This document shows positions 1 to 64,000 of a stretch of 64,000 nucleotides of DNA, one piece after another. Numbering within the stretch: the stretch's first letter is position 1; every line of letters begins with the position of its first letter. The notes under the pieces were generated by a model. It was not told where the DNA came from, ran no database searches, and was given only the letters and a program-made list of their open reading frames with translations. The translations under genes and the position numbers were made by a program. Origin of the DNA: Collimonas fungivorans Ter331 (GTDB lineage: Bacteria; Pseudomonadota; Gammaproteobacteria; Burkholderiales; Burkholderiaceae_D); contig NC_015856.1 of the NCBI RefSeq assembly GCF_000221045.1, positions 1,769,317-1,833,316 of the forward strand, written 5' to 3'.

Positions 1-57
1 GGCCGCTGCCAGCACCATGGCAGCGGCGAGGGTTTTATGGATTGTCATGGTCGTCAT
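1..57 (-). CDS. Partial secreted protein, N-terminus only
   Basis: The reverse strand starts an ORF at 57 that runs off the left edge after 19 codons (MTTMTIHKTLAAAMVLAAA). A good Shine-Dalgarno sequence (AAAGGAG) lies about 9 nt upstream. The visible part is the start of a signal peptide: a lysine followed by an Ala/Leu-rich hydrophobic run. The gene at 125-547 lies upstream on the same strand, 67 bp away, so the two are probably co-transcribed. Function cannot be told from this fragment; another small envelope protein is likely. Confidence 0.55.
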   Translation of the reverse strand, partial: MTTMTIHKTLAAAMVLAAA

Positions 58-124
58 TAAATTGATGCTCCTTTGAATCCAGGCGCCGGCGCTGGCCTTT
101 GCCTGTCGTTATGCTGCGCCGCGG

Positions 125-547
125 TTAGCGGTGATGGCGGTCGTCGTCGCGGCGGTCGTAGCCATGGCGGTCGTCGCCACGGCGGCCGTCGCCACGGTGA
201 TAGTCGCGCCTGCCGTCATATCCGCCGCGATGGTCGCCGCGCTGCCAGCCGCCGCGGCGCAGTTCCCAGCCGTTACGTCCCTGGCGCCATTCCGGTCGGT
301 TATACATATAGCCGTTGCGCGACCTTTCCCAGTGCCCGCCAGCCCAGACGTGGTGGCGGCCATCCCAGTTCCAGTATCCGGGCGCCCACATATAGCCAAC
401 GCGCGGCGGCGGCATCACTTCGTATCTTGGCGGCGGTGGCGGCGTGCCGATGATGATGTTGACGCCGACTTGCGCCATGGCCTGAGTCGGCACTAAGGCG
501 GCGGCGCTGACGGCGGCGAGGGCAACTGCGCAGAGCAAACGTTTCAT
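125..547 (-). CDS. Secreted YXWGXW (WXXGXW) repeat protein
   Basis: 140 residues. A signal peptide (MKRLLCAVALAAVSAAALVPTQAMA, cleavage near 25) precedes a Pro-rich stretch (PPPPPRYEVMPPPR). A Tyr/Trp-rich segment follows with the W-x-x-G-x-W type repeat (WAPGYWNWDG..HHVWAGGHWER), and then a strongly basic tail of Arg/His/Asp/Gly repeats from about residue 100. Small proteins of this kind are common periplasmic or outer-membrane-associated proteins in Burkholderiales; their function is not established. The charged low-complexity tail produces many spurious reading frames on the other strand. The call as a real gene rests on the signal peptide and the repeat. Confidence 0.8.
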   Translation of the reverse strand: MKRLLCAVALAAVSAAALVPTQAMAQVGVNIIIGTPPPPPRYEVMPPPRVGYMWAPGYWNWDGRHHVWAGGHWERSRNGYMYNRPEWRQGRNGWELRRGGWQRGDHRGGYDGRRDYHRGDGRRGDDRHGYDRRDDDRHHR

Positions 548-666
548 GGAATTTTCTAGTGTGGTTGGATTGCGCTAACTATACCTGCGAACGTAAACCG
601 GCCAAGCAATGATGCAATTAATTACATTCATTTATAACTGGCGCCTAAATGCGGTTTCGCTTATAT

Positions 667-688
667 TTATGTATGTGTGCATACATAA
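667..688. promoter_or_regulatory. Perfect inverted repeat before the TetR gene, likely operator
   Basis: TTATGTATG-TGTG-CATACATAA: 9-bp perfect arms around a 4-bp centre, ending 17 bp before the TetR start at 706. TetR proteins usually bind such palindromes next to their own gene, so autoregulation is the natural inference. Confidence 0.5.
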
Positions 689-705
689 TTCAGGAATTTG
701 CCAAC

Positions 706-1272
706 ATGCAGGATTTCCGCGGACAGATGATCTTGAAAGCTATCCAGCTTTTGCCGACGCATGGTTACGCCGGCATCACGCTGATGCATGTCGCCCGTGC
801 TTGCAACGCCCCCAGAGGATCGCTTTATCATTATTTCCCGGGAGGGAAGGATGACTTGATGGCGGCAGTGCTGGAGGCGGCCAAGGAGTACAGCTTGGGC
901 ACCTTCATCACTTCCTGCTCGCGCGCGCCGGAACTGCAGGCTTACATCGCCGACATGGGCAAGGCCTTGTCGGCCGCCCTCAGCAAATCCGGCTTCGAAC
1001 TCGGTTGCCCGGTGGCGGCGATTGCGATGTCGACTGAAAAGACCCATGTCCTGAATCAAAGATGCAAGGCCATTTATGCCGACTGGCGTGTGGCGCTGCA
1101 AGCAAGACTGCAGGCTTACGGCTTGCCGTCCCGTGAGGCCGCGGTGATGGGGCTGAACATCCTGAATACCTTCCAGGGAGCGCTGCTGCATGCCCGCATG
1201 GCGGGTTCCTGCGAACCGATCGATCAGGCTGCGCTGCTGCTGCAACGGGATATCCGGCAACGCAGCCATTAA
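706..1272 (+). CDS. TetR/AcrR-family transcriptional regulator
   Basis: 188 residues from the ATG at 706. An in-frame start at 649 would add 19 residues that cross the palindrome at 667-688, so the shorter start is preferred. The N-terminal helix-turn-helix (about residues 5-50) has the family pattern ITLMHVARACNAPRGSLYHYFPGGKDDL. The C-terminal half resembles the LmrA/YxaF-type ligand domain (GCPVAAIAMSTE..), and a cysteine sits in that motif. The thioesterase gene follows 33 bp downstream on the same strand, so the two may form an autoregulated unit. The effector is unknown. Confidence 0.85.
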   Translation: MQDFRGQMILKAIQLLPTHGYAGITLMHVARACNAPRGSLYHYFPGGKDDLMAAVLEAAKEYSLGTFITSCSRAPELQAYIADMGKALSAALSKSGFELGCPVAAIAMSTEKTHVLNQRCKAIYADWRVALQARLQAYGLPSREAAVMGLNILNTFQGALLHARMAGSCEPIDQAALLLQRDIRQRSH

Positions 1273-1305
1273 TCCGACAATCCGATACCTACCGGAGCAA
1301 TCAAT

Positions 1306-1782
1306 ATGAACCTGTTTCTGCGTCTTTTTTATGTGTTGCTCTCGTCTTTCTTCCGTCCGCGGCTGGCCGTCGGCAAGAGCGTCAGCGAAATCAGCATGCT
1401 GACCATGCCCAACGATCTCGACATCAACCTGCACGTCAATAACGGCCGTTACCTTACCTTGTGCGACTTGAGCCGGGTCGATGTGTTTATCCGCACCGGG
1501 CTGGCGCGGGTCATGATCAGGCAGGGCTGGATGCCGATCATCGCCGAGCACACGATGACTTACCGCAAATCGCTGGGCATGTTCAAGAAATTCAAGGCGA
1601 CGCTGGAAATCACGCACTGGGATGAAAAGTATTTTTTCATGACGCATCGTTTTTCCGTGAATGGCACGATCATTGCCGACGGTACTTCCAAAGGCGTGGT
1701 GAAAGGCAAGCAAGGCGTGGTTCCGCCCGATGCGGTGATCGCCGCGGTGCTGGCTGCAAATGGCGGCGCCGTGCTGCGATGA
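1306..1782 (+). CDS. Acyl-CoA thioesterase-like hotdog protein (THEM6 type)
   Basis: 158 residues. A short hydrophobic N-terminus (FLRLFYVLLSSFFRP) is followed by a single hotdog domain with the 4HBT_2-type signature DLDINLHVNNGRYLTLCDLSR, where Asp and Asn/His are the likely active-site region. The family hydrolyses acyl-thioesters; some members are membrane-anchored. It is preceded by CCGGAGCA and follows the TetR regulator, which may control it. Substrate unknown. Confidence 0.8.
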   Translation: MNLFLRLFYVLLSSFFRPRLAVGKSVSEISMLTMPNDLDINLHVNNGRYLTLCDLSRVDVFIRTGLARVMIRQGWMPIIAEHTMTYRKSLGMFKKFKATLEITHWDEKYFFMTHRFSVNGTIIADGTSKGVVKGKQGVVPPDAVIAAVLAANGGAVLR

Positions 1783-2061
1783 AACCTGGCGGCAAGTGGT
1801 AAAGTTTCTCTTTGCCGGACATCCACAAACGATCTCATGCCGCATGCTGGCATGCGTTGGTTTTCAAGGCGCATTTTCGGCGACCACTATCGCCGCAGGC
1901 GAACAGCCCTATCTGGTCGCGCATATCCAGACCCCGGCCGGACCGCGCCAACTTGGCGGACCGGCAGGTTTCACCGCCAAATAACTCTCCCCCCCCACCT
2001 GAGTCATCTGCCAGCCGTCCTGACGGCTGCCGCGCGCGCCGCATCTGGCGAGAATTCCTGC
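1783..2061. other. Non-coding stretch, nothing recognised
   Basis: Several short overlapping reading frames occur here. None has a Shine-Dalgarno sequence, a recognisable domain or consistent codon use. I treat it as intergenic sequence upstream of the efflux-operon control region. Confidence 0.5.
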
Positions 2062-2100
2062 TTGTCAGGATTTTGTCAGCTTTCCTTCAGGTTCCTGACA
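2062..2100. promoter_or_regulatory. Tandem TTGTCAG repeats, candidate response-regulator box
   Basis: TTGTCAG at 2062-2068 and again at 2073-2079 gives two 7-bp direct repeats with a 4-bp gap and an 11-bp period. A degenerate third copy (CCTTCAG, 2084-2090) keeps the period, and an inverted TCCTGACA follows at 2093-2100. The 7-4-7 layout is the architecture of OmpR/PhoB-family binding sites. It lies about 250 bp upstream of the RND efflux operon, so control of that operon by a two-component system is plausible but not shown. Confidence 0.4.
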
Positions 2101-2163
2101 GGATAGCCCGGTAGCCTGTGCGGGTCCCGGTTTGCTGGGACTGTACCTACCTTCGGTGCTGCG

Positions 2164-2188
2164 GCGGACGGCATGTGTCGCCGTCCGC
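2164..2188 (+). promoter_or_regulatory. Strong leader hairpin upstream of the RND operon
   Basis: GCGGACGGC-(ATGTGTC)-GCCGTCCGC has perfect 9-bp arms with a 7-nt loop and no T-run after it, so it is not a standard terminator. It sits in the 2101-2346 stretch, which holds further GC-rich inverted segments and no gene. The stretch may form a structured 5' leader for the efflux operon. I do not recognise a known riboswitch class in it. Confidence 0.35.
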
Positions 2189-2346
2189 AAGATCCCTGCG
2201 CCGCTCTTCAGCCGCGCTGACCCAAACCGGTGCCGCCGGCGATGTCCGGCAACTGTCCCGGTTGAAAAAAAACGGCATTCCGCCCTCCGGACAGCGATCT
2301 GGCCAGGGGCTGACGTGAACCACAATCTCTTAACACGAGCACGATC

Positions 2347-3489
2347 ATGAACAAGAATATTTTCCGGCGAAAACCCTTGATGGCCCTTGCCGTCGTCATC
2401 CTGATTGCCGGCAGGCTTGCCTTCGTCGTATTCGACAGCAAGGCGTCCGCGCGCGCTGCCGACACCGAATCGGCCGTGAACTTCATCAGGCAAGGCGAGC
2501 GCATCGCCATTCCGGAGCATTCGCCGTTGCGGCAGCGCCTTGCGGTGCAGGCGGTGGCGGCGCTGGATGCGGCGCATGTGCTGGAACTGCCGGCGCAGGT
2601 GGAAGCAGATCCTGCCCGCACCATTAATATCCTGCCGCCGGTGGCCGGCAAGGTGCTGGAATTGAAGGTGGGCCTTGGGGATCGCGTGCGCAAGGGGCAG
2701 CTGCTGCTGGTGATGGCTTCCGGCGATTTCGCCCAGGCTAGCGCCGAACTGCAAAAAACCCGCGACGCCCTGCAGCTGGCCAAGCGCGCGCTGGAGCGGC
2801 AACGCGGCGTGCAGCAGGCCGGCGCCGGCGCCGCCAAAGACCTGGAGCAGGCGGAAAGCGCTTATGTCCAGGCTCAGGCTGAATTCGCCAGCGCCGATAC
2901 CCGTCTCAAGTCGATCGGCGCCGCCGGCAGCAGCGGCCAGCGCCTGAACGTGGTCGCGCCGGATGCCGGCAGCATCACCGAACTGGCGGTCGGCGCCGGG
3001 CAATCGGCCAACGATACGAACGCGGTCCTGATGACGATCGCCAACCTGGAACACGTCTGGATCACCGCCAACGTGCCGGAAAACATGCTGGCATCGATCA
3101 GGAAAGGGCAGGCGGCCAGCATCAGCCTGCCGGCATACCCTGGCGAGCAGTTCCAGGGCAAGGTGTCGTTCATCAGCGACGTGCTGCAGGCCGATACGCG
3201 CCGGGCGCTGGTGCGCATCAGCGTACCCAATGCCGATGGCAGGTTCAAGCCGAACATGTTTGCCAACGTTTCTTTTGCCGTGGCGCAGGCAGCAGCCCCT
3301 TCAGTGCCGCCATCGGCGCTGCTGATGAATAACGAAAACACGACCGTGTTCGTCGAGGTCGCGCCCTGGACATTCGTCCGCCGCACCATAGAAACCGGCA
3401 ACCAGGAAGACGGCAGCGTGCGCATCGAGAGCGGATTGCAGGTCGGCGAGCGGGTTGTGACCAAGGGCGGGGTGCTGCTCAATGATTAA
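2347..3489 (+). CDS. RND efflux periplasmic adaptor (CzcB/CusB type)
   Basis: 380 residues. An N-terminal membrane anchor or signal (about 11-27) is followed by the membrane-fusion-protein layout: a lipoyl half (ILPPVAGKVLELKVGLGDRVRKGQ), a coiled-coil hairpin (about 115-190, rich in Ala/Gln/Leu heptads), the second lipoyl half (VVAPDAGSITELAVGAGQ), and beta-barrel and membrane-proximal domains. The protein links the inner-membrane pump to the outer-membrane channel. It has no His-rich metal-binding N-terminus like that of classic CzcB. Its stop codon lies inside the start of the pump gene (8-nt overlap), so translation is coupled. Confidence 0.88.
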   Translation: MNKNIFRRKPLMALAVVILIAGRLAFVVFDSKASARAADTESAVNFIRQGERIAIPEHSPLRQRLAVQAVAALDAAHVLELPAQVEADPARTINILPPVAGKVLELKVGLGDRVRKGQLLLVMASGDFAQASAELQKTRDALQLAKRALERQRGVQQAGAGAAKDLEQAESAYVQAQAEFASADTRLKSIGAAGSSGQRLNVVAPDAGSITELAVGAGQSANDTNAVLMTIANLEHVWITANVPENMLASIRKGQAASISLPAYPGEQFQGKVSFISDVLQADTRRALVRISVPNADGRFKPNMFANVSFAVAQAAAPSVPPSALLMNNENTTVFVEVAPWTFVRRTIETGNQEDGSVRIESGLQVGERVVTKGGVLLND

Positions 3490-6400
3490 CAATATCGTTC
3501 GTTACTGCCTGCAGAAGCGCTATGCCGTCATCCTGGTGACCTTGATGGTGGCGCTGTTCGGCTACTACTCGTGGACCCGGATGGCGGTCGAGGCTTATCC
3601 CGAGCTGTCCGATGTCACCGCCCAGGTGACGACCCAGGCGCCCGGCCTGGCTGCCGAAGAAATCGAACAACAGATCACCATCCCGCTGGAGCGCGAACTG
3701 AGCGGCACGCCCGGCCTGGCGCACATGCGTTCGTCCAGCACTTTCGGCTTGTCGCTGATTACCCTGACATTCAAGGACGGCGCCGAAGATTACTGGCAGC
3801 GCCAGCGCGTCAGCGAGCGCATGGCGCAGGCGAAACTGCCGGCCGGCATTACGCCAGGCCTGGATTCAGTGACCAGCCCGGCCGGCGAGATCTATCGTTA
3901 TACGCTGGAATCCGACAGCAAGAACCTGATGGAACTGTCCGAAATCCAGCGCTGGATCGTGATCCCCGAGCTGCAGCAGGTGGCGGGCATCGCCGAAGTC
4001 GGCAACTTCGGCGGCCTGACCATGGAGTACCAGCTGGAGGTCGACCAGAAGCAGCTGGAGCGCTACGGGGTTTCGCTGTCCGATGTGACGACCGCCATCA
4101 ACGACAACAACGCCAACGCCGGCGGCAGCCGTATCACGCGCGGCGAACAGAGTTACGTGGTGCGCGGCATCGGCCTGATGCGCAGCCTGACCGACCTCGG
4201 CAACGTGGTGGTCAAGCAGACCGGCGGCGTGCCGGTGCTGGTGCGTGACCTCGGCAAGCTGCAGTACAGCCACCAGGAAAGGCAGGGCATCCTCGGCAAG
4301 GACAATAATCCCGACACCATCCAGGGCGTGGTCAAGCTGCTGAAGTATGAAAACGCCTCGGAGGTCATCAAGGGCGTGCACGCCAAGGTGGATCAGCTGC
4401 AAACGCGGCTGGCGGCGATGGATGTCAAGCTGGTGCCGTATATCGACCGCGACGACCTGATCCAGATGACCATCCACAAGGTCGGGCGCACCGTCATGGA
4501 AGGCGTCGGCCTGGTGTGCATCGTGCTGATCCTGTTCCTTGGCAGTCCGCGCAGCGCGCTGGTGGCTGCGGTCACGATCCCGCTGGCGCTGGTGGCGGTG
4601 TTCATCATGATGTACCTGACCAAGATGCCGGCCAATCTGTTTTCCCTCGGGGCGCTGGATTTCGGCATCATTGTCGACGGCGCGATCGTGGTCACGGAAG
4701 CGATACTGCGCCGGCGCGAAGCCCGGCCCGACGCCGAGCTGACCGAGACCGACGTGCGCGACGCCACCACCGAAGTGATCCGTCCGATCTTCTTCGCCAC
4801 CCTGATCATCATCATCGCCTACCTGCCGCTGTTCGCTTTCGAGCGCGCCGAAGGCAAGCTGCTGTCGCCCATGGCTTTCACGGTGGCGTACGCATTGATC
4901 GGGGCGCTGTTGTGCAGCATCGTGCTAGTGCCCGGCCTGGCTTACATGGCGTTGCGCAAGCCGCGCCGGATTTTCCATAACAAGCCGCTTGAATGGCTGG
5001 GCGCCGCTTACCGGAAAACCCTGGGGCGCCTGCTGCAGCATCCGCTGGTTTCGTATGGCATCGGCGCAGCGGCGCTGGCCGGGGTGATCCTATTGGGCGC
5101 CGCTACCGGCCGCGAGTTCATGCCGAACCTGGACGAGGGCACGCTCTGGCTGCAAGTACAGATGCCGTCCGGTTTGTCGCTGGAGCAGGGCAGCGAAATG
5201 GCCAGCGAATTGCGCCGCACCTTGCTGGAGTTTCCGGAGGTGTCTTATGCGGTGACCCAGCTCGGCCGCAGCGATGACGGCACCGATCCGTGGACGCCCT
5301 CGCACATGGAAGTGCCGGTCGGCCTGAAACCCTACAACACCTGGGCCAGCGGTGAAAGCAAGGAACGGTTCGTGCGCCGGCTCAACGTGCGCCTGGCGCA
5401 ACTGCCGGGCCTTTCCGTCGGCATCAGCCAGCCGATCAGCGACGGCGTCAACGACGCGGTGGGCGGCGCCCACAGTCCCTTGGTGATCCGCGTGTACGGC
5501 GACGATTTCAAGGAGCTGCGCCGCATCGGCAACCAGATCGTCGAGGTGCTGCATGGCGTGCCCGGGTCCGCTGACGTGGCGATATTCCAGGAGCCGCCGG
5601 TGCCGCAGGTGGCGATCGACATCGACCGCGCTGCCGCTGCGCGCCTGGGCATCAACGTGGCCGATATCGCCGACCTGATCCAGACCGGCATCGGCGGCGC
5701 GCCGGTCACCCAGCTATATGTGGCGGACCGGGTGCATGACGTTACGGTGCGATTTCCCAAGAGTAGCCGCAACAGTCCGGAGGCGCTGGGCCAGCTGCTG
5801 CTGACTGCCGCCGACGGCGCGCGGATTCCGCTGGCGCAGGTGGCGCATATCCGCACCACCACCGGCGAGAGCACGATCGCCCATGAAAACACGCATCGCC
5901 AGCTGACGGTGCGGCTCGACTACGCGGACCGCGACCTGCAATCGTATTACAAGGATGCGCAGGCGCAGGTAGCGCAGAAGGTGCATTTCGATAAAACCAG
6001 ATACCGGCTCGAATGGGCCGGGCAGTTCGAGAACCAGGAACGGGCGCAATCGCGCCTGGTGCTGGTGTTCGGCCTGGTGCTGGGCCTGATGGCGGTCATC
6101 CTGTATGCGGGTTTCGGCAAGCTGCGGCAGGCATTGCTGATCCTGGGCGTGGTGCCGCTGGCGGCGCTGGGAGGCTTGATTGCGCTGCGGGTCACCAACG
6201 GCACCATCAACGTGGCGACCGGGGTCGGCTTCATCGCGCTGTTTGGCGTCGCGGTGCAGAACGGCATCATCATGGTTTCCAATATCAACCGGGTCCGGCG
6301 CCAGGGCCTGGCCTTGCTGGAGGCGGTGCTGGCAGGCGCCAGCGAACGGTTCCGCCCGGTGCTGATGACGGCCACCGTGGCATCGGTCGGCATGCTGCCG

Positions 6401-6577
6401 GCGGCCCTGGCGACCGGCGTCGGCACCGATGTCCAGCGCGGCCTGGCGACGGTGGTGGTGGGCGGCCTGATAGTCGCCACCATGCTGACCTTGTTCATCC
6501 TGCCGGCCTTTTATTACAGGCTGGAGAGCTGGGTCGAGAAACGCCACGGCGTAAGCAAAGAACATGACGGCCGCTGA
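3482..6577 (+). CDS. Heavy-metal-type RND efflux pump (CzcA/CusA family)
   Basis: 1031 residues, the usual length for HME-RND pumps. Hydrophobic TM1 (about 13-30), a large periplasmic loop, a TM2-TM6 block (about 340-480), a second periplasmic loop and a TM8-TM12 block (about 860-1010) give the 12-helix duplicated layout. TM4 carries LGALDFGIIVDGAIVVTE; its two Asp and one Glu match the proton-relay residues of CzcA-type pumps. The pump should use the proton gradient to export a substrate through the adaptor and outer-membrane factor in the same operon. The family suggests a divalent or monovalent metal cation. The actual ion cannot be read from sequence, and some members of the group export organic compounds. 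Confidence 0.9.
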   Translation: MINNIVRYCLQKRYAVILVTLMVALFGYYSWTRMAVEAYPELSDVTAQVTTQAPGLAAEEIEQQITIPLERELSGTPGLAHMRSSSTFGLSLITLTFKDGAEDYWQRQRVSERMAQAKLPAGITPGLDSVTSPAGEIYRYTLESDSKNLMELSEIQRWIVIPELQQVAGIAEVGNFGGLTMEYQLEVDQKQLERYGVSLSDVTTAINDNNANAGGSRITRGEQSYVVRGIGLMRSLTDLGNVVVKQTGGVPVLVRDLGKLQYSHQERQGILGKDNNPDTIQGVVKLLKYENASEVIKGVHAKVDQLQTRLAAMDVKLVPYIDRDDLIQMTIHKVGRTVMEGVGLVCIVLILFLGSPRSALVAAVTIPLALVAVFIMMYLTKMPANLFSLGALDFGIIVDGAIVVTEAILRRREARPDAELTETDVRDATTEVIRPIFFATLIIIIAYLPLFAFERAEGKLLSPMAFTVAYALIGALLCSIVLVPGLAYMALRKPRRIFHNKPLEWLGAAYRKTLGRLLQHPLVSYGIGAAALAGVILLGAATGREFMPNLDEGTLWLQVQMPSGLSLEQGSEMASELRRTLLEFPEVSYAVTQLGRSDDGTDPWTPSHMEVPVGLKPYNTWASGESKERFVRRLNVRLAQLPGLSVGISQPISDGVNDAVGGAHSPLVIRVYGDDFKELRRIGNQIVEVLHGVPGSADVAIFQEPPVPQVAIDIDRAAAARLGINVADIADLIQTGIGGAPVTQLYVADRVHDVTVRFPKSSRNSPEALGQLLLTAADGARIPLAQVAHIRTTTGESTIAHENTHRQLTVRLDYADRDLQSYYKDAQAQVAQKVHFDKTRYRLEWAGQFENQERAQSRLVLVFGLVLGLMAVILYAGFGKLRQALLILGVVPLAALGGLIALRVTNGTINVATGVGFIALFGVAVQNGIIMVSNINRVRRQGLALLEAVLAGASERFRPVLMTATVASVGMLPAALATGVGTDVQRGLATVVVGGLIVATMLTLFILPAFYYRLESWVEKRHGVSKEHDGR

Positions 6578-6609
6578 GGCGGACCGGATCAACATTGGCA
6601 GGTGAAAAA

Positions 6610-8085
6610 ATGAGCACAATAAAATTCAATCTGAAGACGCCGGCGCTGGCAGTGTTGCTGGCGCTTGCAGGCTGCGCCGCCGGCCCCGATTTCAGACAGC
6701 CGGATGCGCCGCAGGTGCAGGGCTACACCGGGCAGCCGCTGCCGGAAAAGACTTCTTCCGCGGTTACGCTGGGCGGCGATGCCCAGCAGTTCGTCGCCGG
6801 CATGGACATCCCCGCCCAGTGGTGGACGCTGTTCAACTCGCCGGCGCTGAACGCGGTGATCGAGGAGGCGATCAAAGCCAGTCCCGATCTGCAATCGGCG
6901 CAAGCCGCCTTGCGCGCGGCGCAGGAAGAGGTATCGGTGCAGCGCGGGGAGTATCTGCCCAGCGTCAACGCCAGCCTGGCGCCGACCCGGCAGAAGGAGC
7001 GGACGTCCGACGGCGAGGCGAAGTCGCCGTTCAACCTGCACACGGCCCAGGTCAGCGTGTCTTACACGCTGGATGCATTCGGCGGCAACCGCCGCCAGGT
7101 GGAGGGTTTGCTGGCGCAGGCCGAGCAGCAGAAGTTCTTGCTGGAGGCGGCTTACCTGACACTGACTTCTAATGTGGTGGATGCGGCGGTGCAGGAGGCC
7201 GGATTGCGGGCGCAGATAACTGCCACGCAGCAGGTGCTCAAAGTCCAGGCCGGATTGCTGGAGCTGTTGCAGCGTCAGTATGCCTTGGGCGATATTGCGC
7301 AAGCCGACGTCCTGACGCAGCAGGCCGCGCTGGCGCAGAGCGAGGCCAGCTTGCCGCCTTTGCAAAAATCGCTGGCGCAGCAGCGCGACCGGCTGACGGC
7401 ATTGGCGGGACGTTTCCCGAGCCAGGAGCTGGAGCAGAAATTCGACCTGGCCAGCCTCAGCCTGCCGCAGAAGCTGCCTCTGAGCCTGCCGTCCAGCCTG
7501 GTGCGGCAGCGGCCCGATGTCCGCGCGGCTGAAGCGCAGCTGCATGCCGCCAGCGCCGCTGTCGGCGTTGCTGCCGCCAACATGCTGCCGCAGATAACCC
7601 TGAGCGCGAATATCGGCAGCGCCGCCGCGCGGATGGGCGATCTGTTCACCGCGGGCACTGGCCTGTGGAGCCTGGTGGGCGGCCTGACGCAACCGCTGTT
7701 TGCCGGCGGCGCGCTGCTGCACAAGAAGCGCGCCTCGGAAGCCTTGCTGGAACAGGCCGCGGCTGAGTACAAGAGCACGGTGATCCTGGCGTTCCAGAAC
7801 GTCGCCGACAGCCTGCGCGCCTTGCAGTACGACGCCGATGCATTGCGGGCCCAGGATGCCGCCGAACGCGCGGCTGCCCGCAGCCTGGAAATTTCGCGCA
7901 AGTCGGTGCAGCTGGGTGAAGCCAGTCCGCAGACCTTACTGACGGCGCAAGGAGCCTACCAGCAAGCCGTGATCAGCCTGGCGCAGGCGCAGGCGGCGCG
8001 CTTTGCCGATACCGCCGCCTTGTTCCAGGCTTTGGGCGGGGGCTGGTGGAATCGCGGCGAGGCCCTGGCTGCGACAGCCAGGTAG
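6610..8085 (+). CDS. NodT-family outer-membrane efflux lipoprotein
   Basis: 491 residues from the ATG at 6610 (AGGTG 6-7 nt upstream). The signal peptide ends in the lipobox LALAGC, with Cys22 the predicted lipidation site. Two repeats of the TolC-like outer-membrane efflux domain follow, with long Ala/Gln/Leu-rich helices (QSAQAALRAAQEEVSVQRGEYLP and RPDVRAAEAQLHAASAAVGVAAANMLP). It forms the trimeric exit channel for the RND pump encoded 32 bp upstream. It is the last gene of the three-gene operon. Confidence 0.9.
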   Translation: MSTIKFNLKTPALAVLLALAGCAAGPDFRQPDAPQVQGYTGQPLPEKTSSAVTLGGDAQQFVAGMDIPAQWWTLFNSPALNAVIEEAIKASPDLQSAQAALRAAQEEVSVQRGEYLPSVNASLAPTRQKERTSDGEAKSPFNLHTAQVSVSYTLDAFGGNRRQVEGLLAQAEQQKFLLEAAYLTLTSNVVDAAVQEAGLRAQITATQQVLKVQAGLLELLQRQYALGDIAQADVLTQQAALAQSEASLPPLQKSLAQQRDRLTALAGRFPSQELEQKFDLASLSLPQKLPLSLPSSLVRQRPDVRAAEAQLHAASAAVGVAAANMLPQITLSANIGSAAARMGDLFTAGTGLWSLVGGLTQPLFAGGALLHKKRASEALLEQAAAEYKSTVILAFQNVADSLRALQYDADALRAQDAAERAAARSLEISRKSVQLGEASPQTLLTAQGAYQQAVISLAQAQAARFADTAALFQALGGGWWNRGEALAATAR

Positions 8086-8234
8086 AAGGATTTGCGTAGA
8101 AAGCTGTCGTCGCAGATTGCTTATTTGTGAGTACTCGCGGCCGATTTCCGCGCCACTCCCTATGCCATTTCTTAAATATCATTCAATTGACGCTGGCACC
8201 GATGTGACATCCGTAACCTAAGCAAGCTCGGCCG

Positions 8235-8251
8235 CGCTGCATCATGCAGCG
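8235..8251. promoter_or_regulatory. 17-bp palindrome upstream of the toxin-antitoxin pair
   Basis: CGCTGCATCATGCAGCG is a perfect palindrome around a single central base, about 20 bp before a candidate -35 element. HigA-type antitoxins repress their own operon by binding palindromes near the promoter, so this is a candidate operator. Confidence 0.4.
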
Positions 8252-8267
8252 TTTACGGGAGCCTGAT

Positions 8268-8296
8268 TTGACGGAATGTAATTCATGGGATACAGT
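8268..8296 (+). promoter_or_regulatory. Candidate promoter of higBA
   Basis: TTGACG (8268-8273), a 17-bp spacer and TACAGT (8291-8296) are close to the sigma-70 consensus. Transcription would begin near 8303. That is downstream of the TTG at 8296, so if this promoter is used the toxin would start at or near GTG 8302. Confidence 0.4.
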
Positions 8297-8592
8297 TGTC
8301 TGTGAAGATTATTCAAACCACTCCGATATTTGATCATTGGTTTGCTTCATTGCGCGACCGCAGCGCCAAGGTGCGCATCCAGATGCGCATTGATCGTGCC
8401 GAGCTGGGTAATTTTGGCGATTGCGCACCGGTCGGAGAGGGTGTTTCCGAGATGCGGATTCATTTTGGCTGCGGCTACCGCATATATTTTGTGCAGCGTG
8501 GCGATGAAATGGTGGTATTGCTTGCCGGTGGCGGGAAGTCGACACAAAGCAAGGACGTCAAGATGGCATTGAAGCTGGCGCGGAAACTTTAG
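8296..8592 (+). CDS. HigB-like RelE/ParE-superfamily toxin
   Basis: 98 residues from TTG 8296; GTG 8302 is an equally possible start. The sequence follows the COG3657 addiction-module killer pattern: FDHWFASLRDRSAKVRIQMRIDRAELGNFGD..PVGEGVSEMRIHFGCGYRIYFVQRGDEMVVLLAGGGKSTQSKDV. Proteins of this fold act as ribosome-dependent mRNA interferases when not bound by antitoxin. The antitoxin gene follows after 9 bp, in the toxin-first order typical of higBA. Activity is inferred from the family only. Confidence 0.85.
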   Translation: MSVKIIQTTPIFDHWFASLRDRSAKVRIQMRIDRAELGNFGDCAPVGEGVSEMRIHFGCGYRIYFVQRGDEMVVLLAGGGKSTQSKDVKMALKLARKL

Positions 8593-8601
8593 GAGTAACA
8601 C

Positions 8602-8895
8602 ATGGGAACGATCAAACTGCGTCAGTGGGATTCTGCCGAGCATCTGCAAACCGGCGCCGATATCGTTGCCTATTTCGATGCGTGTCTTGAAGAAGCGGGC
8701 GACGATCCTGCCTTCATCGCGCATGCCTTGGGCAATATTGCGCGCGCACGCGGCATGAGCCAGGTGGCGCGGGATGCCGGCCTGGCGCGCGAAAGCCTGT
8801 ATAAGGCGTTGTCCGGCGAGGGCAATCCAGAGTTCGGGACCATTCTGAAAGTCATGAAAGCGCTTGGGCTGAGGCTGCATGCGACGGCGGCATAA
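8602..8895 (+). CDS. HigA-like antitoxin, addiction-module antidote protein
   Basis: 97 residues. A short N-terminal segment (residues 1-35) is followed by a helix-turn-helix of the COG3636 type: HALGNIARARGMSQVARDAGLARESLYKALSGEGNPEFGTILKVMKALGLRL. It should neutralise the HigB-like toxin encoded 9 bp upstream and repress the pair by binding its promoter. AGGAG precedes the ATG. Confidence 0.87.
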   Translation: MGTIKLRQWDSAEHLQTGADIVAYFDACLEEAGDDPAFIAHALGNIARARGMSQVARDAGLARESLYKALSGEGNPEFGTILKVMKALGLRLHATAA

Positions 8896-9006
8896 ATCAG
8901 GACTGACAGGCGACAAGCTGATTGTGGGTGACGATAAGGCGGGACTTGAAGATAGGGTGCGCGCGGGTTCTTTTTTGGCAAACACGCAACACGATATCTT
9001 GCGCAC

Positions 9007-9037
9007 TTGCCATGCCACGTGGATTTTCTGGTATGAT
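9007..9037 (+). promoter_or_regulatory. Candidate extended -10 promoter for the thrS transcript
   Basis: TGGTATGAT (9029-9037) is an extended -10 element. TTGCCA at 9007-9012 could serve as a -35 with a long 19-bp spacer. Transcription would start near 9044, about 90 nt before the threonine-rich leader ORF. Confidence 0.35.
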
Positions 9038-9131
9038 CGGAAGCATCCTGTTGCCATCGCTGTTATCACTATCTGCGCTGGACGACTGCAACGAATTCAA
9101 CATCTGTAAGAGCGAGAAAGGCATCCCGGTT

Positions 9132-9173
9132 ATGACACCGCGAACTACCACCACAATCTGTGAGCGACGCTAG
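9132..9173 (+). CDS. Threonine-rich leader peptide upstream of thrS
   Basis: A 13-codon ORF reading MTPRTTTTICERR: five Thr codons out of 13, four consecutive (ACT ACC ACC ACA), then Ile. A purine-rich AAAGG lies 10 nt upstream of the ATG. A Rho-independent terminator follows 27 nt after the stop, and thrS begins 95 nt after the terminator. This is the layout of amino-acid attenuators, where stalling on scarce charged tRNA lets transcription through; E. coli thrL is likewise Thr/Ile-rich. The regulated gene here is the tRNA synthetase itself. Assignment is by pattern, not homology. Confidence 0.6.
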   Translation: MTPRTTTTICERR

Positions 9174-9200
9174 TCGAGGCCTTTTTCTACCTGCATGATG

Positions 9201-9230
9201 AAAAAAGCGCGGCTGGTCCGCGTTTTTTTT
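9201..9230 (+). terminator. Rho-independent terminator or attenuator before thrS
   Basis: CGCGG-(CTGGT)-CCGCG stem (9208-9222) extended by A-T pairs, ending in eight T residues (9223-9230). Part of the leader ORF (CGCGAACTACCA, 9139-9150) is complementary in two blocks to the 3' arm (TGGTCCGCG, 9214-9222), so an alternative fold that breaks the terminator is possible. Confidence 0.75.
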
Positions 9231-9324
9231 CGTCCGCGTTTTTGTTAAGCACACCTTAGTTAAGTACACCTTAATTTCATTCAATCCGGCATGGTCCCGA
9301 GCGACCGCCGATATGGGGCTCAAA

Positions 9325-11232
9325 ATGATAGCAGTCAAACTTCCCGATGGTTCACAGCGTCAATTCGATGCGCCGCTGACTGTGGCGCAGGTCGCCGCCA
9401 GCATCGGCGCCGGCCTGGCCAAGGCGGCGCTGGCCGGCAAGGTCGACGGCAAGCTGGTGGATACTTCTTTCCTGATCGAGCGCGATGTCGAGCTGGCCAT
9501 CGTCACCGACAAGGATGCCGACGGCCTGGAAGTGATACGTCATTCGACCGCCCACTTGCTGGCCTATGCGGTGAAGGAATTGTTTCCCGATGCGCAGGTG
9601 ACTATCGGCCCGGTGATCGAAAACGGCTTCTACTACGATTTCGCCTACAAGCGCCCGTTTACTCCGGAAGACTTGCTGGAAATCGAAAAGAAGATGGCCG
9701 AGCTGGCGAAGAAGGATGAGCCGGTGACACGCAAGGTGGTGGCGCGCGACGAAGCCATCGCCTATTTCGAATCGATAGGCGAGGCTTACAAGGCTGAACT
9801 GATCGGCTCGATTCCGCAGGACCAGGAAGTTTCGCTGTACACCGAAGGCAAGTTCACCGACCTGTGCCGCGGTCCGCACGTGCCGTCGACCGGCAAGCTC
9901 AAGGTGTTCAAGCTGATGAAGCTGGCCGGCGCCTACTGGCGCGGCGATGCAAAGAATGAAATGCTGCAGCGGGTTTACGGCACCGCCTGGGCCAAGAAGG
10001 ACGAACAGGAAGCTTACCTGCACATGCTGGAAGAAGCGGAAAAGCGCGACCACCGCAAGCTGGGGCGCGCGCTCGACCTGTTCCATTTCCAAGATGAAGC
10101 GCCAGGCCTGATTTTCTGGCATCCGAAGGGCTGGACCATCTGGCAGCAGGTTGAGCAGTTCATGCGCCGCGTCTACCAGGACAATGGTTATCAGGAAGTC
10201 AAGGCGCCGCAGATCCTGGACCGCTCCCTGTGGGAAAAGACCGGCCACTGGGAGAACTATCGTGACAACATGTTTACAACCGAGTCGGAAAACCGCAGCT
10301 ACGCGCTGAAGCCGATGAACTGTCCGGGCCATATCCAGATTTTCAATTCAGGCCTGCACAGCTACCGCGACCTGCCGCTGCGTTACGGCGAATTCGGCCA
10401 GTGCCACCGCAACGAGCCGTCCGGCGCCTTGCACGGCATGATGCGGGTGCGCGGTTTTACCCAGGACGACGGTCACATTTTCTGTACAGAAGAACAAGTG
10501 CAGGAAGAAGTGGCGGCCTTCGACAAGGTGGTGCGCCAGGTGTACACCGATTTCGGTTTTACCGAAGTGGCGGTGAAGCTGGCTTTGCGCCCTGAAAAGC
10601 GGGTCGGCGCGGACGAAGTCTGGGACAAGGCGGAAAGCGCCCTGCGCGAAGCGATCCGGGCTTCTGGCACGGAATGGGAAGAATTGCCGGGCGAGGGCGC
10701 GTTCTACGGCCCGAAAATCGAATATCACCTGAAAGATTCGATCGGCCGTTCCTGGCAGTGCGGCACCATGCAGGTCGACTTTTCGATGCCGGGCCGACTC
10801 GGTTCGGAATATGTCACCGAAGACAACGGCCGCAAGGTGCCGGTCATGCTGCATAGGGCGATTGTCGGTTCGCTCGAGCGTTTTATCGGAATCCTGATCG
10901 AAAATCACGCCGGTGCGATGCCCTTGTGGCTTGCTCCTGTGCAAGTTGTTGTTTTGAATATCTCCGACGCCCAGTCAGAATATGTTAAAAATGTTGCACA
11001 AACGCTGAAAAAACAAGGGTTTAGAGTAGAGACCGATTTGCGTAATGAGAAGATTACCTATAAAATACGGCAGCATTCTTTGCAGAAGCCGCCTTATATA
11101 CTGGTTGTCGGTGATAAAGAGCGGGATGCAAACACAGTGGCCGTGCGAGCGCGGGGCAATGTCGACCTGGGTGTGATGCCTATCGACGTACTGGTGGAGC
11201 GCCTCAAGAACGAGGTTGAAACCAAAGCCTGA
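9325..11232 (+). CDS. thrS: Threonyl-tRNA synthetase
   Basis: 635 residues. Charges tRNA-Thr and edits mischarged serine. An N-terminal TGS domain (1-60) is followed by the editing domain with HSTAH (His73 and His77, the same numbering as in E. coli, which supports the start at 9325 over 9313). The class II catalytic core has PMNCPGH, motif 2 ([23 protein letters not shown]) and motif 3 ([14 protein letters not shown]). The C-terminal anticodon-binding domain runs from about 535. It is the first gene of the conserved thrS-infC-rpmI-rplT-pheST-ihfA cluster and lies behind the Thr-rich leader and terminator, so it is probably regulated by attenuation. Confidence 0.97.
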
Positions 11233-11292
11233 ACGGGGCGACCCGAAGCGCAAGAGCACGGCTTAATTATTTGATTTTTAAAGGAAACTGCA

Positions 11293-11817
11293 ATAGCTAC
11301 GGACAAGTCACATCGCATCAACGGCGAAATTACTGCGCCAGAATTGCGCTTATCCGGTGTCGAGAACGAAGCACTCGGTATCGTCAGTCTGGCTGAGGCC
11401 TTCCGCCTAGCGGAAGAGGCAAACGTCGATCTGGTGGAAATCGCACCGACCGCGCAGCCGCCAGTAGCCCGTTTGATGGACTACGGCAAGTTCAAGTACC
11501 AGGAACAGAAGAAGGCGCACGAGGCCAAGTTGAAGCAGAAGGTCATCCTGGTGAAGGAAGTCAAATTCCGCCCGGGCACCGATGATGGTGATTACAACAT
11601 CAAGCTGCGCAACCTGACCCGCTTCCTGGATGAAGACGGCGACAAGGTCAAGATCACGCTGCGTTTCCGCGGCCGTGAAATGGCTCACCAGGACATCGGC
11701 ATGCGCATGCTGGAACGTCTGAAGCAAGACCTGGAGCCGTACGGACAGGTCGAGCAGTGGCCGAAGATGGAAGGGCGCCAGATGATCATGATCATTGGCC
11801 CGAAGAAGAAAAAGTAA
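11293..11817 (+). CDS. infC: Translation initiation factor IF-3, AUA start codon
   Basis: 174 residues. The conserved N-terminus ([21 protein letters not shown]) can only be reached from the ATA at 11293; there is no ATG, GTG or TTG before codon 18. AAAGGA sits 6-7 nt upstream of the ATA, at ideal spacing. The IF-3 N-domain, linker and C-domain (to [20 protein letters not shown]) are complete. IF-3 prevents subunit joining and rejects non-canonical start codons, so an AUU-class start lets it repress its own synthesis; E. coli infC uses AUU. Here the codon is AUA. Annotation restricted to NTG starts would truncate the protein by 17 residues. Confidence 0.93.
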
Positions 11818-11981
11818 TTCGATTTTAGGTGGACTGGATGAGCAATCGTCCGGATCGCCCAAAAGCAGCAGACCAGATTCTGCTGCGAAATCCAGTTGTG
11901 GCTGTCGTGCAGCTGGGTTTAAACAAGTGAGAGCAGGCATCCAAGCGTAACGTCATGTTGCCACCTGCAATCATGTTAAAA

Positions 11982-12012
11982 AAGGAGCTGTCCCTCGAGG
12001 ACAGATAGTGTC
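11982..12012 (+). promoter_or_regulatory. Split ribosome-binding site of rpmI with internal hairpin
   Basis: A strong AAGGAG (11982-11987) lies 25 nt before the rpmI ATG, too far for normal use. Between them is a 6-bp hairpin, CTGTCC-(CTCGA)-GGACAG (11988-12004). Folding the hairpin out leaves exactly 8 nt (12005-12012) between AAGGAG and ATG, an ideal spacing. A weaker GAGG inside the hairpin (11997-12000) would be 12 nt away in the unfolded form. Confidence 0.55.
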
Positions 12013-12210
12013 ATGCCAAAAATGAAAACGAAGAGCAGCGCCAAAAAGCGCTTTCGCGTCCGTCCAGGTGGAACCGTTAAACGCGGTCAAGCTTTCAAGC
12101 GTCACATCCTGACCAAGAAGACCACCAAGAACAAACGTCAATTGCGCGGTTCCGTCGGTGTCCATGAAACAAACATGGCTTCCGTCTCACGCATGTTGCC
12201 AACCGCTTAA
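12013..12210 (+). CDS. rpmI: Ribosomal protein bL35
   Basis: 65 residues, full length, starting [20 protein letters not shown] and very basic, as the family requires. It lies 195 bp after infC and 23 bp before rplT. Component of the 50S subunit. In E. coli this operon segment is repressed by L20 acting at the rpmI translation-initiation region; here the start is preceded by an unusual hairpin-split Shine-Dalgarno region (11982-12012) that could serve a similar control. Confidence 0.96.
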
Positions 12211-12233
12211 CCTCACACTATTAAGGAGTTATT

Positions 12234-12593
12234 ATGCCTAGAGTAAAACGTGGGGTTACAGCTCGTGCCCGTCATAAAAAAATCTTGGTGCAAGCCAAGG
12301 GTTACCGCGGTCGCCGCAGTAAAGTCTATCGTGTAGCCAAGCAAGCGGTTATGCGCGCTGGTCAATACGCATACCGTGACCGTCGCAACAAGAAGCGCGT
12401 ATTCCGTGCATTGTGGATCGCCCGTATCAACGCCGCTTCGCGTGAGCATGGCGTTACGTACAGCGTATTCATGAACGGTCTGAAGCGTGCTTCGATCGAA
12501 CTGGACCGTAAGGTTCTGGCTGATATGGCAGTGATGGACAAGCCAGCGTTTGCTGCGATTGTCAATCAAGTCAAGGCCAACATCGCTGCGTAA
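12234..12593 (+). CDS. rplT: Ribosomal protein bL20
   Basis: 119 residues, starting [37 protein letters not shown]. The basic N-terminal arm and globular C-terminal domain ([22 protein letters not shown]) are complete. AAGGAG precedes the ATG by 8 nt. It is needed early in 50S assembly and, in enterobacteria, represses rpmI-rplT translation. A terminator follows at 12656. Confidence 0.97.
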
Positions 12594-12655
12594 CTCATTT
12601 ACGTATTGCGTAGTTTTGCCATCGCCGCGTAGTTCCGCGGCTTGGCAATCCCGAG

Positions 12656-12695
12656 CGGGGCAGAGGTCAACACCTTGTGCCCCGTTTGTGTTTTT
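12656..12695 (+). terminator. Terminator between rplT and pheS
   Basis: CGGGGCA (12656-12662) pairs with TGCCCCG (12678-12684), with an inner AGGT/ACCT pairing and a CAAC loop. A T-rich run, TTTGTGTTTTT, follows. It may separate the ribosomal-protein genes from pheST or act as an attenuator for pheS. Confidence 0.65.
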
Positions 12696-12752
12696 AACCG
12701 CTGGTTTTTATTTTATCAGCGTATTTCGGCTTCATTGGAGCAGGAAAACTGC

Positions 12753-13771
<1,019 letters not shown>

Positions 13772-13869
13772 AAGCTCCTCGCCGAAGACGCTGCGACAGG
13801 CTTGCCCTTGTGCCTCGCCGATCCAGCGTTCCTTGCTTCTGTGACTAAAGGTTTTTGAAGGTTTTACCT

Positions 13870-16296
13870 ATGCAATTCTCTGAAAGCTGGCTGCGTTCCA
13901 TGGTCGATCCGAAGATGACTTCGGACGAATTGTCCCATCTGCTGACCATGTCGGGTCTTGAAGTGGAAGAGGTCGAGCCGGTTGCGCCGCCCTTTACCAA
14001 TATCGTGGTCGGCCTGGTGGTCGAGACCGCCAAGCATCCGAACGCCGATCGCCTGAATGTCTGCCAGGTCGATGTCGGCGCCGGCACCATGCTCAATATC
14101 GTGTGCGGCGCGCCGAACGTGCGTCCTGGCCTGAAAGTGCCATGCGCGATGGTCGGCGCGATCCTGCCGCCGGGCGCGGACGGCAAGCCGTTCGAAATCA
14201 AGCTGGGCCAGCTGCGCGGCGTCGAATCGCAGGGCATGCTGTGCTCGGCGCGCGAACTGAAACTGTCGGAAGACCATGGCGGCTTGCTGGAGTTGCCGGA
14301 AGATGCGCCGGTCGGCAAGAATTTCCGCGATTATTTCGAACTGAACGATCTCAAGTTCACCATCAAGCTGACGCCGAACAAGGCGGACTGCCTGTCGGTG
14401 CTGGGCGTGGCGCGCGAAGTGTCGGCCCTGACCGGCACGCCGCTGAAGCAGCCGGTGTTCAAGACTGTCAGCGCCAATATCGCTGAAACCTTGCCGGTCA
14501 AGATTTCGGCGCCGGACCTGTGCGGCCGTTTCTCCGGCCGCGTGATCCGCGGCCTGAACGCCAAGGCGACGACGCCGCGCTGGATGAAACAGCGCCTGGA
14601 GCGCAGCGGCCAGCGTCCGATCTCGGCCCTGGTCGACATCTCCAACTATGTCATGCTGGAGCTGGGACGTCCTACCCACGTGTTCGACCTCGACAAGATC
14701 CACGGCGGCCTCGATGTCCGCTGGGGCAAGGCAGGCGAATCGCTCAAGCTGTTGAACGGCAATACCGTCAGTGTCGATGACTGGATCGGCGTGATCGCCG
14801 ATGACCGCCAGATCGAATCGCTGGCCGGCATCATGGGCGGCGACGCCACCGCGGTATCGCTGGAAACGCAAAATATCTACCTGGAGGCCGCATTCTGGTG
14901 GCCGCAGGCGATACAGGGCCGCGCCCGCCGTTTCAATTTTTCGACTGACGCCGGCCATCGCTTCGAGCGCGGCGTCGATTTCGCCACCACGGTCGAGCAC
15001 ATCGAACGCATCACCGCCTTGCTGGTCGAGATCTGCGGCACGCCTGAAACCCAGGTCGGCCCGGTCGACGACCAAAGCGTCAACCTGCCGAAGCGCGATC
15101 CGGTCAAGGTGCGCACCGCGCGTGCGATCAAGGTCATCGGCGTACCATTGTCGGACAGCCAGATCGCCGATATCTTCACGCGCCTGGGACTGGGCTTCAC
15201 CCAGGACAACGGCGTGTTTTCGGTGACGCCGCCGTCGTATCGTTTCGATATCGAGATCGAAGAAGACCTGGTCGAGGAAATCGCCCGCGTCTACGGTTTT
15301 GAAAATATCCCGGCCTTGCCGCCGGTGGCGCCGAACGCCATGTACATCGCGCCGGAAAACCAGCGCTCGCTGTTCTCGATCCGGCACCGGCTGGCCGACC
15401 TGGATTACCAGGAAGTGATCAATTTCAGCTTCGTCGAAGAAGCCTGGGAAGCCGACTTCGCCGGCAACCTGCAACCGATCAAGCTGCTCAATCCGATTGC
15501 CAGCCAGATGAGCGCGATGCGTTCGTCGCTGGTCGCCAGCCTGGTGGCCAACGTCAAATACAACCTGAACCGCAAGCTGAACCGGGTCCGCATTTTTGAA
15601 ACAGGCGCCGTGTATACACGCAACCAGGAAGTCCAGAACGGGCCGCTGGCGGTCGCCGGTTTTGAACAGCCGAAGCGGGTCGCAGGCCTGGCCTATGGTC
15701 CGCACGCCGACGAGCAATGGGGACAGGCCAGCCGCACCGTCGATTTCTTCGACGTCAAGGCCGACCTGGAAGCCTTGTTTGCGCCGGCGGCTTTGCGTTT
15801 CACCAAACTGGAGCATCCTGCTTTGCATCCGGGCCGTTCGGCGCAGGTGCTGCTGGGCGACGTTGCGGTAGGTTTTATCGGCGAATTGCACCCGCGCCTG
15901 CAGCAGAAATACGAGTTGCCGCTGGCCCCGGTTGTGTTCGAAGTCGACGCCTTGGCGTTGCAGCAACGGCAAGTACCTGCGTATGTCGAGATTTCGAAAT
16001 TCCCGGCCGTGGTGCGCGATCTCGCAGTGGTGGTCAAACAAGCCGTTTATGCACAGGATTTACTGGATGTTTTTGCTGCTGAGCAGCAAGGCAATCCAGC
16101 CTGCCGGATTCTGCAAGCCATTGTTTTATTTGATGAATATCATGGCAAAGGACTGGAAAATGACGAAAAAAGTCTTGCTTTCCGTTTTACCTTGCAAGAT
16201 ACTGAAAACACCCTTCAAGATGACACTGTAGAAGCCGCCATGTCGGCTTTGATCGCTGCTGTCAGCAAGGTGCCAACAGCAAGATTGCGCGCCTGA
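13870..16296 (+). CDS. pheT: Phenylalanyl-tRNA synthetase beta subunit
   Basis: 808 residues from ATG 13870, with GAAGG 8 nt upstream; an upstream TTG at 13855 is less likely. Domains run in family order: tRNA-binding (EMAP-like) domain at about 40-150, B3/B4 editing domain (about 210-385), B5 (about 405-475), the catalytic-like core, and the C-terminal FDX-ACB anticodon-binding domain (about 714-808, [21 protein letters not shown]). It forms the alpha2beta2 enzyme with PheS, encoded about 100 bp upstream. No frame breaks are visible. Confidence 0.96.
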
Positions 16297-16410
16297 TCTG
16301 TAATTGAATGGCTTGATTAAACCTGCAGCAAATGCCGGCGCGCTCGAGACACAGCGGCACGAAAAAAAACGGCAGCGGCAATCCCAAAAAGACAGGGGCG
16401 TAACAACAGA

Positions 16411-16854
16411 ATGAACAATATGCAGACAGTAGAATTCGAATCCGTTCTGGACGCCGATCTGAATCGGGCGATGCGTGAAGCGCAAGCCCGTTCGCAGGCA
16501 GAAAAGAATTTGCCGACATTGACCAAGGCGGAACTGGCTGAACTTTTGTTTGAACAGGTTGGCCTCAACAAGCGTGAGGCCAAGGACATGGTGGAAACGT
16601 TTTTCGATGAAATCCGCGATGCGCTGGAACGCGGCGAATCCGTGAAATTGTCGGGTTTCGGCAATTTCCAGCTGCGCGACAAACCGCAGCGCCCGGGCCG
16701 CAATCCGAAGACCGGGGAAGAAATTCCCATCACTGCGCGCCGCGTGGTCACTTTCCACGCCAGTCAGAAACTCAAGGGCATGGTTGAAGCCGCAAGCCTG
16801 CAGCCGATCCAGCCTATCCAACAGTTTGCCGCTGCCCTCCCAGCTAATTCATGA
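16411..16854 (+). CDS. ihfA: Integration host factor alpha subunit, long N-terminus
   Basis: 147 residues; a second ATG at 16420 is possible. The HU/IHF fold runs from about residue 36 ([29 protein letters not shown]) through the DNA-binding beta-arm ([29 protein letters not shown]). A 35-residue N-terminal extension and a Pro/Ala/Gln tail go beyond the roughly 99-residue enterobacterial protein. IHF bends DNA at specific sites and helps sigma-54 promoters, recombination and replication. The position after pheT is conserved. It overlaps the MerR-type gene by 4 nt (ATGA). Confidence 0.93.
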
Positions 16855-17255
16855 ACGATCGCATTAGTAAATCCGAGCTTGTCGTGCTGCCGCCGATCCC
16901 GGCCAAGCGTTATTTCACCATAGGCGAAGTCAGCGACCTGTGCGGCGTCAAGCCGCATGTGCTGCGTTACTGGGAACAGGAATTCACCCAGCTCAAGCCG
17001 GTCAAGCGGCGCGGCAACCGCCGTTATTACCAGCACCACGAGGTGCTGCTGATTCGCCGCATCCGCGAATTATTGTATGAACACGGCTTCACCATCAGCG
17101 GCGCCCGCAACAAGCTCGATGGCCGCCTGGGCGGCGCAGCCGAAGCCGAGCTGGCCGAGGCCCGGCAAAACGAAGTCGATCTGGTCGAAGTGCGGCACGA
17201 GCTGGAACAGATACTCGATTTGCTGATACCGAAGGTCGAGCAAGCCACTCAGTGA
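16851..17255 (+). CDS. MerR-family regulator coupled to ihfA
   Basis: 134 residues. A winged helix-turn-helix at the N-terminus ([69 protein letters not shown]) is followed by a coiled-coil segment (about 95-130). There are no clustered cysteines, so metal sensing of the MerR/CueR kind is unlikely. The start overlaps the ihfA stop (ATGA), and this ihfA-merR arrangement is common in betaproteobacteria. The target is not known to me. Confidence 0.88.
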
Positions 17256-17280
17256 ATATTGAGTGAATATTGAATAAACT

Positions 17281-17303
17281 AGGGAGAGCAATCTCCCTTT
17301 TTT
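17281..17303 (+). terminator. Rho-independent terminator of the translation cluster
   Basis: AGGGAGA-(GCAA)-TCTCCCT stem with a GNRA-type tetraloop followed by a T-run (17299-17303), 25 nt after the MerR stop codon and 21 nt before upp. Confidence 0.85.
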
Positions 17304-17324
17304 GTATTTGGAATAATTACACTT

Positions 17325-17975
17325 ATGCTCAGCGATCCGCGTTTTCCCAATCTTTTCATCCTCAACCACCCGCTGATCCAGCACAAGCTGACCCACATGC
17401 GGAGCAAGGAAACATCGACCCGCACATTCCGCCAGCTGCTGCGTGAAATCACGCTGCTGATGGGCTACGAAATCACGCGTGACCTGCCGCTGACGACACA
17501 GCAGATCGAAACGCCGATGCAGAGCATGCAGGCGCCGGTGATTGCCGGCCGCAAACTGGCGGTGGTGCCGGTGCTGCGGGCAGGGATAGGCATGAGCGAC
17601 GGTTTGCTGGACCTGGTGCCGTCGGCGCGGGTCGGGCATATCGGGGTGTATCGCGACCCTGACACGCACCAGCCGGTTGAGTACCTGGTGCGCTTGCCAG
17701 ACCTGGCGGAGCGGATCTTCATCGTATGCGACCCGATGGTGGCAACCGGCAATTCGGCAGTGCACGCCGTCGACGTGCTGAAAAAGCGCGGCGTCGGCGA
17801 CGAGCAAATCATTTTCCTGGCGCTGGTGGCGGCGCCGGAAGGCGTGCAAGTATTCCAGGATGCCCATCCCGGCGTCAAGCTGTACGTGGCAAGCCTGGAT
17901 TCGCACCTGGACGAACATGCCTATATCGTGCCCGGACTGGGCGACGCCGGCGACCGCATCTTCGGCACCAAATAA
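17325..17975 (+). CDS. upp: Uracil phosphoribosyltransferase
   Basis: 216 residues, normal family length. Converts uracil and PRPP to UMP in pyrimidine salvage. The PRPP-binding loop is [10 protein letters not shown] (about 132-141). The uracil-binding C-terminal region [16 protein letters not shown] is complete. It lies just after the translation-cluster terminator, ends before a large palindrome, and converges with the next gene. Confidence 0.96.
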
Positions 17976-17988
17976 TCCACCGCGGCAG

Positions 17989-18039
17989 TTAAATAGGGTC
18001 AGAGTCGAATTATTTTAATTCGACTCTGACCCTATTTAA
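17989..18039. repeat. Perfect 24-bp-arm palindrome, REP/RAYT-like element
   Basis: Two perfect 24-bp arms around a 3-nt TTT loop. The arm contains AGGGTCAGAGTCGAATTA. It is followed 11 bp later by the end of the converging DJ-1 gene, so it can also act as a bidirectional terminator. Short motifs of the GGGTCAGAGTCGAATT kind recur in many proteobacterial genomes near REP-associated tyrosine transposases. That link is from memory of the family; no such transposase is in this window. Confidence 0.8.
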
Positions 18040-18050
18040 TGGGAGCTATA

Positions 18051-18728
18051 TCAGCCCAGCAGTTTCAGCACCTGCTGCGCCACCGCAACCGAAGAAGCCG
18101 GATTTTGTCCGGTAATCAAATTGCCGTCGGCAACGGCATAGCTCTGCCAATCGGCCAGCTTGCTGTAATTTCCTCCCAGACGGTTCAATTCAGCCTCCAC
18201 CAGGAACGGCACGATATCGGTCAACTGCACGGCCGCTTCTTCGCTGTCTGAAAAGCCGGTGACTTTCTTGCCTTTCACCAGCGGGCTGCCGTCTGCCGCG
18301 CGTACATGGCGCAGCACGCCGGGTGCGTGGCATACCGTCGATACCGGCTTGCCGGCGGCATACATGGTTTCGATCAGTGCGATCGAATCCTTGTCTTCCG
18401 CCAGATCCCACAAGGGGCCATGGCCGCCCGGGTAGAACACGGCGTCGTACGATGCCGCCTGCACGGTCGACAGCTTGCTGGTCGATGCCAGTGCAGCCTG
18501 CGCTGCGCCATCTTTGCGAAAACGTTCGGTGGCTTCGGTTTGGGCATCGGCTTCGTCGCTCTTCGGGTCGAGCGGCGGCTGGCCGCCCTTTGGCGAGGCC
18601 AGGGTGATGTCGGCGCCGGCGTCGAGGAAGGCGTAGTAGGGAGCTGCAAATTCTTCCAGCCAGAAACCGGTTTTCTTGCCGGTATTGCCGAGCTGGTCGT
18701 GGGAAGTAAGCACCATTAATATTTTCAT
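18051..18728 (-). CDS. DJ-1/PfpI-family protein (HchA-like)
   Basis: 225 residues with one DJ-1/PfpI domain. The nucleophile elbow is VCHAPGVL (Cys133-His134), and an acidic residue near 25-26 (EEFAAPYY) is the usual partner. HchA/Hsp31-type members hydrate glyoxal and methylglyoxal to acids (glyoxalase III) or act as holdases. The gene is 27 bp downstream of the CurA-like reductase and in the same direction as a YqhD-type reductase and a NemR-like regulator. A role in reactive-aldehyde removal is the best inference. AAGGA precedes the ATG. Confidence 0.85.
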   Translation of the reverse strand: MKILMVLTSHDQLGNTGKKTGFWLEEFAAPYYAFLDAGADITLASPKGGQPPLDPKSDEADAQTEATERFRKDGAAQAALASTSKLSTVQAASYDAVFYPGGHGPLWDLAEDKDSIALIETMYAAGKPVSTVCHAPGVLRHVRAADGSPLVKGKKVTGFSDSEEAAVQLTDIVPFLVEAELNRLGGNYSKLADWQSYAVADGNLITGQNPASSVAVAQQVLKLLG

Positions 18729-18755
18729 CTGGATTCCTTTTGAGTGTCTGATAGG

Positions 18756-19662
18756 TTATTCGTCGCCAACGCGTATCACCAGCTTGCCGAAGTTCTTGCC
18801 TTCCAGCAGGCCGATAAAGGCTTGCGGCGCATTCTCCAGGCCGTCGACGATGTCTTCCCGGAACTTGATTTTGCCGGCGGCGAGCCAGCCGCTCATGTCC
18901 TTGAAGAACTCTTGGTAGCGATGGTAGTAGTCGAAGATGATGAATCCTTGCATCTTGATGCGGCGTACCAGCAGCTTGCCCATCAGTCCCGGCAGATGAT
19001 CCGGGCCTTCCGGTTTGCCGGCGGCGTTATAGTTGGCGATCAGGCCGCATACCGGGACCCGGGCGTGCAGGTTCAGCAACGGCAGGACTGCGCTGAACAC
19101 GGCGCCGCCGACGTTTTCGAAATAGACATCGATGCCTTTGTCACAGGCCGCCGCGAGCTGCTGCGGGAAGTCGGCGGCGCGGTGGTCTACGCAGGCGTCG
19201 AAACCCAGTTCTTCCACCGCATACTTGCACTTGTCGGCGCCGCCGGCGATGCCGACCACGCGGCAGCCCTTGATCTTGGCGATCTGCCCGACCACCGAAC
19301 CGACCGCGCCGGTGGCTGCCGCCACCACCACTGTCTCGCCGGGCTGCGGCTGGCCGATGTCGAGCAAGCCCATGTAGGCGGTGAAACCTGGCATGCCAAG
19401 CACGCCCAGGGCGTAGGATGGCTTGCCGAGTTTTGCGTCGAGTTTGGTCAGGCCCTTGCCATCCGACAGCGCATAATCCTGCCAGCCGCTGTAGCTGAGG
19501 ACCAGGTCTCCGGCCTTGTAATCGGCGTGTTCCGAAGTTTCGACCCGCGACACGGTGCCGCCGACCATCACTTCGCCGATTTCGACATGTGCCGCATAAG
19601 AAGGGGCGTCGCTCATGCGTCCGCGCATGTAGGGATCGAGCGACAGGTTTACTTTGTGGCAT
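18756..19662 (-). pseudogene. CurA-type NADP-dependent reductase, N-terminus deleted
   Basis: The body from 19628 to 18756 reads as a zinc-independent MDR-family reductase: SLDPYMRGRMSD, VIGEVM-type core, cofactor loop AATGAVGSVVGQIAKIKGCRVVGIAGG, and a full C-terminus ending FGKLVIRVGDE. Relatives have about 335-345 residues and begin some 50 residues earlier. Here a good ribosome-binding site and ATG (19662, GAAGGAGT upstream) open MPQSK in the wrong frame and join directly to KVNLSLDPYM. An internal deletion of roughly 140-150 nt therefore removed most of the GroES-like N-terminal part. The first in-frame ATG, at 19628, has no obvious Shine-Dalgarno sequence. It is probably inactive unless the sequence here is wrong. 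Confidence 0.6.
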
Positions 19663-19742
19663 GGGGTGACTCCTTCAGTGGAATGAGCGCCGGCGGCGGC
19701 CCGCCGGCATGGGCGAAATCAGTTGTGCATATCAGTTGCGCA

Positions 19743-20900
19743 TTACAGGGCCGCTTCGAGGATAGTGCGGCTGACGGCCAGGGTATGGTCCTGGTGTTCG
19801 CCCAGCGCTGTCATGCCATGCTTGTCCAGCTGCCCGAGCACGGTCTCGACCGCATCCTGGCCCAGTTCATAGTCCGCCAGGCGGGTCTTGATGCCCAGGC
19901 TTTCGAAGAAGTCGCGGGTGCGCTGGATAGCCAGGTCGATGCGCGCATCTTCGCTGCCTTCGGTGATTTGCCAGACGCGTTCGGCATACTGCAGCAGCTT
20001 GGCGCGTTTGCTGTTGCGGCGCACCGACAGCAACGACGGCAGCACGATCGCCAGCGTGCGCGCATGGTCGATATCGTATTGCGCGGTCAGTTCATGGCCC
20101 AGCATATGGGTGGCCCAGTCCTGCGGCACGCCGGCGCCGATCAGTCCATTGAGCGCCAGGGTTGCGACCCACATCAGGTTGGCGCGGGCATCGTAGTCGT
20201 CCGGTTCGGCCAGCACTTTCGGCCCGGTTTCGATCAGGCTCAGCAGCAGGCCTTCGGCGAAACGGTCTTGCACCTGGCCTTGCACCGGATAAGTCAGGTA
20301 CTGCTCGACGGTATGCACGAAAGCATCGACCACGCCGTTGGCGATCTGCCGCGGCGGCAAGGTGAAAGTCTTGGTCGGATCGAGGATGGAGAATTGCGGG
20401 AACACCAGCGGGCTGTGGAAAGCCAGCTTGGCTTGTATCGATTTGCGGGTGACGACGCCGCCGTTGTTCATTTCCGAGCCGGTCGCCGGCAGGGTCAGCA
20501 CGCTGCCGAAGGGCAGGGCGCTGGTGATGTTGGCGCCGCGCTTGACGGCGATATCCCAGGCTTCGCCCTCAAAATTCGCCGCCGCGGCGACAAACTTGGT
20601 GCCGTCGATGACCGAGCCGCCGCCTACCGCCAGCAGGAAATCGATCTTTTGCGCGCGGACTTGCTCAACTGCCTGCATCAGCGTTTCGTAACTTGGATTG
20701 GGTTCGATGCCGGCGAACTCATGGATTTCGCGTTTGCCCAGCGCAGCCTTGACTTCGTCCAGGGTGCCGGTTTTCTGGGCGCTGGCGCCGCCGTACAGGA
20801 TCAGCACGCGGGCATCATGGGGAACCAGGCCGTTAAGTTTGGCGATGGTGTCGCGGCCGAAGACGATCTTGGTGGGATTGTAGAATTCAAAATTCAGCAT
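19743..20900 (-). CDS. YqhD-like iron-containing alcohol dehydrogenase
   Basis: 385 residues. The group III alcohol dehydrogenase fold has an N-terminal NADPH-binding half (VLILYGGASAQKTG, LLAVGGGSVIDGTKF) and a helical metal-binding half with DAFVHTVEQYL and WATHMLGHELTAQYDIDHARTLAI supplying Asp and His ligands. YqhD of E. coli reduces short and lipid-peroxidation-derived aldehydes, including methylglyoxal, with NADPH. It lies 69 bp downstream of the NemR-like regulator. A terminator-like hairpin and a second inverted repeat (20922-20939) sit between the two, so expression may be attenuated or driven by a second promoter. Confidence 0.9.
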   Translation of the reverse strand: MLNFEFYNPTKIVFGRDTIAKLNGLVPHDARVLILYGGASAQKTGTLDEVKAALGKREIHEFAGIEPNPSYETLMQAVEQVRAQKIDFLLAVGGGSVIDGTKFVAAAANFEGEAWDIAVKRGANITSALPFGSVLTLPATGSEMNNGGVVTRKSIQAKLAFHSPLVFPQFSILDPTKTFTLPPRQIANGVVDAFVHTVEQYLTYPVQGQVQDRFAEGLLLSLIETGPKVLAEPDDYDARANLMWVATLALNGLIGAGVPQDWATHMLGHELTAQYDIDHARTLAIVLPSLLSVRRNSKRAKLLQYAERVWQITEGSEDARIDLAIQRTRDFFESLGIKTRLADYELGQDAVETVLGQLDKHGMTALGEHQDHTLAVSRTILEAAL

Positions 20901-20939
20901 GTGTTTTCCTTGGGAAGTGATCCGCTCGTGGCGGAGCGG

Positions 20940-20968
20940 TAAAAAAAATGCGCGAACCGGTGTCGCGC
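20940..20968 (-). terminator. Terminator-like hairpin between nemR-like gene and yqhD-like gene
   Basis: On the minus strand GCGCGA (20968-20963) and TCGCGC (20955-20950) form a 6-bp stem, followed after one base by eight T residues. It touches the stop codon of the regulator gene. It would end most transcripts after the regulator or permit controlled read-through. Confidence 0.55.
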
Positions 20969-20969
20969 T

Positions 20970-21584
20970 TCAGTTTGGTATTGGTGGCGGCGCCAGGATG
21001 TTGAGGGTGACGTCCATGGCGTTTTCGAGTGCGCTGCGGTCGCGCTGGAGTTTGGCCAGCAGGCTGGCGCCCAGCCACAGCTGGTAAAGCATCTGCGCTG
21101 TCTTCTGCGGCTCCAGTTCGATCCGCAGCGAGCCGTCCGCGATGCCCTCGGCGATGCAGTCGGCCAGGCGCGCCATGACCTGCGTCGTGCCTTCGCACAA
21201 GGCCAGGCGCATGTCGTCCGACAGGTCGGAGACTTCGGCGCTGAGTTTGACCACTAGGCATTTGTCCATCGCTTCCGCGCCGGACTGGGTGTCGAGCCAA
21301 TGGCCCCAGTAACGCAGCAGCCGTTCGCGGGCGGGTTCCTGCGCCGGCTGCAGCGTAACCTGCAAGACTTCATCCATCGCCTGCAGGTAGTTGTCGACGT
21401 ACTGCTCCATCAGGGCCCGGCCGTATTGTTCCTTCGAGCCGAAGTAGTGGTAGAAGGAGCCCTTGGGTATCGCCGCGGCGTTCAGGATTTCACTGAGGCC
21501 GACGCCGGAAAAGCCTTTGACGGCGATGATCCTTTGTCCGGCGTCCAGGATGTGGCGCTTGGTGGTGTCGTATTTGTCTCTCAT
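20970..21584 (-). CDS. nemR: NemR-like TetR-family electrophile/HOCl sensor
   Basis: 204 residues. An N-terminal helix-turn-helix (FSGVGLSEILNAAAIPKGSFYHYFGSKEQYG) precedes a ligand domain very similar to E. coli NemR: DKCLVVKLSAEVSDLSDDMRLAL. Cys109 matches the redox-active Cys106 of E. coli NemR, and Lys178 (LGASLLAKLQ) matches Lys175, its sulfenamide partner. The nearby second NemR cysteine is Ser119 here. E. coli NemR represses nemA and gloA and is released by electrophiles, methylglyoxal and bleach. A matching operator lies 22 bp upstream, and the downstream genes encode aldehyde-reducing enzymes. Confidence 0.85.
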   Translation of the reverse strand: MRDKYDTTKRHILDAGQRIIAVKGFSGVGLSEILNAAAIPKGSFYHYFGSKEQYGRALMEQYVDNYLQAMDEVLQVTLQPAQEPARERLLRYWGHWLDTQSGAEAMDKCLVVKLSAEVSDLSDDMRLALCEGTTQVMARLADCIAEGIADGSLRIELEPQKTAQMLYQLWLGASLLAKLQRDRSALENAMDVTLNILAPPPIPN

Positions 21585-21606
21585 GGTCTAGCCATTCTAA
21601 TCCAAA

Positions 21607-21625
21607 ATTAGACCGGTCGTCTAAT
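21607..21625. promoter_or_regulatory. NemR-type operator
   Basis: ATTAGAC-CGGTC-GTCTAAT, perfect 7-bp arms, 22 bp before the nemR-like start. It contains TAGACCGGTC, close to the TAGACC/GGTCTA NemR box of E. coli. Confidence 0.7.
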
Positions 21626-21817
21626 GAGGCTCGTTTTTACTGTAATTTCCCTATGGAAAGCCTAATCCGATTCGATACCTGAGGTAGCGCCTGTCGTGCT
21701 CAGGCGACGGCTACCCATGCTTATGCATATCCGTTATGCTAGTGGGGTTTATTGTGCGATTTTCTTGCGCATTTTTGTCTAAACGTTCGCATTCCTATAC
21801 TAATTCTAGCGCCGCCC

Positions 21818-22780
21818 ATGACATCGCGTACCAACCACCACCTCGATACCTATCTGCTGCGTGTCTTGCACACCTTGCTGGTGGAAAAAAGCGTCTCGCG
21901 CACCGCCATCAAGCTGGGACAATCGCAGCCGACCATCAGCAATACGCTCAAGCGCCTGCGCGAGCTGACCGGCGACGCCATCCTGGTGCGCGGCAAGACC
22001 GGCATGGTGCCTACCGAACGCGGCCAGGAGTTGCTGGCGCTGGCGAAGCAGGGGCTGGAAGTCATAGAAAAAATCGCGGCGCCGGTAGCGGCGTTCGAGG
22101 CCGACAGCACGGCGCGGGTATTCCATATCGCCACACCGGATTACCTGAACATGCTGCTGATTCCATCCATCATCGAGCAGCTGCGGCGGCGCGCGCCTGG
22201 CGCCAGCCTGATGGTGCACGCGCTGGATGCCAACCTGGACTACGCCAGCGCGCTGGAAAACGGCCGCTTCGACCTGGTGATCGGCAACTGGCCCGACCCG
22301 CCCGAGCATCTGCACCTGGCGCAACTGTTCGATGACGATGTGGTGTGCATGATGCACCGCGACCACCCGGTGGCGAAGAAGGGCCTGACCCTCAAGTACT
22401 ACCTCGAAATGCCGCACCTGGCGCCCACGCCCTATATTGAAGGGCACCGCAGCGGGATTGACGTCGCCCTGGCCGAGCAAGGCCTGAAGCGCAACGTGCA
22501 GGTGACGATCCCGTATTTTGCGCTGGTGCCGCATGTGCTGGCGAAATCGGACCTGATTTTCACTACCGGCCGGCAGTTTGCCGAGCATATCATCGAAGAC
22601 TGGCCGATCGGCATGTTCACGCTGCCGTTCGATATGCCGAAGATGCGTTTCTACATGCTGTGGCATGCGCGTTCTCATGTGGCGCCGGACGTGGTGTGGC
22701 TGCGGCGCCTGATTGCCGAGGTGTCGGCCGACCTCGGCAAATCAAGCGGCAAGTCAGGCGCCAGGCAGCCGGCGCCGTAA
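21818..22780 (+). CDS. LysR-family regulator (NahR/LinR-like)
   Basis: 320 residues from ATG 21818; an upstream in-frame ATG at 21752 would add an unlikely hydrophobic leader. Winged helix-turn-helix at 10-65 (LLRVLHTLLVEKSVSRTAIKLGQSQPTISNTLKRLRELTGD) and a substrate-binding domain from about 90 (FHIATPDYLNMLLIPSIIEQL). The pattern follows the NahR/DntR/LinR branch, whose members often sense aromatic compounds. It is divergent from the nemR-like gene and converges with the Old Yellow Enzyme gene. The target is unknown. Confidence 0.88.
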   Translation: MTSRTNHHLDTYLLRVLHTLLVEKSVSRTAIKLGQSQPTISNTLKRLRELTGDAILVRGKTGMVPTERGQELLALAKQGLEVIEKIAAPVAAFEADSTARVFHIATPDYLNMLLIPSIIEQLRRRAPGASLMVHALDANLDYASALENGRFDLVIGNWPDPPEHLHLAQLFDDDVVCMMHRDHPVAKKGLTLKYYLEMPHLAPTPYIEGHRSGIDVALAEQGLKRNVQVTIPYFALVPHVLAKSDLIFTTGRQFAEHIIEDWPIGMFTLPFDMPKMRFYMLWHARSHVAPDVVWLRRLIAEVSADLGKSSGKSGARQPAP

Positions 22781-22812
22781 TTCTGGCAGAGCCGGCCCCG
22801 GCTCACTTATCG

Positions 22813-25744
<2,932 letters not shown>

Positions 25745-25901
25745 GTCGGTTTCAGTGGAGGCTGTGCAATTGCCTGCAAGCCTGGTCTGGCAACGCTGGC
25801 GCAAGATGCGTAGGAAAAATGTGTTTGTGCCAATATTTTTTGCATTTGTATTGCAATCCGTTAAGAGACCGGCCGCGCATTGTATTCTCTTGAAAGGGAA
25901 C

Positions 25902-25930
25902 TTCAACCGTCAATCGAATATCGATATACT
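25902..25930 (+). promoter_or_regulatory. Candidate promoter of egtD-egtB
   Basis: TTCAAC (25902-25907), 17-bp spacer, TATACT (25925-25930). Transcription would start near 25937, about 90 nt before egtD. Confidence 0.4.
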
Positions 25931-26028
25931 TTGTGCAGCATGCTGAGCTTGAAAGGGCAGCTTGCTAGTGTAGTGGATGTTGCGCGATAGCGCAGGCCCT
26001 CAATCGAGCGCCATCTCAGGAGAATCCC

Positions 26029-26991
26029 TTGGCTCAATTGTCGCAAGTGGCGCAAACCAGCGTGGCGCCAGAAGAAATCGAACAGCAGCTGGTAGCCGGC
26101 CTGCTGGCCGTGCACGCTCATACCTCTCCTAAATACCTCTACGATGTGCTCGGCTCGCGCCTGTTTGCGGCGATCTGCGAACTGCCTGAATATTATCCGA
26201 CCCGCACCGAGGCGGCGATTTTCGCGCAGTACGAACAGCAGATTGCGGCCGCGGTCGGACCTGCTTCAGTCTTCATCGACCTCGGGGCCGGCAACTGCAG
26301 CAAGGCGGCCCGCCTGTTCCCGAGCTTGCAGCCGCGCCAATACGTGGCGGTCGACATCTCGGTGCAGTTCGTGGCGGAAGCGGTGAGCGCGCTGCAGCAG
26401 CAGTTCCCGCAGATCAGGATGACTTGCCTGGGCATGGATTTTTCCGCCGAACTGGAACTGCCGCCGACGCTGGACATGCATCACCGCCAGTTCTTTTATC
26501 CGGGATCGTCGATAGGCAATTTTGCGCCGCTGGAGGCATTGATGTTCCTGCGGCGGATTCGCAAGGCCATGGCCGGCAGTAACAGCGGTTTGCTGATCGG
26601 GGTCGACCTGATCAAGGACAAGGCGATCCTGGATGCCGCTTACGACGACTCGCTAGGCGTCACCGCGGCGTTCAACCTGAATCTGCTGCATCATGTGAAT
26701 CGTTTGCTGGATGCCGATTTCCGGCCCGCCGACTGGCGCCACCGCGCTTTCTACAATAGCGCGCAGTACCGTGTTGAAATGCATCTGGAAGCCAGGCGCG
26801 AGCTCACCGTCCACTGGCAGGACGGCGGCGAACGGCGGTTTGCGCGCGGCGAGCGCATCCATACCGAAAGCAGCCATAAATACACGCGCAAGGGATTTAT
26901 CGAAATGCTGCAGCTGGCAGGCTTCGGCGCCGTGCAGACCTGGACCGATCCCGACGACTGGTTCATGGTCTGCCATGCCCAGGCCGCCTGA
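26029..26991 (+). CDS. egtD: L-histidine N-alpha-methyltransferase, ergothioneine pathway
   Basis: 320 residues with a TTG start (26029), preceded by AGGAG at 8 nt. Trimethylates histidine to hercynine with three SAM molecules, the first step of ergothioneine synthesis. The DUF2260/methyltransf_33 fold shows LYDVLGSRLFAAICELPEYYPTRTE near the N-terminus, the SAM loop FIDLGAGNCSKA (82-93), and FYPGSSIGNFAPLEA in the centre. It lies 26 bp upstream of egtB, forming a two-gene operon. Confidence 0.94.
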   Translation: MAQLSQVAQTSVAPEEIEQQLVAGLLAVHAHTSPKYLYDVLGSRLFAAICELPEYYPTRTEAAIFAQYEQQIAAAVGPASVFIDLGAGNCSKAARLFPSLQPRQYVAVDISVQFVAEAVSALQQQFPQIRMTCLGMDFSAELELPPTLDMHHRQFFYPGSSIGNFAPLEALMFLRRIRKAMAGSNSGLLIGVDLIKDKAILDAAYDDSLGVTAAFNLNLLHHVNRLLDADFRPADWRHRAFYNSAQYRVEMHLEARRELTVHWQDGGERRFARGERIHTESSHKYTRKGFIEMLQLAGFGAVQTWTDPDDWFMVCHAQAA

Positions 26992-27017
26992 ACAAAAACA
27001 ACCCAGACAGGAACGCA

Positions 27018-28235
27018 ATGCACAAGCTGGCGAAAGCTTTTTCCACGATCCGCGACCAGACCAGCCGGCTGATGCAGCCGCTGTCGGCAGAGGATTGCTG
27101 CGTGCAATCGATGCCCGACGCCAGTCCGGCGAAATGGCACCTGGCGCACACCACCTGGTTTTTTGAAACCTTCATCCTGGAACGGTTCGAGCCTAGCTTC
27201 CAGCCGTTCCATCCAGCTTTCCGGGTGCTGTTCAATTCGTATTACGAAGGAGTCGGCGAGCAGCATCCGCGCGCCCAGCGCGGCCTGATGACGCGGCCGG
27301 CCCTGGACGAAGTGCTGGCGTACCGGCAAAACGTCGATCAGCGGCTGCTGGCTTTGCTCGGGCAAACGCTGGCGCCGGAGCAGGCAGAGCAGCTGTCGGT
27401 GCTGGTTGAACTTGGATTGCAGCATGAGCAGCAGCACCAGGAATTGATGCTGACCGATATCAAGCATCTGCTGGCCATGAATCCCTTGCTGCCGCCTTAC
27501 CTGGCGTCCCATGCGGTGGTGGAAGCCGGCGCCGCTACAGCAGCAGCGGCAGCCTTGTCATGGCAGTCGTACGAGGCCGGGATTGTCGAGGTCGGCCATG
27601 CCGGGCAGGGGTTTTTCTTCGATAACGAAACGCCGCGCCACCGTCAGTTTGTCGAATCGTTTTCGATGGCGTCGCGGCTGGTCAGCAATGGCGAGTACCT
27701 GGCGTTTGTGGAAGACGGCGGCTACCGCAATCCGCTGCTGTGGCTGGCGGCCGGCTGGGAATGGGTGCAGCAGCAGAAACTGACGCGGCCGCTGTACTGG
27801 CAGAGCGCGCATGCGCAATTCGATTCCGCCTGGCGCGAATTCACCTTGCAAGGCCTGCAACCGCTGGCCCTGCATGAAGCGGCTACCCATCTTTCCTTTT
27901 TCGAAGCCGAGGCTTATGCACGCTGGGCCGGCGCCCGTCTGCCTACCGAGGCCGAATGGGAGTATGCGGCGGCGAGCCAGTCCGCGGATTATTTTGGGGT
28001 GGCATGGCAATGGACCACCAGCAGCTATGCGCCGTATCCCGGCTACGTCGCCTTACCGGGCGCGGTAGGCGAATACAACGGCAAGTTCATGGTCAACCAG
28101 TATGTGCTGCGCGGCTCGTCCTCCGCCACGCCGGCCGGCCACGCGCGCCTGAGCTACCGCAATTTTTTCCCCGCGACCGCGCGCTGGCAGTTCAGCGGGA
28201 TCCGCCTGGCGCGTTCCGCTGAACGTACTCCCTGA
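27018..28235 (+). CDS. egtB: Ergothioneine sulfoxide synthase
   Basis: 405 residues. Non-heme iron enzyme that joins hercynine to cysteine or gamma-glutamylcysteine as a sulfoxide using O2. The N-terminal DinB-like domain carries the iron ligands: His in AKWHLAHTTW (about 41-44) and HEQQHQE (His136, His140). The C-terminal formylglycine-synthase-like domain holds ARWAGARLPTEAEWEYAAAS, GEYNGKFMVNQYVLRGSS and a final SGIRLAR. No egtA, egtC or egtE is in the window. It ends 1 bp from the converging LysR gene. Confidence 0.93.
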   Translation: MHKLAKAFSTIRDQTSRLMQPLSAEDCCVQSMPDASPAKWHLAHTTWFFETFILERFEPSFQPFHPAFRVLFNSYYEGVGEQHPRAQRGLMTRPALDEVLAYRQNVDQRLLALLGQTLAPEQAEQLSVLVELGLQHEQQHQELMLTDIKHLLAMNPLLPPYLASHAVVEAGAATAAAAALSWQSYEAGIVEVGHAGQGFFFDNETPRHRQFVESFSMASRLVSNGEYLAFVEDGGYRNPLLWLAAGWEWVQQQKLTRPLYWQSAHAQFDSAWREFTLQGLQPLALHEAATHLSFFEAEAYARWAGARLPTEAEWEYAAASQSADYFGVAWQWTTSSYAPYPGYVALPGAVGEYNGKFMVNQYVLRGSSSATPAGHARLSYRNFFPATARWQFSGIRLARSAERTP

Positions 28236-28236
28236 G

Positions 28237-29169
28237 TCAGCGCGGGCAGTTGCCGGGAGCAGCCCGCATCTTGCTGAGATGTTCGATCAGGAAATCGACA
28301 AACACGCGTACTGCCGGCAGCAGGCCTCTCTGGGTCGGATAGACCACTTGCAGGTGGCCGGCCGGCGTGCTCCAGTCCGGCAGCACATGCACCAGGCTGC
28401 CTTGGTCCATCTCCTCCATGCAGTATTCGGTCGGCAGCATGGTCAGGCCGAGGCTGTGCAGCGCCGCCCGTTTGCGCAAGGAAAAATCTTCCGCCGCCAG
28501 CCGCGGCTCCGCCACTAGTTCGAAACGTTCCTTGTCGGGCCCGTCCAGCATCAGATGGACCCGGCGGTCGCGCTCGACCGCGCCCAGGAACGGCAATTTG
28601 GTCAGGTCGCGCGGATGCCGCGGGGCAGCGTAGCGCGACATCAGTTCCGGCGTCGCCACCAGCACGCCGGAAGCGGCGCGCAGCCGCCTGGTGGCCAGGT
28701 TCGGGTCTTCGTCTTCGAGAGCCCTTACCCGTACTGCGACATCCACCCCTTCTTCCAGCAGGTTGACGCGGCGGTTGGTAAACAGCAAATCGATATTCAC
28801 CTTCGGATAACGCTCCAGGAAGGCCGGCAACGCGGTCGCCACCTCCGACTGGGCGATCGCCACCACGCAAGTCACCCTGACCGTGCCGCTCGGTTCCGCC
28901 AGCGAACTGGTCACCGCCAGCTCCGCCGCTTCGGCGGCGGCAATCACTACCTGGCAATGCTGGTAGTAGCGATTGCCGAGGTCGGTCAGGGCGATGCCGC
29001 GCGTATTGCGCTGTAGCAAGCGTGCACCAAGGCGGCTTTCCAGTTCCGCTATGCGCCGTGAAAGGCGCGACTTGGGGATGCCCAGGCTGCGGCCGGCGGC
29101 CGTGAAACCGCCTTCCTGCACCACATTGGCAAAAAAATACAGGTCGTTTAAGTCTTGCATGGCAGTCAT
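28237..29169 (-). CDS. LysR-family regulator divergent from azoR
   Basis: 310 residues; an in-frame ATG three codons later (29160) is possible. Winged helix-turn-helix at about 5-62 (DLYFFANVVQEGGFTAAGRSLGIPKSRLSRRIAELESRLG) and a CrgA/QseD-type effector domain. It is divergently placed to the azoreductase gene with an inverted repeat immediately upstream, the usual LysR arrangement for controlling a neighbour. Such pairs often respond to quinones or other electrophiles. Confidence 0.88.
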   Translation of the reverse strand: MTAMQDLNDLYFFANVVQEGGFTAAGRSLGIPKSRLSRRIAELESRLGARLLQRNTRGIALTDLGNRYYQHCQVVIAAAEAAELAVTSSLAEPSGTVRVTCVVAIAQSEVATALPAFLERYPKVNIDLLFTNRRVNLLEEGVDVAVRVRALEDEDPNLATRRLRAASGVLVATPELMSRYAAPRHPRDLTKLPFLGAVERDRRVHLMLDGPDKERFELVAEPRLAAEDFSLRKRAALHSLGLTMLPTEYCMEEMDQGSLVHVLPDWSTPAGHLQVVYPTQRGLLPAVRVFVDFLIEHLSKMRAAPGNCPR

Positions 29170-29171
29170 CC

Positions 29172-29193
29172 ATTGTTCCGTATGTAGAACAAT
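29172..29193. promoter_or_regulatory. Inverted repeat in the lysR-azoR intergenic region
   Basis: ATTGTTC-(CGTATGTA)-GAACAAT, perfect 7-bp arms, directly upstream of the LysR start and 154 bp from azoR. Candidate binding site for the LysR protein. Confidence 0.45.
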
Positions 29194-29347
29194 ATATCTT
29201 ATTTTTGCTATCTAGTTCTATTTATGAGCAGGGGGTAGCATGTCTCCAATGGTTCAGAAACCAGGTTAATCAAACTCTGTTGGCATCGCGATATTACGGA
29301 CGCTATAGATTTTGACCCACTCTTAATTTAATCGAACGGCATATATC

Positions 29348-29965
29348 ATGAAACTTTTACATATTGATTCCAGCATCCTCGGCGACGCTTCGGCTTCGCG
29401 CCAACTGACCCGTGAAGTAGTGGCGACGCTGCAAGCAGCGGATTCCGATCTTGAACTGACTTACCGCGACCTTAGCAAAGACGTCACCGCCCATTTGAGC
29501 GGCGCCACCTTCGCCGCCAAGGGCACGCCTGCGGAAAAACGCAATCTGTCGCAAAAGCTGGAAGTGGAACTCAGCGAAGCGATCCTTAACGAATTCATGG
29601 CCGCCGACGTGATCGTGCTCGGTGCGCCGATGTACAACTTCAGCGTGCCGACCCAGCTCAAGGCATGGATCGACCAGATCAGTATCGCCGGCGTTACTTT
29701 CCGTTATAGCGAGAAGGGCCCGGAAGGCCTGGCCACAGGCAAGCGCGTCGTGATCGTGTCGACTGCAGGCGGCAAGCATGCCGGCGGCCCTACCGGCATC
29801 GCTCATGAAGACTACCTGAAACTGGTGTTCGGCTTCCTCGGGATTACCGATATCGAAGTGGTTCGCGCCGACGGCCTTGCTTACAGTCCTGAAGCGAAAG
29901 AAGCCGGTTTTGCAGCAGCTCGTGCGCGTATCAGCGATCTGACCAGCGCAGTGGCGATGGCCTGA
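29348..29965 (+). CDS. azoR: FMN-dependent NADH-azoreductase
   Basis: 205 residues with a flavodoxin-like fold: LHIDSSILGDASASRQLT at the FMN phosphate site, APMYNFSVPTQLKAWIDQISIAGVTF and STAGGKHAGG. Reduces azo dyes and, more physiologically, quinones by two-electron transfer, which limits redox cycling. Probably regulated by the divergent LysR protein. A strong terminator follows at 29985. Confidence 0.94.
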   Translation: MKLLHIDSSILGDASASRQLTREVVATLQAADSDLELTYRDLSKDVTAHLSGATFAAKGTPAEKRNLSQKLEVELSEAILNEFMAADVIVLGAPMYNFSVPTQLKAWIDQISIAGVTFRYSEKGPEGLATGKRVVIVSTAGGKHAGGPTGIAHEDYLKLVFGFLGITDIEVVRADGLAYSPEAKEAGFAAARARISDLTSAVAMA

Positions 29966-29984
29966 AAGACAGGGCAGAAATGAA

Positions 29985-30014
29985 AAAACCGCTACGTGGT
30001 AGCGGTTTTTTTTT
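29985..30014 (+). terminator. Terminator of azoR
   Basis: CCGCTAC-(GTG)-GTAGCGG stem preceded by A residues and followed by nine T residues, starting about 20 nt after the azoR stop. The flanking A/T runs make it bidirectional. Confidence 0.9.
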
Positions 30015-30053
30015 CGTCTGCTGCTGATAGCGGCAATCGGTGCCTTGCACTTG

Positions 30054-30135
30054 GTAGGGTGGGCAGATTTCTGCCCACGCTGAATTCACTCCTGGAATAA
30101 CCAGCGTTCCGCGTGGGCACAGGTGCCCACCCTAC
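30054..30135. repeat. Double-hairpin REP/BIME-like repeat
   Basis: The outer arms GTAGGGTGGGCA and TGCCCACCCTAC are perfect 12-bp inverted copies. Inside, each end folds on itself: TGGGCAG-ATTT-CTGCCCA on the left and TGGGCAC-AG-GTGCCCA on the right. The element therefore consists of two head-to-head hairpins with a 34-bp centre. GTAGGGTGGGCA-type elements recur across many bacterial genomes and are thought to be REP-like sequences. This one lies between the azoR terminator and the 3' end of leuA. Confidence 0.7.
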
Positions 30136-30174
30136 GGCTGCTGAGGGCACGGTAATGCCCAGGCTGCACCGGAA

Positions 30175-30203
30175 CGGTTGCCGCGTGATCGCCACGGCAA
30201 CCG
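30175..30203 (-). terminator. Hairpin after leuA, possible terminator
   Basis: CGGTTGCCG and CGGCAACCG form a perfect 9-bp stem with an 11-nt loop, 12 bp beyond the leuA stop. There is no T-run, so any termination would be inefficient or Rho-assisted. Confidence 0.4.
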
Positions 30204-30215
30204 GCTAAACAAAAA

Positions 30216-31922
30216 CTAGGCTGCCGCAGCGTTGCCGCCGATTTCCTGGTTGGCGGCCTGGCCGGCGATTTCAATCTGGCGGTTGACTGCGCTCAGGATC
30301 GCCTTGAACGAGGCGGTCAGGGTATTGGCGTCGATGCCGACGCCGAAGCCGGTAGGGGCGTCGTTCAGCCGCAGTTCGATGTAGCTGGCGGCTTGCGCAT
30401 CGGCGCCGGCGCTGATTGCGTGCTCATGGAAATCCATCAGCTTGATGTCCAGTCCCAGCGCGTTGACGAAGGCGTCGATCGGGCCGTTGCCGTGGCCGCT
30501 CGAGGTGTGCGCCTGGCCGTCGCGCACGATGTCGATTTCGATCCTGACCGGCTGCGCCTGGCTCGAGTCTTCGCTCATGCGGTGGCCGCGGTACACATAT
30601 GGCGTTTGCTTGTCCAGGTACTCTTGCTTGAAGATGTTGTAGATGTCGCTGGCGGCGATTTCCTTGCCGGTGGCGTCGGCCGCTTTCTGGATCGCACGGC
30701 TGAATTCGATCTGCAAGCGGCGCGGCATGGCCAGGCCGTATTCCTGTTCCAGCAGGTAAGCCATGCCGCCTTTGCCGGACTGGCTGTTGACGCGGATCAC
30801 GGCATCGTAGCTGCGGCCGAGATCGGCAGGATCGATCGGCAGGTAAGGGATTTCCCAGATGGCGTCGGCTTTTTGCGCGGCGAAGCCTTTCTTGATCGCA
30901 TCCTGGTGCGAACCGGAGAAGGCGGTGAACACGAGGTCGCCGACATACGGATGGCGCGGGTGGACCGGAATCTGGTTGCAGTCTTCGACGCACTGGCGCA
31001 CTTCGTCGATGTCGGAAAAATCGAGGCCCGGGTTGACGCCCTGGGTGTACAGGTTCAACGCCAATGTGACCAGGTCGACGTTGCCGGTGCGTTCGCCATT
31101 GCCGAACAGGCAGCCCTCGACCCGGTCGGCGCCGGCCATCACGGCCAGCTCGGCGGCGGCGACGCCGGTGCCGCGGTCGTTATGCGGATGGACGCTGATG
31201 ATGGTGGCGTCGCGCCGGGCCAGGTTGCGGTGCATCCATTCGATCTGGTCGGCGAATACGTTCGGCGTGCTGCATTCGACGGTGGTCGGCAAATTGAGGA
31301 TGACTTTGCGGGTAGGGCTTGCGTGCCAGGCTTCGACCACGGCGTCGCAGACTTCTTTCGAGAAATCCAGTTCGGCCATGCTGAATGTCTCCGGCGAATA
31401 TTCGTAGCGCCACTGGGTTTCCGGGCGGGCGTCGGTCAGTTCCTTGATCAAACGTGTGCCGGACACGGCGATTTCCTTGACTTCGTCGCGGCTCTTGTCG
31501 AACACAATGCGGCGCCATGCGGGAGCGATAGGATTATACAAATGGACGATCGCTTGTTTGGCGTTCTGCAGCGAATCCACGGTGCGGCGGATCAGGTCTT
31601 CGCGCGACTGGGTCAGGACGATGATGGTGACGTCGTCCGGGATATGGTTTTCTTCGATCAGCTTGCGCACGAAATCGAAGTCGGTCTGCGAACCGGAGGG
31701 AAAACCGACTTCGATTTCCTTGAGGCCTATCTTCACCAGCAACTTGAAGAAACGCAATTTGCGGTCGGCATCCATCGGTTCGATCAAGGCTTGGTTGCCG
31801 TCGCGCAGATCGGTGCTCATCCAGATCGGCGGCGCACTGATGACCTGGTTGGGCCAGGTGCGGTCGCTCAATGGAATCGGCGGGAACGGGCGATATTTGA
31901 CAGCAGGGTTGTGCAACATCAT
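30216..31922 (-). CDS. leuA: 2-isopropylmalate synthase
   Basis: 568 residues, the long LeuA2-type form. Condenses 2-oxoisovalerate with acetyl-CoA, the committed step of leucine synthesis. The TIM barrel shows [14 protein letters not shown] (metal Asp and catalytic Arg) and [11 protein letters not shown] (metal His pair), and [11 protein letters not shown] is also present. The C-terminal allosteric leucine-binding domain runs from about 430 ([12 protein letters not shown]..., [14 protein letters not shown]). The upstream leader holds a leucine-rich ORF at 32015-32131 that suggests attenuation in addition to feedback inhibition. Confidence 0.96.
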
Positions 31923-32014
31923 GGTAGGCCTCTCTTGGAGCTAGTGATTGTGCTGAAGAAAAATGAAACGGAATGGTGCGGTGGCGGGAGGGTTGCCTGA
32001 CTGCCACTCGAAAA
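31923..32014 (-). promoter_or_regulatory. leuA leader with alternative stems
   Basis: Between the leader ORF and leuA. CAGGCAACC (31999-31991, minus strand) can pair with the end of the leader ORF or be enclosed in a GTGGC (32007-32003) / GCCAC (31985-31981) hairpin. A short T-run (CATTTTTC) follows. No canonical terminator is visible, so control could act on Rho or on leuA translation. Confidence 0.35.
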
Positions 32015-32131
32015 TCAACGCGAGGCCAGGCAACCGATCGCTAGCGATAGCAGGGATAGGGTCGGCAAGCGCAAGATATCGAGCGCGTTGCTGTGGCGAA
32101 AAAAGGTAAAGCGGATTGGCTGGGATTGCAT
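32015..32131 (-). CDS. Candidate leucine-rich leader peptide of leuA
   Basis: 38 codons beginning MQSQPIRFTFFRHS. The second half is LDILRLPTLSLLSLAIGCL with eight Leu, three of them the rare CTA codon (CTA TCC CTG CTA TCG CTA), unusual in GC-rich DNA. E. coli leuL also relies on CUA codons. The segment GGTTGCCTG inside the last codons (32035-32027) is a perfect complement of CAGGCAACC just downstream (31999-31991). That second segment also lies inside a possible GTGGC/GCCAC stem, so two exclusive folds exist. An AAAGAG lies 10 nt upstream of the ATG. Start and function are inferred. Confidence 0.45.
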   Translation of the reverse strand: MQSQPIRFTFFRHSNALDILRLPTLSLLSLAIGCLASR

Positions 32132-32473
32132 GGGATCGTGCTCTTTAAAATCGGGATTCCGTCTTGGAAACTCAGGAATCTCAGTTTTACTACCGTTGAT
32201 TTCTTGACTGGCACCGGTGTTGCTTTTGTTGCCAGTTGCGTCCCCGTCAGAACGGGGTCGAGATCATAGTGCGCGTAGTAGCGATAGCGCTAGTAGCGGC
32301 ACTAGCAGCATCGCTGGCAGGGCGCCGGCAATGTGCAGTAGGGAGCGGGATTGGATGCGTGTGGAAAACATGTACTTAATGTATGAGATAAAGCCGGATC
32401 TTGTCAAGCGCCGCTTGCCGCATGGCGGAAAATATAGCGGAATCCGTGCAGATATGGCCGCCGCAGGGCGTTG
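32132..32473. other. Intergenic stretch between leu leader and DUF3096 gene
   Basis: No gene recognised. The part next to the leader should hold the leuA promoter, reading on the minus strand. I could not identify a convincing -35/-10 pair. Confidence 0.4.
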
Positions 32474-32611
32474 TTAGCGGCCAAACAGGCCGATCAGGCC
32501 GATGACGATCAGGTACAGGGCGATGATGTAGTTCAAGAGGCGCGGAATCGCCAGTATCAATACCCCGGCGATCAGCGAAACGATGGGGGTCAGGTGCAGG
32601 CTGGTAATCAT
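32474..32611 (-). CDS. DUF3096-family small membrane protein
   Basis: 45 residues from ATG 32611, with GGAG 7 nt upstream. Almost entirely hydrophobic: ITSLHLTPIVSLIAGVLILAIPRLLNYIIALYLIVIGLIGLFGR, two short membrane segments around a conserved P-R-L-L-N-Y turn. This matches the DUF3096 pattern. Function unknown. Longer upstream in-frame sequence lacks membrane character and is not part of it. Confidence 0.8.
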   Translation of the reverse strand: MITSLHLTPIVSLIAGVLILAIPRLLNYIIALYLIVIGLIGLFGR

Positions 32612-32973
32612 GTGCGCTCCTTTTTTCGAGTAGGGAATAGCTGTGTTGCTGACTCGATGGTACGTCGCCGGCACTCATTCCTGTGTAGGACAATGTCGCC
32701 CGATAGCGTAGGAGTTGCACTGATTCTGGCGGGAAAAAAACGGCTTGGCTATCCACTGCGGCAGGAGGAGATACTGCAGCAATGTTGGCTAATGCCGATA
32801 AGGACACACACTCCGTCAGGTACCCGAGCTGGAACTTGGCGGTCATCGTCAGCAACGGGCAGGTCGTTGGCGATCACCATTCCAGGCCGGACAAGAGACG
32901 GATTTACTCCCTTCCCGGGGAATCCGTCGGCGGTTTCGCAAATCTGCTGAAACTGCCTTAAATCAATAGGGCG
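32612..32973. other. Intergenic stretch, nothing recognised
   Basis: Reading frames here are short and without domain or start-site support. I see no repeat or terminator. Confidence 0.4.
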
Positions 32974-33300
32974 CTACAGCGCGCGGGTGCCTGAAATCAG
33001 GCGCGTAATAAATGCCGAACGCTCGGTCTTTTGTTTGGGCAAGGCGCGTTCGATTACCGCGGTCCATTGCTCCGACAACTGCTGGCAGGTGGCGCGCAGC
33101 ACCGGCGCCAGTTCCGGCCAGTCGGACAGGGTGCGCAGATGCCGTTCAATCGTCCTGGCCGACTGCACGCAGGCGTCGTTTGCCAGGTTGTGCATATTGT
33201 ATTGAGAAATCAGATGCAGCACCGCCGAGATCAAGAGTTCAGGCGGCGTGCGATATTCCTCGGCTGCGGCTGGATCCGCCGCATTGCGTGAACCGTTCAT
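32974..33300 (-). CDS. Unknown protein under a Fur-like box
   Basis: 108 residues, start supported by AAGGAG. Predicted helical and soluble: a Pro/Ala-rich start, then TPPELLISAVLHLISQYNMHNLANDACVQSARTIERHLRTLSDWPELAPVLRATCQQLSEQWTAVIERAL, and a basic C-terminus. Two cysteines are separated by about 25 residues. I recognise no family. A Fur-type palindrome sits 34-46 bp upstream of the start, so expression is probably induced by iron limitation. The neighbours (DUF3096, GNAT) give no further clue. Confidence 0.7.
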   Translation of the reverse strand: MNGSRNAADPAAAEEYRTPPELLISAVLHLISQYNMHNLANDACVQSARTIERHLRTLSDWPELAPVLRATCQQLSEQWTAVIERALPKQKTERSAFITRLISGTRAL

Positions 33301-33333
33301 CAGATGCTCCTTGCTCGGCTGGTTTTAAATAGT

Positions 33334-33346
33334 AATGATTCTCATT
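33334..33346 (-). promoter_or_regulatory. Fur-box-like palindrome
   Basis: Read on the minus strand: AATGAGAATCATT, 12 of 13 identical to the core AATGATAATCATT of the Fur consensus and 13 of 19 over the full box. It lies in AT-rich promoter-like DNA 34 bp upstream of the 108-residue gene. Confidence 0.65.
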
Positions 33347-33394
33347 TAAATTATTGTCCAAGCCGATCCCGAATGCAAGCACTTTGCTGTTTTT

Positions 33395-33844
33395 TTATTT
33401 CCCGCGCTGGCCAGGCCAGCAGACCATCAGGTGTTCAGCATCTTCCTGGCTGATCTCCTTGAAGCCGAGCGCTTCGTACAGGCGCCTTGCCGGATTGCCG
33501 GTCAATACTTTCAGCGCCGTCGGCAATTGCTCACGGGCGGCCTGCTCCAGCACATTCTCGATGATGGCCCGGCCCAGCCCTTGTCCCTGGAATTGCGGCG
33601 CGATCTGGATCTGCGCGATATACCACCGGTCTTGCTCGCGGTAAGCTTTCAGCAAGCCGGCATCCTGGCCGCCGATGGCGACGATCCGTGCGTGTTCGAA
33701 CTGGGCCAGCACGCGGGCCAGCTGCGATGCCTCGTCGCGCGCAGCGTTGACGCGCGCCAGGTGTTCGCTCATGGTCGCATGGCGCAGAGCAATCAGGAAC
33801 GGCAGGTCGGCAGTGGTGGCGCTTCTGAATTCCAGGGCTTGCAT
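33395..33844 (-). CDS. GNAT-family N-acetyltransferase
   Basis: 149 residues with one GNAT domain: FRSATTADLPFLIALRHATMSEHL at the start, acetyl-CoA loop motif A QIAPQFQGQGLGRAIIENVLEQA, and motif B LTGNPARRLYEALGFKEISQED. The acceptor substrate is unknown. AAAGGA precedes the ATG. It lies downstream of the MFS gene on the same strand with a 46-bp gap, so co-transcription is possible. Confidence 0.88.
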   Translation of the reverse strand: MQALEFRSATTADLPFLIALRHATMSEHLARVNAARDEASQLARVLAQFEHARIVAIGGQDAGLLKAYREQDRWYIAQIQIAPQFQGQGLGRAIIENVLEQAAREQLPTALKVLTGNPARRLYEALGFKEISQEDAEHLMVCWPGQRGK

Positions 33845-33890
33845 GCCATCCTTTCTGTCGGCGATATGAGCCGATGCAGGCAGTCGCGGT

Positions 33891-35189
33891 TTATTTGTTC
33901 ACCAGGTGCTTGGGCACCGACAGCGTCAGCAAGGCGCCCAGCACCAGCGACGCCGCCAGCACGAACATGCCGCTGTTGGTGCTCTGGGTCTGGTCTTTCA
34001 GCCAGCCGACCAGGTAGGGGCTGACGAAACCGGCCAGGTTGCCGAGCGAGTTGATCAGCGCAATCCCGGCCGCCGCCGCCGCGCCGCCGAGAAACGCGGT
34101 CGGCAAGCTCCAGAACAGCGGCAGCACGGTAATGATGCCGATGGTAGCCAGGGTCAGCGCCGACATCGCCAGCAGGGTATTGTGGTCATATACTGTGCTG
34201 AGGATCAGGCCGATGCTGCCGAGCAGCGCCGGGATCGCCACATGCCAGCGGCGTTCGCGCCGGCGGTCGGCGCTGTGGCCGATCAGGATCATGGCGACGG
34301 CGGCGCTGGCGTAGGGAATCGCGGTCAGCAGGCCGATGTTGAAGGTGTCGGTGACGCCGGTCGCCTTGATGATGGTCGGCAGCCAGAAGCTGACGCCGTA
34401 CAGGCCCATGACGAAACAGAAGTAGATCAGCGCCATCAGCCACACGCGCGGGTTGGCGAACATCTGGCCGAGCGAAGCTTCCGCTTTCTGGCTGCTTTCG
34501 GCTTGTATCTGCGATTCCAGCAACTGCTTTTCCGCCTCGCTCAGCCAGGCGGCGCCGCGGATCCGGTCTTGCAGGTAAAAGATCACGACCATGCCCAGCA
34601 GCAAGGACGGAATCGCTTCCAGGATAAACATCCATTGCCAGCCTGCCAGGCCGTGCACGCCCGGCATGGCTTTCATGATCCAGCCTGATAAAGGCCCGCC
34701 GATCACGCCCGAGATCGGCACGCCGGTCATGAACAGCGCCGTCATCTTGCCGCGCCGATGCGCCGGATACCAGTAGGTCAGGTACAGGATCACGCCCGGG
34801 AAAAAGCCGGCTTCGGCCACCCCTAGCAAAAATCGCATCACGTAAAACGTGGCTGGGCTGTCGACAAAAATCATGGCGCCGGAAACGATGCCCCAGGTGA
34901 TCATGATGCGGGCGATCCAGAGCCGGGCGCCGACCCGGTGCAGGATCATGTTGCTGGGTATTTCAAAGATGAAGTAGCCGATGAAAAAAATCCCCGCGCC
35001 GAGGCCGTAGACGGTTTCGCTGAATTTCAGGTCGTTGAGCATCTGCAGCTTGGCGAAGCCGACATTGACGCGATCCAGGTAGGAGGCGACATAACAGAGG
35101 AACAGCATGGGCAGCAGGCGCCAGGTGACCTTGGCGTAGGTTGCGGCTTCGAATGCACTGCTGGCTGGCGTGTTTGAATTATCTGACAT
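33891..35189 (-). CDS. MFS transporter, anion:cation symporter (ACS) type
   Basis: 432 residues with 12 predicted transmembrane helices in two halves and a central cytoplasmic loop (about 200-235). The pattern LFLCYVASYLDRVNVGFAKLQM..LGAGIFFIGYFIFEIPSNMILHRVGARLWIARIMITWG and RFLLGVAEAGFFPGVILYLTYWYP is that of the ACS family, which imports organic anions such as phthalate, tartrate or glucarate with protons. No catabolic genes are adjacent, so the substrate cannot be inferred. Confidence 0.9.
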   Translation of the reverse strand: MSDNSNTPASSAFEAATYAKVTWRLLPMLFLCYVASYLDRVNVGFAKLQMLNDLKFSETVYGLGAGIFFIGYFIFEIPSNMILHRVGARLWIARIMITWGIVSGAMIFVDSPATFYVMRFLLGVAEAGFFPGVILYLTYWYPAHRRGKMTALFMTGVPISGVIGGPLSGWIMKAMPGVHGLAGWQWMFILEAIPSLLLGMVVIFYLQDRIRGAAWLSEAEKQLLESQIQAESSQKAEASLGQMFANPRVWLMALIYFCFVMGLYGVSFWLPTIIKATGVTDTFNIGLLTAIPYASAAVAMILIGHSADRRRERRWHVAIPALLGSIGLILSTVYDHNTLLAMSALTLATIGIITVLPLFWSLPTAFLGGAAAAAGIALINSLGNLAGFVSPYLVGWLKDQTQSTNSGMFVLAASLVLGALLTLSVPKHLVNK

Positions 35190-35367
35190 GTCTCTCTACC
35201 TGTTGGTTTAATTATAAGAAACGAGGGAAGAATCCGGCCTGGCCGGGATGCCGGATTGGAATGCATTGTAGCTGCACCACGATGGAATGGCTACGGCGCG
35301 CTGGCGTCGGCCACGGTCTGGGGAAGACCTCGAATTGCAAGCGGATGATTGGAGGGGAACGATGTGA

Positions 35368-35392
35368 CCCGCGCAGTTTTGAGCTGCGCGGG
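35368..35392 (-). terminator. Hairpin after the lipoprotein gene, possible terminator
   Basis: CCCGCGCAG-(7 nt)-CTGCGCGGG, perfect 9-bp arms, 10 bp beyond the stop of the 199-residue lipoprotein gene. No T-run, so termination is uncertain. Confidence 0.45.
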
Positions 35393-35402
35393 TTCATCTG
35401 GT

Positions 35403-36002
35403 TCAGCGTTTGCGGCAACCGAGATCATCGCGCAGATACCAGTCCGCGCGCGGCTCGGTTTCCTGGGCAATGCCGGGAGTGGCTTGCGGTATCCGCGCCT
35501 CGAGCAGGACAAACTGCCAGCAGTGCCCGGCCCGCTCGCGCAATCTGACCGGTTTGTCGAGTTCTACCGGCTGTGCTGCCGCCGGGCCGTCGATGCGGAT
35601 GTTGCCGCCGGCGTCCCGCTCCAGGAAGTAACCAGGCAGCAGTTCGCGATGGAACGGACCGTTGACTGTCATCCTGAGCCAGGGCGTCTTGGCGCGAGGA
35701 GCACGCAAATCAAGCGACTGGATCGCCCCGGCCGGATGCATGGTGCGGCGGAGCGTGACGTATTGCGCACCGAGATGCCCGGGCAAGGCAGCCGGCCACG
35801 GCGCTATCCTTGCCGGTTCCTGTTTGCCAAGATCGATCACCAGTGCGCCGTCGGCAGCGACATCCAGGCGCTCGGCCAGCAGCGTCTGAGCCTCGAAAGG
35901 AACGCCGTCAAACCGCAACGGCGCGGCTGTGTCGTAGGCGGCGCAGCCGAGCAGCAGGGCGCCGCACAGGCACAGCCTGAAGGAGCGCGGCAAGGCAACC
36001 AT
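35403..36002 (-). CDS. Unknown predicted lipoprotein paired with the protease
   Basis: 199 residues. The N-terminus FRLCLCGALLLGCAAYD is a lipoprotein signal with a lipobox ending at Cys20. The rest is soluble beta-rich-looking sequence with no domain I recognise (HPAGAIQSLDLRAPRAKTPWLRMTVNGPFHRELLPGYF). A late Cys pair (Cys160 region and Cys196) may form a disulfide. Its ATG overlaps the stop of the upstream metalloprotease gene (TAATG), so the two are translationally coupled and probably act together, for example as an inhibitor, chaperone or anchor. That role is inference. Confidence 0.75.
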   Translation of the reverse strand: MVALPRSFRLCLCGALLLGCAAYDTAAPLRFDGVPFEAQTLLAERLDVAADGALVIDLGKQEPARIAPWPAALPGHLGAQYVTLRRTMHPAGAIQSLDLRAPRAKTPWLRMTVNGPFHRELLPGYFLERDAGGNIRIDGPAAAQPVELDKPVRLRERAGHCWQFVLLEARIPQATPGIAQETEPRADWYLRDDLGCRKR

Positions 36003-38023
36003 TAGCGCGCCGACCTCATGTTCGCCAGGTCCCTGAGCAGGCTGGCCGGCGGCGCATCTTCCTTGACCAGCGTGCCGAGCACCGGCAGGCTGGCCGTCCT
36101 GCTGCTGGCTTTCGACTGGGCCGAGCCTGGCAGCGGATCGCTATGCGAATTGAGCACCAGCTGCAGTTTGCTCCAGTCGTCGTTGTCGCTGAGGATGCCT
36201 GCGCCGGACCCGTTCAGGTCCATGCGATAGCGTTTTGCCTGCTGCACGCCATCGTAGTTCCAGTCGCCGTAGGCGCCGGCGTCATGGCCGCGTCCGATAT
36301 TGTCGCTCTCCAGCAGCGAGGCTTCGTTCAGGTTGGCGCCAGAGCCATTCGAGTAATCGATCCTGAAACTGTTGGTCATGGGGCCGTCGTCCAGCGCGCT
36401 GGACGGCATGGCATCGGCTGCATATCCCGGCACTGCCACGTGGTTCGTTGTATTGATGGTGTGATACCAGCGCTGGGTCGGCCCCATGCCTTTCGGGTTG
36501 GTGGGCAAGCCGTCCAGCTGGTACAGGTAGTTCATGATGCTGAAATAATTGGGTTTGTAATTGGCGTCCTCGAATCCGCCGTGATGCAGGCCGATGGTGT
36601 GGCCGAATTCGTGCATGATGGTGCCGGCCTGGTAATTGATCAAGAGATTCTTGTATTTCTGGACGGTCAGGTCGAGGCCGCTGAATCCCCATTTTCCAAG
36701 CGTCACCAGGAATTTGTTGCCAGGCAGTTCGGCGATGCCGGAACTGCCTGAGCTGCCGTCGGATTTCTGCGAGGAGGCCATCAGCATGTAGCGGAACACC
36801 GGCTTGCGGCGGACATCGAGCGAGCCGCTGGAATACTGGTAGAGGGAGCCGCAGTTTGCGTCCTGCGGGTCGTCAGGCGTGTTGGTGCATTTGTCAAACA
36901 CCTGCGCGCGGCTGACGTCGCCCGACAAATTGAAATCTGCAGGGGCGAGCGCCGCGTTGAACAGGTTGCCGGCGTCGAAATGCACTTGGGTGTTGTGCGC
37001 CCGGAATGCCGCCACTACTTTTTGCAATGCTTCCTTGCGCGGACTCAAGGCCGGATCCGTGCTGGTCATGTAGTCGACCTGGATGAACAGGTCTTTCTGG
37101 CCTTTGCGCGCGCCCAGGCTGTACAGGTCCAGGCCGGCGAACTTGCCGCCGGCGACTTTGGCGGTGTCCGGAATGCCATCATTGTCGCTGTCCACCGTGC
37201 CGGCGGGCACGTCATTAGGGCCGCCCGGGGTGGGGAACTGCACCAGGGTCCAGTCGCTCTTGCCGGCGCTGGCTCTGAAGTCGCTGCTCAGGCGCACGAT
37301 TGAACGATCGAAGTTGTCGAGCGGATCGAGCGTCCTGGCTGATACGAAGTTCGGCAAGACGGGAAATGCGGCTGCATTGTCGCCGTTCCAGGCGGCCGCC
37401 GTGGTCGGCTTGGCGGCTTCGCTACCGAAGCGGACAAAGTCCACTGTCTTGCTGTCGGCGACGGTCACCAGCTCGACAAAACCGGCCTTGTCGGTCCAGT
37501 ACGGCAGGTATGTGCGGTTGCTTCCGGTGGCCGGCGGCTGCGGTGCGACCGAGGCCAGGATGTAAGCCGATTTGCCTGTGTCCTTGAGATAGGTGGAGGA
37601 TTTGCCGGCAAGGACAAAATAGCCGCCGGCCGGGATATCGATCTTCGGCAGGTCGAATGTCACCGGATTCGCGCTCAGCGCCTTGCTGGCGTTGTCCAGC
37701 CCATTGGCGCGCAAGCGGTAGTCGTTCAAATGAATCGCTGCCGGTGAATTGTTGAATACTTCGACCCAGCTGACTCCCGCCGTTCCGCGATAGTTCGCCG
37801 CCACTTCGCTGAAATACAAGCCAGGAGGAACGGCTGCTGCCTGCGGCGCCGGCGATTGCGCCTGGGCCTGCGGGGAAGCGGCTTTTGCCTGGGCAGTAGT
37901 GAGATTGCCGCCATTGCCGTTGCCATCGCCGCAGGCGCTGAGGGTTGCGGCAAGGATCACCGGTAATGAAGCCTGCGTTATTCTTTTAGATCCAAGACTG
38001 AACAGATAGGATTTGATATGCAT
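36002..38023 (-). CDS. Secreted metzincin-like zinc protease with lamin-tail domain
   Basis: 673 residues from ATG 38023. The lipobox LSAC gives Cys31 as the lipidation site, followed by a low-complexity Ala/Gln/Pro linker (35-65). A lamin-tail-like domain (about 68-270: LYFSEVAANYRGTAGVSWVEVFNNSP) precedes a calcium-type loop DSDNDGIPD (278-286). The catalytic region has HEFGHTIGLHH (471-481), the HEXXHXXGXXH zinc motif, with a Met-turn SIMNY at 495-499. Cell-surface-anchored endopeptidase is the likely role. Substrate unknown. The small lipoprotein gene follows with a TAATG overlap. Confidence 0.85.
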   Translation of the reverse strand: MHIKSYLFSLGSKRITQASLPVILAATLSACGDGNGNGGNLTTAQAKAASPQAQAQSPAPQAAAVPPGLYFSEVAANYRGTAGVSWVEVFNNSPAAIHLNDYRLRANGLDNASKALSANPVTFDLPKIDIPAGGYFVLAGKSSTYLKDTGKSAYILASVAPQPPATGSNRTYLPYWTDKAGFVELVTVADSKTVDFVRFGSEAAKPTTAAAWNGDNAAAFPVLPNFVSARTLDPLDNFDRSIVRLSSDFRASAGKSDWTLVQFPTPGGPNDVPAGTVDSDNDGIPDTAKVAGGKFAGLDLYSLGARKGQKDLFIQVDYMTSTDPALSPRKEALQKVVAAFRAHNTQVHFDAGNLFNAALAPADFNLSGDVSRAQVFDKCTNTPDDPQDANCGSLYQYSSGSLDVRRKPVFRYMLMASSQKSDGSSGSSGIAELPGNKFLVTLGKWGFSGLDLTVQKYKNLLINYQAGTIMHEFGHTIGLHHGGFEDANYKPNYFSIMNYLYQLDGLPTNPKGMGPTQRWYHTINTTNHVAVPGYAADAMPSSALDDGPMTNSFRIDYSNGSGANLNEASLLESDNIGRGHDAGAYGDWNYDGVQQAKRYRMDLNGSGAGILSDNDDWSKLQLVLNSHSDPLPGSAQSKASSRTASLPVLGTLVKEDAPPASLLRDLANMRSAR

Positions 38024-38494
38024 AGGAACTTTCAGTGATATAGAAATGACGGTTTTCGCGTAATCGAAATGACGGATAAGCCTTTCATCTGCAAAAACCT
38101 GCGCTGTGCTGTTGGCGTGGGTGGATCCGGATTCCTCCTTCATCAAGGGCTTGCGATATTTGGCCTGTGCGTCGGGCTGCGGCCAGGCGACGGAAGCGGG
38201 AGACGGCAGGCTGTGCGGGTGCTCGCCGGTCTCTTATTAGGATTGCCCGTCAACAAGAAAAAAGGGGACATGCTTTGCTGAAATTATTTATATCGATTTG
38301 CCTGGATTCTGCGGGCGCTTGCTAAGTGTTTGATTGTGCAGGGTGCACATTGCCTGACTGTGCATGACTGAAGGGGCTGAAGGCGATGGCAGGATTGCAA
38401 TTCGGCGGTGCCGGAACCGGGATGAAATGCGTCTGATTGCCATGAACTCAACTATACTCAGCGGATTCACCCACAGCACTGAGGTTCCTATTTC
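38024..38494. other. Divergent promoter region, one palindrome
   Basis: Lies between the metalloprotease (minus) and a LysR gene (plus). It contains TGTGCA-GGG-TGCACA (38335-38349), 6-bp perfect arms, about 145 bp before the LysR start. No gene recognised. Confidence 0.4.
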
Positions 38495-39442
38495 ATGGAG
38501 TTGCGCCAACTGCGCTATTTTGTCGCCATCGTCGACCACGGTTCGCTGTCGCGCGCGGCGCGGGTCTTGCATATCGCCCAGCCGGCCTTGACGCAGCAGG
38601 TCAAGCAGCTGGAGGATGAACTGGCGGCGCAACTGCTGCATCGCTCGGCGCAAGGGGTGATCGCTACTGATGCCGGCAAGATTTTCTACGAACATGCGCA
38701 AGCGATCCTGAAACAGGTGACCGACGCCAGGTCGGCCGTCGCCCAGTCCACCGACAAGCCGGCCGGCACTGTCGCGCTCGGCATCCCGCAAAGTGCTTCC
38801 GGCATCCTGGCCTTGCCGTTGCTGACCGCGATGCGCGCCCGCTATCCGGATATTTCGCTGCAATTGACCGAGGAGCTGACCGGCAACCTGATCGAGCAGC
38901 TGAAGACCGGCCGCATCAACCTGGCGGTGCTGTTCAACGATGGCCAGCTGACTGCGTTTGCCACCACGCCGCTGGTGGAAGAGGAAATGATGTTCATCAC
39001 GCGCAGCGGTTCCCGGTATGCCAGCGCGCGCCGTTCGATCACATTCGCGCGCGCCGTCAAGGCCAGGCTGATATTGCCCGGCATGCAGCACGGCGTGCGG
39101 CCGCGCATCGAAAGCGTTGCGCGCGCCGCCGGCCTGACGCTCGACAACGTGGTCGAAATCAGTTCGGTGACGATCATGAAATCGGCCATCCTGGCCGACA
39201 TCGGCGCCACCATCCTGCCGGTAGCGCCGCTGCTGCCGGAAATCAAGCGCGGCGAGATGAGCGCTTACTCCATCAGCGCCATCAGCGGCGAAAAGCTGTC
39301 GCGCACGCTGACCCTGTGCGCCTCGAAGAATATTCCGCTGACCACGGCGGCGGCTGCCGTGGAGCGGCTGGTGCTGGAGGTGACCGACGAGCTGTGCCGC
39401 AGCGGACAATGGCTGCATGCGAAAATTCTAGCGCGGCCTTGA
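38495..39442 (+). CDS. LysR-family regulator (Nac/CynR-like)
   Basis: 315 residues. Winged helix-turn-helix at 1-60 (MELRQLRYFVAIVDHGSLSRAARVLHIAQPALTQQVKQLEDEL) and an effector domain starting GTVALGIPQSASGILALPLLTAMR. The overall pattern resembles the Nac nitrogen-assimilation-control branch. GAGG lies 10 nt before the ATG. The neighbours are a protease and an unknown protein, so the regulated genes are not obvious. Confidence 0.87.
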   Translation: MELRQLRYFVAIVDHGSLSRAARVLHIAQPALTQQVKQLEDELAAQLLHRSAQGVIATDAGKIFYEHAQAILKQVTDARSAVAQSTDKPAGTVALGIPQSASGILALPLLTAMRARYPDISLQLTEELTGNLIEQLKTGRINLAVLFNDGQLTAFATTPLVEEEMMFITRSGSRYASARRSITFARAVKARLILPGMQHGVRPRIESVARAAGLTLDNVVEISSVTIMKSAILADIGATILPVAPLLPEIKRGEMSAYSISAISGEKLSRTLTLCASKNIPLTTAAAAVERLVLEVTDELCRSGQWLHAKILARP

Positions 39443-39535
39443 TCGCCTTGTGGGCATGGAAACCTGAATGGCGCCGACCGCATCTCGCCGACCGCGCCGG
39501 TTTGCCAATCCGGCGCCTGGTCTTCGCGTCCTGCC

Positions 39536-40807
39536 TCAGTTCAGCAATCCGTTGGTTGCGTCATTGATGCTCTTGACCGAGAACGTTACCGGGAAAGACG
39601 AGGGCGACGACGTGGCAGGCTGCGCCAGGCCGTACCACTTTTTGTAGCCGTCGAAATCCAGCGTGACGGCTTTCCTGAATTTCTTCTTATCGTCTTCGCT
39701 CCTCGCCGCATATACCGCGTTTGGCGTGGAATCGGTGGCGATCAGCATCAGCAGGTTTTTCCCGTCGTTTTCAGCGTTTGCCAGGATGGCGTGAATCCGC
39801 GCTCCCCAGGCGGTCTTGCTCATTTCGCTAGTTTGGAAACTGGTGTAAAAGCCTGGCTGGTATGTGATGTAGCCATTGATGGTCATGGCCAGGCCGACTT
39901 CCAGCGCGGTATGGTGGTAACCCGTAACAATCGCGGCCAGCGGCAGCAGCAGGATATTGGGGTCGAACGATTTTCCCTGGCCGTTGAGGAAGTTGCTGAT
40001 GACTTCCACCGCCCAGATCGTATCCGAGGTGGTGCCGGAAATCGACGCGCCTTCGGGCAGGCCCAGGACCTTGTCGATGGCACGCACGATATCGCCCGGC
40101 AGCAGGGGGCGGAAGAATGTATTGCCCGTTCTGACATTTTGGTAGTCAAGCCCCAGCACGTCCGCGACTTCTTTCTCGATGGTCGCGGCGTTGAAGTTTG
40201 GCGGCGTGGTCCGCTGCCTCGCCTTGCGGTCGAACGCCATGTTGCCGTAGGCCGTGGTGCGGTATGCCGGACGCGTGCTGCAGAAAAAATCCCAGCCCAC
40301 GGTTGCCGGCTTGTCGGCTGGCGCGGTCGGCACGGCCAGCGTGAGCGCGGCTGAGGTAAAGTGACCGGCTGGAACGGCTTTGGGGTCGAGATGGAGGTTT
40401 TCTGCGACTCCGCCAAACAGGCGAAGTATTTCGCCAATGATCTTCGGATCGCGTTTGCCTTTGTCTGCGCACATCGCTGCGATGTGGTTTTTCGCGACGG
40501 TAAACGGCTGGTCCGAACTTCCAAGCAGGGTGCTGACGCCTGGGGTCCACATTTTCAGCTTGCTTTCAGCGACATAGGCGGCTTTGGCGGCGTTCATGAG
40601 CGTCGCCATTTTCTGCTGGTCCCCGGAAGCAATCTGCTGGTTGACGGAATTCAGGATGTTCAACGCGCAGGCGGCGATCTGGTTCGCCGTCGCGCTTAAG
40701 TAGGGATCCGTATCGAACAGATTGCATAGGTCCCGCGCCATCGTGAATTCATTGACTGCCTTGTCAAGTTTGAGTTTGTCGACATTCGGTGCATTGAGCT
40801 TTTCCAT
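39536..40807 (-). CDS. Unrecognised 423-residue protein
   Basis: Start supported by AGGAG 6 nt upstream of the ATG. No signal peptide or transmembrane segment is evident, so probably cytoplasmic. The N-terminal part (1-100) is helical with Asn/Ala/Leu-rich stretches (LSATANQIAACALNILNSVNQQIASGDQQK). The middle has Pro-rich connectors (VPTAPADKPATVGWDFFCSTRPAYRTTAYGNMAF). The later part has Gly/Thr segments and repeated aromatic residues (GYITYQPGFYTSFQTSEMSKTAWG). I recognise no domain, and codon use looks like that of neighbouring genes. Monocistronic. A function cannot be offered. Confidence 0.75.
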   Translation of the reverse strand: MEKLNAPNVDKLKLDKAVNEFTMARDLCNLFDTDPYLSATANQIAACALNILNSVNQQIASGDQQKMATLMNAAKAAYVAESKLKMWTPGVSTLLGSSDQPFTVAKNHIAAMCADKGKRDPKIIGEILRLFGGVAENLHLDPKAVPAGHFTSAALTLAVPTAPADKPATVGWDFFCSTRPAYRTTAYGNMAFDRKARQRTTPPNFNAATIEKEVADVLGLDYQNVRTGNTFFRPLLPGDIVRAIDKVLGLPEGASISGTTSDTIWAVEVISNFLNGQGKSFDPNILLLPLAAIVTGYHHTALEVGLAMTINGYITYQPGFYTSFQTSEMSKTAWGARIHAILANAENDGKNLLMLIATDSTPNAVYAARSEDDKKKFRKAVTLDFDGYKKWYGLAQPATSSPSSFPVTFSVKSINDATNGLLN

Positions 40808-41311
40808 GGATTACTCCTGTTATCTGGTGGATGTTTAAGAACCGGAGTCTTGCGACCTTCCTGTTCCTGATCCACCATACGGAGCTTGGCGCCTGGATTC
40901 CTGACCATTTATGGCTGTGCGTGCGAAGCCGTGCCTGCCTGCGCGAGCCTGGCGAGGAAACCGTTGGCATGGATAACAGAGCGGGGAAAACGAATGGAAA
41001 TTTCGATTGCCTGGACGAGCATGTTTGTCGATGGCAGGCGGGCTATCGTTTTTTCTTATAGCCCTATCCAGAATCAGTATTTCCTGCGGGCGGCGCTGCT
41101 CCCTTAGACTTCAGTCACAGCAGAGTTCAATGCGTGCTCGTGTTGTGATGGCCACCACCATGGCCGCGTGGCCTGACAGTCGGACACCTTATCGGGTGTT
41201 CACATGGCAGGTTTTTCCGGATCATCATTCTGGGAATATATGGAAAATCGTGCAGCTCCGTCCTGATCAAACGGAGCGAGCCGGAATCACGAATGATCCC
41301 GGCCACATTTT
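40808..41311. other. Intergenic stretch, one hairpin
   Basis: No gene recognised. GCTCCGT-(9 nt)-ACGGAGC (about 41259-41281) forms a 7-bp stem without a T-run, just beyond the end of the carboxymuconolactone-decarboxylase-family gene. It could contribute to termination. Confidence 0.35.
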
Positions 41312-41716
41312 TTATTGTGTGTTTTCCTGGCGCCGGGCCAGCTCGTCGTGTTCGGCAAATACCTCTTTCGCCGCGAACATGCCGTTCAATGCCGCCGGAA
41401 ACCCTGCATACAGCGCCATCTGCATGATCGTTTCGGTGATTTCCAGGCGCGACAGGCCAACGTTCAGGGCCGCCGCCAGATGTACCTTCAATTGCGGCTG
41501 GGCTGTGCCCATTGCGGTAAGCGCCGCCACCGTCGCCAGTTCGCGCTGCTGCAGGCTGAGGCCGGGGCGGGAATAAATTTCGCCGAAACCGAATTCGATG
41601 ACGTAGCGCCCGAGGTCGGGAGAAATATCGGCCAGGCTGTCGATCACCTTTTCGCCGGCGATGTCGTCGACTTCCTTCAAGCGTTGCAAACCTCTTTCAT
41701 AAGTGCTTTGTTCCAT
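41312..41716 (-). CDS. Carboxymuconolactone decarboxylase/AhpD-family protein
   Basis: 134 residues from ATG 41716, which has GGAG 7 nt upstream; an ATG at 41737 overlapping the MerR stop (ATGA) is the alternative. CMD fold: GFGEIYSRPGLSLQQRELATVAALTAMGTAQPQLKVHLAAALNVGLSRLEITETIMQMALYAGFPAALN. It has no CXXC, so not an AhpD-type peroxidase partner. Members of this kind act in aromatic catabolism or as uncharacterised detoxification proteins. It lies directly downstream of the MerR-family regulator and is probably its target. Confidence 0.85.
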   Translation of the reverse strand: MEQSTYERGLQRLKEVDDIAGEKVIDSLADISPDLGRYVIEFGFGEIYSRPGLSLQQRELATVAALTAMGTAQPQLKVHLAAALNVGLSRLEITETIMQMALYAGFPAALNGMFAAKEVFAEHDELARRQENTQ

Positions 41717-41733
41717 GTGTTTCTCCAAGTGAG

Positions 41734-42129
41734 TCATTCGTGGTGGTTGGCCTGCAGCTGCTGTTCCATGCGGGCATACAGGGCGACCTTGTCGCGCAGC
41801 ATGCCCAGCGTTTCCTGCAGTTCCAGCAGTTCCGCTTCCAGTGCAACCGTATGCTGCTCCAGCAATGCCTTGCGCTCTGACACGCTGGCAAGCCGGTCTC
41901 CCCGCCTGCGCAGTTCGGCATAACGCAGCATCTGCTGTATCGACATGCCGGTAGCGCGCAGCCTGAGCAGGAATGCGATCCAGTTCAGGTCTTCCTGGCG
42001 GTACAGGCGATGCTGGTTGCTTTGCCTTGGGACAGGATCGATCAAGCCTATCTTTTCGTAATAGCGCAAAGTGTGGATGCTGAGTCCGGTGGCTGTCGCT
42101 GCTTGCTGGATCGTGATGGAAGTGGCCAT
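41734..42129 (-). CDS. MerR-family regulator (AdhR/NmlR-like)
   Basis: 131 residues. Helix-turn-helix ITIQQAATATGLSIHTLRYYEKIGLIDPVPRQSNQHRLYRQEDLNWIAFLLRLRATGMSIQQM followed by a dimerisation coiled coil (about 80-125). No cysteine is present, unlike metal-sensing MerR or Cys-containing AdhR/NmlR, so sensing must differ. The upstream promoter has the long spacer and TAGAGTGCACTCTA palindrome typical of AdhR/NmlR-group promoters. It is transcribed with the CMD-family gene; an aldo/keto reductase gene is divergent. Confidence 0.87.
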   Translation of the reverse strand: MATSITIQQAATATGLSIHTLRYYEKIGLIDPVPRQSNQHRLYRQEDLNWIAFLLRLRATGMSIQQMLRYAELRRRGDRLASVSERKALLEQHTVALEAELLELQETLGMLRDKVALYARMEQQLQANHHE

Positions 42130-42136
42130 GGAATAA

Positions 42137-42167
42137 AGTTTAGAAGTTAGAGTGCACTCTAGGTCAA
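42137..42167 (-). promoter_or_regulatory. MerR-type promoter with 19-bp spacer and palindromic operator
   Basis: On the minus strand: -35 TTGACC (42167-42162), exactly 19 bp, -10 TAAACT (42142-42137). The perfect 14-bp palindrome TAGAGTGCACTCTA (42148-42161) fills the spacer. The overlong spacer is the hallmark of MerR-activated promoters. The -10 is only 8 nt from the MerR start codon (42129), so that mRNA would be almost leaderless. Confidence 0.75.
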
Positions 42168-42298
42168 GCGTTTATTATCGCAGCCCTGCAGTTTGTTCAC
42201 CGCAATGGTCCGCCAAAAGTCGGGATAGGCATTACGGGATATGATTACCTGACCAGTTCCTCCTGCTTTATCCCATTTCTTTAAACGAAAGGCTCATC

Positions 42299-43324
42299 AT
42301 GGAATACCGACGTTTAGGAGCATCCGGATTCAAGGTGCCGGCGCTCAGTTTCGGCACCGGCACGTTTGGCGGCAAAGGCGATTTTTTTGGCGCGTGGGGC
42401 AATACCGATGTCGCCGACGCCAGGCGGCTGGTCGACATTTGCCTCGATGCCGGCCTGACCATGTTCGACAGCGCGGACATCTACTCCGACGGCGTAGCCG
42501 AATCGGTGCTGGGCGAAGCGATCAAGGGCCGGCGCGACCGCGTGCTGCTGTCGACCAAGGCAACCTTCCGCACCGGCGAGGGACCGAATGCGGTCGGCTC
42601 TTCCCGCTTCCACCTGATCCGGGCTTGCGACGCCGCGCTCAAGCGCCTCGGCACCGACTACATCGATCTGTTCCAGCTGCACGGATTCGATGCCCTGACC
42701 CCGGTCGAAGAAGTGCTGTCGACGCTGGACGACTTGGTGCGCGCCGGCAAGATCCGTTATGCCGGCGTGTCGAATTTCTCCGGCTGGCACCTGATGAAAT
42801 CGCTGGCGACGGCTGACCGCTACGGCTACCCGAGATATGTCGCCAACCAGACCTATTATTCGCTGATCGGCCGCGACTATGAATCGGAACTGATGCCGCT
42901 GGGCCTCGACCAGGGCGTCGGCGCCGTGGTCTGGAGCCCCCTGGGCTGGGGCCGCCTGACCGGCAAGATCCAGCGCGGCCAGCCGCTGCCGGAGCAAAGC
43001 CGCCTGCACAAGACCGCGGACATGGGGCCGCCGGTGGCGGATGAGCTGTTATACCGGGTGGTGGACGCATTAAAGGAAATCGCTGCGGAAACCGGCAAGA
43101 CCATCCCGCAGATCGCGCTGAACTGGCTGTTGCAACGGCCGACTGTCGCCACCGTGGTGATCGGCGCCCGCAACGAGGAGCAGCTGCTGCAGAACCTGGG
43201 CGCCATCGGCTGGAACCTGAGCGCCGAGCAGGTCGCCAGGCTGGACGCCGCCAGCGCGGTGACCGTGGCCTATCCGTACTGGCACCAGCGCGGCTTCACG
43301 GAGCGCAATCCGCTGCCGGTCTGA
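42299..43324 (+). CDS. Aldo/keto reductase
   Basis: 341 residues, TIM-barrel NADPH-dependent reductase. Catalytic tetrad visible as DSADIYSDG (Asp, Tyr), LLSTKATF (Lys) and FQLHGFD (His). The start is EYRRLGASGFKVPALSFGTGTFGG, and NADP-binding VVIGARNEEQLLQNL lies near the C-terminus. Reduces aldehydes or ketones to alcohols. Divergent from the AdhR-like regulator with 169 bp between them. It could share its control, but the mapped MerR promoter faces the other way. AAAGG precedes the ATG. Confidence 0.93.
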   Translation: MEYRRLGASGFKVPALSFGTGTFGGKGDFFGAWGNTDVADARRLVDICLDAGLTMFDSADIYSDGVAESVLGEAIKGRRDRVLLSTKATFRTGEGPNAVGSSRFHLIRACDAALKRLGTDYIDLFQLHGFDALTPVEEVLSTLDDLVRAGKIRYAGVSNFSGWHLMKSLATADRYGYPRYVANQTYYSLIGRDYESELMPLGLDQGVGAVVWSPLGWGRLTGKIQRGQPLPEQSRLHKTADMGPPVADELLYRVVDALKEIAAETGKTIPQIALNWLLQRPTVATVVIGARNEEQLLQNLGAIGWNLSAEQVARLDAASAVTVAYPYWHQRGFTERNPLPV

Positions 43325-43447
43325 TAGCCCGGTTGCACCGTTATCGTTTTTCGCCATCGAGATTGCAAAAATAAATGCTGAAACAGCTGCATCCTTATTA
43401 AAATCAGCGGCTTAATTGTAAGCAACCGTTGCAGCTAAGGAAATCAA

Positions 43448-44116
43448 GTGCATATTCTTTTGGTGGAAGACGATTCGGTGCTGGCGGACGGCATCCTGCG
43501 CATCTTCAAAGGCCACGGCATGGTGGTCGACGTGGTACGGAACGGCAACGACGCCGATGCGCTGCTGCAGCGCACGGAAATTTCGGTGGTAGTGCTGGAT
43601 ATCGGCTTGCCGGGCATGGACGGCTTTGAAGTGATCCGCCGCCTGCGCGCGCGCGGCAGCCACATCCCGGTGCTGCTGCTGACCGCGCGCGATTCGGTGC
43701 AGGACCGGGTCTACGGCCTGGAGCTGGGGGCCGACGATTACCTGGTGAAACCGTTTGCCACCCAGGAGCTGGTGGCCAGGGTGCGCGCGCTGTTGCGCCG
43801 CAGTGCGCCGCAGCCGCTGGAGATGCACTTGGGCGGACTGTCGCTGAACACCTCCTCACGGCGCGCAAAAATCAACGGCAAGGCGATCGAGCTGTCGGTG
43901 CGTGAATGGGCAGTGCTTGAATACCTGCTGCAGCAGGCGTCGCGCGTCGTATCGCGGCAGCAGATCATCGACGCCATCCTGCCCTGGGGCGCGGAGCTGA
44001 CGCTGAACGCGGTGGAGGTGTACATATCCAGGATCCGCTTGAAAATCGCCGATGCCGGCATCGAGATCCGCACCATCCGCGGTTTCGGCTACATGCTGGA
44101 AAAAACAGAAGCATGA
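43448..44116 (+). CDS. OmpR-family response regulator
   Basis: 222 residues with a GTG start (AAGGA upstream). Receiver domain with acidic pocket EDD (7-9), phospho-acceptor Asp51 (VVLDIGLPGMDG) and Lys101 (LVKPF). Winged-helix DNA-binding domain from about 125 to 220 (INGKAIELSVREWAVLEYLLQQASRVVSRQQIIDAI, TIRGFGYMLEK). QseB/TctD-like. It overlaps the kinase gene by 4 nt (ATGA), so they are co-expressed. Confidence 0.93.
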   Translation: MHILLVEDDSVLADGILRIFKGHGMVVDVVRNGNDADALLQRTEISVVVLDIGLPGMDGFEVIRRLRARGSHIPVLLLTARDSVQDRVYGLELGADDYLVKPFATQELVARVRALLRRSAPQPLEMHLGGLSLNTSSRRAKINGKAIELSVREWAVLEYLLQQASRVVSRQQIIDAILPWGAELTLNAVEVYISRIRLKIADAGIEIRTIRGFGYMLEKTEA

Positions 44117-45162
44117 CCAGCATCCGAGTCAGGCTGCTGAAATGGCTGCTGCTCCCGCTGCTGATGGTCAACCTGGCCGGCGCCGGCCTGGCTTATTGGC
44201 TGGCCGGGAGTCCGGGCCGGATTGCTTTCGACCAGACCAGTATCTTGACGGGACTGGTGTGGCTGGAAGCGGGGCTGGCGCTGCTGCTGGCGATCGTCAT
44301 CTGGCTGGCGCTCGGCAGGGGATTGCTGCCGCTGAAAAAAATGACGGCCGACCTCGAGGCGCGCAGCGACGACGACTTGTCTGCGCTGGACCAGCGTCAT
44401 GTGCCGCTCGAACTGAGCCCGGTGGTGACCGCCATCAACCGCCTGCTGGACAAGGTGCAGCAGGACGCCAAGGCGCAGCAGAATTTTCTTGCCAACATGG
44501 CGCACCAGCTGCGGACGCCGCTGGCCGGCTTCCGTACCCAGCTCGAATGGCTGCGGCAGAAGCACGCCGGCGAACCGGAGAGCGCGCATTCGATCGCGCT
44601 GATGACGTCGTCGACCGAACGCATGATCCGCCAGACCAACCAGCTGCTGACGCTGGCGCGCGCCGAACCGGCCAAGTTCGAGAAGGAGCGCTTGCGGGTG
44701 GTCGAGCTGAACCGGTTGGTGGAAGAATCGATCCAGCATTTTGTCGAGCAGGCGCACCGGAAGAATATCGACCTTGGCTTCAACCTGCAGCCGACGCGCG
44801 TGATGGGCGATCATTTCCTGCTGCGCGATCTGATCGACAACCTGATCGACAATGCCATCCGCTATTCTCCCCAAGGCGGCAAGGTGACAGTCAGTTCGCT
44901 GCATGGCAAGGACGGCGGCATTTTCTCGGTGGAAGATTCCGGTCCCGGGATCAAGCCTTCCGAGCAGGAACTGATCTTCAACCGCTTCCGCCGCCTAGAC
45001 GACAGCGTTGCCGGCAACGGCCTCGGATTGGCGATCGTGCGCGACATCGCCAAGGACCATGGCGCCCGGATCATGGTCGAGCCGGCGACGGCTGGCGGCA
45101 CGGTGTTCTCGGTGCTTTTCCCGTTTCCTATCCTGGGCGCGCCGTCAAGGCTGCCTGAGTAA
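44113..45162 (+). CDS. Sensor histidine kinase lacking a periplasmic domain
   Basis: 349 residues, about 100 fewer than typical TctE/QseC-like relatives. TM1 (about 9-31) and TM2 (about 45-67) are joined by only some 14 residues (GSPGRIAFDQTSIL), so there is no folded periplasmic sensor. HAMP-like linker follows, then the dimerisation domain with His131 (NMAHQLRTPLAGF), N-box DNLIDNAIRYS, G1 DSGPGI and G2 GNGLGLAI. The kinase is complete and should phosphorylate the upstream regulator. Its input must be membrane-, cytoplasm- or partner-derived. Confidence 0.9.
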   Translation: MTSIRVRLLKWLLLPLLMVNLAGAGLAYWLAGSPGRIAFDQTSILTGLVWLEAGLALLLAIVIWLALGRGLLPLKKMTADLEARSDDDLSALDQRHVPLELSPVVTAINRLLDKVQQDAKAQQNFLANMAHQLRTPLAGFRTQLEWLRQKHAGEPESAHSIALMTSSTERMIRQTNQLLTLARAEPAKFEKERLRVVELNRLVEESIQHFVEQAHRKNIDLGFNLQPTRVMGDHFLLRDLIDNLIDNAIRYSPQGGKVTVSSLHGKDGGIFSVEDSGPGIKPSEQELIFNRFRRLDDSVAGNGLGLAIVRDIAKDHGARIMVEPATAGGTVFSVLFPFPILGAPSRLPE

Positions 45163-45612
45163 GCCGCTGGCGTTTATCCGGTCCCAAGCCTGAACCGTTG
45201 TTCATCTTCCGGCTGCCCGTCCTGCGCTGATTTGTTCCGCCAGCGCAAAAGTCCTATTCCCAAACTGCACATTGTTGTACGCCGCAGATTCCTTCATTCT
45301 CCATGCTTGCAGATATTTCTATATGGAAATATCGACGCGAAGCCAAGCGGCAAGCGGGTCTGCATGGCTTAACGTCAATATTTCCGAGTGGCATATTTGT
45401 TGCTTAGTGTTTCTCCGGAAATGTTTCGGATTGTAATTGCCTGAGGCAATACGAGAAATTTCTGCTGGAGATGATTGCCGCAAAAGAAATCTTTGCGCCA
45501 GAAATTGGTGCAACGGTGTCCGATGCATCGCCCAAAAGGCGATTAACAAATGGTTGTATCCGTTAAAAAAATGAGATTTCTACTCTGTTACTTACCCATG
45601 GGGAGTGTGGTT
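45163..45612. promoter_or_regulatory. Control region of the TonB-dependent receptor
   Basis: Non-coding. It contains GATATTTC-(TATATG)-GAAATATC (45312-45333), perfect 8-bp arms, in AT-rich DNA about 280 bp before the receptor start. Candidate operator or promoter element; no terminator for the kinase operon is evident. Confidence 0.4.
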
Positions 45613-48477
45613 ATGATGAAAGAAAAAAGGCTGCAACGTTCGCTGCGACTGATGTTTTCCGGCGGCGTCGCCGTCGGATTCGGCTTGCTGGCGCAATCGG
45701 TGCATGCGCAGGAGACCAGGACCGACGACGCGCCACAACAGATGCAACGCGTTGAAATCACAGGCTCGTCGATCAAGCGGATCACCAAGGAAGGCGCTTT
45801 GCCGGTGCAGACGCTGACCCAGGAAGACATCGCCAAGAGCGGCGCCAACAGCGTCGCCGACCTGATCCAGGCCTTGCCGGCGATGCAGGGATTCATCCCG
45901 CAATCGAGTTCGGTCAACGGCAACGGCGGCGGCGTCGAGACAGCTTCCATCCATGGCATCGGCTCCGGTTACACCCTGGTGCTGCTGAACGGGCGGCGCA
46001 TCGCCAAATCGGCAATCTCCCACAACGACTATGCGGTCAACCTGGCCAGCATCCCGCTGGCGGCGGTAGAGCGGGTTGAAATCCTGACCGACGGCGCTTC
46101 CGCGCTATACGGCTCCGACGCGATCGCCGGCGTGGTCAACTTCATTCTCAAGAAGAATTCCACCGAAGCGACCATCACTGCGACCTACAATGCGCCGACC
46201 AAGGCCGGCGGCAAGAGCTTTAACGTCGGCATCTCCAAGGGTTTCGGCGACCTTGATAAAGACGGCTACAACGTGCTGCTGGCATACAGCCACGACGAGC
46301 AAAAAAACCTGGTCGCGGGACAACGCGGGTTTGCCAGCAGCGGCGTGGTGCCGTTCAGCGTCGGCGGCCAGAATTATTCGCTCTACCAGCTGAGCAGCTA
46401 TACCGCTCCGGGCGGCGTTTCATTGCGCCATGCCGACGGTTCCGATCCGACCCAGTTTTCGCCGGACTTCCTGAAAAACGGCACTTGCGGACCGAATACT
46501 TTCCAGGCCGGGAATTATTGTAAATTCAACTATGCGGCGACGGTCGAGCTGATACCGGAATCGCAGCGCGACAGTTTTGTCGTATCGGGCAACCTGAAGC
46601 TCAACAGCGCCACCAACCTGTTTGCCGAGGCTGTCGCTTCGCGTTATTCCATTACGCCGCAATATGCGCCGTCCGCCCAGCCTTTGGCGCTGTCGCTGAA
46701 CAGCCCCCTGTACGCCAAATACGTGACGCCTTACCTGGCGCAGTTGGGAGAAAATCCTGCAAACATCAACGGCGCGGTGATGAACCTGCGCCTGGTGGAT
46801 GCCGGCGGCCGCACCGATGAGTACCGCACCGACGCCCTGCACCTGGCGTTCGGCGTGGACGGCAATGCGCTGGGCTGGGACTACAACGCGTCCTACACCC
46901 ATTCGCAAAACAAGTTCTACGACAAGGCGATCAACGGCTATCTCAGCAACAATACGTTCCAGAATATCGTCGCCGCCGGCGGTTTTGATCCGTTCGCGCC
47001 GTCGGGATCCGGGGTAGCCGCGCTGGCGCCGGCCGTATTGCACCAGACGCTGGATCAGGCGACCTCCAAGCTCGACATCATCAACGCGCATGCTTCCCAC
47101 GACCTGTTCAAGGCGCCGGGCGGCATGTCGCAAATCGGCCTGGGCGTGGAAGCGACCAAGGAGCAGCATACCGACAGTCCTAGCGCGATTTTGCAAAGCA
47201 CCAACGCGCTGCAGCCGAACTTTACCGATTCCATCATCGGCGGCAACGCCGGCGCCTTGCCGTTTTCGGCGAGCCGGATGAACTACGGGACGTTTGCCGA
47301 AATGCTGGTGCCGGTCATGAAGAACCTGGACGTCACGGCGGCGCTGCGTTACGACAGCTACGACGCTGCGAAAAACGATGCGAACTTCGACAACGCCGGC
47401 AATCCGCTCGGTTCCGCGACCCAGGGCAATTCCGCCAGCAAATCCACCTACAAGATTTCTGCCCGCTGGCAGCCGGTCGAGTCCTTGCTGCTGCGCGGTT
47501 CCTACGGCACCGGCTTCAAGGCGCCGACCCTGTCGCAGATCACTTCGCCGATCCAGTTCAGCGGCAATACCGCGCAACAGCACCCATGCCCGGTGTCGGC
47601 GCCCGATCCAAGGGCTGCCGGCTGCCAGGGTGTGACCCAGTATGACGTGCTGCAAGGCGGCAACCAGCTTTCCGGCTCCAGCGGCCTGAAGCCGGAAACC
47701 TCGAAGCAGAGCACGGTCGGCTTCCGTCTTGAACCGATACGCAACCTGTCGATCGGTTTCGACCTGTGGACCGTCAGCATCAAGAACCAGATCAGCATCC
47801 TGCAGGAAAATATCGCGTTCGCCAATCCAGCCGCTTATTCCAACCTGTTCACCTTGTTCAACGACCCGATCCAGGGATCGCAGACAATCGCCTTCCTGCA
47901 GACCCCGGTCAACCTGGCCAGCGCCAAATACCAGGGCATAGACTGGGACCACAGCTTCAAGACCAAGACCCCGATCGGCGACATGAGCCTGCAATGGACC
48001 GGCACCTACATGCTCAAAGCCGAACAGGACTTCCCGGGCACCGGCACCCAGAGCAGCCTGGGTAAATACGGCGCCGACCAGAACGTGGTGTTCCGCGTGA
48101 TTTCGCGCCTGGCAGGATCGTGGAAACAGTCGGATACCTGGACCCACACCTTGACCGCCAACTATCGTTCCGGCTATCACGACCAGACCTATACGGCCGA
48201 CGACGCCACGGTCCGCATCGTCAATCCTGACGGTTCCTACGGCGCTTTCGTCGCCATGCCTAACCACGAGGTGGCGTCTTACACCACGTTCGACTGGCAA
48301 ACCAAGATGACGGTCAAGAAGGGCCTGGAGTTCACCGGCGGCATCAAGAACCTGTTTGCCCGCACTCCGCCTTTGTCGCTGGTGACAGCGGGCGGCGGCA
48401 ACCAGGTGGGATACGATGCCCGTTACACCGATCCGCTGGGACGCCAGTTCTACATAACCGGCACCTACAAGTTCTAA
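45613..48477 (+). CDS. TonB-dependent outer-membrane receptor
   Basis: 954 residues from ATG 45613, with GGGGAG upstream; an in-frame ATG at 45550 would add 21 unlikely residues. Signal peptide to about 32 (SVHAQ). Plug domain at about 55-165 (GALPVQTLTQEDIAKSGANSVADLIQALPAMQG, TLVLLNGRRIA, ERVEILTDGASALYGSDAIAGVVNFILKK). A 22-strand-type barrel ends in the aromatic terminal residue (YITGTYKF), as outer-membrane proteins require. No N-terminal signalling extension, so no anti-sigma coupling. The ligand is unknown; a sugar-, siderophore- or peptide-type substrate is equally possible. A strong terminator follows. Confidence 0.92.
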   Translation: MMKEKRLQRSLRLMFSGGVAVGFGLLAQSVHAQETRTDDAPQQMQRVEITGSSIKRITKEGALPVQTLTQEDIAKSGANSVADLIQALPAMQGFIPQSSSVNGNGGGVETASIHGIGSGYTLVLLNGRRIAKSAISHNDYAVNLASIPLAAVERVEILTDGASALYGSDAIAGVVNFILKKNSTEATITATYNAPTKAGGKSFNVGISKGFGDLDKDGYNVLLAYSHDEQKNLVAGQRGFASSGVVPFSVGGQNYSLYQLSSYTAPGGVSLRHADGSDPTQFSPDFLKNGTCGPNTFQAGNYCKFNYAATVELIPESQRDSFVVSGNLKLNSATNLFAEAVASRYSITPQYAPSAQPLALSLNSPLYAKYVTPYLAQLGENPANINGAVMNLRLVDAGGRTDEYRTDALHLAFGVDGNALGWDYNASYTHSQNKFYDKAINGYLSNNTFQNIVAAGGFDPFAPSGSGVAALAPAVLHQTLDQATSKLDIINAHASHDLFKAPGGMSQIGLGVEATKEQHTDSPSAILQSTNALQPNFTDSIIGGNAGALPFSASRMNYGTFAEMLVPVMKNLDVTAALRYDSYDAAKNDANFDNAGNPLGSATQGNSASKSTYKISARWQPVESLLLRGSYGTGFKAPTLSQITSPIQFSGNTAQQHPCPVSAPDPRAAGCQGVTQYDVLQGGNQLSGSSGLKPETSKQSTVGFRLEPIRNLSIGFDLWTVSIKNQISILQENIAFANPAAYSNLFTLFNDPIQGSQTIAFLQTPVNLASAKYQGIDWDHSFKTKTPIGDMSLQWTGTYMLKAEQDFPGTGTQSSLGKYGADQNVVFRVISRLAGSWKQSDTWTHTLTANYRSGYHDQTYTADDATVRIVNPDGSYGAFVAMPNHEVASYTTFDWQTKMTVKKGLEFTGGIKNLFARTPPLSLVTAGGGNQVGYDARYTDPLGRQFYITGTYKF

Positions 48478-48497
48478 AAGCTTTGTAAGCTGCCAGG

Positions 48498-48536
48498 CCG
48501 GCCGGATGCGATGTTTGCATCCGGCCGGTTTTTTTT
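48498..48536 (+). terminator. Terminator of the TonB-dependent receptor gene
   Basis: CCGGCCGGATGC-(GATGTTT)-GCATCCGGCCGG, perfect 12-bp stem followed by eight T residues. Confidence 0.95.
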
Positions 48537-48652
48537 CGTCGTACCGTTTCCTTGCACCAAAATGTTACAGTGAAGAACTGATAAGATAGGTCGATCAACT
48601 TGATTGAAGCAGACGGCGAATGCTGTCGATTTTCTAACAGGAAGGCCTGCCC

Positions 48653-50035
48653 ATGAACTTATCGAGCCGCCCAGCGGTGCTGGACCTGATCGGCAATACC
48701 CCATTGATAGAAGTGACGCGGCTGGACACCGGCCGCTGCCAGCTGTTTCTCAAGCTGGAATCGCAAAACCCTGGCGGCTCCATCAAGGACCGCATCGGCT
48801 TGTCCATGATAGAAGCGGCTGAACGCGATGGCCGCCTGCAGGCCGGCGGCGTCGTGATCGAAGCTACCGCCGGCAATACCGGCCTGGGCCTGGCGCTGGT
48901 GGCTTGCGCCAAGGGTTACCGCGTGATCCTGGTGGTGCCGGACAAGATGTCGGGAGAAAAAATACAGCACCTGAAAGCGCTGGGCGCCGAAATCCATATC
49001 ACGCGCTCGGACGTCGGCAAAGGCCATCCGGAGTATTACCAGGATTATGCCGCGCGCCTGGCGCGCGAAATGCCGGGCACCTTTTATGCCGACCAGTTCA
49101 ACAATCCCAGCAATCCGCTGGCGCATGAACAAAGCACTGCCCCCGAGATCTGGGAACAGTGCGGGCACAAGCTCGACGCCATCGTCTGCGGCGTCGGCTC
49201 GGCCGGCACGCTTACCGGCCTGACGCAGTTTTTCCGCAAGGCGCAGCCAGCGCTGGAGTTTGTGCTGGCCGATCCCAAGGGTTCCATCCTGGCCGAATAC
49301 ATCAATACCGGAAAAATAGAATCGACCCCGGGTTCCTGGGCAGTGGAGGGCATCGGCGAGGATTTTGTGCCGTCCATCGCCGACCTGTCCGGCGTCAAAC
49401 ACACTTATACGATCAGCGACGAAGAAAGCTTCAGCAGCGCACGCGAACTGGTGCGCGCCGAGGGCATCCTTGGCGGTTCTTCCACCGGCACGTTGCTGGC
49501 GGCGGCGCTCCGTTATTGCCGTGAACAGAGCCAGCCCAAGCGGGTCGTCACCATCGTCTGCGATACCGGCACGCGTTACCTGTCCAAGGTCTACAACGAC
49601 AACTGGATGCACGACCAGGGCTTGCTCAAGCGCGAGACCGTGGGCGACCTGCGCGACATCATCGGCCGCCGCTACGAAGAAGGCGGCGTCATCAGCGTGG
49701 CGCCGGGCGACACCTTGATGACCGCGTTCAACCGCATGCGCAGCGCCGAGATTTCGCAGCTGCCGGTGATCGACGGCGCGGAGCGGCAAGTAATCGGGAT
49801 CATTGATGAATCCGATTTGCTGCTGAAAGTCGCCGCCGACGCTGCCCATTTCAGCCAGCCGGTAAGCAGCACCATGACCAGCGCGATAGAAAAACTGGCG
49901 CCGACCGCAAGCGTCGATGCGCTACGCAGCACCCTGGCCCGCGGCCTGGTCGCCATCATTGCCGACGGCGACCGCTTCTACGGCCTGATTACCCGTTTCG
50001 ATCTACTCAACCATCTTCGAAGGAGCCTTTCATGA
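48653..50035 (+). CDS. cbs: Cystathionine beta-synthase
   Basis: 460 residues. PLP-dependent fold type II: Lys45 in NPGGSIKDRIG binds PLP, ATAGNTGLGLALVA and VCGVGSAGTLTG hold the phosphate, and PSIADLSG and EGILGGSSTGT also match. Two C-terminal CBS domains (about 345-400 and 405-460) are the usual regulatory module that binds SAM or adenine nucleotides. Condenses serine and homocysteine to cystathionine, the first step of reverse transsulfuration. Overlaps the next gene by 4 nt. AGGAAGG precedes the ATG. Confidence 0.94.
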   Translation: MNLSSRPAVLDLIGNTPLIEVTRLDTGRCQLFLKLESQNPGGSIKDRIGLSMIEAAERDGRLQAGGVVIEATAGNTGLGLALVACAKGYRVILVVPDKMSGEKIQHLKALGAEIHITRSDVGKGHPEYYQDYAARLAREMPGTFYADQFNNPSNPLAHEQSTAPEIWEQCGHKLDAIVCGVGSAGTLTGLTQFFRKAQPALEFVLADPKGSILAEYINTGKIESTPGSWAVEGIGEDFVPSIADLSGVKHTYTISDEESFSSARELVRAEGILGGSSTGTLLAAALRYCREQSQPKRVVTIVCDTGTRYLSKVYNDNWMHDQGLLKRETVGDLRDIIGRRYEEGGVISVAPGDTLMTAFNRMRSAEISQLPVIDGAERQVIGIIDESDLLLKVAADAAHFSQPVSSTMTSAIEKLAPTASVDALRSTLARGLVAIIADGDRFYGLITRFDLLNHLRRSLS

Positions 50036-51231
50036 GCAACAACAAGGATAGCGGCCAGCCGTCCGACCTGCATTTCGCCACGCGCGTGATCCACGCCGGG
50101 CAAAGCCCCGATCCCACCACCGGCGCCATCATGCCGCCGATCTACGCCACCTCGACGTTCGTGCAGCAGAGTCCAGGCGTCAACAAGGGGCTCGACTACG
50201 GCCGCTCGCACAACCCGACGCGCTGGGCGCTGGAGCGCTGCGTGGCCGACCTGGAACAGGGCTCGCAAGGTTTTGCCTTTGCCTCCGGCATGGCTGCCGC
50301 GGCCACCGTGCTGGAGTTGCTGGACAGCGGAGCCCACGTGGTCGCCGGCGATGACCTGTACGGCGGTACTTACCGCCTGTTCGACAAGGTGCGCAAGCGC
50401 AGCGCCGGCTTGTCCTTCAGCTTCGTCAACCTGGTCGACCCGGCCAATCTGCTGGCGGCGATACGGCCGGAAACCAAGATGGTCTGGGTCGAGACGCCGA
50501 CCAACCCGATGCTGAAGCTGGCCGACCTGGAAGCGATCGCCAAGATCTGCCGCGAGCGCGGCATCATCGCCGTCGCCGACAATACTTTCGCCAGCCCGAT
50601 GGTGCAGCAGCCGCTCACTTTCGGCTTCGATGTCGTGCTGCATTCCACCACCAAATACCTGAACGGCCATTCCGACATCATCGGCGGCATCGCCGTGGTC
50701 GGCCGCGAAGCGCGCCAGGCGGAATGGCGCGAGCGCCTGGCTTTCCTGCAGAATGCGGTGGGCGCCATCGCCGGGCCGTTCGACAGCTTCTTGGCTTTGC
50801 GCGGCGTCAAGACGCTGGCGCTGCGGGTCCAGCGCCATTGCGAAAACGGGCTGGAACTGGCCAGCTGGCTGGAAAGCCAGCCGCTGGTAAAACGGGTCCA
50901 TTATCCGGGCCTGGCTTCGCATCCCCAGCACGAACTGGCGCAGCGCCAGATGCAAGGTTACGGCGGCATCATCTCGGTCGAGCTCGACACCGACCTGGCC
51001 GGCGCCAGGCGCTTCCTGGAACGCTGCGAGATCTTTGCGCTGGCGGAGAGCCTGGGCGGGGTGGAAAGCCTGATCGAGCATCCTGCCATCATGACCCACG
51101 CCACCATTCCGGCGGAACACCGGGCCAAGCTCGGCATCAGCGATGCGCTGGTACGGCTGTCGGTCGGGGTGGAAAACATCGACGACCTGAAACATGACAT
51201 GCGCAACGCGCTGGCGGCCATCAGGCAATGA
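50032..51231 (+). CDS. Cystathionine gamma-lyase/gamma-synthase family enzyme
   Basis: 399 residues. Cys/Met-metabolism PLP enzyme (fold type I): YGRSHNPTRWALE, FASGMAAAATVLELLDSGAHVVAGDDLYGGTYRLF, VWVETPTNPMLKLADLEAIA, VADNTFASP and the PLP lysine in HSTTKYLNGHSD. The coupling to cbs (ATGA overlap) favours gamma-lyase, which splits cystathionine to cysteine, 2-oxobutyrate and ammonia. Synthase and lyase are hard to separate by sequence alone. Overlaps the following TPR gene by 4 nt. Confidence 0.92.
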   Translation: MSNNKDSGQPSDLHFATRVIHAGQSPDPTTGAIMPPIYATSTFVQQSPGVNKGLDYGRSHNPTRWALERCVADLEQGSQGFAFASGMAAAATVLELLDSGAHVVAGDDLYGGTYRLFDKVRKRSAGLSFSFVNLVDPANLLAAIRPETKMVWVETPTNPMLKLADLEAIAKICRERGIIAVADNTFASPMVQQPLTFGFDVVLHSTTKYLNGHSDIIGGIAVVGREARQAEWRERLAFLQNAVGAIAGPFDSFLALRGVKTLALRVQRHCENGLELASWLESQPLVKRVHYPGLASHPQHELAQRQMQGYGGIISVELDTDLAGARRFLERCEIFALAESLGGVESLIEHPAIMTHATIPAEHRAKLGISDALVRLSVGVENIDDLKHDMRNALAAIRQ

Positions 51232-51764
51232 GCGACGGCATGCCCGATTGGGAGGCGCGTGTCGCTGCGCTCTGGAAGCAGGTTGACTCGGTGACGCCGG
51301 AAGAGCTGGTCAGCCGCATCGACCTGCTGGCTGCCGAGCGGCCTGCAGACGATCCTCTGGCTTTGTTCGAGCGGGCTTGCGCGCGCGATACGGCCGGGTT
51401 GGAATCGGCGGCGGAGCCGCTGTACCGGGCCGCCTTGGCAAGCCATGGGCTCGATCCCTATCGCCAGGCGCGGGCAACCATACAGCTTGCCAGCACCTTG
51501 CGCATTCTTGGGCGGCTGGAGGAAAGCGAACGGCTGGTCAAGGCGCAACTCGAGCGCTATGCAGAAGCGGGTTATGGTTTGGCGCTGTACGACGAAACGC
51601 GAGCGACCCTCGCTTTGACGTACCTGGTCCAGGGACGGGCGGTCGAAGCAGCGTGCCTTGCGCTCACTACGCTGGCGCCGCATTTGTCGCGCTACAATCG
51701 TTCGATAGCGGCCAACGCCGCTGAAATCCTCAAGAACACCGCCACTGCCTCCAACTGGTCCTGA
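51228..51764 (+). CDS. Tetratricopeptide-type protein coupled to transsulfuration genes
   Basis: 178 residues, no signal peptide. The helical pattern (DPLALFERACARDTAGLESAAEPLYRAALASHGLDPYRQARATIQLASTLRILGRLEESERLVKAQLERYAE) reads as two or three TPR-like helix pairs. Function unknown; TPR folds bind other proteins. The ATGA overlap with the cystathionine gamma-lyase gene shows translational coupling and hints at a linked role. A long hairpin lies beyond the stop. Confidence 0.75.
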   Translation: MSDGMPDWEARVAALWKQVDSVTPEELVSRIDLLAAERPADDPLALFERACARDTAGLESAAEPLYRAALASHGLDPYRQARATIQLASTLRILGRLEESERLVKAQLERYAEAGYGLALYDETRATLALTYLVQGRAVEAACLALTTLAPHLSRYNRSIAANAAEILKNTATASNWS

Positions 51765-51784
51765 TCCTGCATTAAAGCAAGGAT

Positions 51785-51830
51785 CCGGGCCGTTCGCCCA
51801 TATGCAAACGTAAGCAAGCGAGCGGCCCGG
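51785..51830. terminator. Long hairpin between convergent genes
   Basis: CCGGGCCG (51785-51792) pairs with CGGCCCGG (51823-51830), and the stem continues inward with TTCGC/GCGAG (one wobble). No T-run, but it sits between the TPR gene and the converging M4 protease gene and may block read-through from both sides. Confidence 0.5.
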
Positions 51831-51847
51831 TTCGGTTCGTCCGCCGG

Positions 51848-54110
<2,263 letters not shown>

Positions 54111-54713
54111 ATGAAAATCAAATCCATGTTGGGCCTGATTGCCTGCTGCGGTTCGTTCGCCGCCTGTGCCGCAAGCCCGTATGACGACGGTTATCCCCAA
54201 TATCCATCTGCCGCGCCTGGTTACTATGGCGATGCGCCTGTTGTCGCTTATGGCGGATACGGAGATTCTCCTTCGTACGGCGACCGCAATGACGATCGTT
54301 ATGGCGATCGATATGGCGACCGCGACAATTGGACGCCGCCCGGCAGCTACCGCGATTCCTGCCGCGATATCGTGGTCCGGCGCGGCATGCTGGAAGCCAC
54401 TTGCGGCGGCGACAATGGCGGCAGAAGAACAGCGATCCCGCTGTCGTCCTGCCGCAGCGGCAGTTTTGAAAACATCAACGGCAACCTGCAGTGCATGGGC
54501 GGCGGTGGACGTGGCGACTACGGCGGCTCCAGCCGCGACTTGCCGCCGGGGAGTTACCTCCAGTCTTGCTCCGAGATGCGGATGCGAGGCGGCGTGCTGG
54601 AAGCAACCTGTGGCGGTAGCGACAACCGCAGGATACGGTCTTCCATCTCAGTGCGTTCCTGCAGGAGCGGCAGCATCGCCAATATCAACGGCTACCTGCA
54701 ATGCGACCGCTAG
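54111..54713 (+). CDS. Secreted tandem CVNH (cyanovirin-N fold) lectin-like protein
   Basis: 200 residues from ATG 54111 (GGAG 8 nt upstream, which argues against 54099). Signal peptide with SFAACAAS, possibly a lipobox at Cys12/13 or Cys19. A Tyr/Gly/Asp-rich low-complexity linker (24-75) follows. Two CVNH-like repeats, about 78-128 and 147-198, share GSY..SC, LEATCGG, SCRSGS.NINGNLQC. Each has four cysteines at equal spacing (84, 98, 114, 128; 153, 167, 184, 198), fitting two disulfides per repeat. CVNH domains bind mannose-type glycans in cyanobacteria, fungi and ferns. Glycan binding here is inferred. Confidence 0.85.
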   Translation: MKIKSMLGLIACCGSFAACAASPYDDGYPQYPSAAPGYYGDAPVVAYGGYGDSPSYGDRNDDRYGDRYGDRDNWTPPGSYRDSCRDIVVRRGMLEATCGGDNGGRRTAIPLSSCRSGSFENINGNLQCMGGGGRGDYGGSSRDLPPGSYLQSCSEMRMRGGVLEATCGGSDNRRIRSSISVRSCRSGSIANINGYLQCDR

Positions 54714-54719
54714 CAGCCG

Positions 54720-55640
54720 TCAAAGCAGTTCCACGCTCAGCAAATTGAGGTAGCAGCTCTCGCGCGTGGTGCTGACAAAGTCGGCCAGGTACGATTGCTG
54801 CGACATTTCCGGCAGGCAGGCGGCATACAGCCGCCCGGTCAGGCCGGCGGCGGTGATCCGCTTGGCCAGTACGTAGTCGCGCGTCAGGTAATTCTGCGCA
54901 GCCCAGATCGGCAAGGTAGCGATGCCGCGCCGGCTGGCGACCAGCTGCAGCATCGCCACCGTCAGTTCGGTGGTGCGGCGCGCGGTCTGGATGCCGGCCG
55001 GCTTCAATACCTGGCGCACCACATCCAGCATGTCGTCCGGCACCGGATAGGTAATCAGCGTGTCGCCGGCGAAATCTTCCGCCACCAGGTATTCCTTGCC
55101 CGCCAACGGGTGGTCGTGCGCCACCAGCGCCACGATCTCGAAACTGAACAAGGCGTGGTAATCGACTTTTTCATCGGGATCGACTTCCGCCACGATCGCG
55201 ACATCGGCGCGATGCTCATATAACAGCCCGACCGGATCGGCCTGGAAGCCTGAGACGATATCCAGTTCCACTTCCGGCCAGCGCTTGCGGAAGATATCCA
55301 TGGCCGGCATCAGCCAGTCGAAACAGGTATGGCACTCCACCGCAATCCGCAACTGGCCGGCTACGCCTTGCGCTAGCCGCACCAGGTCGCGTTCGCTTTC
55401 CGCGACCTGCGGCAATACCGCATCCGCCAGTTTCAGCAAACGTTCGCCGGCCGGGGTAAACCGCACGGGCACCGATTTGCGTTCAAACAAGGTGGTGCCA
55501 TGATGGTCTTCCAGCTGCTTGATCTGGTGCGACAGCGCCGACTGGGTGACGTTGAGCAGCGTCGCCGCGCGCAGCAGGTTGCCGGCTTCGCGCAGGGCAT
55601 GCAGGGTTTTCAGGTGCCGTAATTCCAGGATGGATTGCAT
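54720..55640 (-). CDS. metR: LysR-family methionine regulator MetR
   Basis: 306 residues. Winged helix-turn-helix at about 5-65 (ELRHLKTLHALREAGNLLRAATLLNVTQSALSHQIKQLEDHHGTTLFERKS) and the MetR effector domain (IAVECHTCFDWLMPAMDIFRKRWPEVELDIVSGFQADPVGLL), which senses homocysteine. Divergent from metE with 146 bp of AT-rich DNA between, the classical arrangement in which MetR activates metE. Ends 6 bp from the converging CVNH gene. Confidence 0.93.
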   Translation of the reverse strand: MQSILELRHLKTLHALREAGNLLRAATLLNVTQSALSHQIKQLEDHHGTTLFERKSVPVRFTPAGERLLKLADAVLPQVAESERDLVRLAQGVAGQLRIAVECHTCFDWLMPAMDIFRKRWPEVELDIVSGFQADPVGLLYEHRADVAIVAEVDPDEKVDYHALFSFEIVALVAHDHPLAGKEYLVAEDFAGDTLITYPVPDDMLDVVRQVLKPAGIQTARRTTELTVAMLQLVASRRGIATLPIWAAQNYLTRDYVLAKRITAAGLTGRLYAACLPEMSQQSYLADFVSTTRESCYLNLLSVELL

Positions 55641-55786
55641 ATTGATTGCTCGTTATTTGCTTAATTGATAATTGAAATTCTGTGTATTAGTAAAATTCAA
55701 GTTGATTCTTAATATTTATCGTTTGAATCATAATCCAAGCTGGCCCAACATGCGAGTCATCGAACTTGTTTTTTATGGAGATAAAG

Positions 55787-58075
55787 ATGGCATTGGCACA
55801 CGTATTAGGGTTTCCGCGCATTGGCGCTCACCGCGAACTGAAATTCGCCCAGGAGTCGTTCTGGAAGGGCGCTTCCGATGAAGCCGCTTTGCGCGCCACC
55901 GGTGCCACGCTGCGCGCCCGCCACTGGCAGGCGCAGGCCGATGCCGGCCTGGATTTCGTCACCGTCGGCGATTTTGCCTGGTACGACCAGGTGCTGGGCA
56001 CGCTGGCCTTGCTGGGCGCGATTCCAAGCCGCTTCGGCTTCGCGCCGAAACAGCTGACCCTGGCCGATTATTTCACCCTGGCGCGCGGCAGCAAGCAGCA
56101 CTTCGCGATGGAAATGACCAAATGGTTCGACACCAACTATCACTACCTGGTGCCGGAATGGACCGCCGATGTGCAGTTCGACGGCGGCGTCGACTGGCTG
56201 CACGACGAGATTGCCGAAGCGCGCGCGCTCGGCCACAAGGTCAAAGTGGCGCTGGTCGGCCCGCTGACGTTGCTTTATCAAGGCAAGATCAAATCGGGCA
56301 TAGCCCACAAGCTGGACCTGCTGCCTAAAGTGGTGGCCGGCTACCAGCAACTGCTGCAGCGCCTGCACGCCGCCGGCATCGAATCGGTGCAGATCGACGA
56401 GCCTATCCTGGCGCTGGAGCTGGACGCCGCCTGGCGCAACGCTTTTGCCCCGGTCTATGCGCAGTTGGGTGATGCCGCGCCAGCCTTGCTGCTGACGACT
56501 TATTTCGGCGAAGTCAGCGAACATGCTGAACTGCTGCGTTCGCTGCCGGTGGCCGGCGTCCACCTGGACCTGGTGCGCGGCGCCGGACAGCTGGAGCAGA
56601 TCGCTGCCGGCTGGCCGCAAGACAAGGTGCTGTCGCTGGGCGTGGTCGATGGCCGCAACCTGTGGCGCACCGACCTCGACCAGGTGCTGACCAAGCTCAA
56701 GCCACTGCAGGCGCAACTCGGCGATCGCCTGTGGGTGGCTTCCAGCTGCTCGCTGCTGCATGTGCCGGTCGATCTCGCCAACGAGCCCAAGCTTGATGAA
56801 GAATTGAAAAGCTGGCTGGCGTTCGCCACCCAGAAGCTGGCCGAAATCGTCGCCCTCAAGCAAGCCTTGAACGGCAACACGGCGGAAGTCGAAGCACAGT
56901 TCGTGGCTTCGCGCGCTGCCCAGGCCAGCCGCCGCAGCTCGAGCCGGATCCACAATCCGCTGGTGCAAAAGCGCCTGGCGGCAGTGACCGCGGCCGATGC
57001 CGAGCGTTCCGCCGGTTTTGCCGCGCGCATCGCCAAGCAGCAAGCGAAATGGCAGTTGCCGGCTTTCCCGACCACCACTATCGGGTCGTTCCCGCAGACC
57101 GCCGAAATCCGCCAGGCGCGCGCCGCCTACAAGCGCGGCGAGATCGGCCACCTGGATTACCTGGACAAGATGCGCGAAGAAATCCGCGTCGTGGTGGAGA
57201 AGCAGGAACAGCTCGGCCTTGACGTGCTGGTGCACGGCGAGCCGGAGCGCAACGACATGGTGGAGTATTTCGGCGAACAGCTGTGGGGCTACGCCTTCAC
57301 CGCCAACGGCTGGGTGCAAAGCTACGGTTCGCGCTGCGTCAAGCCACCGATCATTTATGGCGACGTCTACCGTCCGGAAGCGATGACCGTCGGCTGGAGC
57401 CAGTTTGCCCAGACTCTTACCTCGAAGCCGATGAAGGGCATGCTGACCGGCCCGGTGACCATGCTGCAATGGTCCTTCGTGCGCGACGACCAGCCGCGCG
57501 AAACCACGGCGCTGCAAATCGCCTTGGCCCTGCGCGACGAAGTGTGCGACCTGGAAAAGGCCAACATCGGCATGATCCAGATCGACGAACCGGCGTTCCG
57601 CGAAGGCTTGCCGCTGAAATCGCGCGACTGGCCGCATTACCTGGACTGGGCGGTGCGCGCATTCAAGATCAGCGCGGCCGGCGTCGGCGACGAAACCCAG
57701 ATCCACACCCACATGTGCTATTCGGAATTCAACGACATCCTGCCGTGGATCGCCGCGATGGACGCCGACGTCATCACGATCGAGACTTCGCGTTCGGACA
57801 TGGAGCTGCTGGACGGTTTCGGCCAGTTCGCCTATCCCAACGATATCGGCCCGGGCGTCTACGACATCCACTCGCCGCGCGTGCCGCAAGTCGACGAAAT
57901 GGAACGCTTGCTGCGCAAGGCGCGCGGCGTGATTCCCGATGCGCGCCTGTGGGTCAATCCGGATTGCGGCCTGAAAACCCGCGGCTGGCCTGAGACTTAC
58001 GAAGCGCTGGAGAACATGGTGCTGGCGGCCAAGCGCTTGCGTGAGACGGTAGAGCAGGAACGCAAGGCAGCGTAA
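55787..58075 (+). CDS. metE: Cobalamin-independent methionine synthase
   Basis: 762 residues from ATG 55787 (GGAG 7 nt upstream; 55766 is out of place relative to it). Duplicated TIM-barrel enzyme that transfers a methyl from 5-methyltetrahydrofolate-triglutamate to homocysteine. N-terminal half [23 protein letters not shown]-terminal half [25 protein letters not shown] with zinc ligands in [13 protein letters not shown] (His, Cys), [11 protein letters not shown] (Glu) and NPDCGLKTR (Cys). Expected to be activated by the divergent MetR. A strong terminator follows. Confidence 0.96.
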
Positions 58076-58084
58076 GGCTGAATG

Positions 58085-58121
58085 AAAAAAAGGGGGCGAG
58101 TATTACTCGCCCCCTTTTTTT
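58085..58121. terminator. Bidirectional terminator after metE
   Basis: A-run, GGGGGCGAG-(TATTA)-CTCGCCCCC, then seven T residues. It serves metE on the plus strand and the clpP-like gene, which ends at 58151, on the minus strand. Confidence 0.95.
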
Positions 58122-58150
58122 ATGCTGTTGCGGTTGGTCGCAACGCCGGC

Positions 58151-58729
58151 TCAGGAAACTTCCTTGGCGCTAACGATGGATTTGGACACCAGGCCGTACT
58201 CTATCGCTTCCGGCGCCGACATCCAGAAATCGCGGTCGATATCGACCATGACTTTTTTCGGGTCCTGCCCGGTTTCCTTGGCGATCAAGGCGCCTATCCG
58301 TTCGCGCACGCGGATGATCTCGCGCGCCTGGATGGCAATGTCGGAGGCCTGGCCGCCGACGCCGCCGCTTGGCTGATGGATCAGGAAGCGCGTGTTCTGC
58401 AGGCAGAAGCGGCGTTCCTTGGGCACCGACAGGAACACGTTGACGGCGGCGCTGCCGACCCAGCCGCTGCCTATCATGTTGACCGGCGCATCGATGAAGC
58501 GGATCACGTCATGGATCACATCGCCCGATTCCACGTGGCCGCCCGGCGAACAGACCAGGAAATTGATCGGCGCCTTGGATTCGCCGGAGAGGGCGATCAA
58601 TTGGCGCACGGTATCGCGCGCTACGGTGTCGTTGATTTGGCCGAACAGCAGTACGGTGCGTGACTTGAACGCTTTCTCTTCCAGGAAGGCGTCGCGCTGG
58701 GATGCATTGGTTTCCACTTTTTCTTCCAT
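58151..58729 (-). CDS. ClpP-family serine protease (orphan ClpP paralogue)
   Basis: 192 residues. ClpP fold with the full triad: Ser93 (GWVGSAA, in place of the usual AASMGA), His118 (RFLIHQPSGG) and an Asp in DIDRDFWMSAPEAIEYGLV (165/167). The family degrades proteins unfolded by ClpA/ClpX. No clpX, tig or lon is adjacent, so this is a second, stand-alone copy. The altered nucleophile elbow suggests it has diverged from housekeeping ClpP. GAGG precedes the ATG. Confidence 0.85.
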   Translation of the reverse strand: MEEKVETNASQRDAFLEEKAFKSRTVLLFGQINDTVARDTVRQLIALSGESKAPINFLVCSPGGHVESGDVIHDVIRFIDAPVNMIGSGWVGSAAVNVFLSVPKERRFCLQNTRFLIHQPSGGVGGQASDIAIQAREIIRVRERIGALIAKETGQDPKKVMVDIDRDFWMSAPEAIEYGLVSKSIVSAKEVS

Positions 58730-58785
58730 GATGTGCCTCTAAGGTGTTGGGGAGTTCATTAACTGCAAAAGAGCCAGTGTAAACC

Positions 58786-58816
58786 AAAAAGCCCCCGCAA
58801 ATCGCGGAGGCTTCTT
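58786..58816 (-). terminator. Terminator of the metNIQ operon
   Basis: On the minus strand AAGCCTCCGC and GCGGGGGCTT pair (one mismatch) around a 5-nt loop, followed by a T-run. It starts 33 nt beyond the metQ stop. Confidence 0.8.
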
Positions 58817-58848
58817 TTGTTATTGCTGTCTGACTGTGGTCAGGGCGA

Positions 58849-59659
58849 TCAGAATGCCGGCACCACTGCGCCTTTGTATTTTTCTTCAATGAATTTCTTC
58901 ACTTCCGGCGAGTTCAATGCTACAGCCAGTTTCTTGATGGCGGCGCTGTCCTTGTTGTCCGGACGGGCCACCCAGCAGGTTGGCGTAAGGTGAATTGGCA
59001 TCTTCGATGAACAGCGAATCCTTGACTGGATTGAGCTTGGCTTCAATCGCATAGTTGGTGTTGATCAGGGCCAGGTCGACCTGGTTCAGCACGCGCGGCA
59101 GGGTAGCTGCTTCCAGTTCCTTGAACTTCAGGTGTTTGGGATTCTCGATGATGTCCTTTTGGGTCGCCGAGATATTGCCAGGATCCTTCAGCTTCAGCAG
59201 GCCCTGGCGCGACAGCAGCAGCAAGGCGCGGCCGGAATTGGACGGGTCGTTGGGGATGGCGACCGTGGCGCCGTCCGGCAAGTCGGCCAGTTTCTTGTAC
59301 TTGGTCGAATAACCGGCGAACGGCTCGACGTGGACCTTGGTGATCACGACTTCGATATCGTTCTTGTGGCTCTTCTTGAATTCATTCAGGTAAGGCTGGT
59401 GCAGGAAGAAGTTGCCGTCGACCCGTTTCTCGTTGGTCTGCACTGCCGGCTGGATATAGTCGGTGAACACCTTGACCTGCAGGTCGACGCCTTCCTTGGC
59501 CAGGATCGGTTTGACGAAGTCGAGGATTTCCGCATGCGGCACCGGCGTAGCGGCGATCACCAGCTTGTCGGCGGCTTGCGCAGGGGCAGCGGCGATCAGG
59601 CTGAAGGTCGAGAACACGGCCGCAGCCAGTCCCAGAGACAGTGAAAATTTGCGTGACAT
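58849..59659 (-). pseudogene. metQ: Methionine-binding protein MetQ, one frameshift
   Basis: NlpA-family substrate-binding protein: signal peptide to about 29 (SLIAAAPAQAADK), then VIAATPVPHAEILDFVKPILAKEGVDLQVKVFTDY through LALINTNYAIEAKLNPVKDSLFIEDANSPYANLL. An extra G on the coding strand (one of CCC at 58971-58973 on the plus strand) then shifts the frame. The true C-terminus VARPDNKDSAAIKKLAVALNSPEVKKFIEEKYKGAVVPAF follows in the next frame and ends at 58849. Removing one base restores a normal 269-residue protein. The break is in a homopolymer, so a sequence error is likely. It is the periplasmic methionine receptor of the MetNI importer. Confidence 0.9.
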
Positions 59660-59698
59660 ATAAACTCCCTTTTTTTGATTTTAAAAAAAACAGAAAAA

Positions 59699-60358
59699 TT
59701 ACTTGCGCGTGAAATGCTGCACCAGCCGGTCGCCGGAAAACTGCAGCGCCTGCACCAGCACTACCAGTACAGCAACGGTGGTGACCATGACTTCGGTCTG
59801 GAAGCGCTGGTAGCCGAAGCGGATCGCCAGGTCGCCCAGGCCGCCGCCGCCGATCACGCCGGACATGGCGGCGTAGGACATCAGGGCAATCGCGGTGACG
59901 GTAGTGGCGGCGATCAGGCCGGGCAGGGCTTCCGGCAGCAGCGCGCCGAAGATGATCTGGCGCTTGTTGGCGCCCATGGCCTGGCAGGCTTCCACCACGC
60001 CGCGGTCGATTTCGCGCAGCACGTTTTCCACCAGGCGCGCGAAGAACGGCGCGGTGCCCAGCACCAGCGGCGGAATCGCGCCCTGCACGCCGAGCGAGGT
60101 GCCGACCAGGATCACCGTGACTGGGATCATCACGATCAGCAGGATCAGGAACGGCACCGAGCGCAGCACGTTGACGACCAGCGACAGCGCCCGGTAGATG
60201 CCGCGCTGTTCCAGCAGCTGGCGTTTGCCGGTGATGAACAGCAGGATGCCGAGCGGCAGCCCGAGCAGTATCGTGAACAGCAGGGAAAAACCGGTCATGG
60301 CCAGGGTTTCCCAGGTGGCTTGCCAGATGTCGCCCCAGTCGATGAGTGAGAAATCCAT
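59699..60358 (-). CDS. metI: Methionine ABC transporter permease
   Basis: 219 residues with five predicted membrane helices and the ABC permease loop EACQAMGANKRQIIFGALLPEALPGL (the EAA motif), plus VLRSVPFLILLIVMIP near TM2. It forms a homodimer with two MetN subunits. Its ATG overlaps the metN stop (TAATG), and metQ starts 39 bp downstream. Confidence 0.95.
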   Translation of the reverse strand: MDFSLIDWGDIWQATWETLAMTGFSLLFTILLGLPLGILLFITGKRQLLEQRGIYRALSLVVNVLRSVPFLILLIVMIPVTVILVGTSLGVQGAIPPLVLGTAPFFARLVENVLREIDRGVVEACQAMGANKRQIIFGALLPEALPGLIAATTVTAIALMSYAAMSGVIGGGGLGDLAIRFGYQRFQTEVMVTTVAVLVVLVQALQFSGDRLVQHFTRK

Positions 60359-61398
60359 TATGCGAGCACCTCATGACGAATGTTGTGCTGGTCCAGCGTG
60401 GTGAAGACTTGCGCTACATCGGCCGGTTCGCCGCGCAGTTCCACCAGCAGCTGGCCGTAGGGCGTGTCCTTGATGCGGGCGATGGTGCCTTGCAGGATGG
60501 TGATCAGCGCCGGCGTGGCGGCGGCGATGCTGCTCAGGATCGGCTGGTAGGTGATGTCGCCGACATAGGTCAGGCGCACCAGCAGCCCGCGCAGCTGGCT
60601 GGCGCCCGTCGCTGGCAGCAATGCCGTCTCTGCAGAAAACGGCGTGCTTTCGGCGACCATGCTTTGGGTTACCGCATGCTGTGGATGGAGGAATACTTCG
60701 GCTACCTCGCCGCTTTCGACGATGCGGCCGGCCTCGATCACCGCAACGCGGTCGCAGATGTTGCGGATCACCTGCATCTCGTGCGTGATCAGTACGATCG
60801 TCAGGCCCAGCTTGCGGTTGATGTCGAGCAGCAGGCGCAGGATCGCTTGTGTGGTCTCCGGATCAAGCGCGGAAGTGGCTTCGTCGCATAACAGCAGGTG
60901 CGGGGTATTGGCCAGCGCACGGGCGATGCCGACCCGCTGTTTCTGGCCGCCGGACAGTTGCGCCGGATATTTGTCGCGGTGCTCGCCTAGCCCCACCAGG
61001 TCCAGCAGTTCGCTGACCCGGGCCGCGCGTTCCTGCGGCGTGTATTTGCCGGTGATCTTCAGCGGCCAGTCGATGTTGGCGGCCACGGTCTTGGCGCCCA
61101 GCAGGTTGAAGTGCTGGAAAATCATGCCGATGCGCTGGCGCAGCCGGTGCAGGCCGCTGTTGTCGAGCGCGGTGATGTCTTCGCCCTCGATCAGGACTTT
61201 CCCGCTGGACGGGCGTTCCAGCATGTTGAGGGTGCGGATCAGGGTGCTTTTGCCGGCGCCGGAGCGGCCGATGATGCCGAAGATTTCACCCTTTTTGATG
61301 TGCAGGTTGATGTCGGACAATGCGGCGACGGGCGTGCCGGCGGTTTTGGCATTGCGTTCCAGCGGGTAGGTTTTATGCAGGTGCTCGATGCGGATCAC
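60358..61398 (-). CDS. metN: Methionine ABC transporter ATP-binding protein
   Basis: 346 residues. Walker A GRSGAGKSTLIRTLNMLERP, Q-loop IFQHFNLL, signature LSGGQKQRVGIARALA, Walker B LLLCDEATSALDP, H-loop ITHEMQ. The C-terminal ACT-like C2 domain (about 265-346, LRGLLVRLTYVGDITYQPILSSI) binds methionine and inhibits transport when the cell is replete. First gene of metNIQ; a palindrome lies in its promoter region. Confidence 0.95.
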   Translation of the reverse strand: MIRIEHLHKTYPLERNAKTAGTPVAALSDINLHIKKGEIFGIIGRSGAGKSTLIRTLNMLERPSSGKVLIEGEDITALDNSGLHRLRQRIGMIFQHFNLLGAKTVAANIDWPLKITGKYTPQERAARVSELLDLVGLGEHRDKYPAQLSGGQKQRVGIARALANTPHLLLCDEATSALDPETTQAILRLLLDINRKLGLTIVLITHEMQVIRNICDRVAVIEAGRIVESGEVAEVFLHPQHAVTQSMVAESTPFSAETALLPATGASQLRGLLVRLTYVGDITYQPILSSIAAATPALITILQGTIARIKDTPYGQLLVELRGEPADVAQVFTTLDQHNIRHEVLA

Positions 61399-61467
61399 AG
61401 GTTTGCTTCACAGGTTCAGTCAGGCTTGCCATTTTATCAGCGACCCTATATACACCAAAGTTATATC

Positions 61468-61487
61468 TTGTTATTTGCATATAACAA
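61468..61487. promoter_or_regulatory. Inverted repeat in the metN promoter region
   Basis: TTGTTAT-(TTGCAT)-ATAACAA, perfect 7-bp arms. On the minus strand it overlaps a -35-like TTGTTA; a TATAAC -10 lies 16 bp further on, facing metN. A regulator bound here would control metNIQ. It does not match the MetR consensus TGAAN5TTCA. Confidence 0.45.
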
Positions 61488-61574
61488 TCTCGTAGTTAAG
61501 CCGCTTATTGACGAGGGAAGATATTGTGATGAGAACATGCAAACGATGTTTTTTTATGGCATAGTAAAGAAACT

Positions 61575-61775
61575 ATGAAAGCACCTCAGAGCGAATTGGC
61601 CAAAAAAATTCTTGCTGACCCGCAGGCTGCGCAGCAGTTGCGCGCGTATCTTGCCAGCAAGAACTCGAGGTCGTCGTTGTCCACCGCTGTCCCGCCTGAC
61701 AATGTGATCAGCTTGCATTCTGAGCAAGAGGGCACGGTCCGCTACCGGATTACCGTCGTTCCCATCGCTGCCTGA
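61575..61775 (+). CDS. Small unknown protein
   Basis: 66 residues, hydrophilic: KAPQSELAKKILADPQAAQQLRAYLASKNSR, then a short Val/Ile-rich beta-like end (TVRYRITVVPIAA). No domain recognised. A weak purine-rich AAAGAAA precedes the ATG. It ends 8 bp before the membrane-protein gene on the same strand, so they are probably one transcript. Confidence 0.55.
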   Translation: MKAPQSELAKKILADPQAAQQLRAYLASKNSRSSLSTAVPPDNVISLHSEQEGTVRYRITVVPIAA

Positions 61776-61783
61776 GCGTATTG

Positions 61784-62566
61784 ATGAATGTAGCGCTGCC
61801 TGCTTTCATTATCTTCCTGCTGTTGCTCCCCGGTTTTATCGCCCGCTCCCGTTTCAAACGCGCAGAGCGCGTTTCCTTTGATTATTCCCCATTCGGTCAG
61901 ATTGTCACCGAGGCGGTGTTGTGGGACTGCATTTTCCACTCCGTGTGGCTGCTGCTGTCTGCAGTCTTGTTTGGACGCGTATTGCAGCCGCTGCTGTTGC
62001 TGGAGCTGCTGTCTTCTGATCCAGCCAGCCAGTCCAGGGCGATTAATGGGATCGCCTTGGAATTTTACTGGATCGGTTTCTACTTCCTGAGCTTGTATGG
62101 TGGAGCCTGGCTGGTGCCGACTGTATTCCGGCTGCTCATCATCCGCTTCCGGTTAGACGGGACCGGCCGTTTTTCCCCCTGGCTGCGCTTTAACCAGGCG
62201 CCGTGGTACTACCTGCTGACCGGCGCCGATTCTGAAGAAGGCAGGCCGCCGGATCTGATCGCGGTATCGGCGATCGTCGACGTGGCTGGCCAGGCGGTAC
62301 TGTTTACCGGTCTCCTGACGGATTATGTTTTTGACGTCGACGGTGTCCTCGACCGGCTCATCCTGCAGCAGGTGATGCGTCGTCCGCTGGTCGCCGACAA
62401 GGAGAACGACGCCACGGTGGAGCAGGACCTGGCGCGCTTCTATGGCGTCGACGGCAATTATTTTGTGCTGCGCTATAGCGAAGCGATTACCTTGAACATC
62501 GAATACATCAAGCTGGCGAAACTGGCGGCGGAAACGCCAGCCGACGACAGCGCTCGGCCAGGCTAG
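61784..62566 (+). CDS. DUF6338-like membrane protein
   Basis: 260 residues from ATG 61784. TM1 at the extreme N-terminus (VALPAFIIFLLLLPGFIARSRF), further helices at about 45-75 and 95-115, then a soluble C-terminal half with FRLDGTGRFSPWLRFNQAPWYYLLTGADSEEGRPPDLIAVSAIVDVAGQAVLFTGLLTDYVFDVDGVLDRLIL. This pattern fits the DUF6338 membrane family by memory, not by search. Function unknown. Follows the 66-residue gene after 8 bp. Confidence 0.6.
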   Translation: MNVALPAFIIFLLLLPGFIARSRFKRAERVSFDYSPFGQIVTEAVLWDCIFHSVWLLLSAVLFGRVLQPLLLLELLSSDPASQSRAINGIALEFYWIGFYFLSLYGGAWLVPTVFRLLIIRFRLDGTGRFSPWLRFNQAPWYYLLTGADSEEGRPPDLIAVSAIVDVAGQAVLFTGLLTDYVFDVDGVLDRLILQQVMRRPLVADKENDATVEQDLARFYGVDGNYFVLRYSEAITLNIEYIKLAKLAAETPADDSARPG

Positions 62567-62586
62567 CCGCTACTTCGCGATCATTC

Positions 62587-63117
62587 TCAGGGCAGGGGAA
62601 ACACCAGGCAGGTAGTGGTCGCATGCGCATAGATCTTGCCTTCGACGTCCACGATATTGGCTTCCGCCACGCCGACCCTGCCGCCGACCTGGATCACTTT
62701 GCCTATGGCGCGCACCGGTCCGGTTTTATCCGTGAGCGCACGGATCAGGTTGACCTTCAATTCCAGTGTGGTGTAGCCGCTGCCTTTGGGCAGCGCCGAC
62801 TGCACCGCGCATCCCAGCGCCGAATCCAGCAAGGTGCAAAAGTAGCCGCCATGCACGCTGCCGATCGGGTTGTAATGCTGCATGGCAGGCGTCCCCTGGA
62901 ACACCACGCGGCCGGGTTCGGCTTCGATCAGGTTGAAGTCCAGTGTTTGTGCAATCGGCGGAATCGGCAATTCACCTCTCAGGATGGCTTGTAAAAATTC
63001 AACGCCGCTGTATTGCTTCAGCTGTTCCAGCGAGGCGACGCCCGGGGCTGCCAGCCTGGCGCGCACGGCGCTATCTTCGGCCTGCCATTGCGCCACGGTT
63101 TCTTCACGGTTGGACAT
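62587..63117 (-). CDS. PaaI-family thioesterase
   Basis: 176 residues. Single hotdog domain with the PaaI/HGG signature NPIGSVHGGYFCTLLDSALGCAVQSALPKGSGYTTLELKVNLIRAL, where HGG and the following Asp are the active-site region. An N-terminal helical segment (1-75) precedes it. Hydrolyses acyl- or aryl-CoA thioesters; the substrate is undefined. GGAG precedes the ATG. Confidence 0.9.
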   Translation of the reverse strand: MSNREETVAQWQAEDSAVRARLAAPGVASLEQLKQYSGVEFLQAILRGELPIPPIAQTLDFNLIEAEPGRVVFQGTPAMQHYNPIGSVHGGYFCTLLDSALGCAVQSALPKGSGYTTLELKVNLIRALTDKTGPVRAIGKVIQVGGRVGVAEANIVDVEGKIYAHATTTCLVFPLP

Positions 63118-63526
63118 GCATTCTCCTGTTCGTTTGCTGTTTATTGTTGTTTATTGCTGGTGGGGTTGATCGAGCTTGCCGCCGCTTTGGCGCAAGCCCA
63201 AACCAAGGCAATCGATTGTAAGCGGAATTTTATCCGCGCATCGGACAGGGAAGCGGTGCGGCCATCGTTGCGTTGGTTTCTCGGTTTGCCTGATGAACAA
63301 CATGTGGCTTGATCCATGCAACTGTGTTGCAATTGGCTTGCAAGCGATGCCGGTTCCCGATTACACTCGCTGTTTCAGCTCTTTGATTTTTCACCAAAGA
63401 CATCACCAGGCCGAATCGCATGCATCGTCAGCAAACCAGTTTCACCATGTCAACGCCGTGCTTTGCACGCGCGACCGGTGCGCCTGTGCCTGATGCCGGC
63501 CTGCCTGGCAACTGCACGGGTGCCGC
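63118..63526. other. Intergenic stretch with one small hairpin
   Basis: No gene supported. GCGGA-(ATTTTA)-TCCGC (about 63220-63235) is the only symmetric element seen. It probably contains the promoters of the thioesterase (minus) and the 111-residue protein (plus). Confidence 0.35.
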
Positions 63527-63862
63527 ATGCGGCTGATCGTCGAACCGCATTTCCACGCCAGGCGCCGGTTCAAGCTGCGCCTGCAGCAGTTCGCGTTATG
63601 GCTGGCGCTGGCTATCCTGGTGCTGCAACTGGTCGGGATGGCCTTCCATCACCACAGCCTGGCCGAAATCTCATCCGATTGCGTCAGCTGCGACCTGGCT
63701 GCCGATTTCCCTTCTCCTGTCCCATCCAGCCCGGTGCCGGTGCTGACGCCGGTGCTGGTATTCGCCTACCGTACGGCTGTCGAACTGGTGTACGTCTTTA
63801 TCCCGGCGCAGAAGCATTACCTCACTCCGCATTCTCAAGCTCCTCCAGCCCCGGTCGTTTGA
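63527..63862 (+). CDS. Small His/Cys-containing membrane-anchored protein
   Basis: 111 residues. Basic N-terminus (PHFHARRRFKLRLQQ), one membrane segment (about 23-40: FALWLALAILVLQLVGMAF), then FHHHSLAEISSDCVSCDLAADFPSPVPSSPVPVLTPVLVF with a His triplet and a CXXC pair, and a second hydrophobic stretch. The layout recalls DUF2946-like proteins found beside TonB-dependent copper receptors; metal binding is only suggested by the His and Cys residues. The next gene starts at 63998. Confidence 0.6.
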   Translation: MRLIVEPHFHARRRFKLRLQQFALWLALAILVLQLVGMAFHHHSLAEISSDCVSCDLAADFPSPVPSSPVPVLTPVLVFAYRTAVELVYVFIPAQKHYLTPHSQAPPAPVV

Positions 63863-63897
63863 CCTTCCTTGTTTTTCCCTATTGGTTCTGACCTAAG

Positions 63898-63913
63898 GCA
63901 GCCCTGAGGCTGC
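63898..63913 (+). promoter_or_regulatory. Hairpin in the leader of the next gene
   Basis: GCAGCC-(CTGA)-GGCTGC followed by GCCTTTTCC. Could be a weak terminator after the 111-residue gene. Confidence 0.4.
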
Positions 63914-63997
63914 GCCTTTTCCGGTTCGCGTTTGCCCGCCCGGAAACGAGGAGTCGGTTATTCGTGGGGATGTTTCCCCCTTACTGGAGTTTTGAGA

Positions 63998-64000
63998 ATG
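63998..64000 (+). CDS. Start codon of the next gene (cut by the window edge)
   Basis: ATG at the last three bases, with TGGAG 8 nt upstream at good Shine-Dalgarno spacing. The product is not visible. Confidence 0.4.

Follow-up and report, generated by a model that had tools for sequence, protein, structure and literature searches.

A probable threonine-codon attenuator upstream of thrS in Collimonas fungivorans Ter331, recurring across its order

The leader of thrS in Collimonas fungivorans Ter331 is very probably a classical ribosome-mediated transcription attenuator, as judged by comparison of sequences and by RNA folding. In the stretch of DNA analysed here (64,000 nucleotides, referred to as the window), the hallmarks of attenuation are found together: a Thr-rich ORF, an intrinsic terminator before thrS, and an antiterminator that shares the 5' arm of that terminator. 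The parts, their conservation, the specificity for threonine and the competing pairings are all present on paper. The features are listed below in their order along the window.

9026..9038, + strand: possible extended -10 promoter element TTCTGGTATGATC, proposed from conservation
9114..9121, + strand: purine-rich, Shine-Dalgarno-like site GAGAAAGG of the leader ORF, read from the sequence and conserved in most rows of the family alignment
9132..9173, + strand: leader peptide ORF MTPRTTTTICERR, 13 codons, ATG at 9132, stop codon TAG at 9171-9173 included
9138..9149, + strand: region 1, CCGCGAACUACC, codons Pro-Arg-Thr-Thr; nucleotides conserved in 31 aligned rows, weak in the pairing test
9144..9155, + strand: control codons, four Thr in a row (ACT ACC ACC ACA), read from the sequence
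9170..9187, + strand: region 2, CUAGUCGAGGCCUUUUUC, containing the leader stop codon; its partner is either the upstream RNA or region 3 (antiterminator)
9200..9217, + strand: region 3, terminator 5' arm plus loop, equal to the 3' half of the antiterminator, from folds and pairing tests
9218..9230, + strand: region 4, terminator 3' arm plus U8 tract, from sequence and folds
9313..11232, + strand: thrS, threonyl-tRNA synthetase, the next gene after the terminator and the presumed regulated gene

The 13-residue ORF with four consecutive Thr codons that had been proposed in the initial annotation is present at these positions, as are the purine-rich site that it placed before the ORF and the T8 terminator that it placed before thrS. 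A fifth Thr codon, ACA at 9135-9137, is codon 2 of the leader. Within region 1, the hexamer CGAACT (9141-9146) is near-invariant in the 31 aligned rows, and region 2 contains two blocks, CUAGUCG (9170-9176) and CCUUUUUC (9180-9187). The terminator reads GAAAAAAGCGCGG CUGGU CCGCGUUUUUUUU, with the hairpin at 9200-9222 and the T8 at 9223-9230. A generic terminator scan of the + strand did not report the 9200-9230 hairpin, presumably because the U tract itself pairs with an A tract. From its sequence we take the ORF at 9313-11232 to be thrS; the in-frame ATG at 9325 is likelier to be the true start than 9313, and the distance from the end of the terminator to the start of thrS is accordingly 83-95 nt. 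On both strands of the window, the leader is the sole ORF of 6-25 codons beginning with ATG, GTG or TTG that holds a run of four Thr codons. Shuffled windows contained no such ORF in 9 of 10 shuffles and one in the tenth. A degenerate Met-Thr-Pro-Arg-Thr pattern occurs in three places in the genome, one of which is the thrS leader.

Upstream of the leader, TGGTATGAT is found in 14 of the 15 upstream regions of the genus (own sequence included) and TGGTATCAT in the remaining one, so that TGGTAT[GC]AT is kept in 15/15 of these loci. This element may act as a promoter in the genus, with a transcript start near 9045. A strict sigma-70 consensus scan found no promoter, and TTCTGGTATGATC, picked out by its conservation, is put forward as a suggestion.

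From these parts we infer a transcription start, translation of the leader, stalling and a changed output of thrS, as follows. RNA polymerase would start near 9045 and a ribosome would begin to translate the leader of 13 codons. Under a shortage of charged Thr-tRNA, this ribosome would stall at the Thr codons (9144-9155) and cover region 1 (9138-9149). Region 2 (9170-9187), already made and free, would then capture region 3 (9200-9217) to give the antiterminator, and polymerase would continue into thrS. With ample Thr-tRNA, the ribosome would reach the stop codon inside region 2 and cover that region, allowing the terminator 3:4 to form. Should the leader be untranslated, region 2 would be held by region 1 or by the Shine-Dalgarno region, and the terminator would again form.

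Conservation was followed outward from the genus. The ThrS search covered 60 genomes including the own one, all of which gave a match (G021 and G023 weak and partial), and 58 upstream regions were extracted. Conservation in close relatives was the check proposed along with the first description, and a Thr-rich leader with the same terminator is kept in all 14 same-genus relatives. Their leaders read MTPRTTTTICER[RH] in 13 of 14 and MMPLTSTTIRERH in the fourteenth, a genome of 1.7 Mb. Leaders of the wider family begin with an MTPRT that is almost constant down to the nucleotides, and the codons that follow are variable, as in MTPRTTTTMVWERR, MTPRTTTKLWE, MTPRTTSTSTSLERR and MTPRTSSADLQSIR. For counting, a leader was defined as an ORF no longer than 24 codons with an in-frame core hexamer (CGAACT, CGAACG, CGGACT, CTGACT, CTAACT or CCGACT) and a terminator after it. 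By this rule 31 of the 34 thrS loci in the family carry the arrangement, divided into 15/15 in the genus with the own sequence and 16/19 in other genera; L023, L025 and L033 are the three family loci that lack it.

Beyond the family, ThrS was found in 118 of 120 genomes of the order sample (G108 and G141 gave no match) and in 53 of 56 of the class sample. Entries in the order set are loci, and three second copies of thrS (L262-L264) are among them; G106 and G093 are left out, the latter having given no upstream DNA. The class loci read are the 29 best-matching of the 52 non-own genomes that gave a match. A third, named set was taken from the matches listed, as the best 80 of 586 relatives, and is for that reason biased towards near kin. 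Rows in which tRNA and thrS are separated by less than 50 nt, or for which little DNA upstream was available, were dropped as unusable, being too short to show a leader, which reduced the order set from 115 to 103, the named set from 80 to 77 and the class set from 29 to 27. In the other families of the order, 32 of 103 usable loci (32 of 115 in total) carry leader and terminator by the rule, most loci (83/115) not doing so. The named set, best 80 of 586, gives 49/77 usable (49/80 in total), and the other orders of the class give 0/27 usable (0/29 in total) among the 29 best-matching. Shuffles (20 per set) gave a mean of at most 0.2 and a maximum of 2. As read from these sequences, the putative attenuator is a feature of the order, near universal in the family and held by a minority elsewhere.

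Holders among the named records include Herbaspirillum, Massilia, Janthinobacterium, Undibacterium, Cupriavidus (MTPRTTTAEQRQ), Bordetella petrii (MISRPTRTTTGNFRPMSR), Achromobacter, Roseateles (MTPRTTTTPTKV), Hydrogenophaga, Azonexus and Thiomonas. The rule finds no leader in four records labelled Polynucleobacter (L077, L081, L082, L089), in the Gallionellaceae MAG L120 or in Methylobacillus L129. Distant leaders of the order have other starts, such as MFKRTTTTRISR, MSFRTTTTGTLNLG, MAVRTTTTHP and MCNGLSFRTTTTRER, and the count for the order is probably low, because the leaders MCNGLSFRTTTTRER (L226), L231, L237 and L159 escape the rule. The leaders counted number 112, each with a terminator as the rule demands; they span 9-22 codons, and one identical pair is among them (L036 and L106). 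The leaders of L100 (Azospira), L111 (Azonexus), L145 and L219 contain FRTC (Arg-Thr-Cys) and just two Thr. Before the second thrS copy of one genome (G066, L262) lies an ORF ending in IVTTTTTTSTAT, with 7 Thr in 8 codons, which is possibly an independent leader of another design.

It should be considered whether the hairpin merely terminates an upstream transcript, that of tRNA-Val in many relatives, with thrS served by its own promoter and the ORF incidental. Of 258 loci, 157 do have a tRNA gene in the 420 nt before thrS (ARAGORN: 164 tRNA-Val(GAC) and 1 tRNA-Asp). Outside the order, an upstream tRNA is also found where no leader is present (16/27 usable loci), and 46 of the 71 usable order loci without a leader have one, several of them with a hairpin and T run by eye. 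However, ARAGORN found no tRNA in the 64-kb window (within the genus, the whole-window scan covered the Collimonas fungivorans Ter331 window alone), yet leader and terminator are present in 14/14 same-genus relatives, and as a sole explanation a tRNA terminator is rejected on that account. Moreover, a plain terminator would not predict the Thr-specific synonymous coding or the antiterminator pairing above controls described below. We regard this reading as improbable. A tRNA, nearly always tRNA-Val(GAC), precedes 63 of 112 leaders. We tentatively raise the possibility, somewhat against the balance of likelihood, that in much of the order tRNA-Val(GAC), leader and thrS form one unit, in which a strong tRNA promoter would drive thrS, the leader would set the read-through of the stable-RNA transcript into the synthetase gene, and CGA-ACT would serve both as stall site and as switch strand.

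In a blind test of 20 amino acids, the maximum count of each in any 8-codon window of upstream ATG ORFs was compared with 60 dinucleotide shuffles, after tRNAs had been trimmed by ARAGORN and near-duplicates removed. At least three Thr occur in 13 of 18 family representatives (0.2 expected, z=17.2), in 24 of 98 representatives of the other families of the order (1.3 expected, z=20.2) and in 31 of 63 named representatives drawn from the best 80 of 586 (1.0 expected, z=26.1). The runner-up, Met, reaches z=6.9 in the family, 4.1 in the order and 8.1 in the named set (best 80 of 586). Outside the order Thr is not enriched, at least three being found in 1/27 (0.5 expected, z=0.6). Since the core hexamer includes a Thr codon by construction, the Thr of the core is no evidence; the evidence is the blind test together with the Thr past the core. 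There, the first codon after the core is Thr in 76 of 112 leaders, spelled ACG in 19, ACT in 20, ACC in 27 and ACA in 10, and the second codon is Thr in 80 of 112. Over the five codons past the core, the share of Thr in 60 representatives is 0.33 in frame vs 0.03 and 0.01 in the other frames. This synonymous variation and the bias of frame point to selection on threonine in the leader frame. Thr-poor leaders also occur, with two Thr in 18/112 and one in 3/112.

The core itself behaves differently, CGA ACT being nearly fixed in spelling, unlike the downstream Thr codons; a pairing role as region 1 could explain this invariance. It also suggests another reading, in which the conserved unit is a nucleotide-level RNA element around GTTATGACACCGCGAACT, for example a site bound by a protein such as ThrS, and the Thr codons are a by-product. 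The near invariance of the GTTATGACACCGCGAACT core in the 31 aligned rows extends to third codon positions, and 21 of 112 leaders have just one or two Thr, both of which are in keeping with such an element. The distant leaders, however, drop the ATGACACCG part yet retain their Thr runs (MFKRTTTTRISR, MAVRTTTTHP, MSFRTTTTGTLNLG), and the Thr codons past the core vary synonymously. On these two grounds a pure nucleotide element is rejected, its probability being slighter than that of the tRNA terminator.

The four regions offer the competing pairs 1:2, 2:3 and 3:4, the antiterminator 2:3 contending both with the terminator and with pairing inside the leader. Sliding 18-nt stretches of 9100-9199 were scanned against each arm of the terminator. 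The best leader pairing with the 5' arm and loop (9200-9217, 18 nt) is that of 9170-9187, at -15.5 kcal/mol; with the 3' arm (9218-9230, a shorter target of 13 nt), none goes beyond -7.3 kcal/mol. The initial annotation had described two leader blocks as complementary to the 3' arm. It probably saw the real blocks, CUAGUCG and CCUUUUUC, and named the wrong arm; an antiterminator needs complementarity to the 5' arm, which the 9170-9187 pairing fits.

The pairings were then compared over 60 representatives, with region 2 taken from stop-8 to stop+24, limits that were chosen after a weaker test on a wider region; in that earlier comparison, which took the entire spacer as region 2, 8/36 loci for 1:2 and 11/36 for 2:3 had at most 5% of shuffles as good. 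Thinning of the representatives relied on shared words and not on a tree, so that the p-values given here are approximate. The antiterminator 2:3 has a mean of -14.08 kcal/mol vs -11.39 with region 2 shuffled (Wilcoxon p=6e-9) and vs -12.52 when region 2 was swapped from other loci (p=5e-5). The gain of the protector 1:2 is modest, with a mean of -9.43 kcal/mol vs -8.27 shuffled (p=4e-4) and -8.63 swapped (p=0.02). In 53 of 60 representatives the sites of the two pairings share 4 nt or more of region 2. At single loci, at most 5% of shuffles were as good in 20/60 for 2:3 and in 7/60 for 1:2. For the sequence of the window itself, 46% of shuffles match its 1:2 pairing and 5% its 2:3 pairing. 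Pairing 1:2 is well illustrated by a Hydrogenophaga record (CGCGAACU with AGUUCGCG) and by Cupriavidus (CACCGCGAACUACU with AGUAGUCGAGGUG). In the fixed register of the CTAG-type antiterminator, 40 of 52 leaders form 7/7 pairs, differing solely in U-A vs U-G, and the other 12 break one or two of the seven; covariation in this register is weak, the changes being mostly one-sided.

The RNA left free downstream of assumed ribosome positions, with assumed footprints, was also folded. For a ribosome placed on the first Thr codon of the run, the antiterminator is the MFE structure even when the full terminator is available (-21.1). For one placed on the fourth, the antiterminator comes first (-17.0 at 9222); in the finished RNA the terminator, at -18.6, is slightly favoured over the antiterminator at about -17.0, and the switch would here depend on the antiterminator forming first. 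At the stop codon the terminator alone is possible. Without a ribosome, upstream RNA occupies region 2 and the terminator is again the outcome; GAGAAAGG (9114-9121) is able to pair with 9179-9187 in such folds, and in the fold of the window itself the protector is this Shine-Dalgarno region. Folds with imposed ribosome positions thus largely switch as expected in the model. That the leader instead works through Rho-dependent termination or control of thrS translation, for which it may be said that leader ORFs can in general work through Rho and that the 83-95 nt before thrS leave space for further control, is the least probable of the alternatives, an intrinsic terminator and an alternative antiterminator being present and conserved. 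Ribosome-mediated attenuation of thrS, as first suggested from the window, agrees well with the conservation, the recurrence across the order and the competing antiterminator.

Downstream of thrS, two further genes show peculiarities of their own. In the window, pheS (12753-13771) is broken by a frameshift near 12,930-12,945, with a stop near 13,455, and it is intact in two same-genus relatives. The Pfam core domain of pheS matches the two gene pieces and one weak other place in the own genome; as the domain is otherwise absent, it is likelier that sequencing introduced an error into this essential gene than that the gene was truly lost. The infC gene (11293-11817) appears to begin with ATA (ATA GCT ACG GAC AAG), preceded by a AAAGGAAA site. 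Between the in-frame TGA at 11272-11274 and the ATA no usual start codon is found, and the start stretch is found in 26 of the 30 loci searched (L001-L030). Unusual start codons of infC are known.

Regarding known systems, catalogued RNA families such as amino-acid leaders and T-boxes are rejected, no Rfam covariance match to one having been obtained in the window or at seven leader loci. The window gave no match at the gathering score, and the seven leader loci, read at E up to 1, gave two tRNA matches and four below gathering scores. In a literature search of titles and the beginnings of abstracts, no betaproteobacterial thrS leader was found; Lopatovskaya et al. 2010, whose subject is reportedly, by its title, attenuation of aminoacyl-tRNA operons in bacteria, may contain one. 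The case of thrS recurs across the order; the mechanism itself is a familiar one, not a new one. In E. coli, thrL (Rfam Thr_leader) controls thrABC biosynthesis through Thr and Ile codons. It resembles the present leader in its Thr codons and its terminator/antiterminator switch; it differs in its target, thrABC, and no Rfam family matched at the thrS leader here. The E. coli pheST attenuator, with its pheM leader and Phe codons, likewise acts through a leader peptide on an aminoacyl-tRNA synthetase gene, one located in the gene cluster of thrS, and differs in the codons and the gene. A term search for thrS and threonyl found neither in the main texts of PMC8632094, PMC11109978 and PMC6429828.

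The closest parallel in print comes from Streptomyces lividans, in which the passages of PMC8079986 concerned with it describe a thrL leader before thrS as a proposed attenuator, so that a leader peptide in front of thrS has, as such, a precedent. As there described, that system shares a short Thr-containing leader ORF and the same gene downstream; it differs in that the peptide, MKRVRPFLETTPGFVPAR, has two Thr and is leaderless, with one hairpin and no U-rich stretch reported in those passages (PMC8079986). By eye it has no resemblance to MTPRTTTT beyond Thr, and its host is an actinobacterium. If the attenuator of the present order is real, it could serve in many bacteria as a read-out of threonyl-tRNA charging and would add a set of genes of 9-22 codons that are easily overlooked. 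The thrS gene of E. coli is a textbook case of self-repression, in which ThrS binds its own mRNA and blocks translation. This autoregulation through the ThrS operator is named in a passage of PMC2965389. The two systems are alike in exerting feedback control on the same gene, and differ in the sensor, which in E. coli is ThrS on the mRNA and here is apparently the ribosome on the leader ORF. If this is true, one gene would have two unrelated feedback solutions, one in E. coli and the other in a large sister group, a contrast that is testable.
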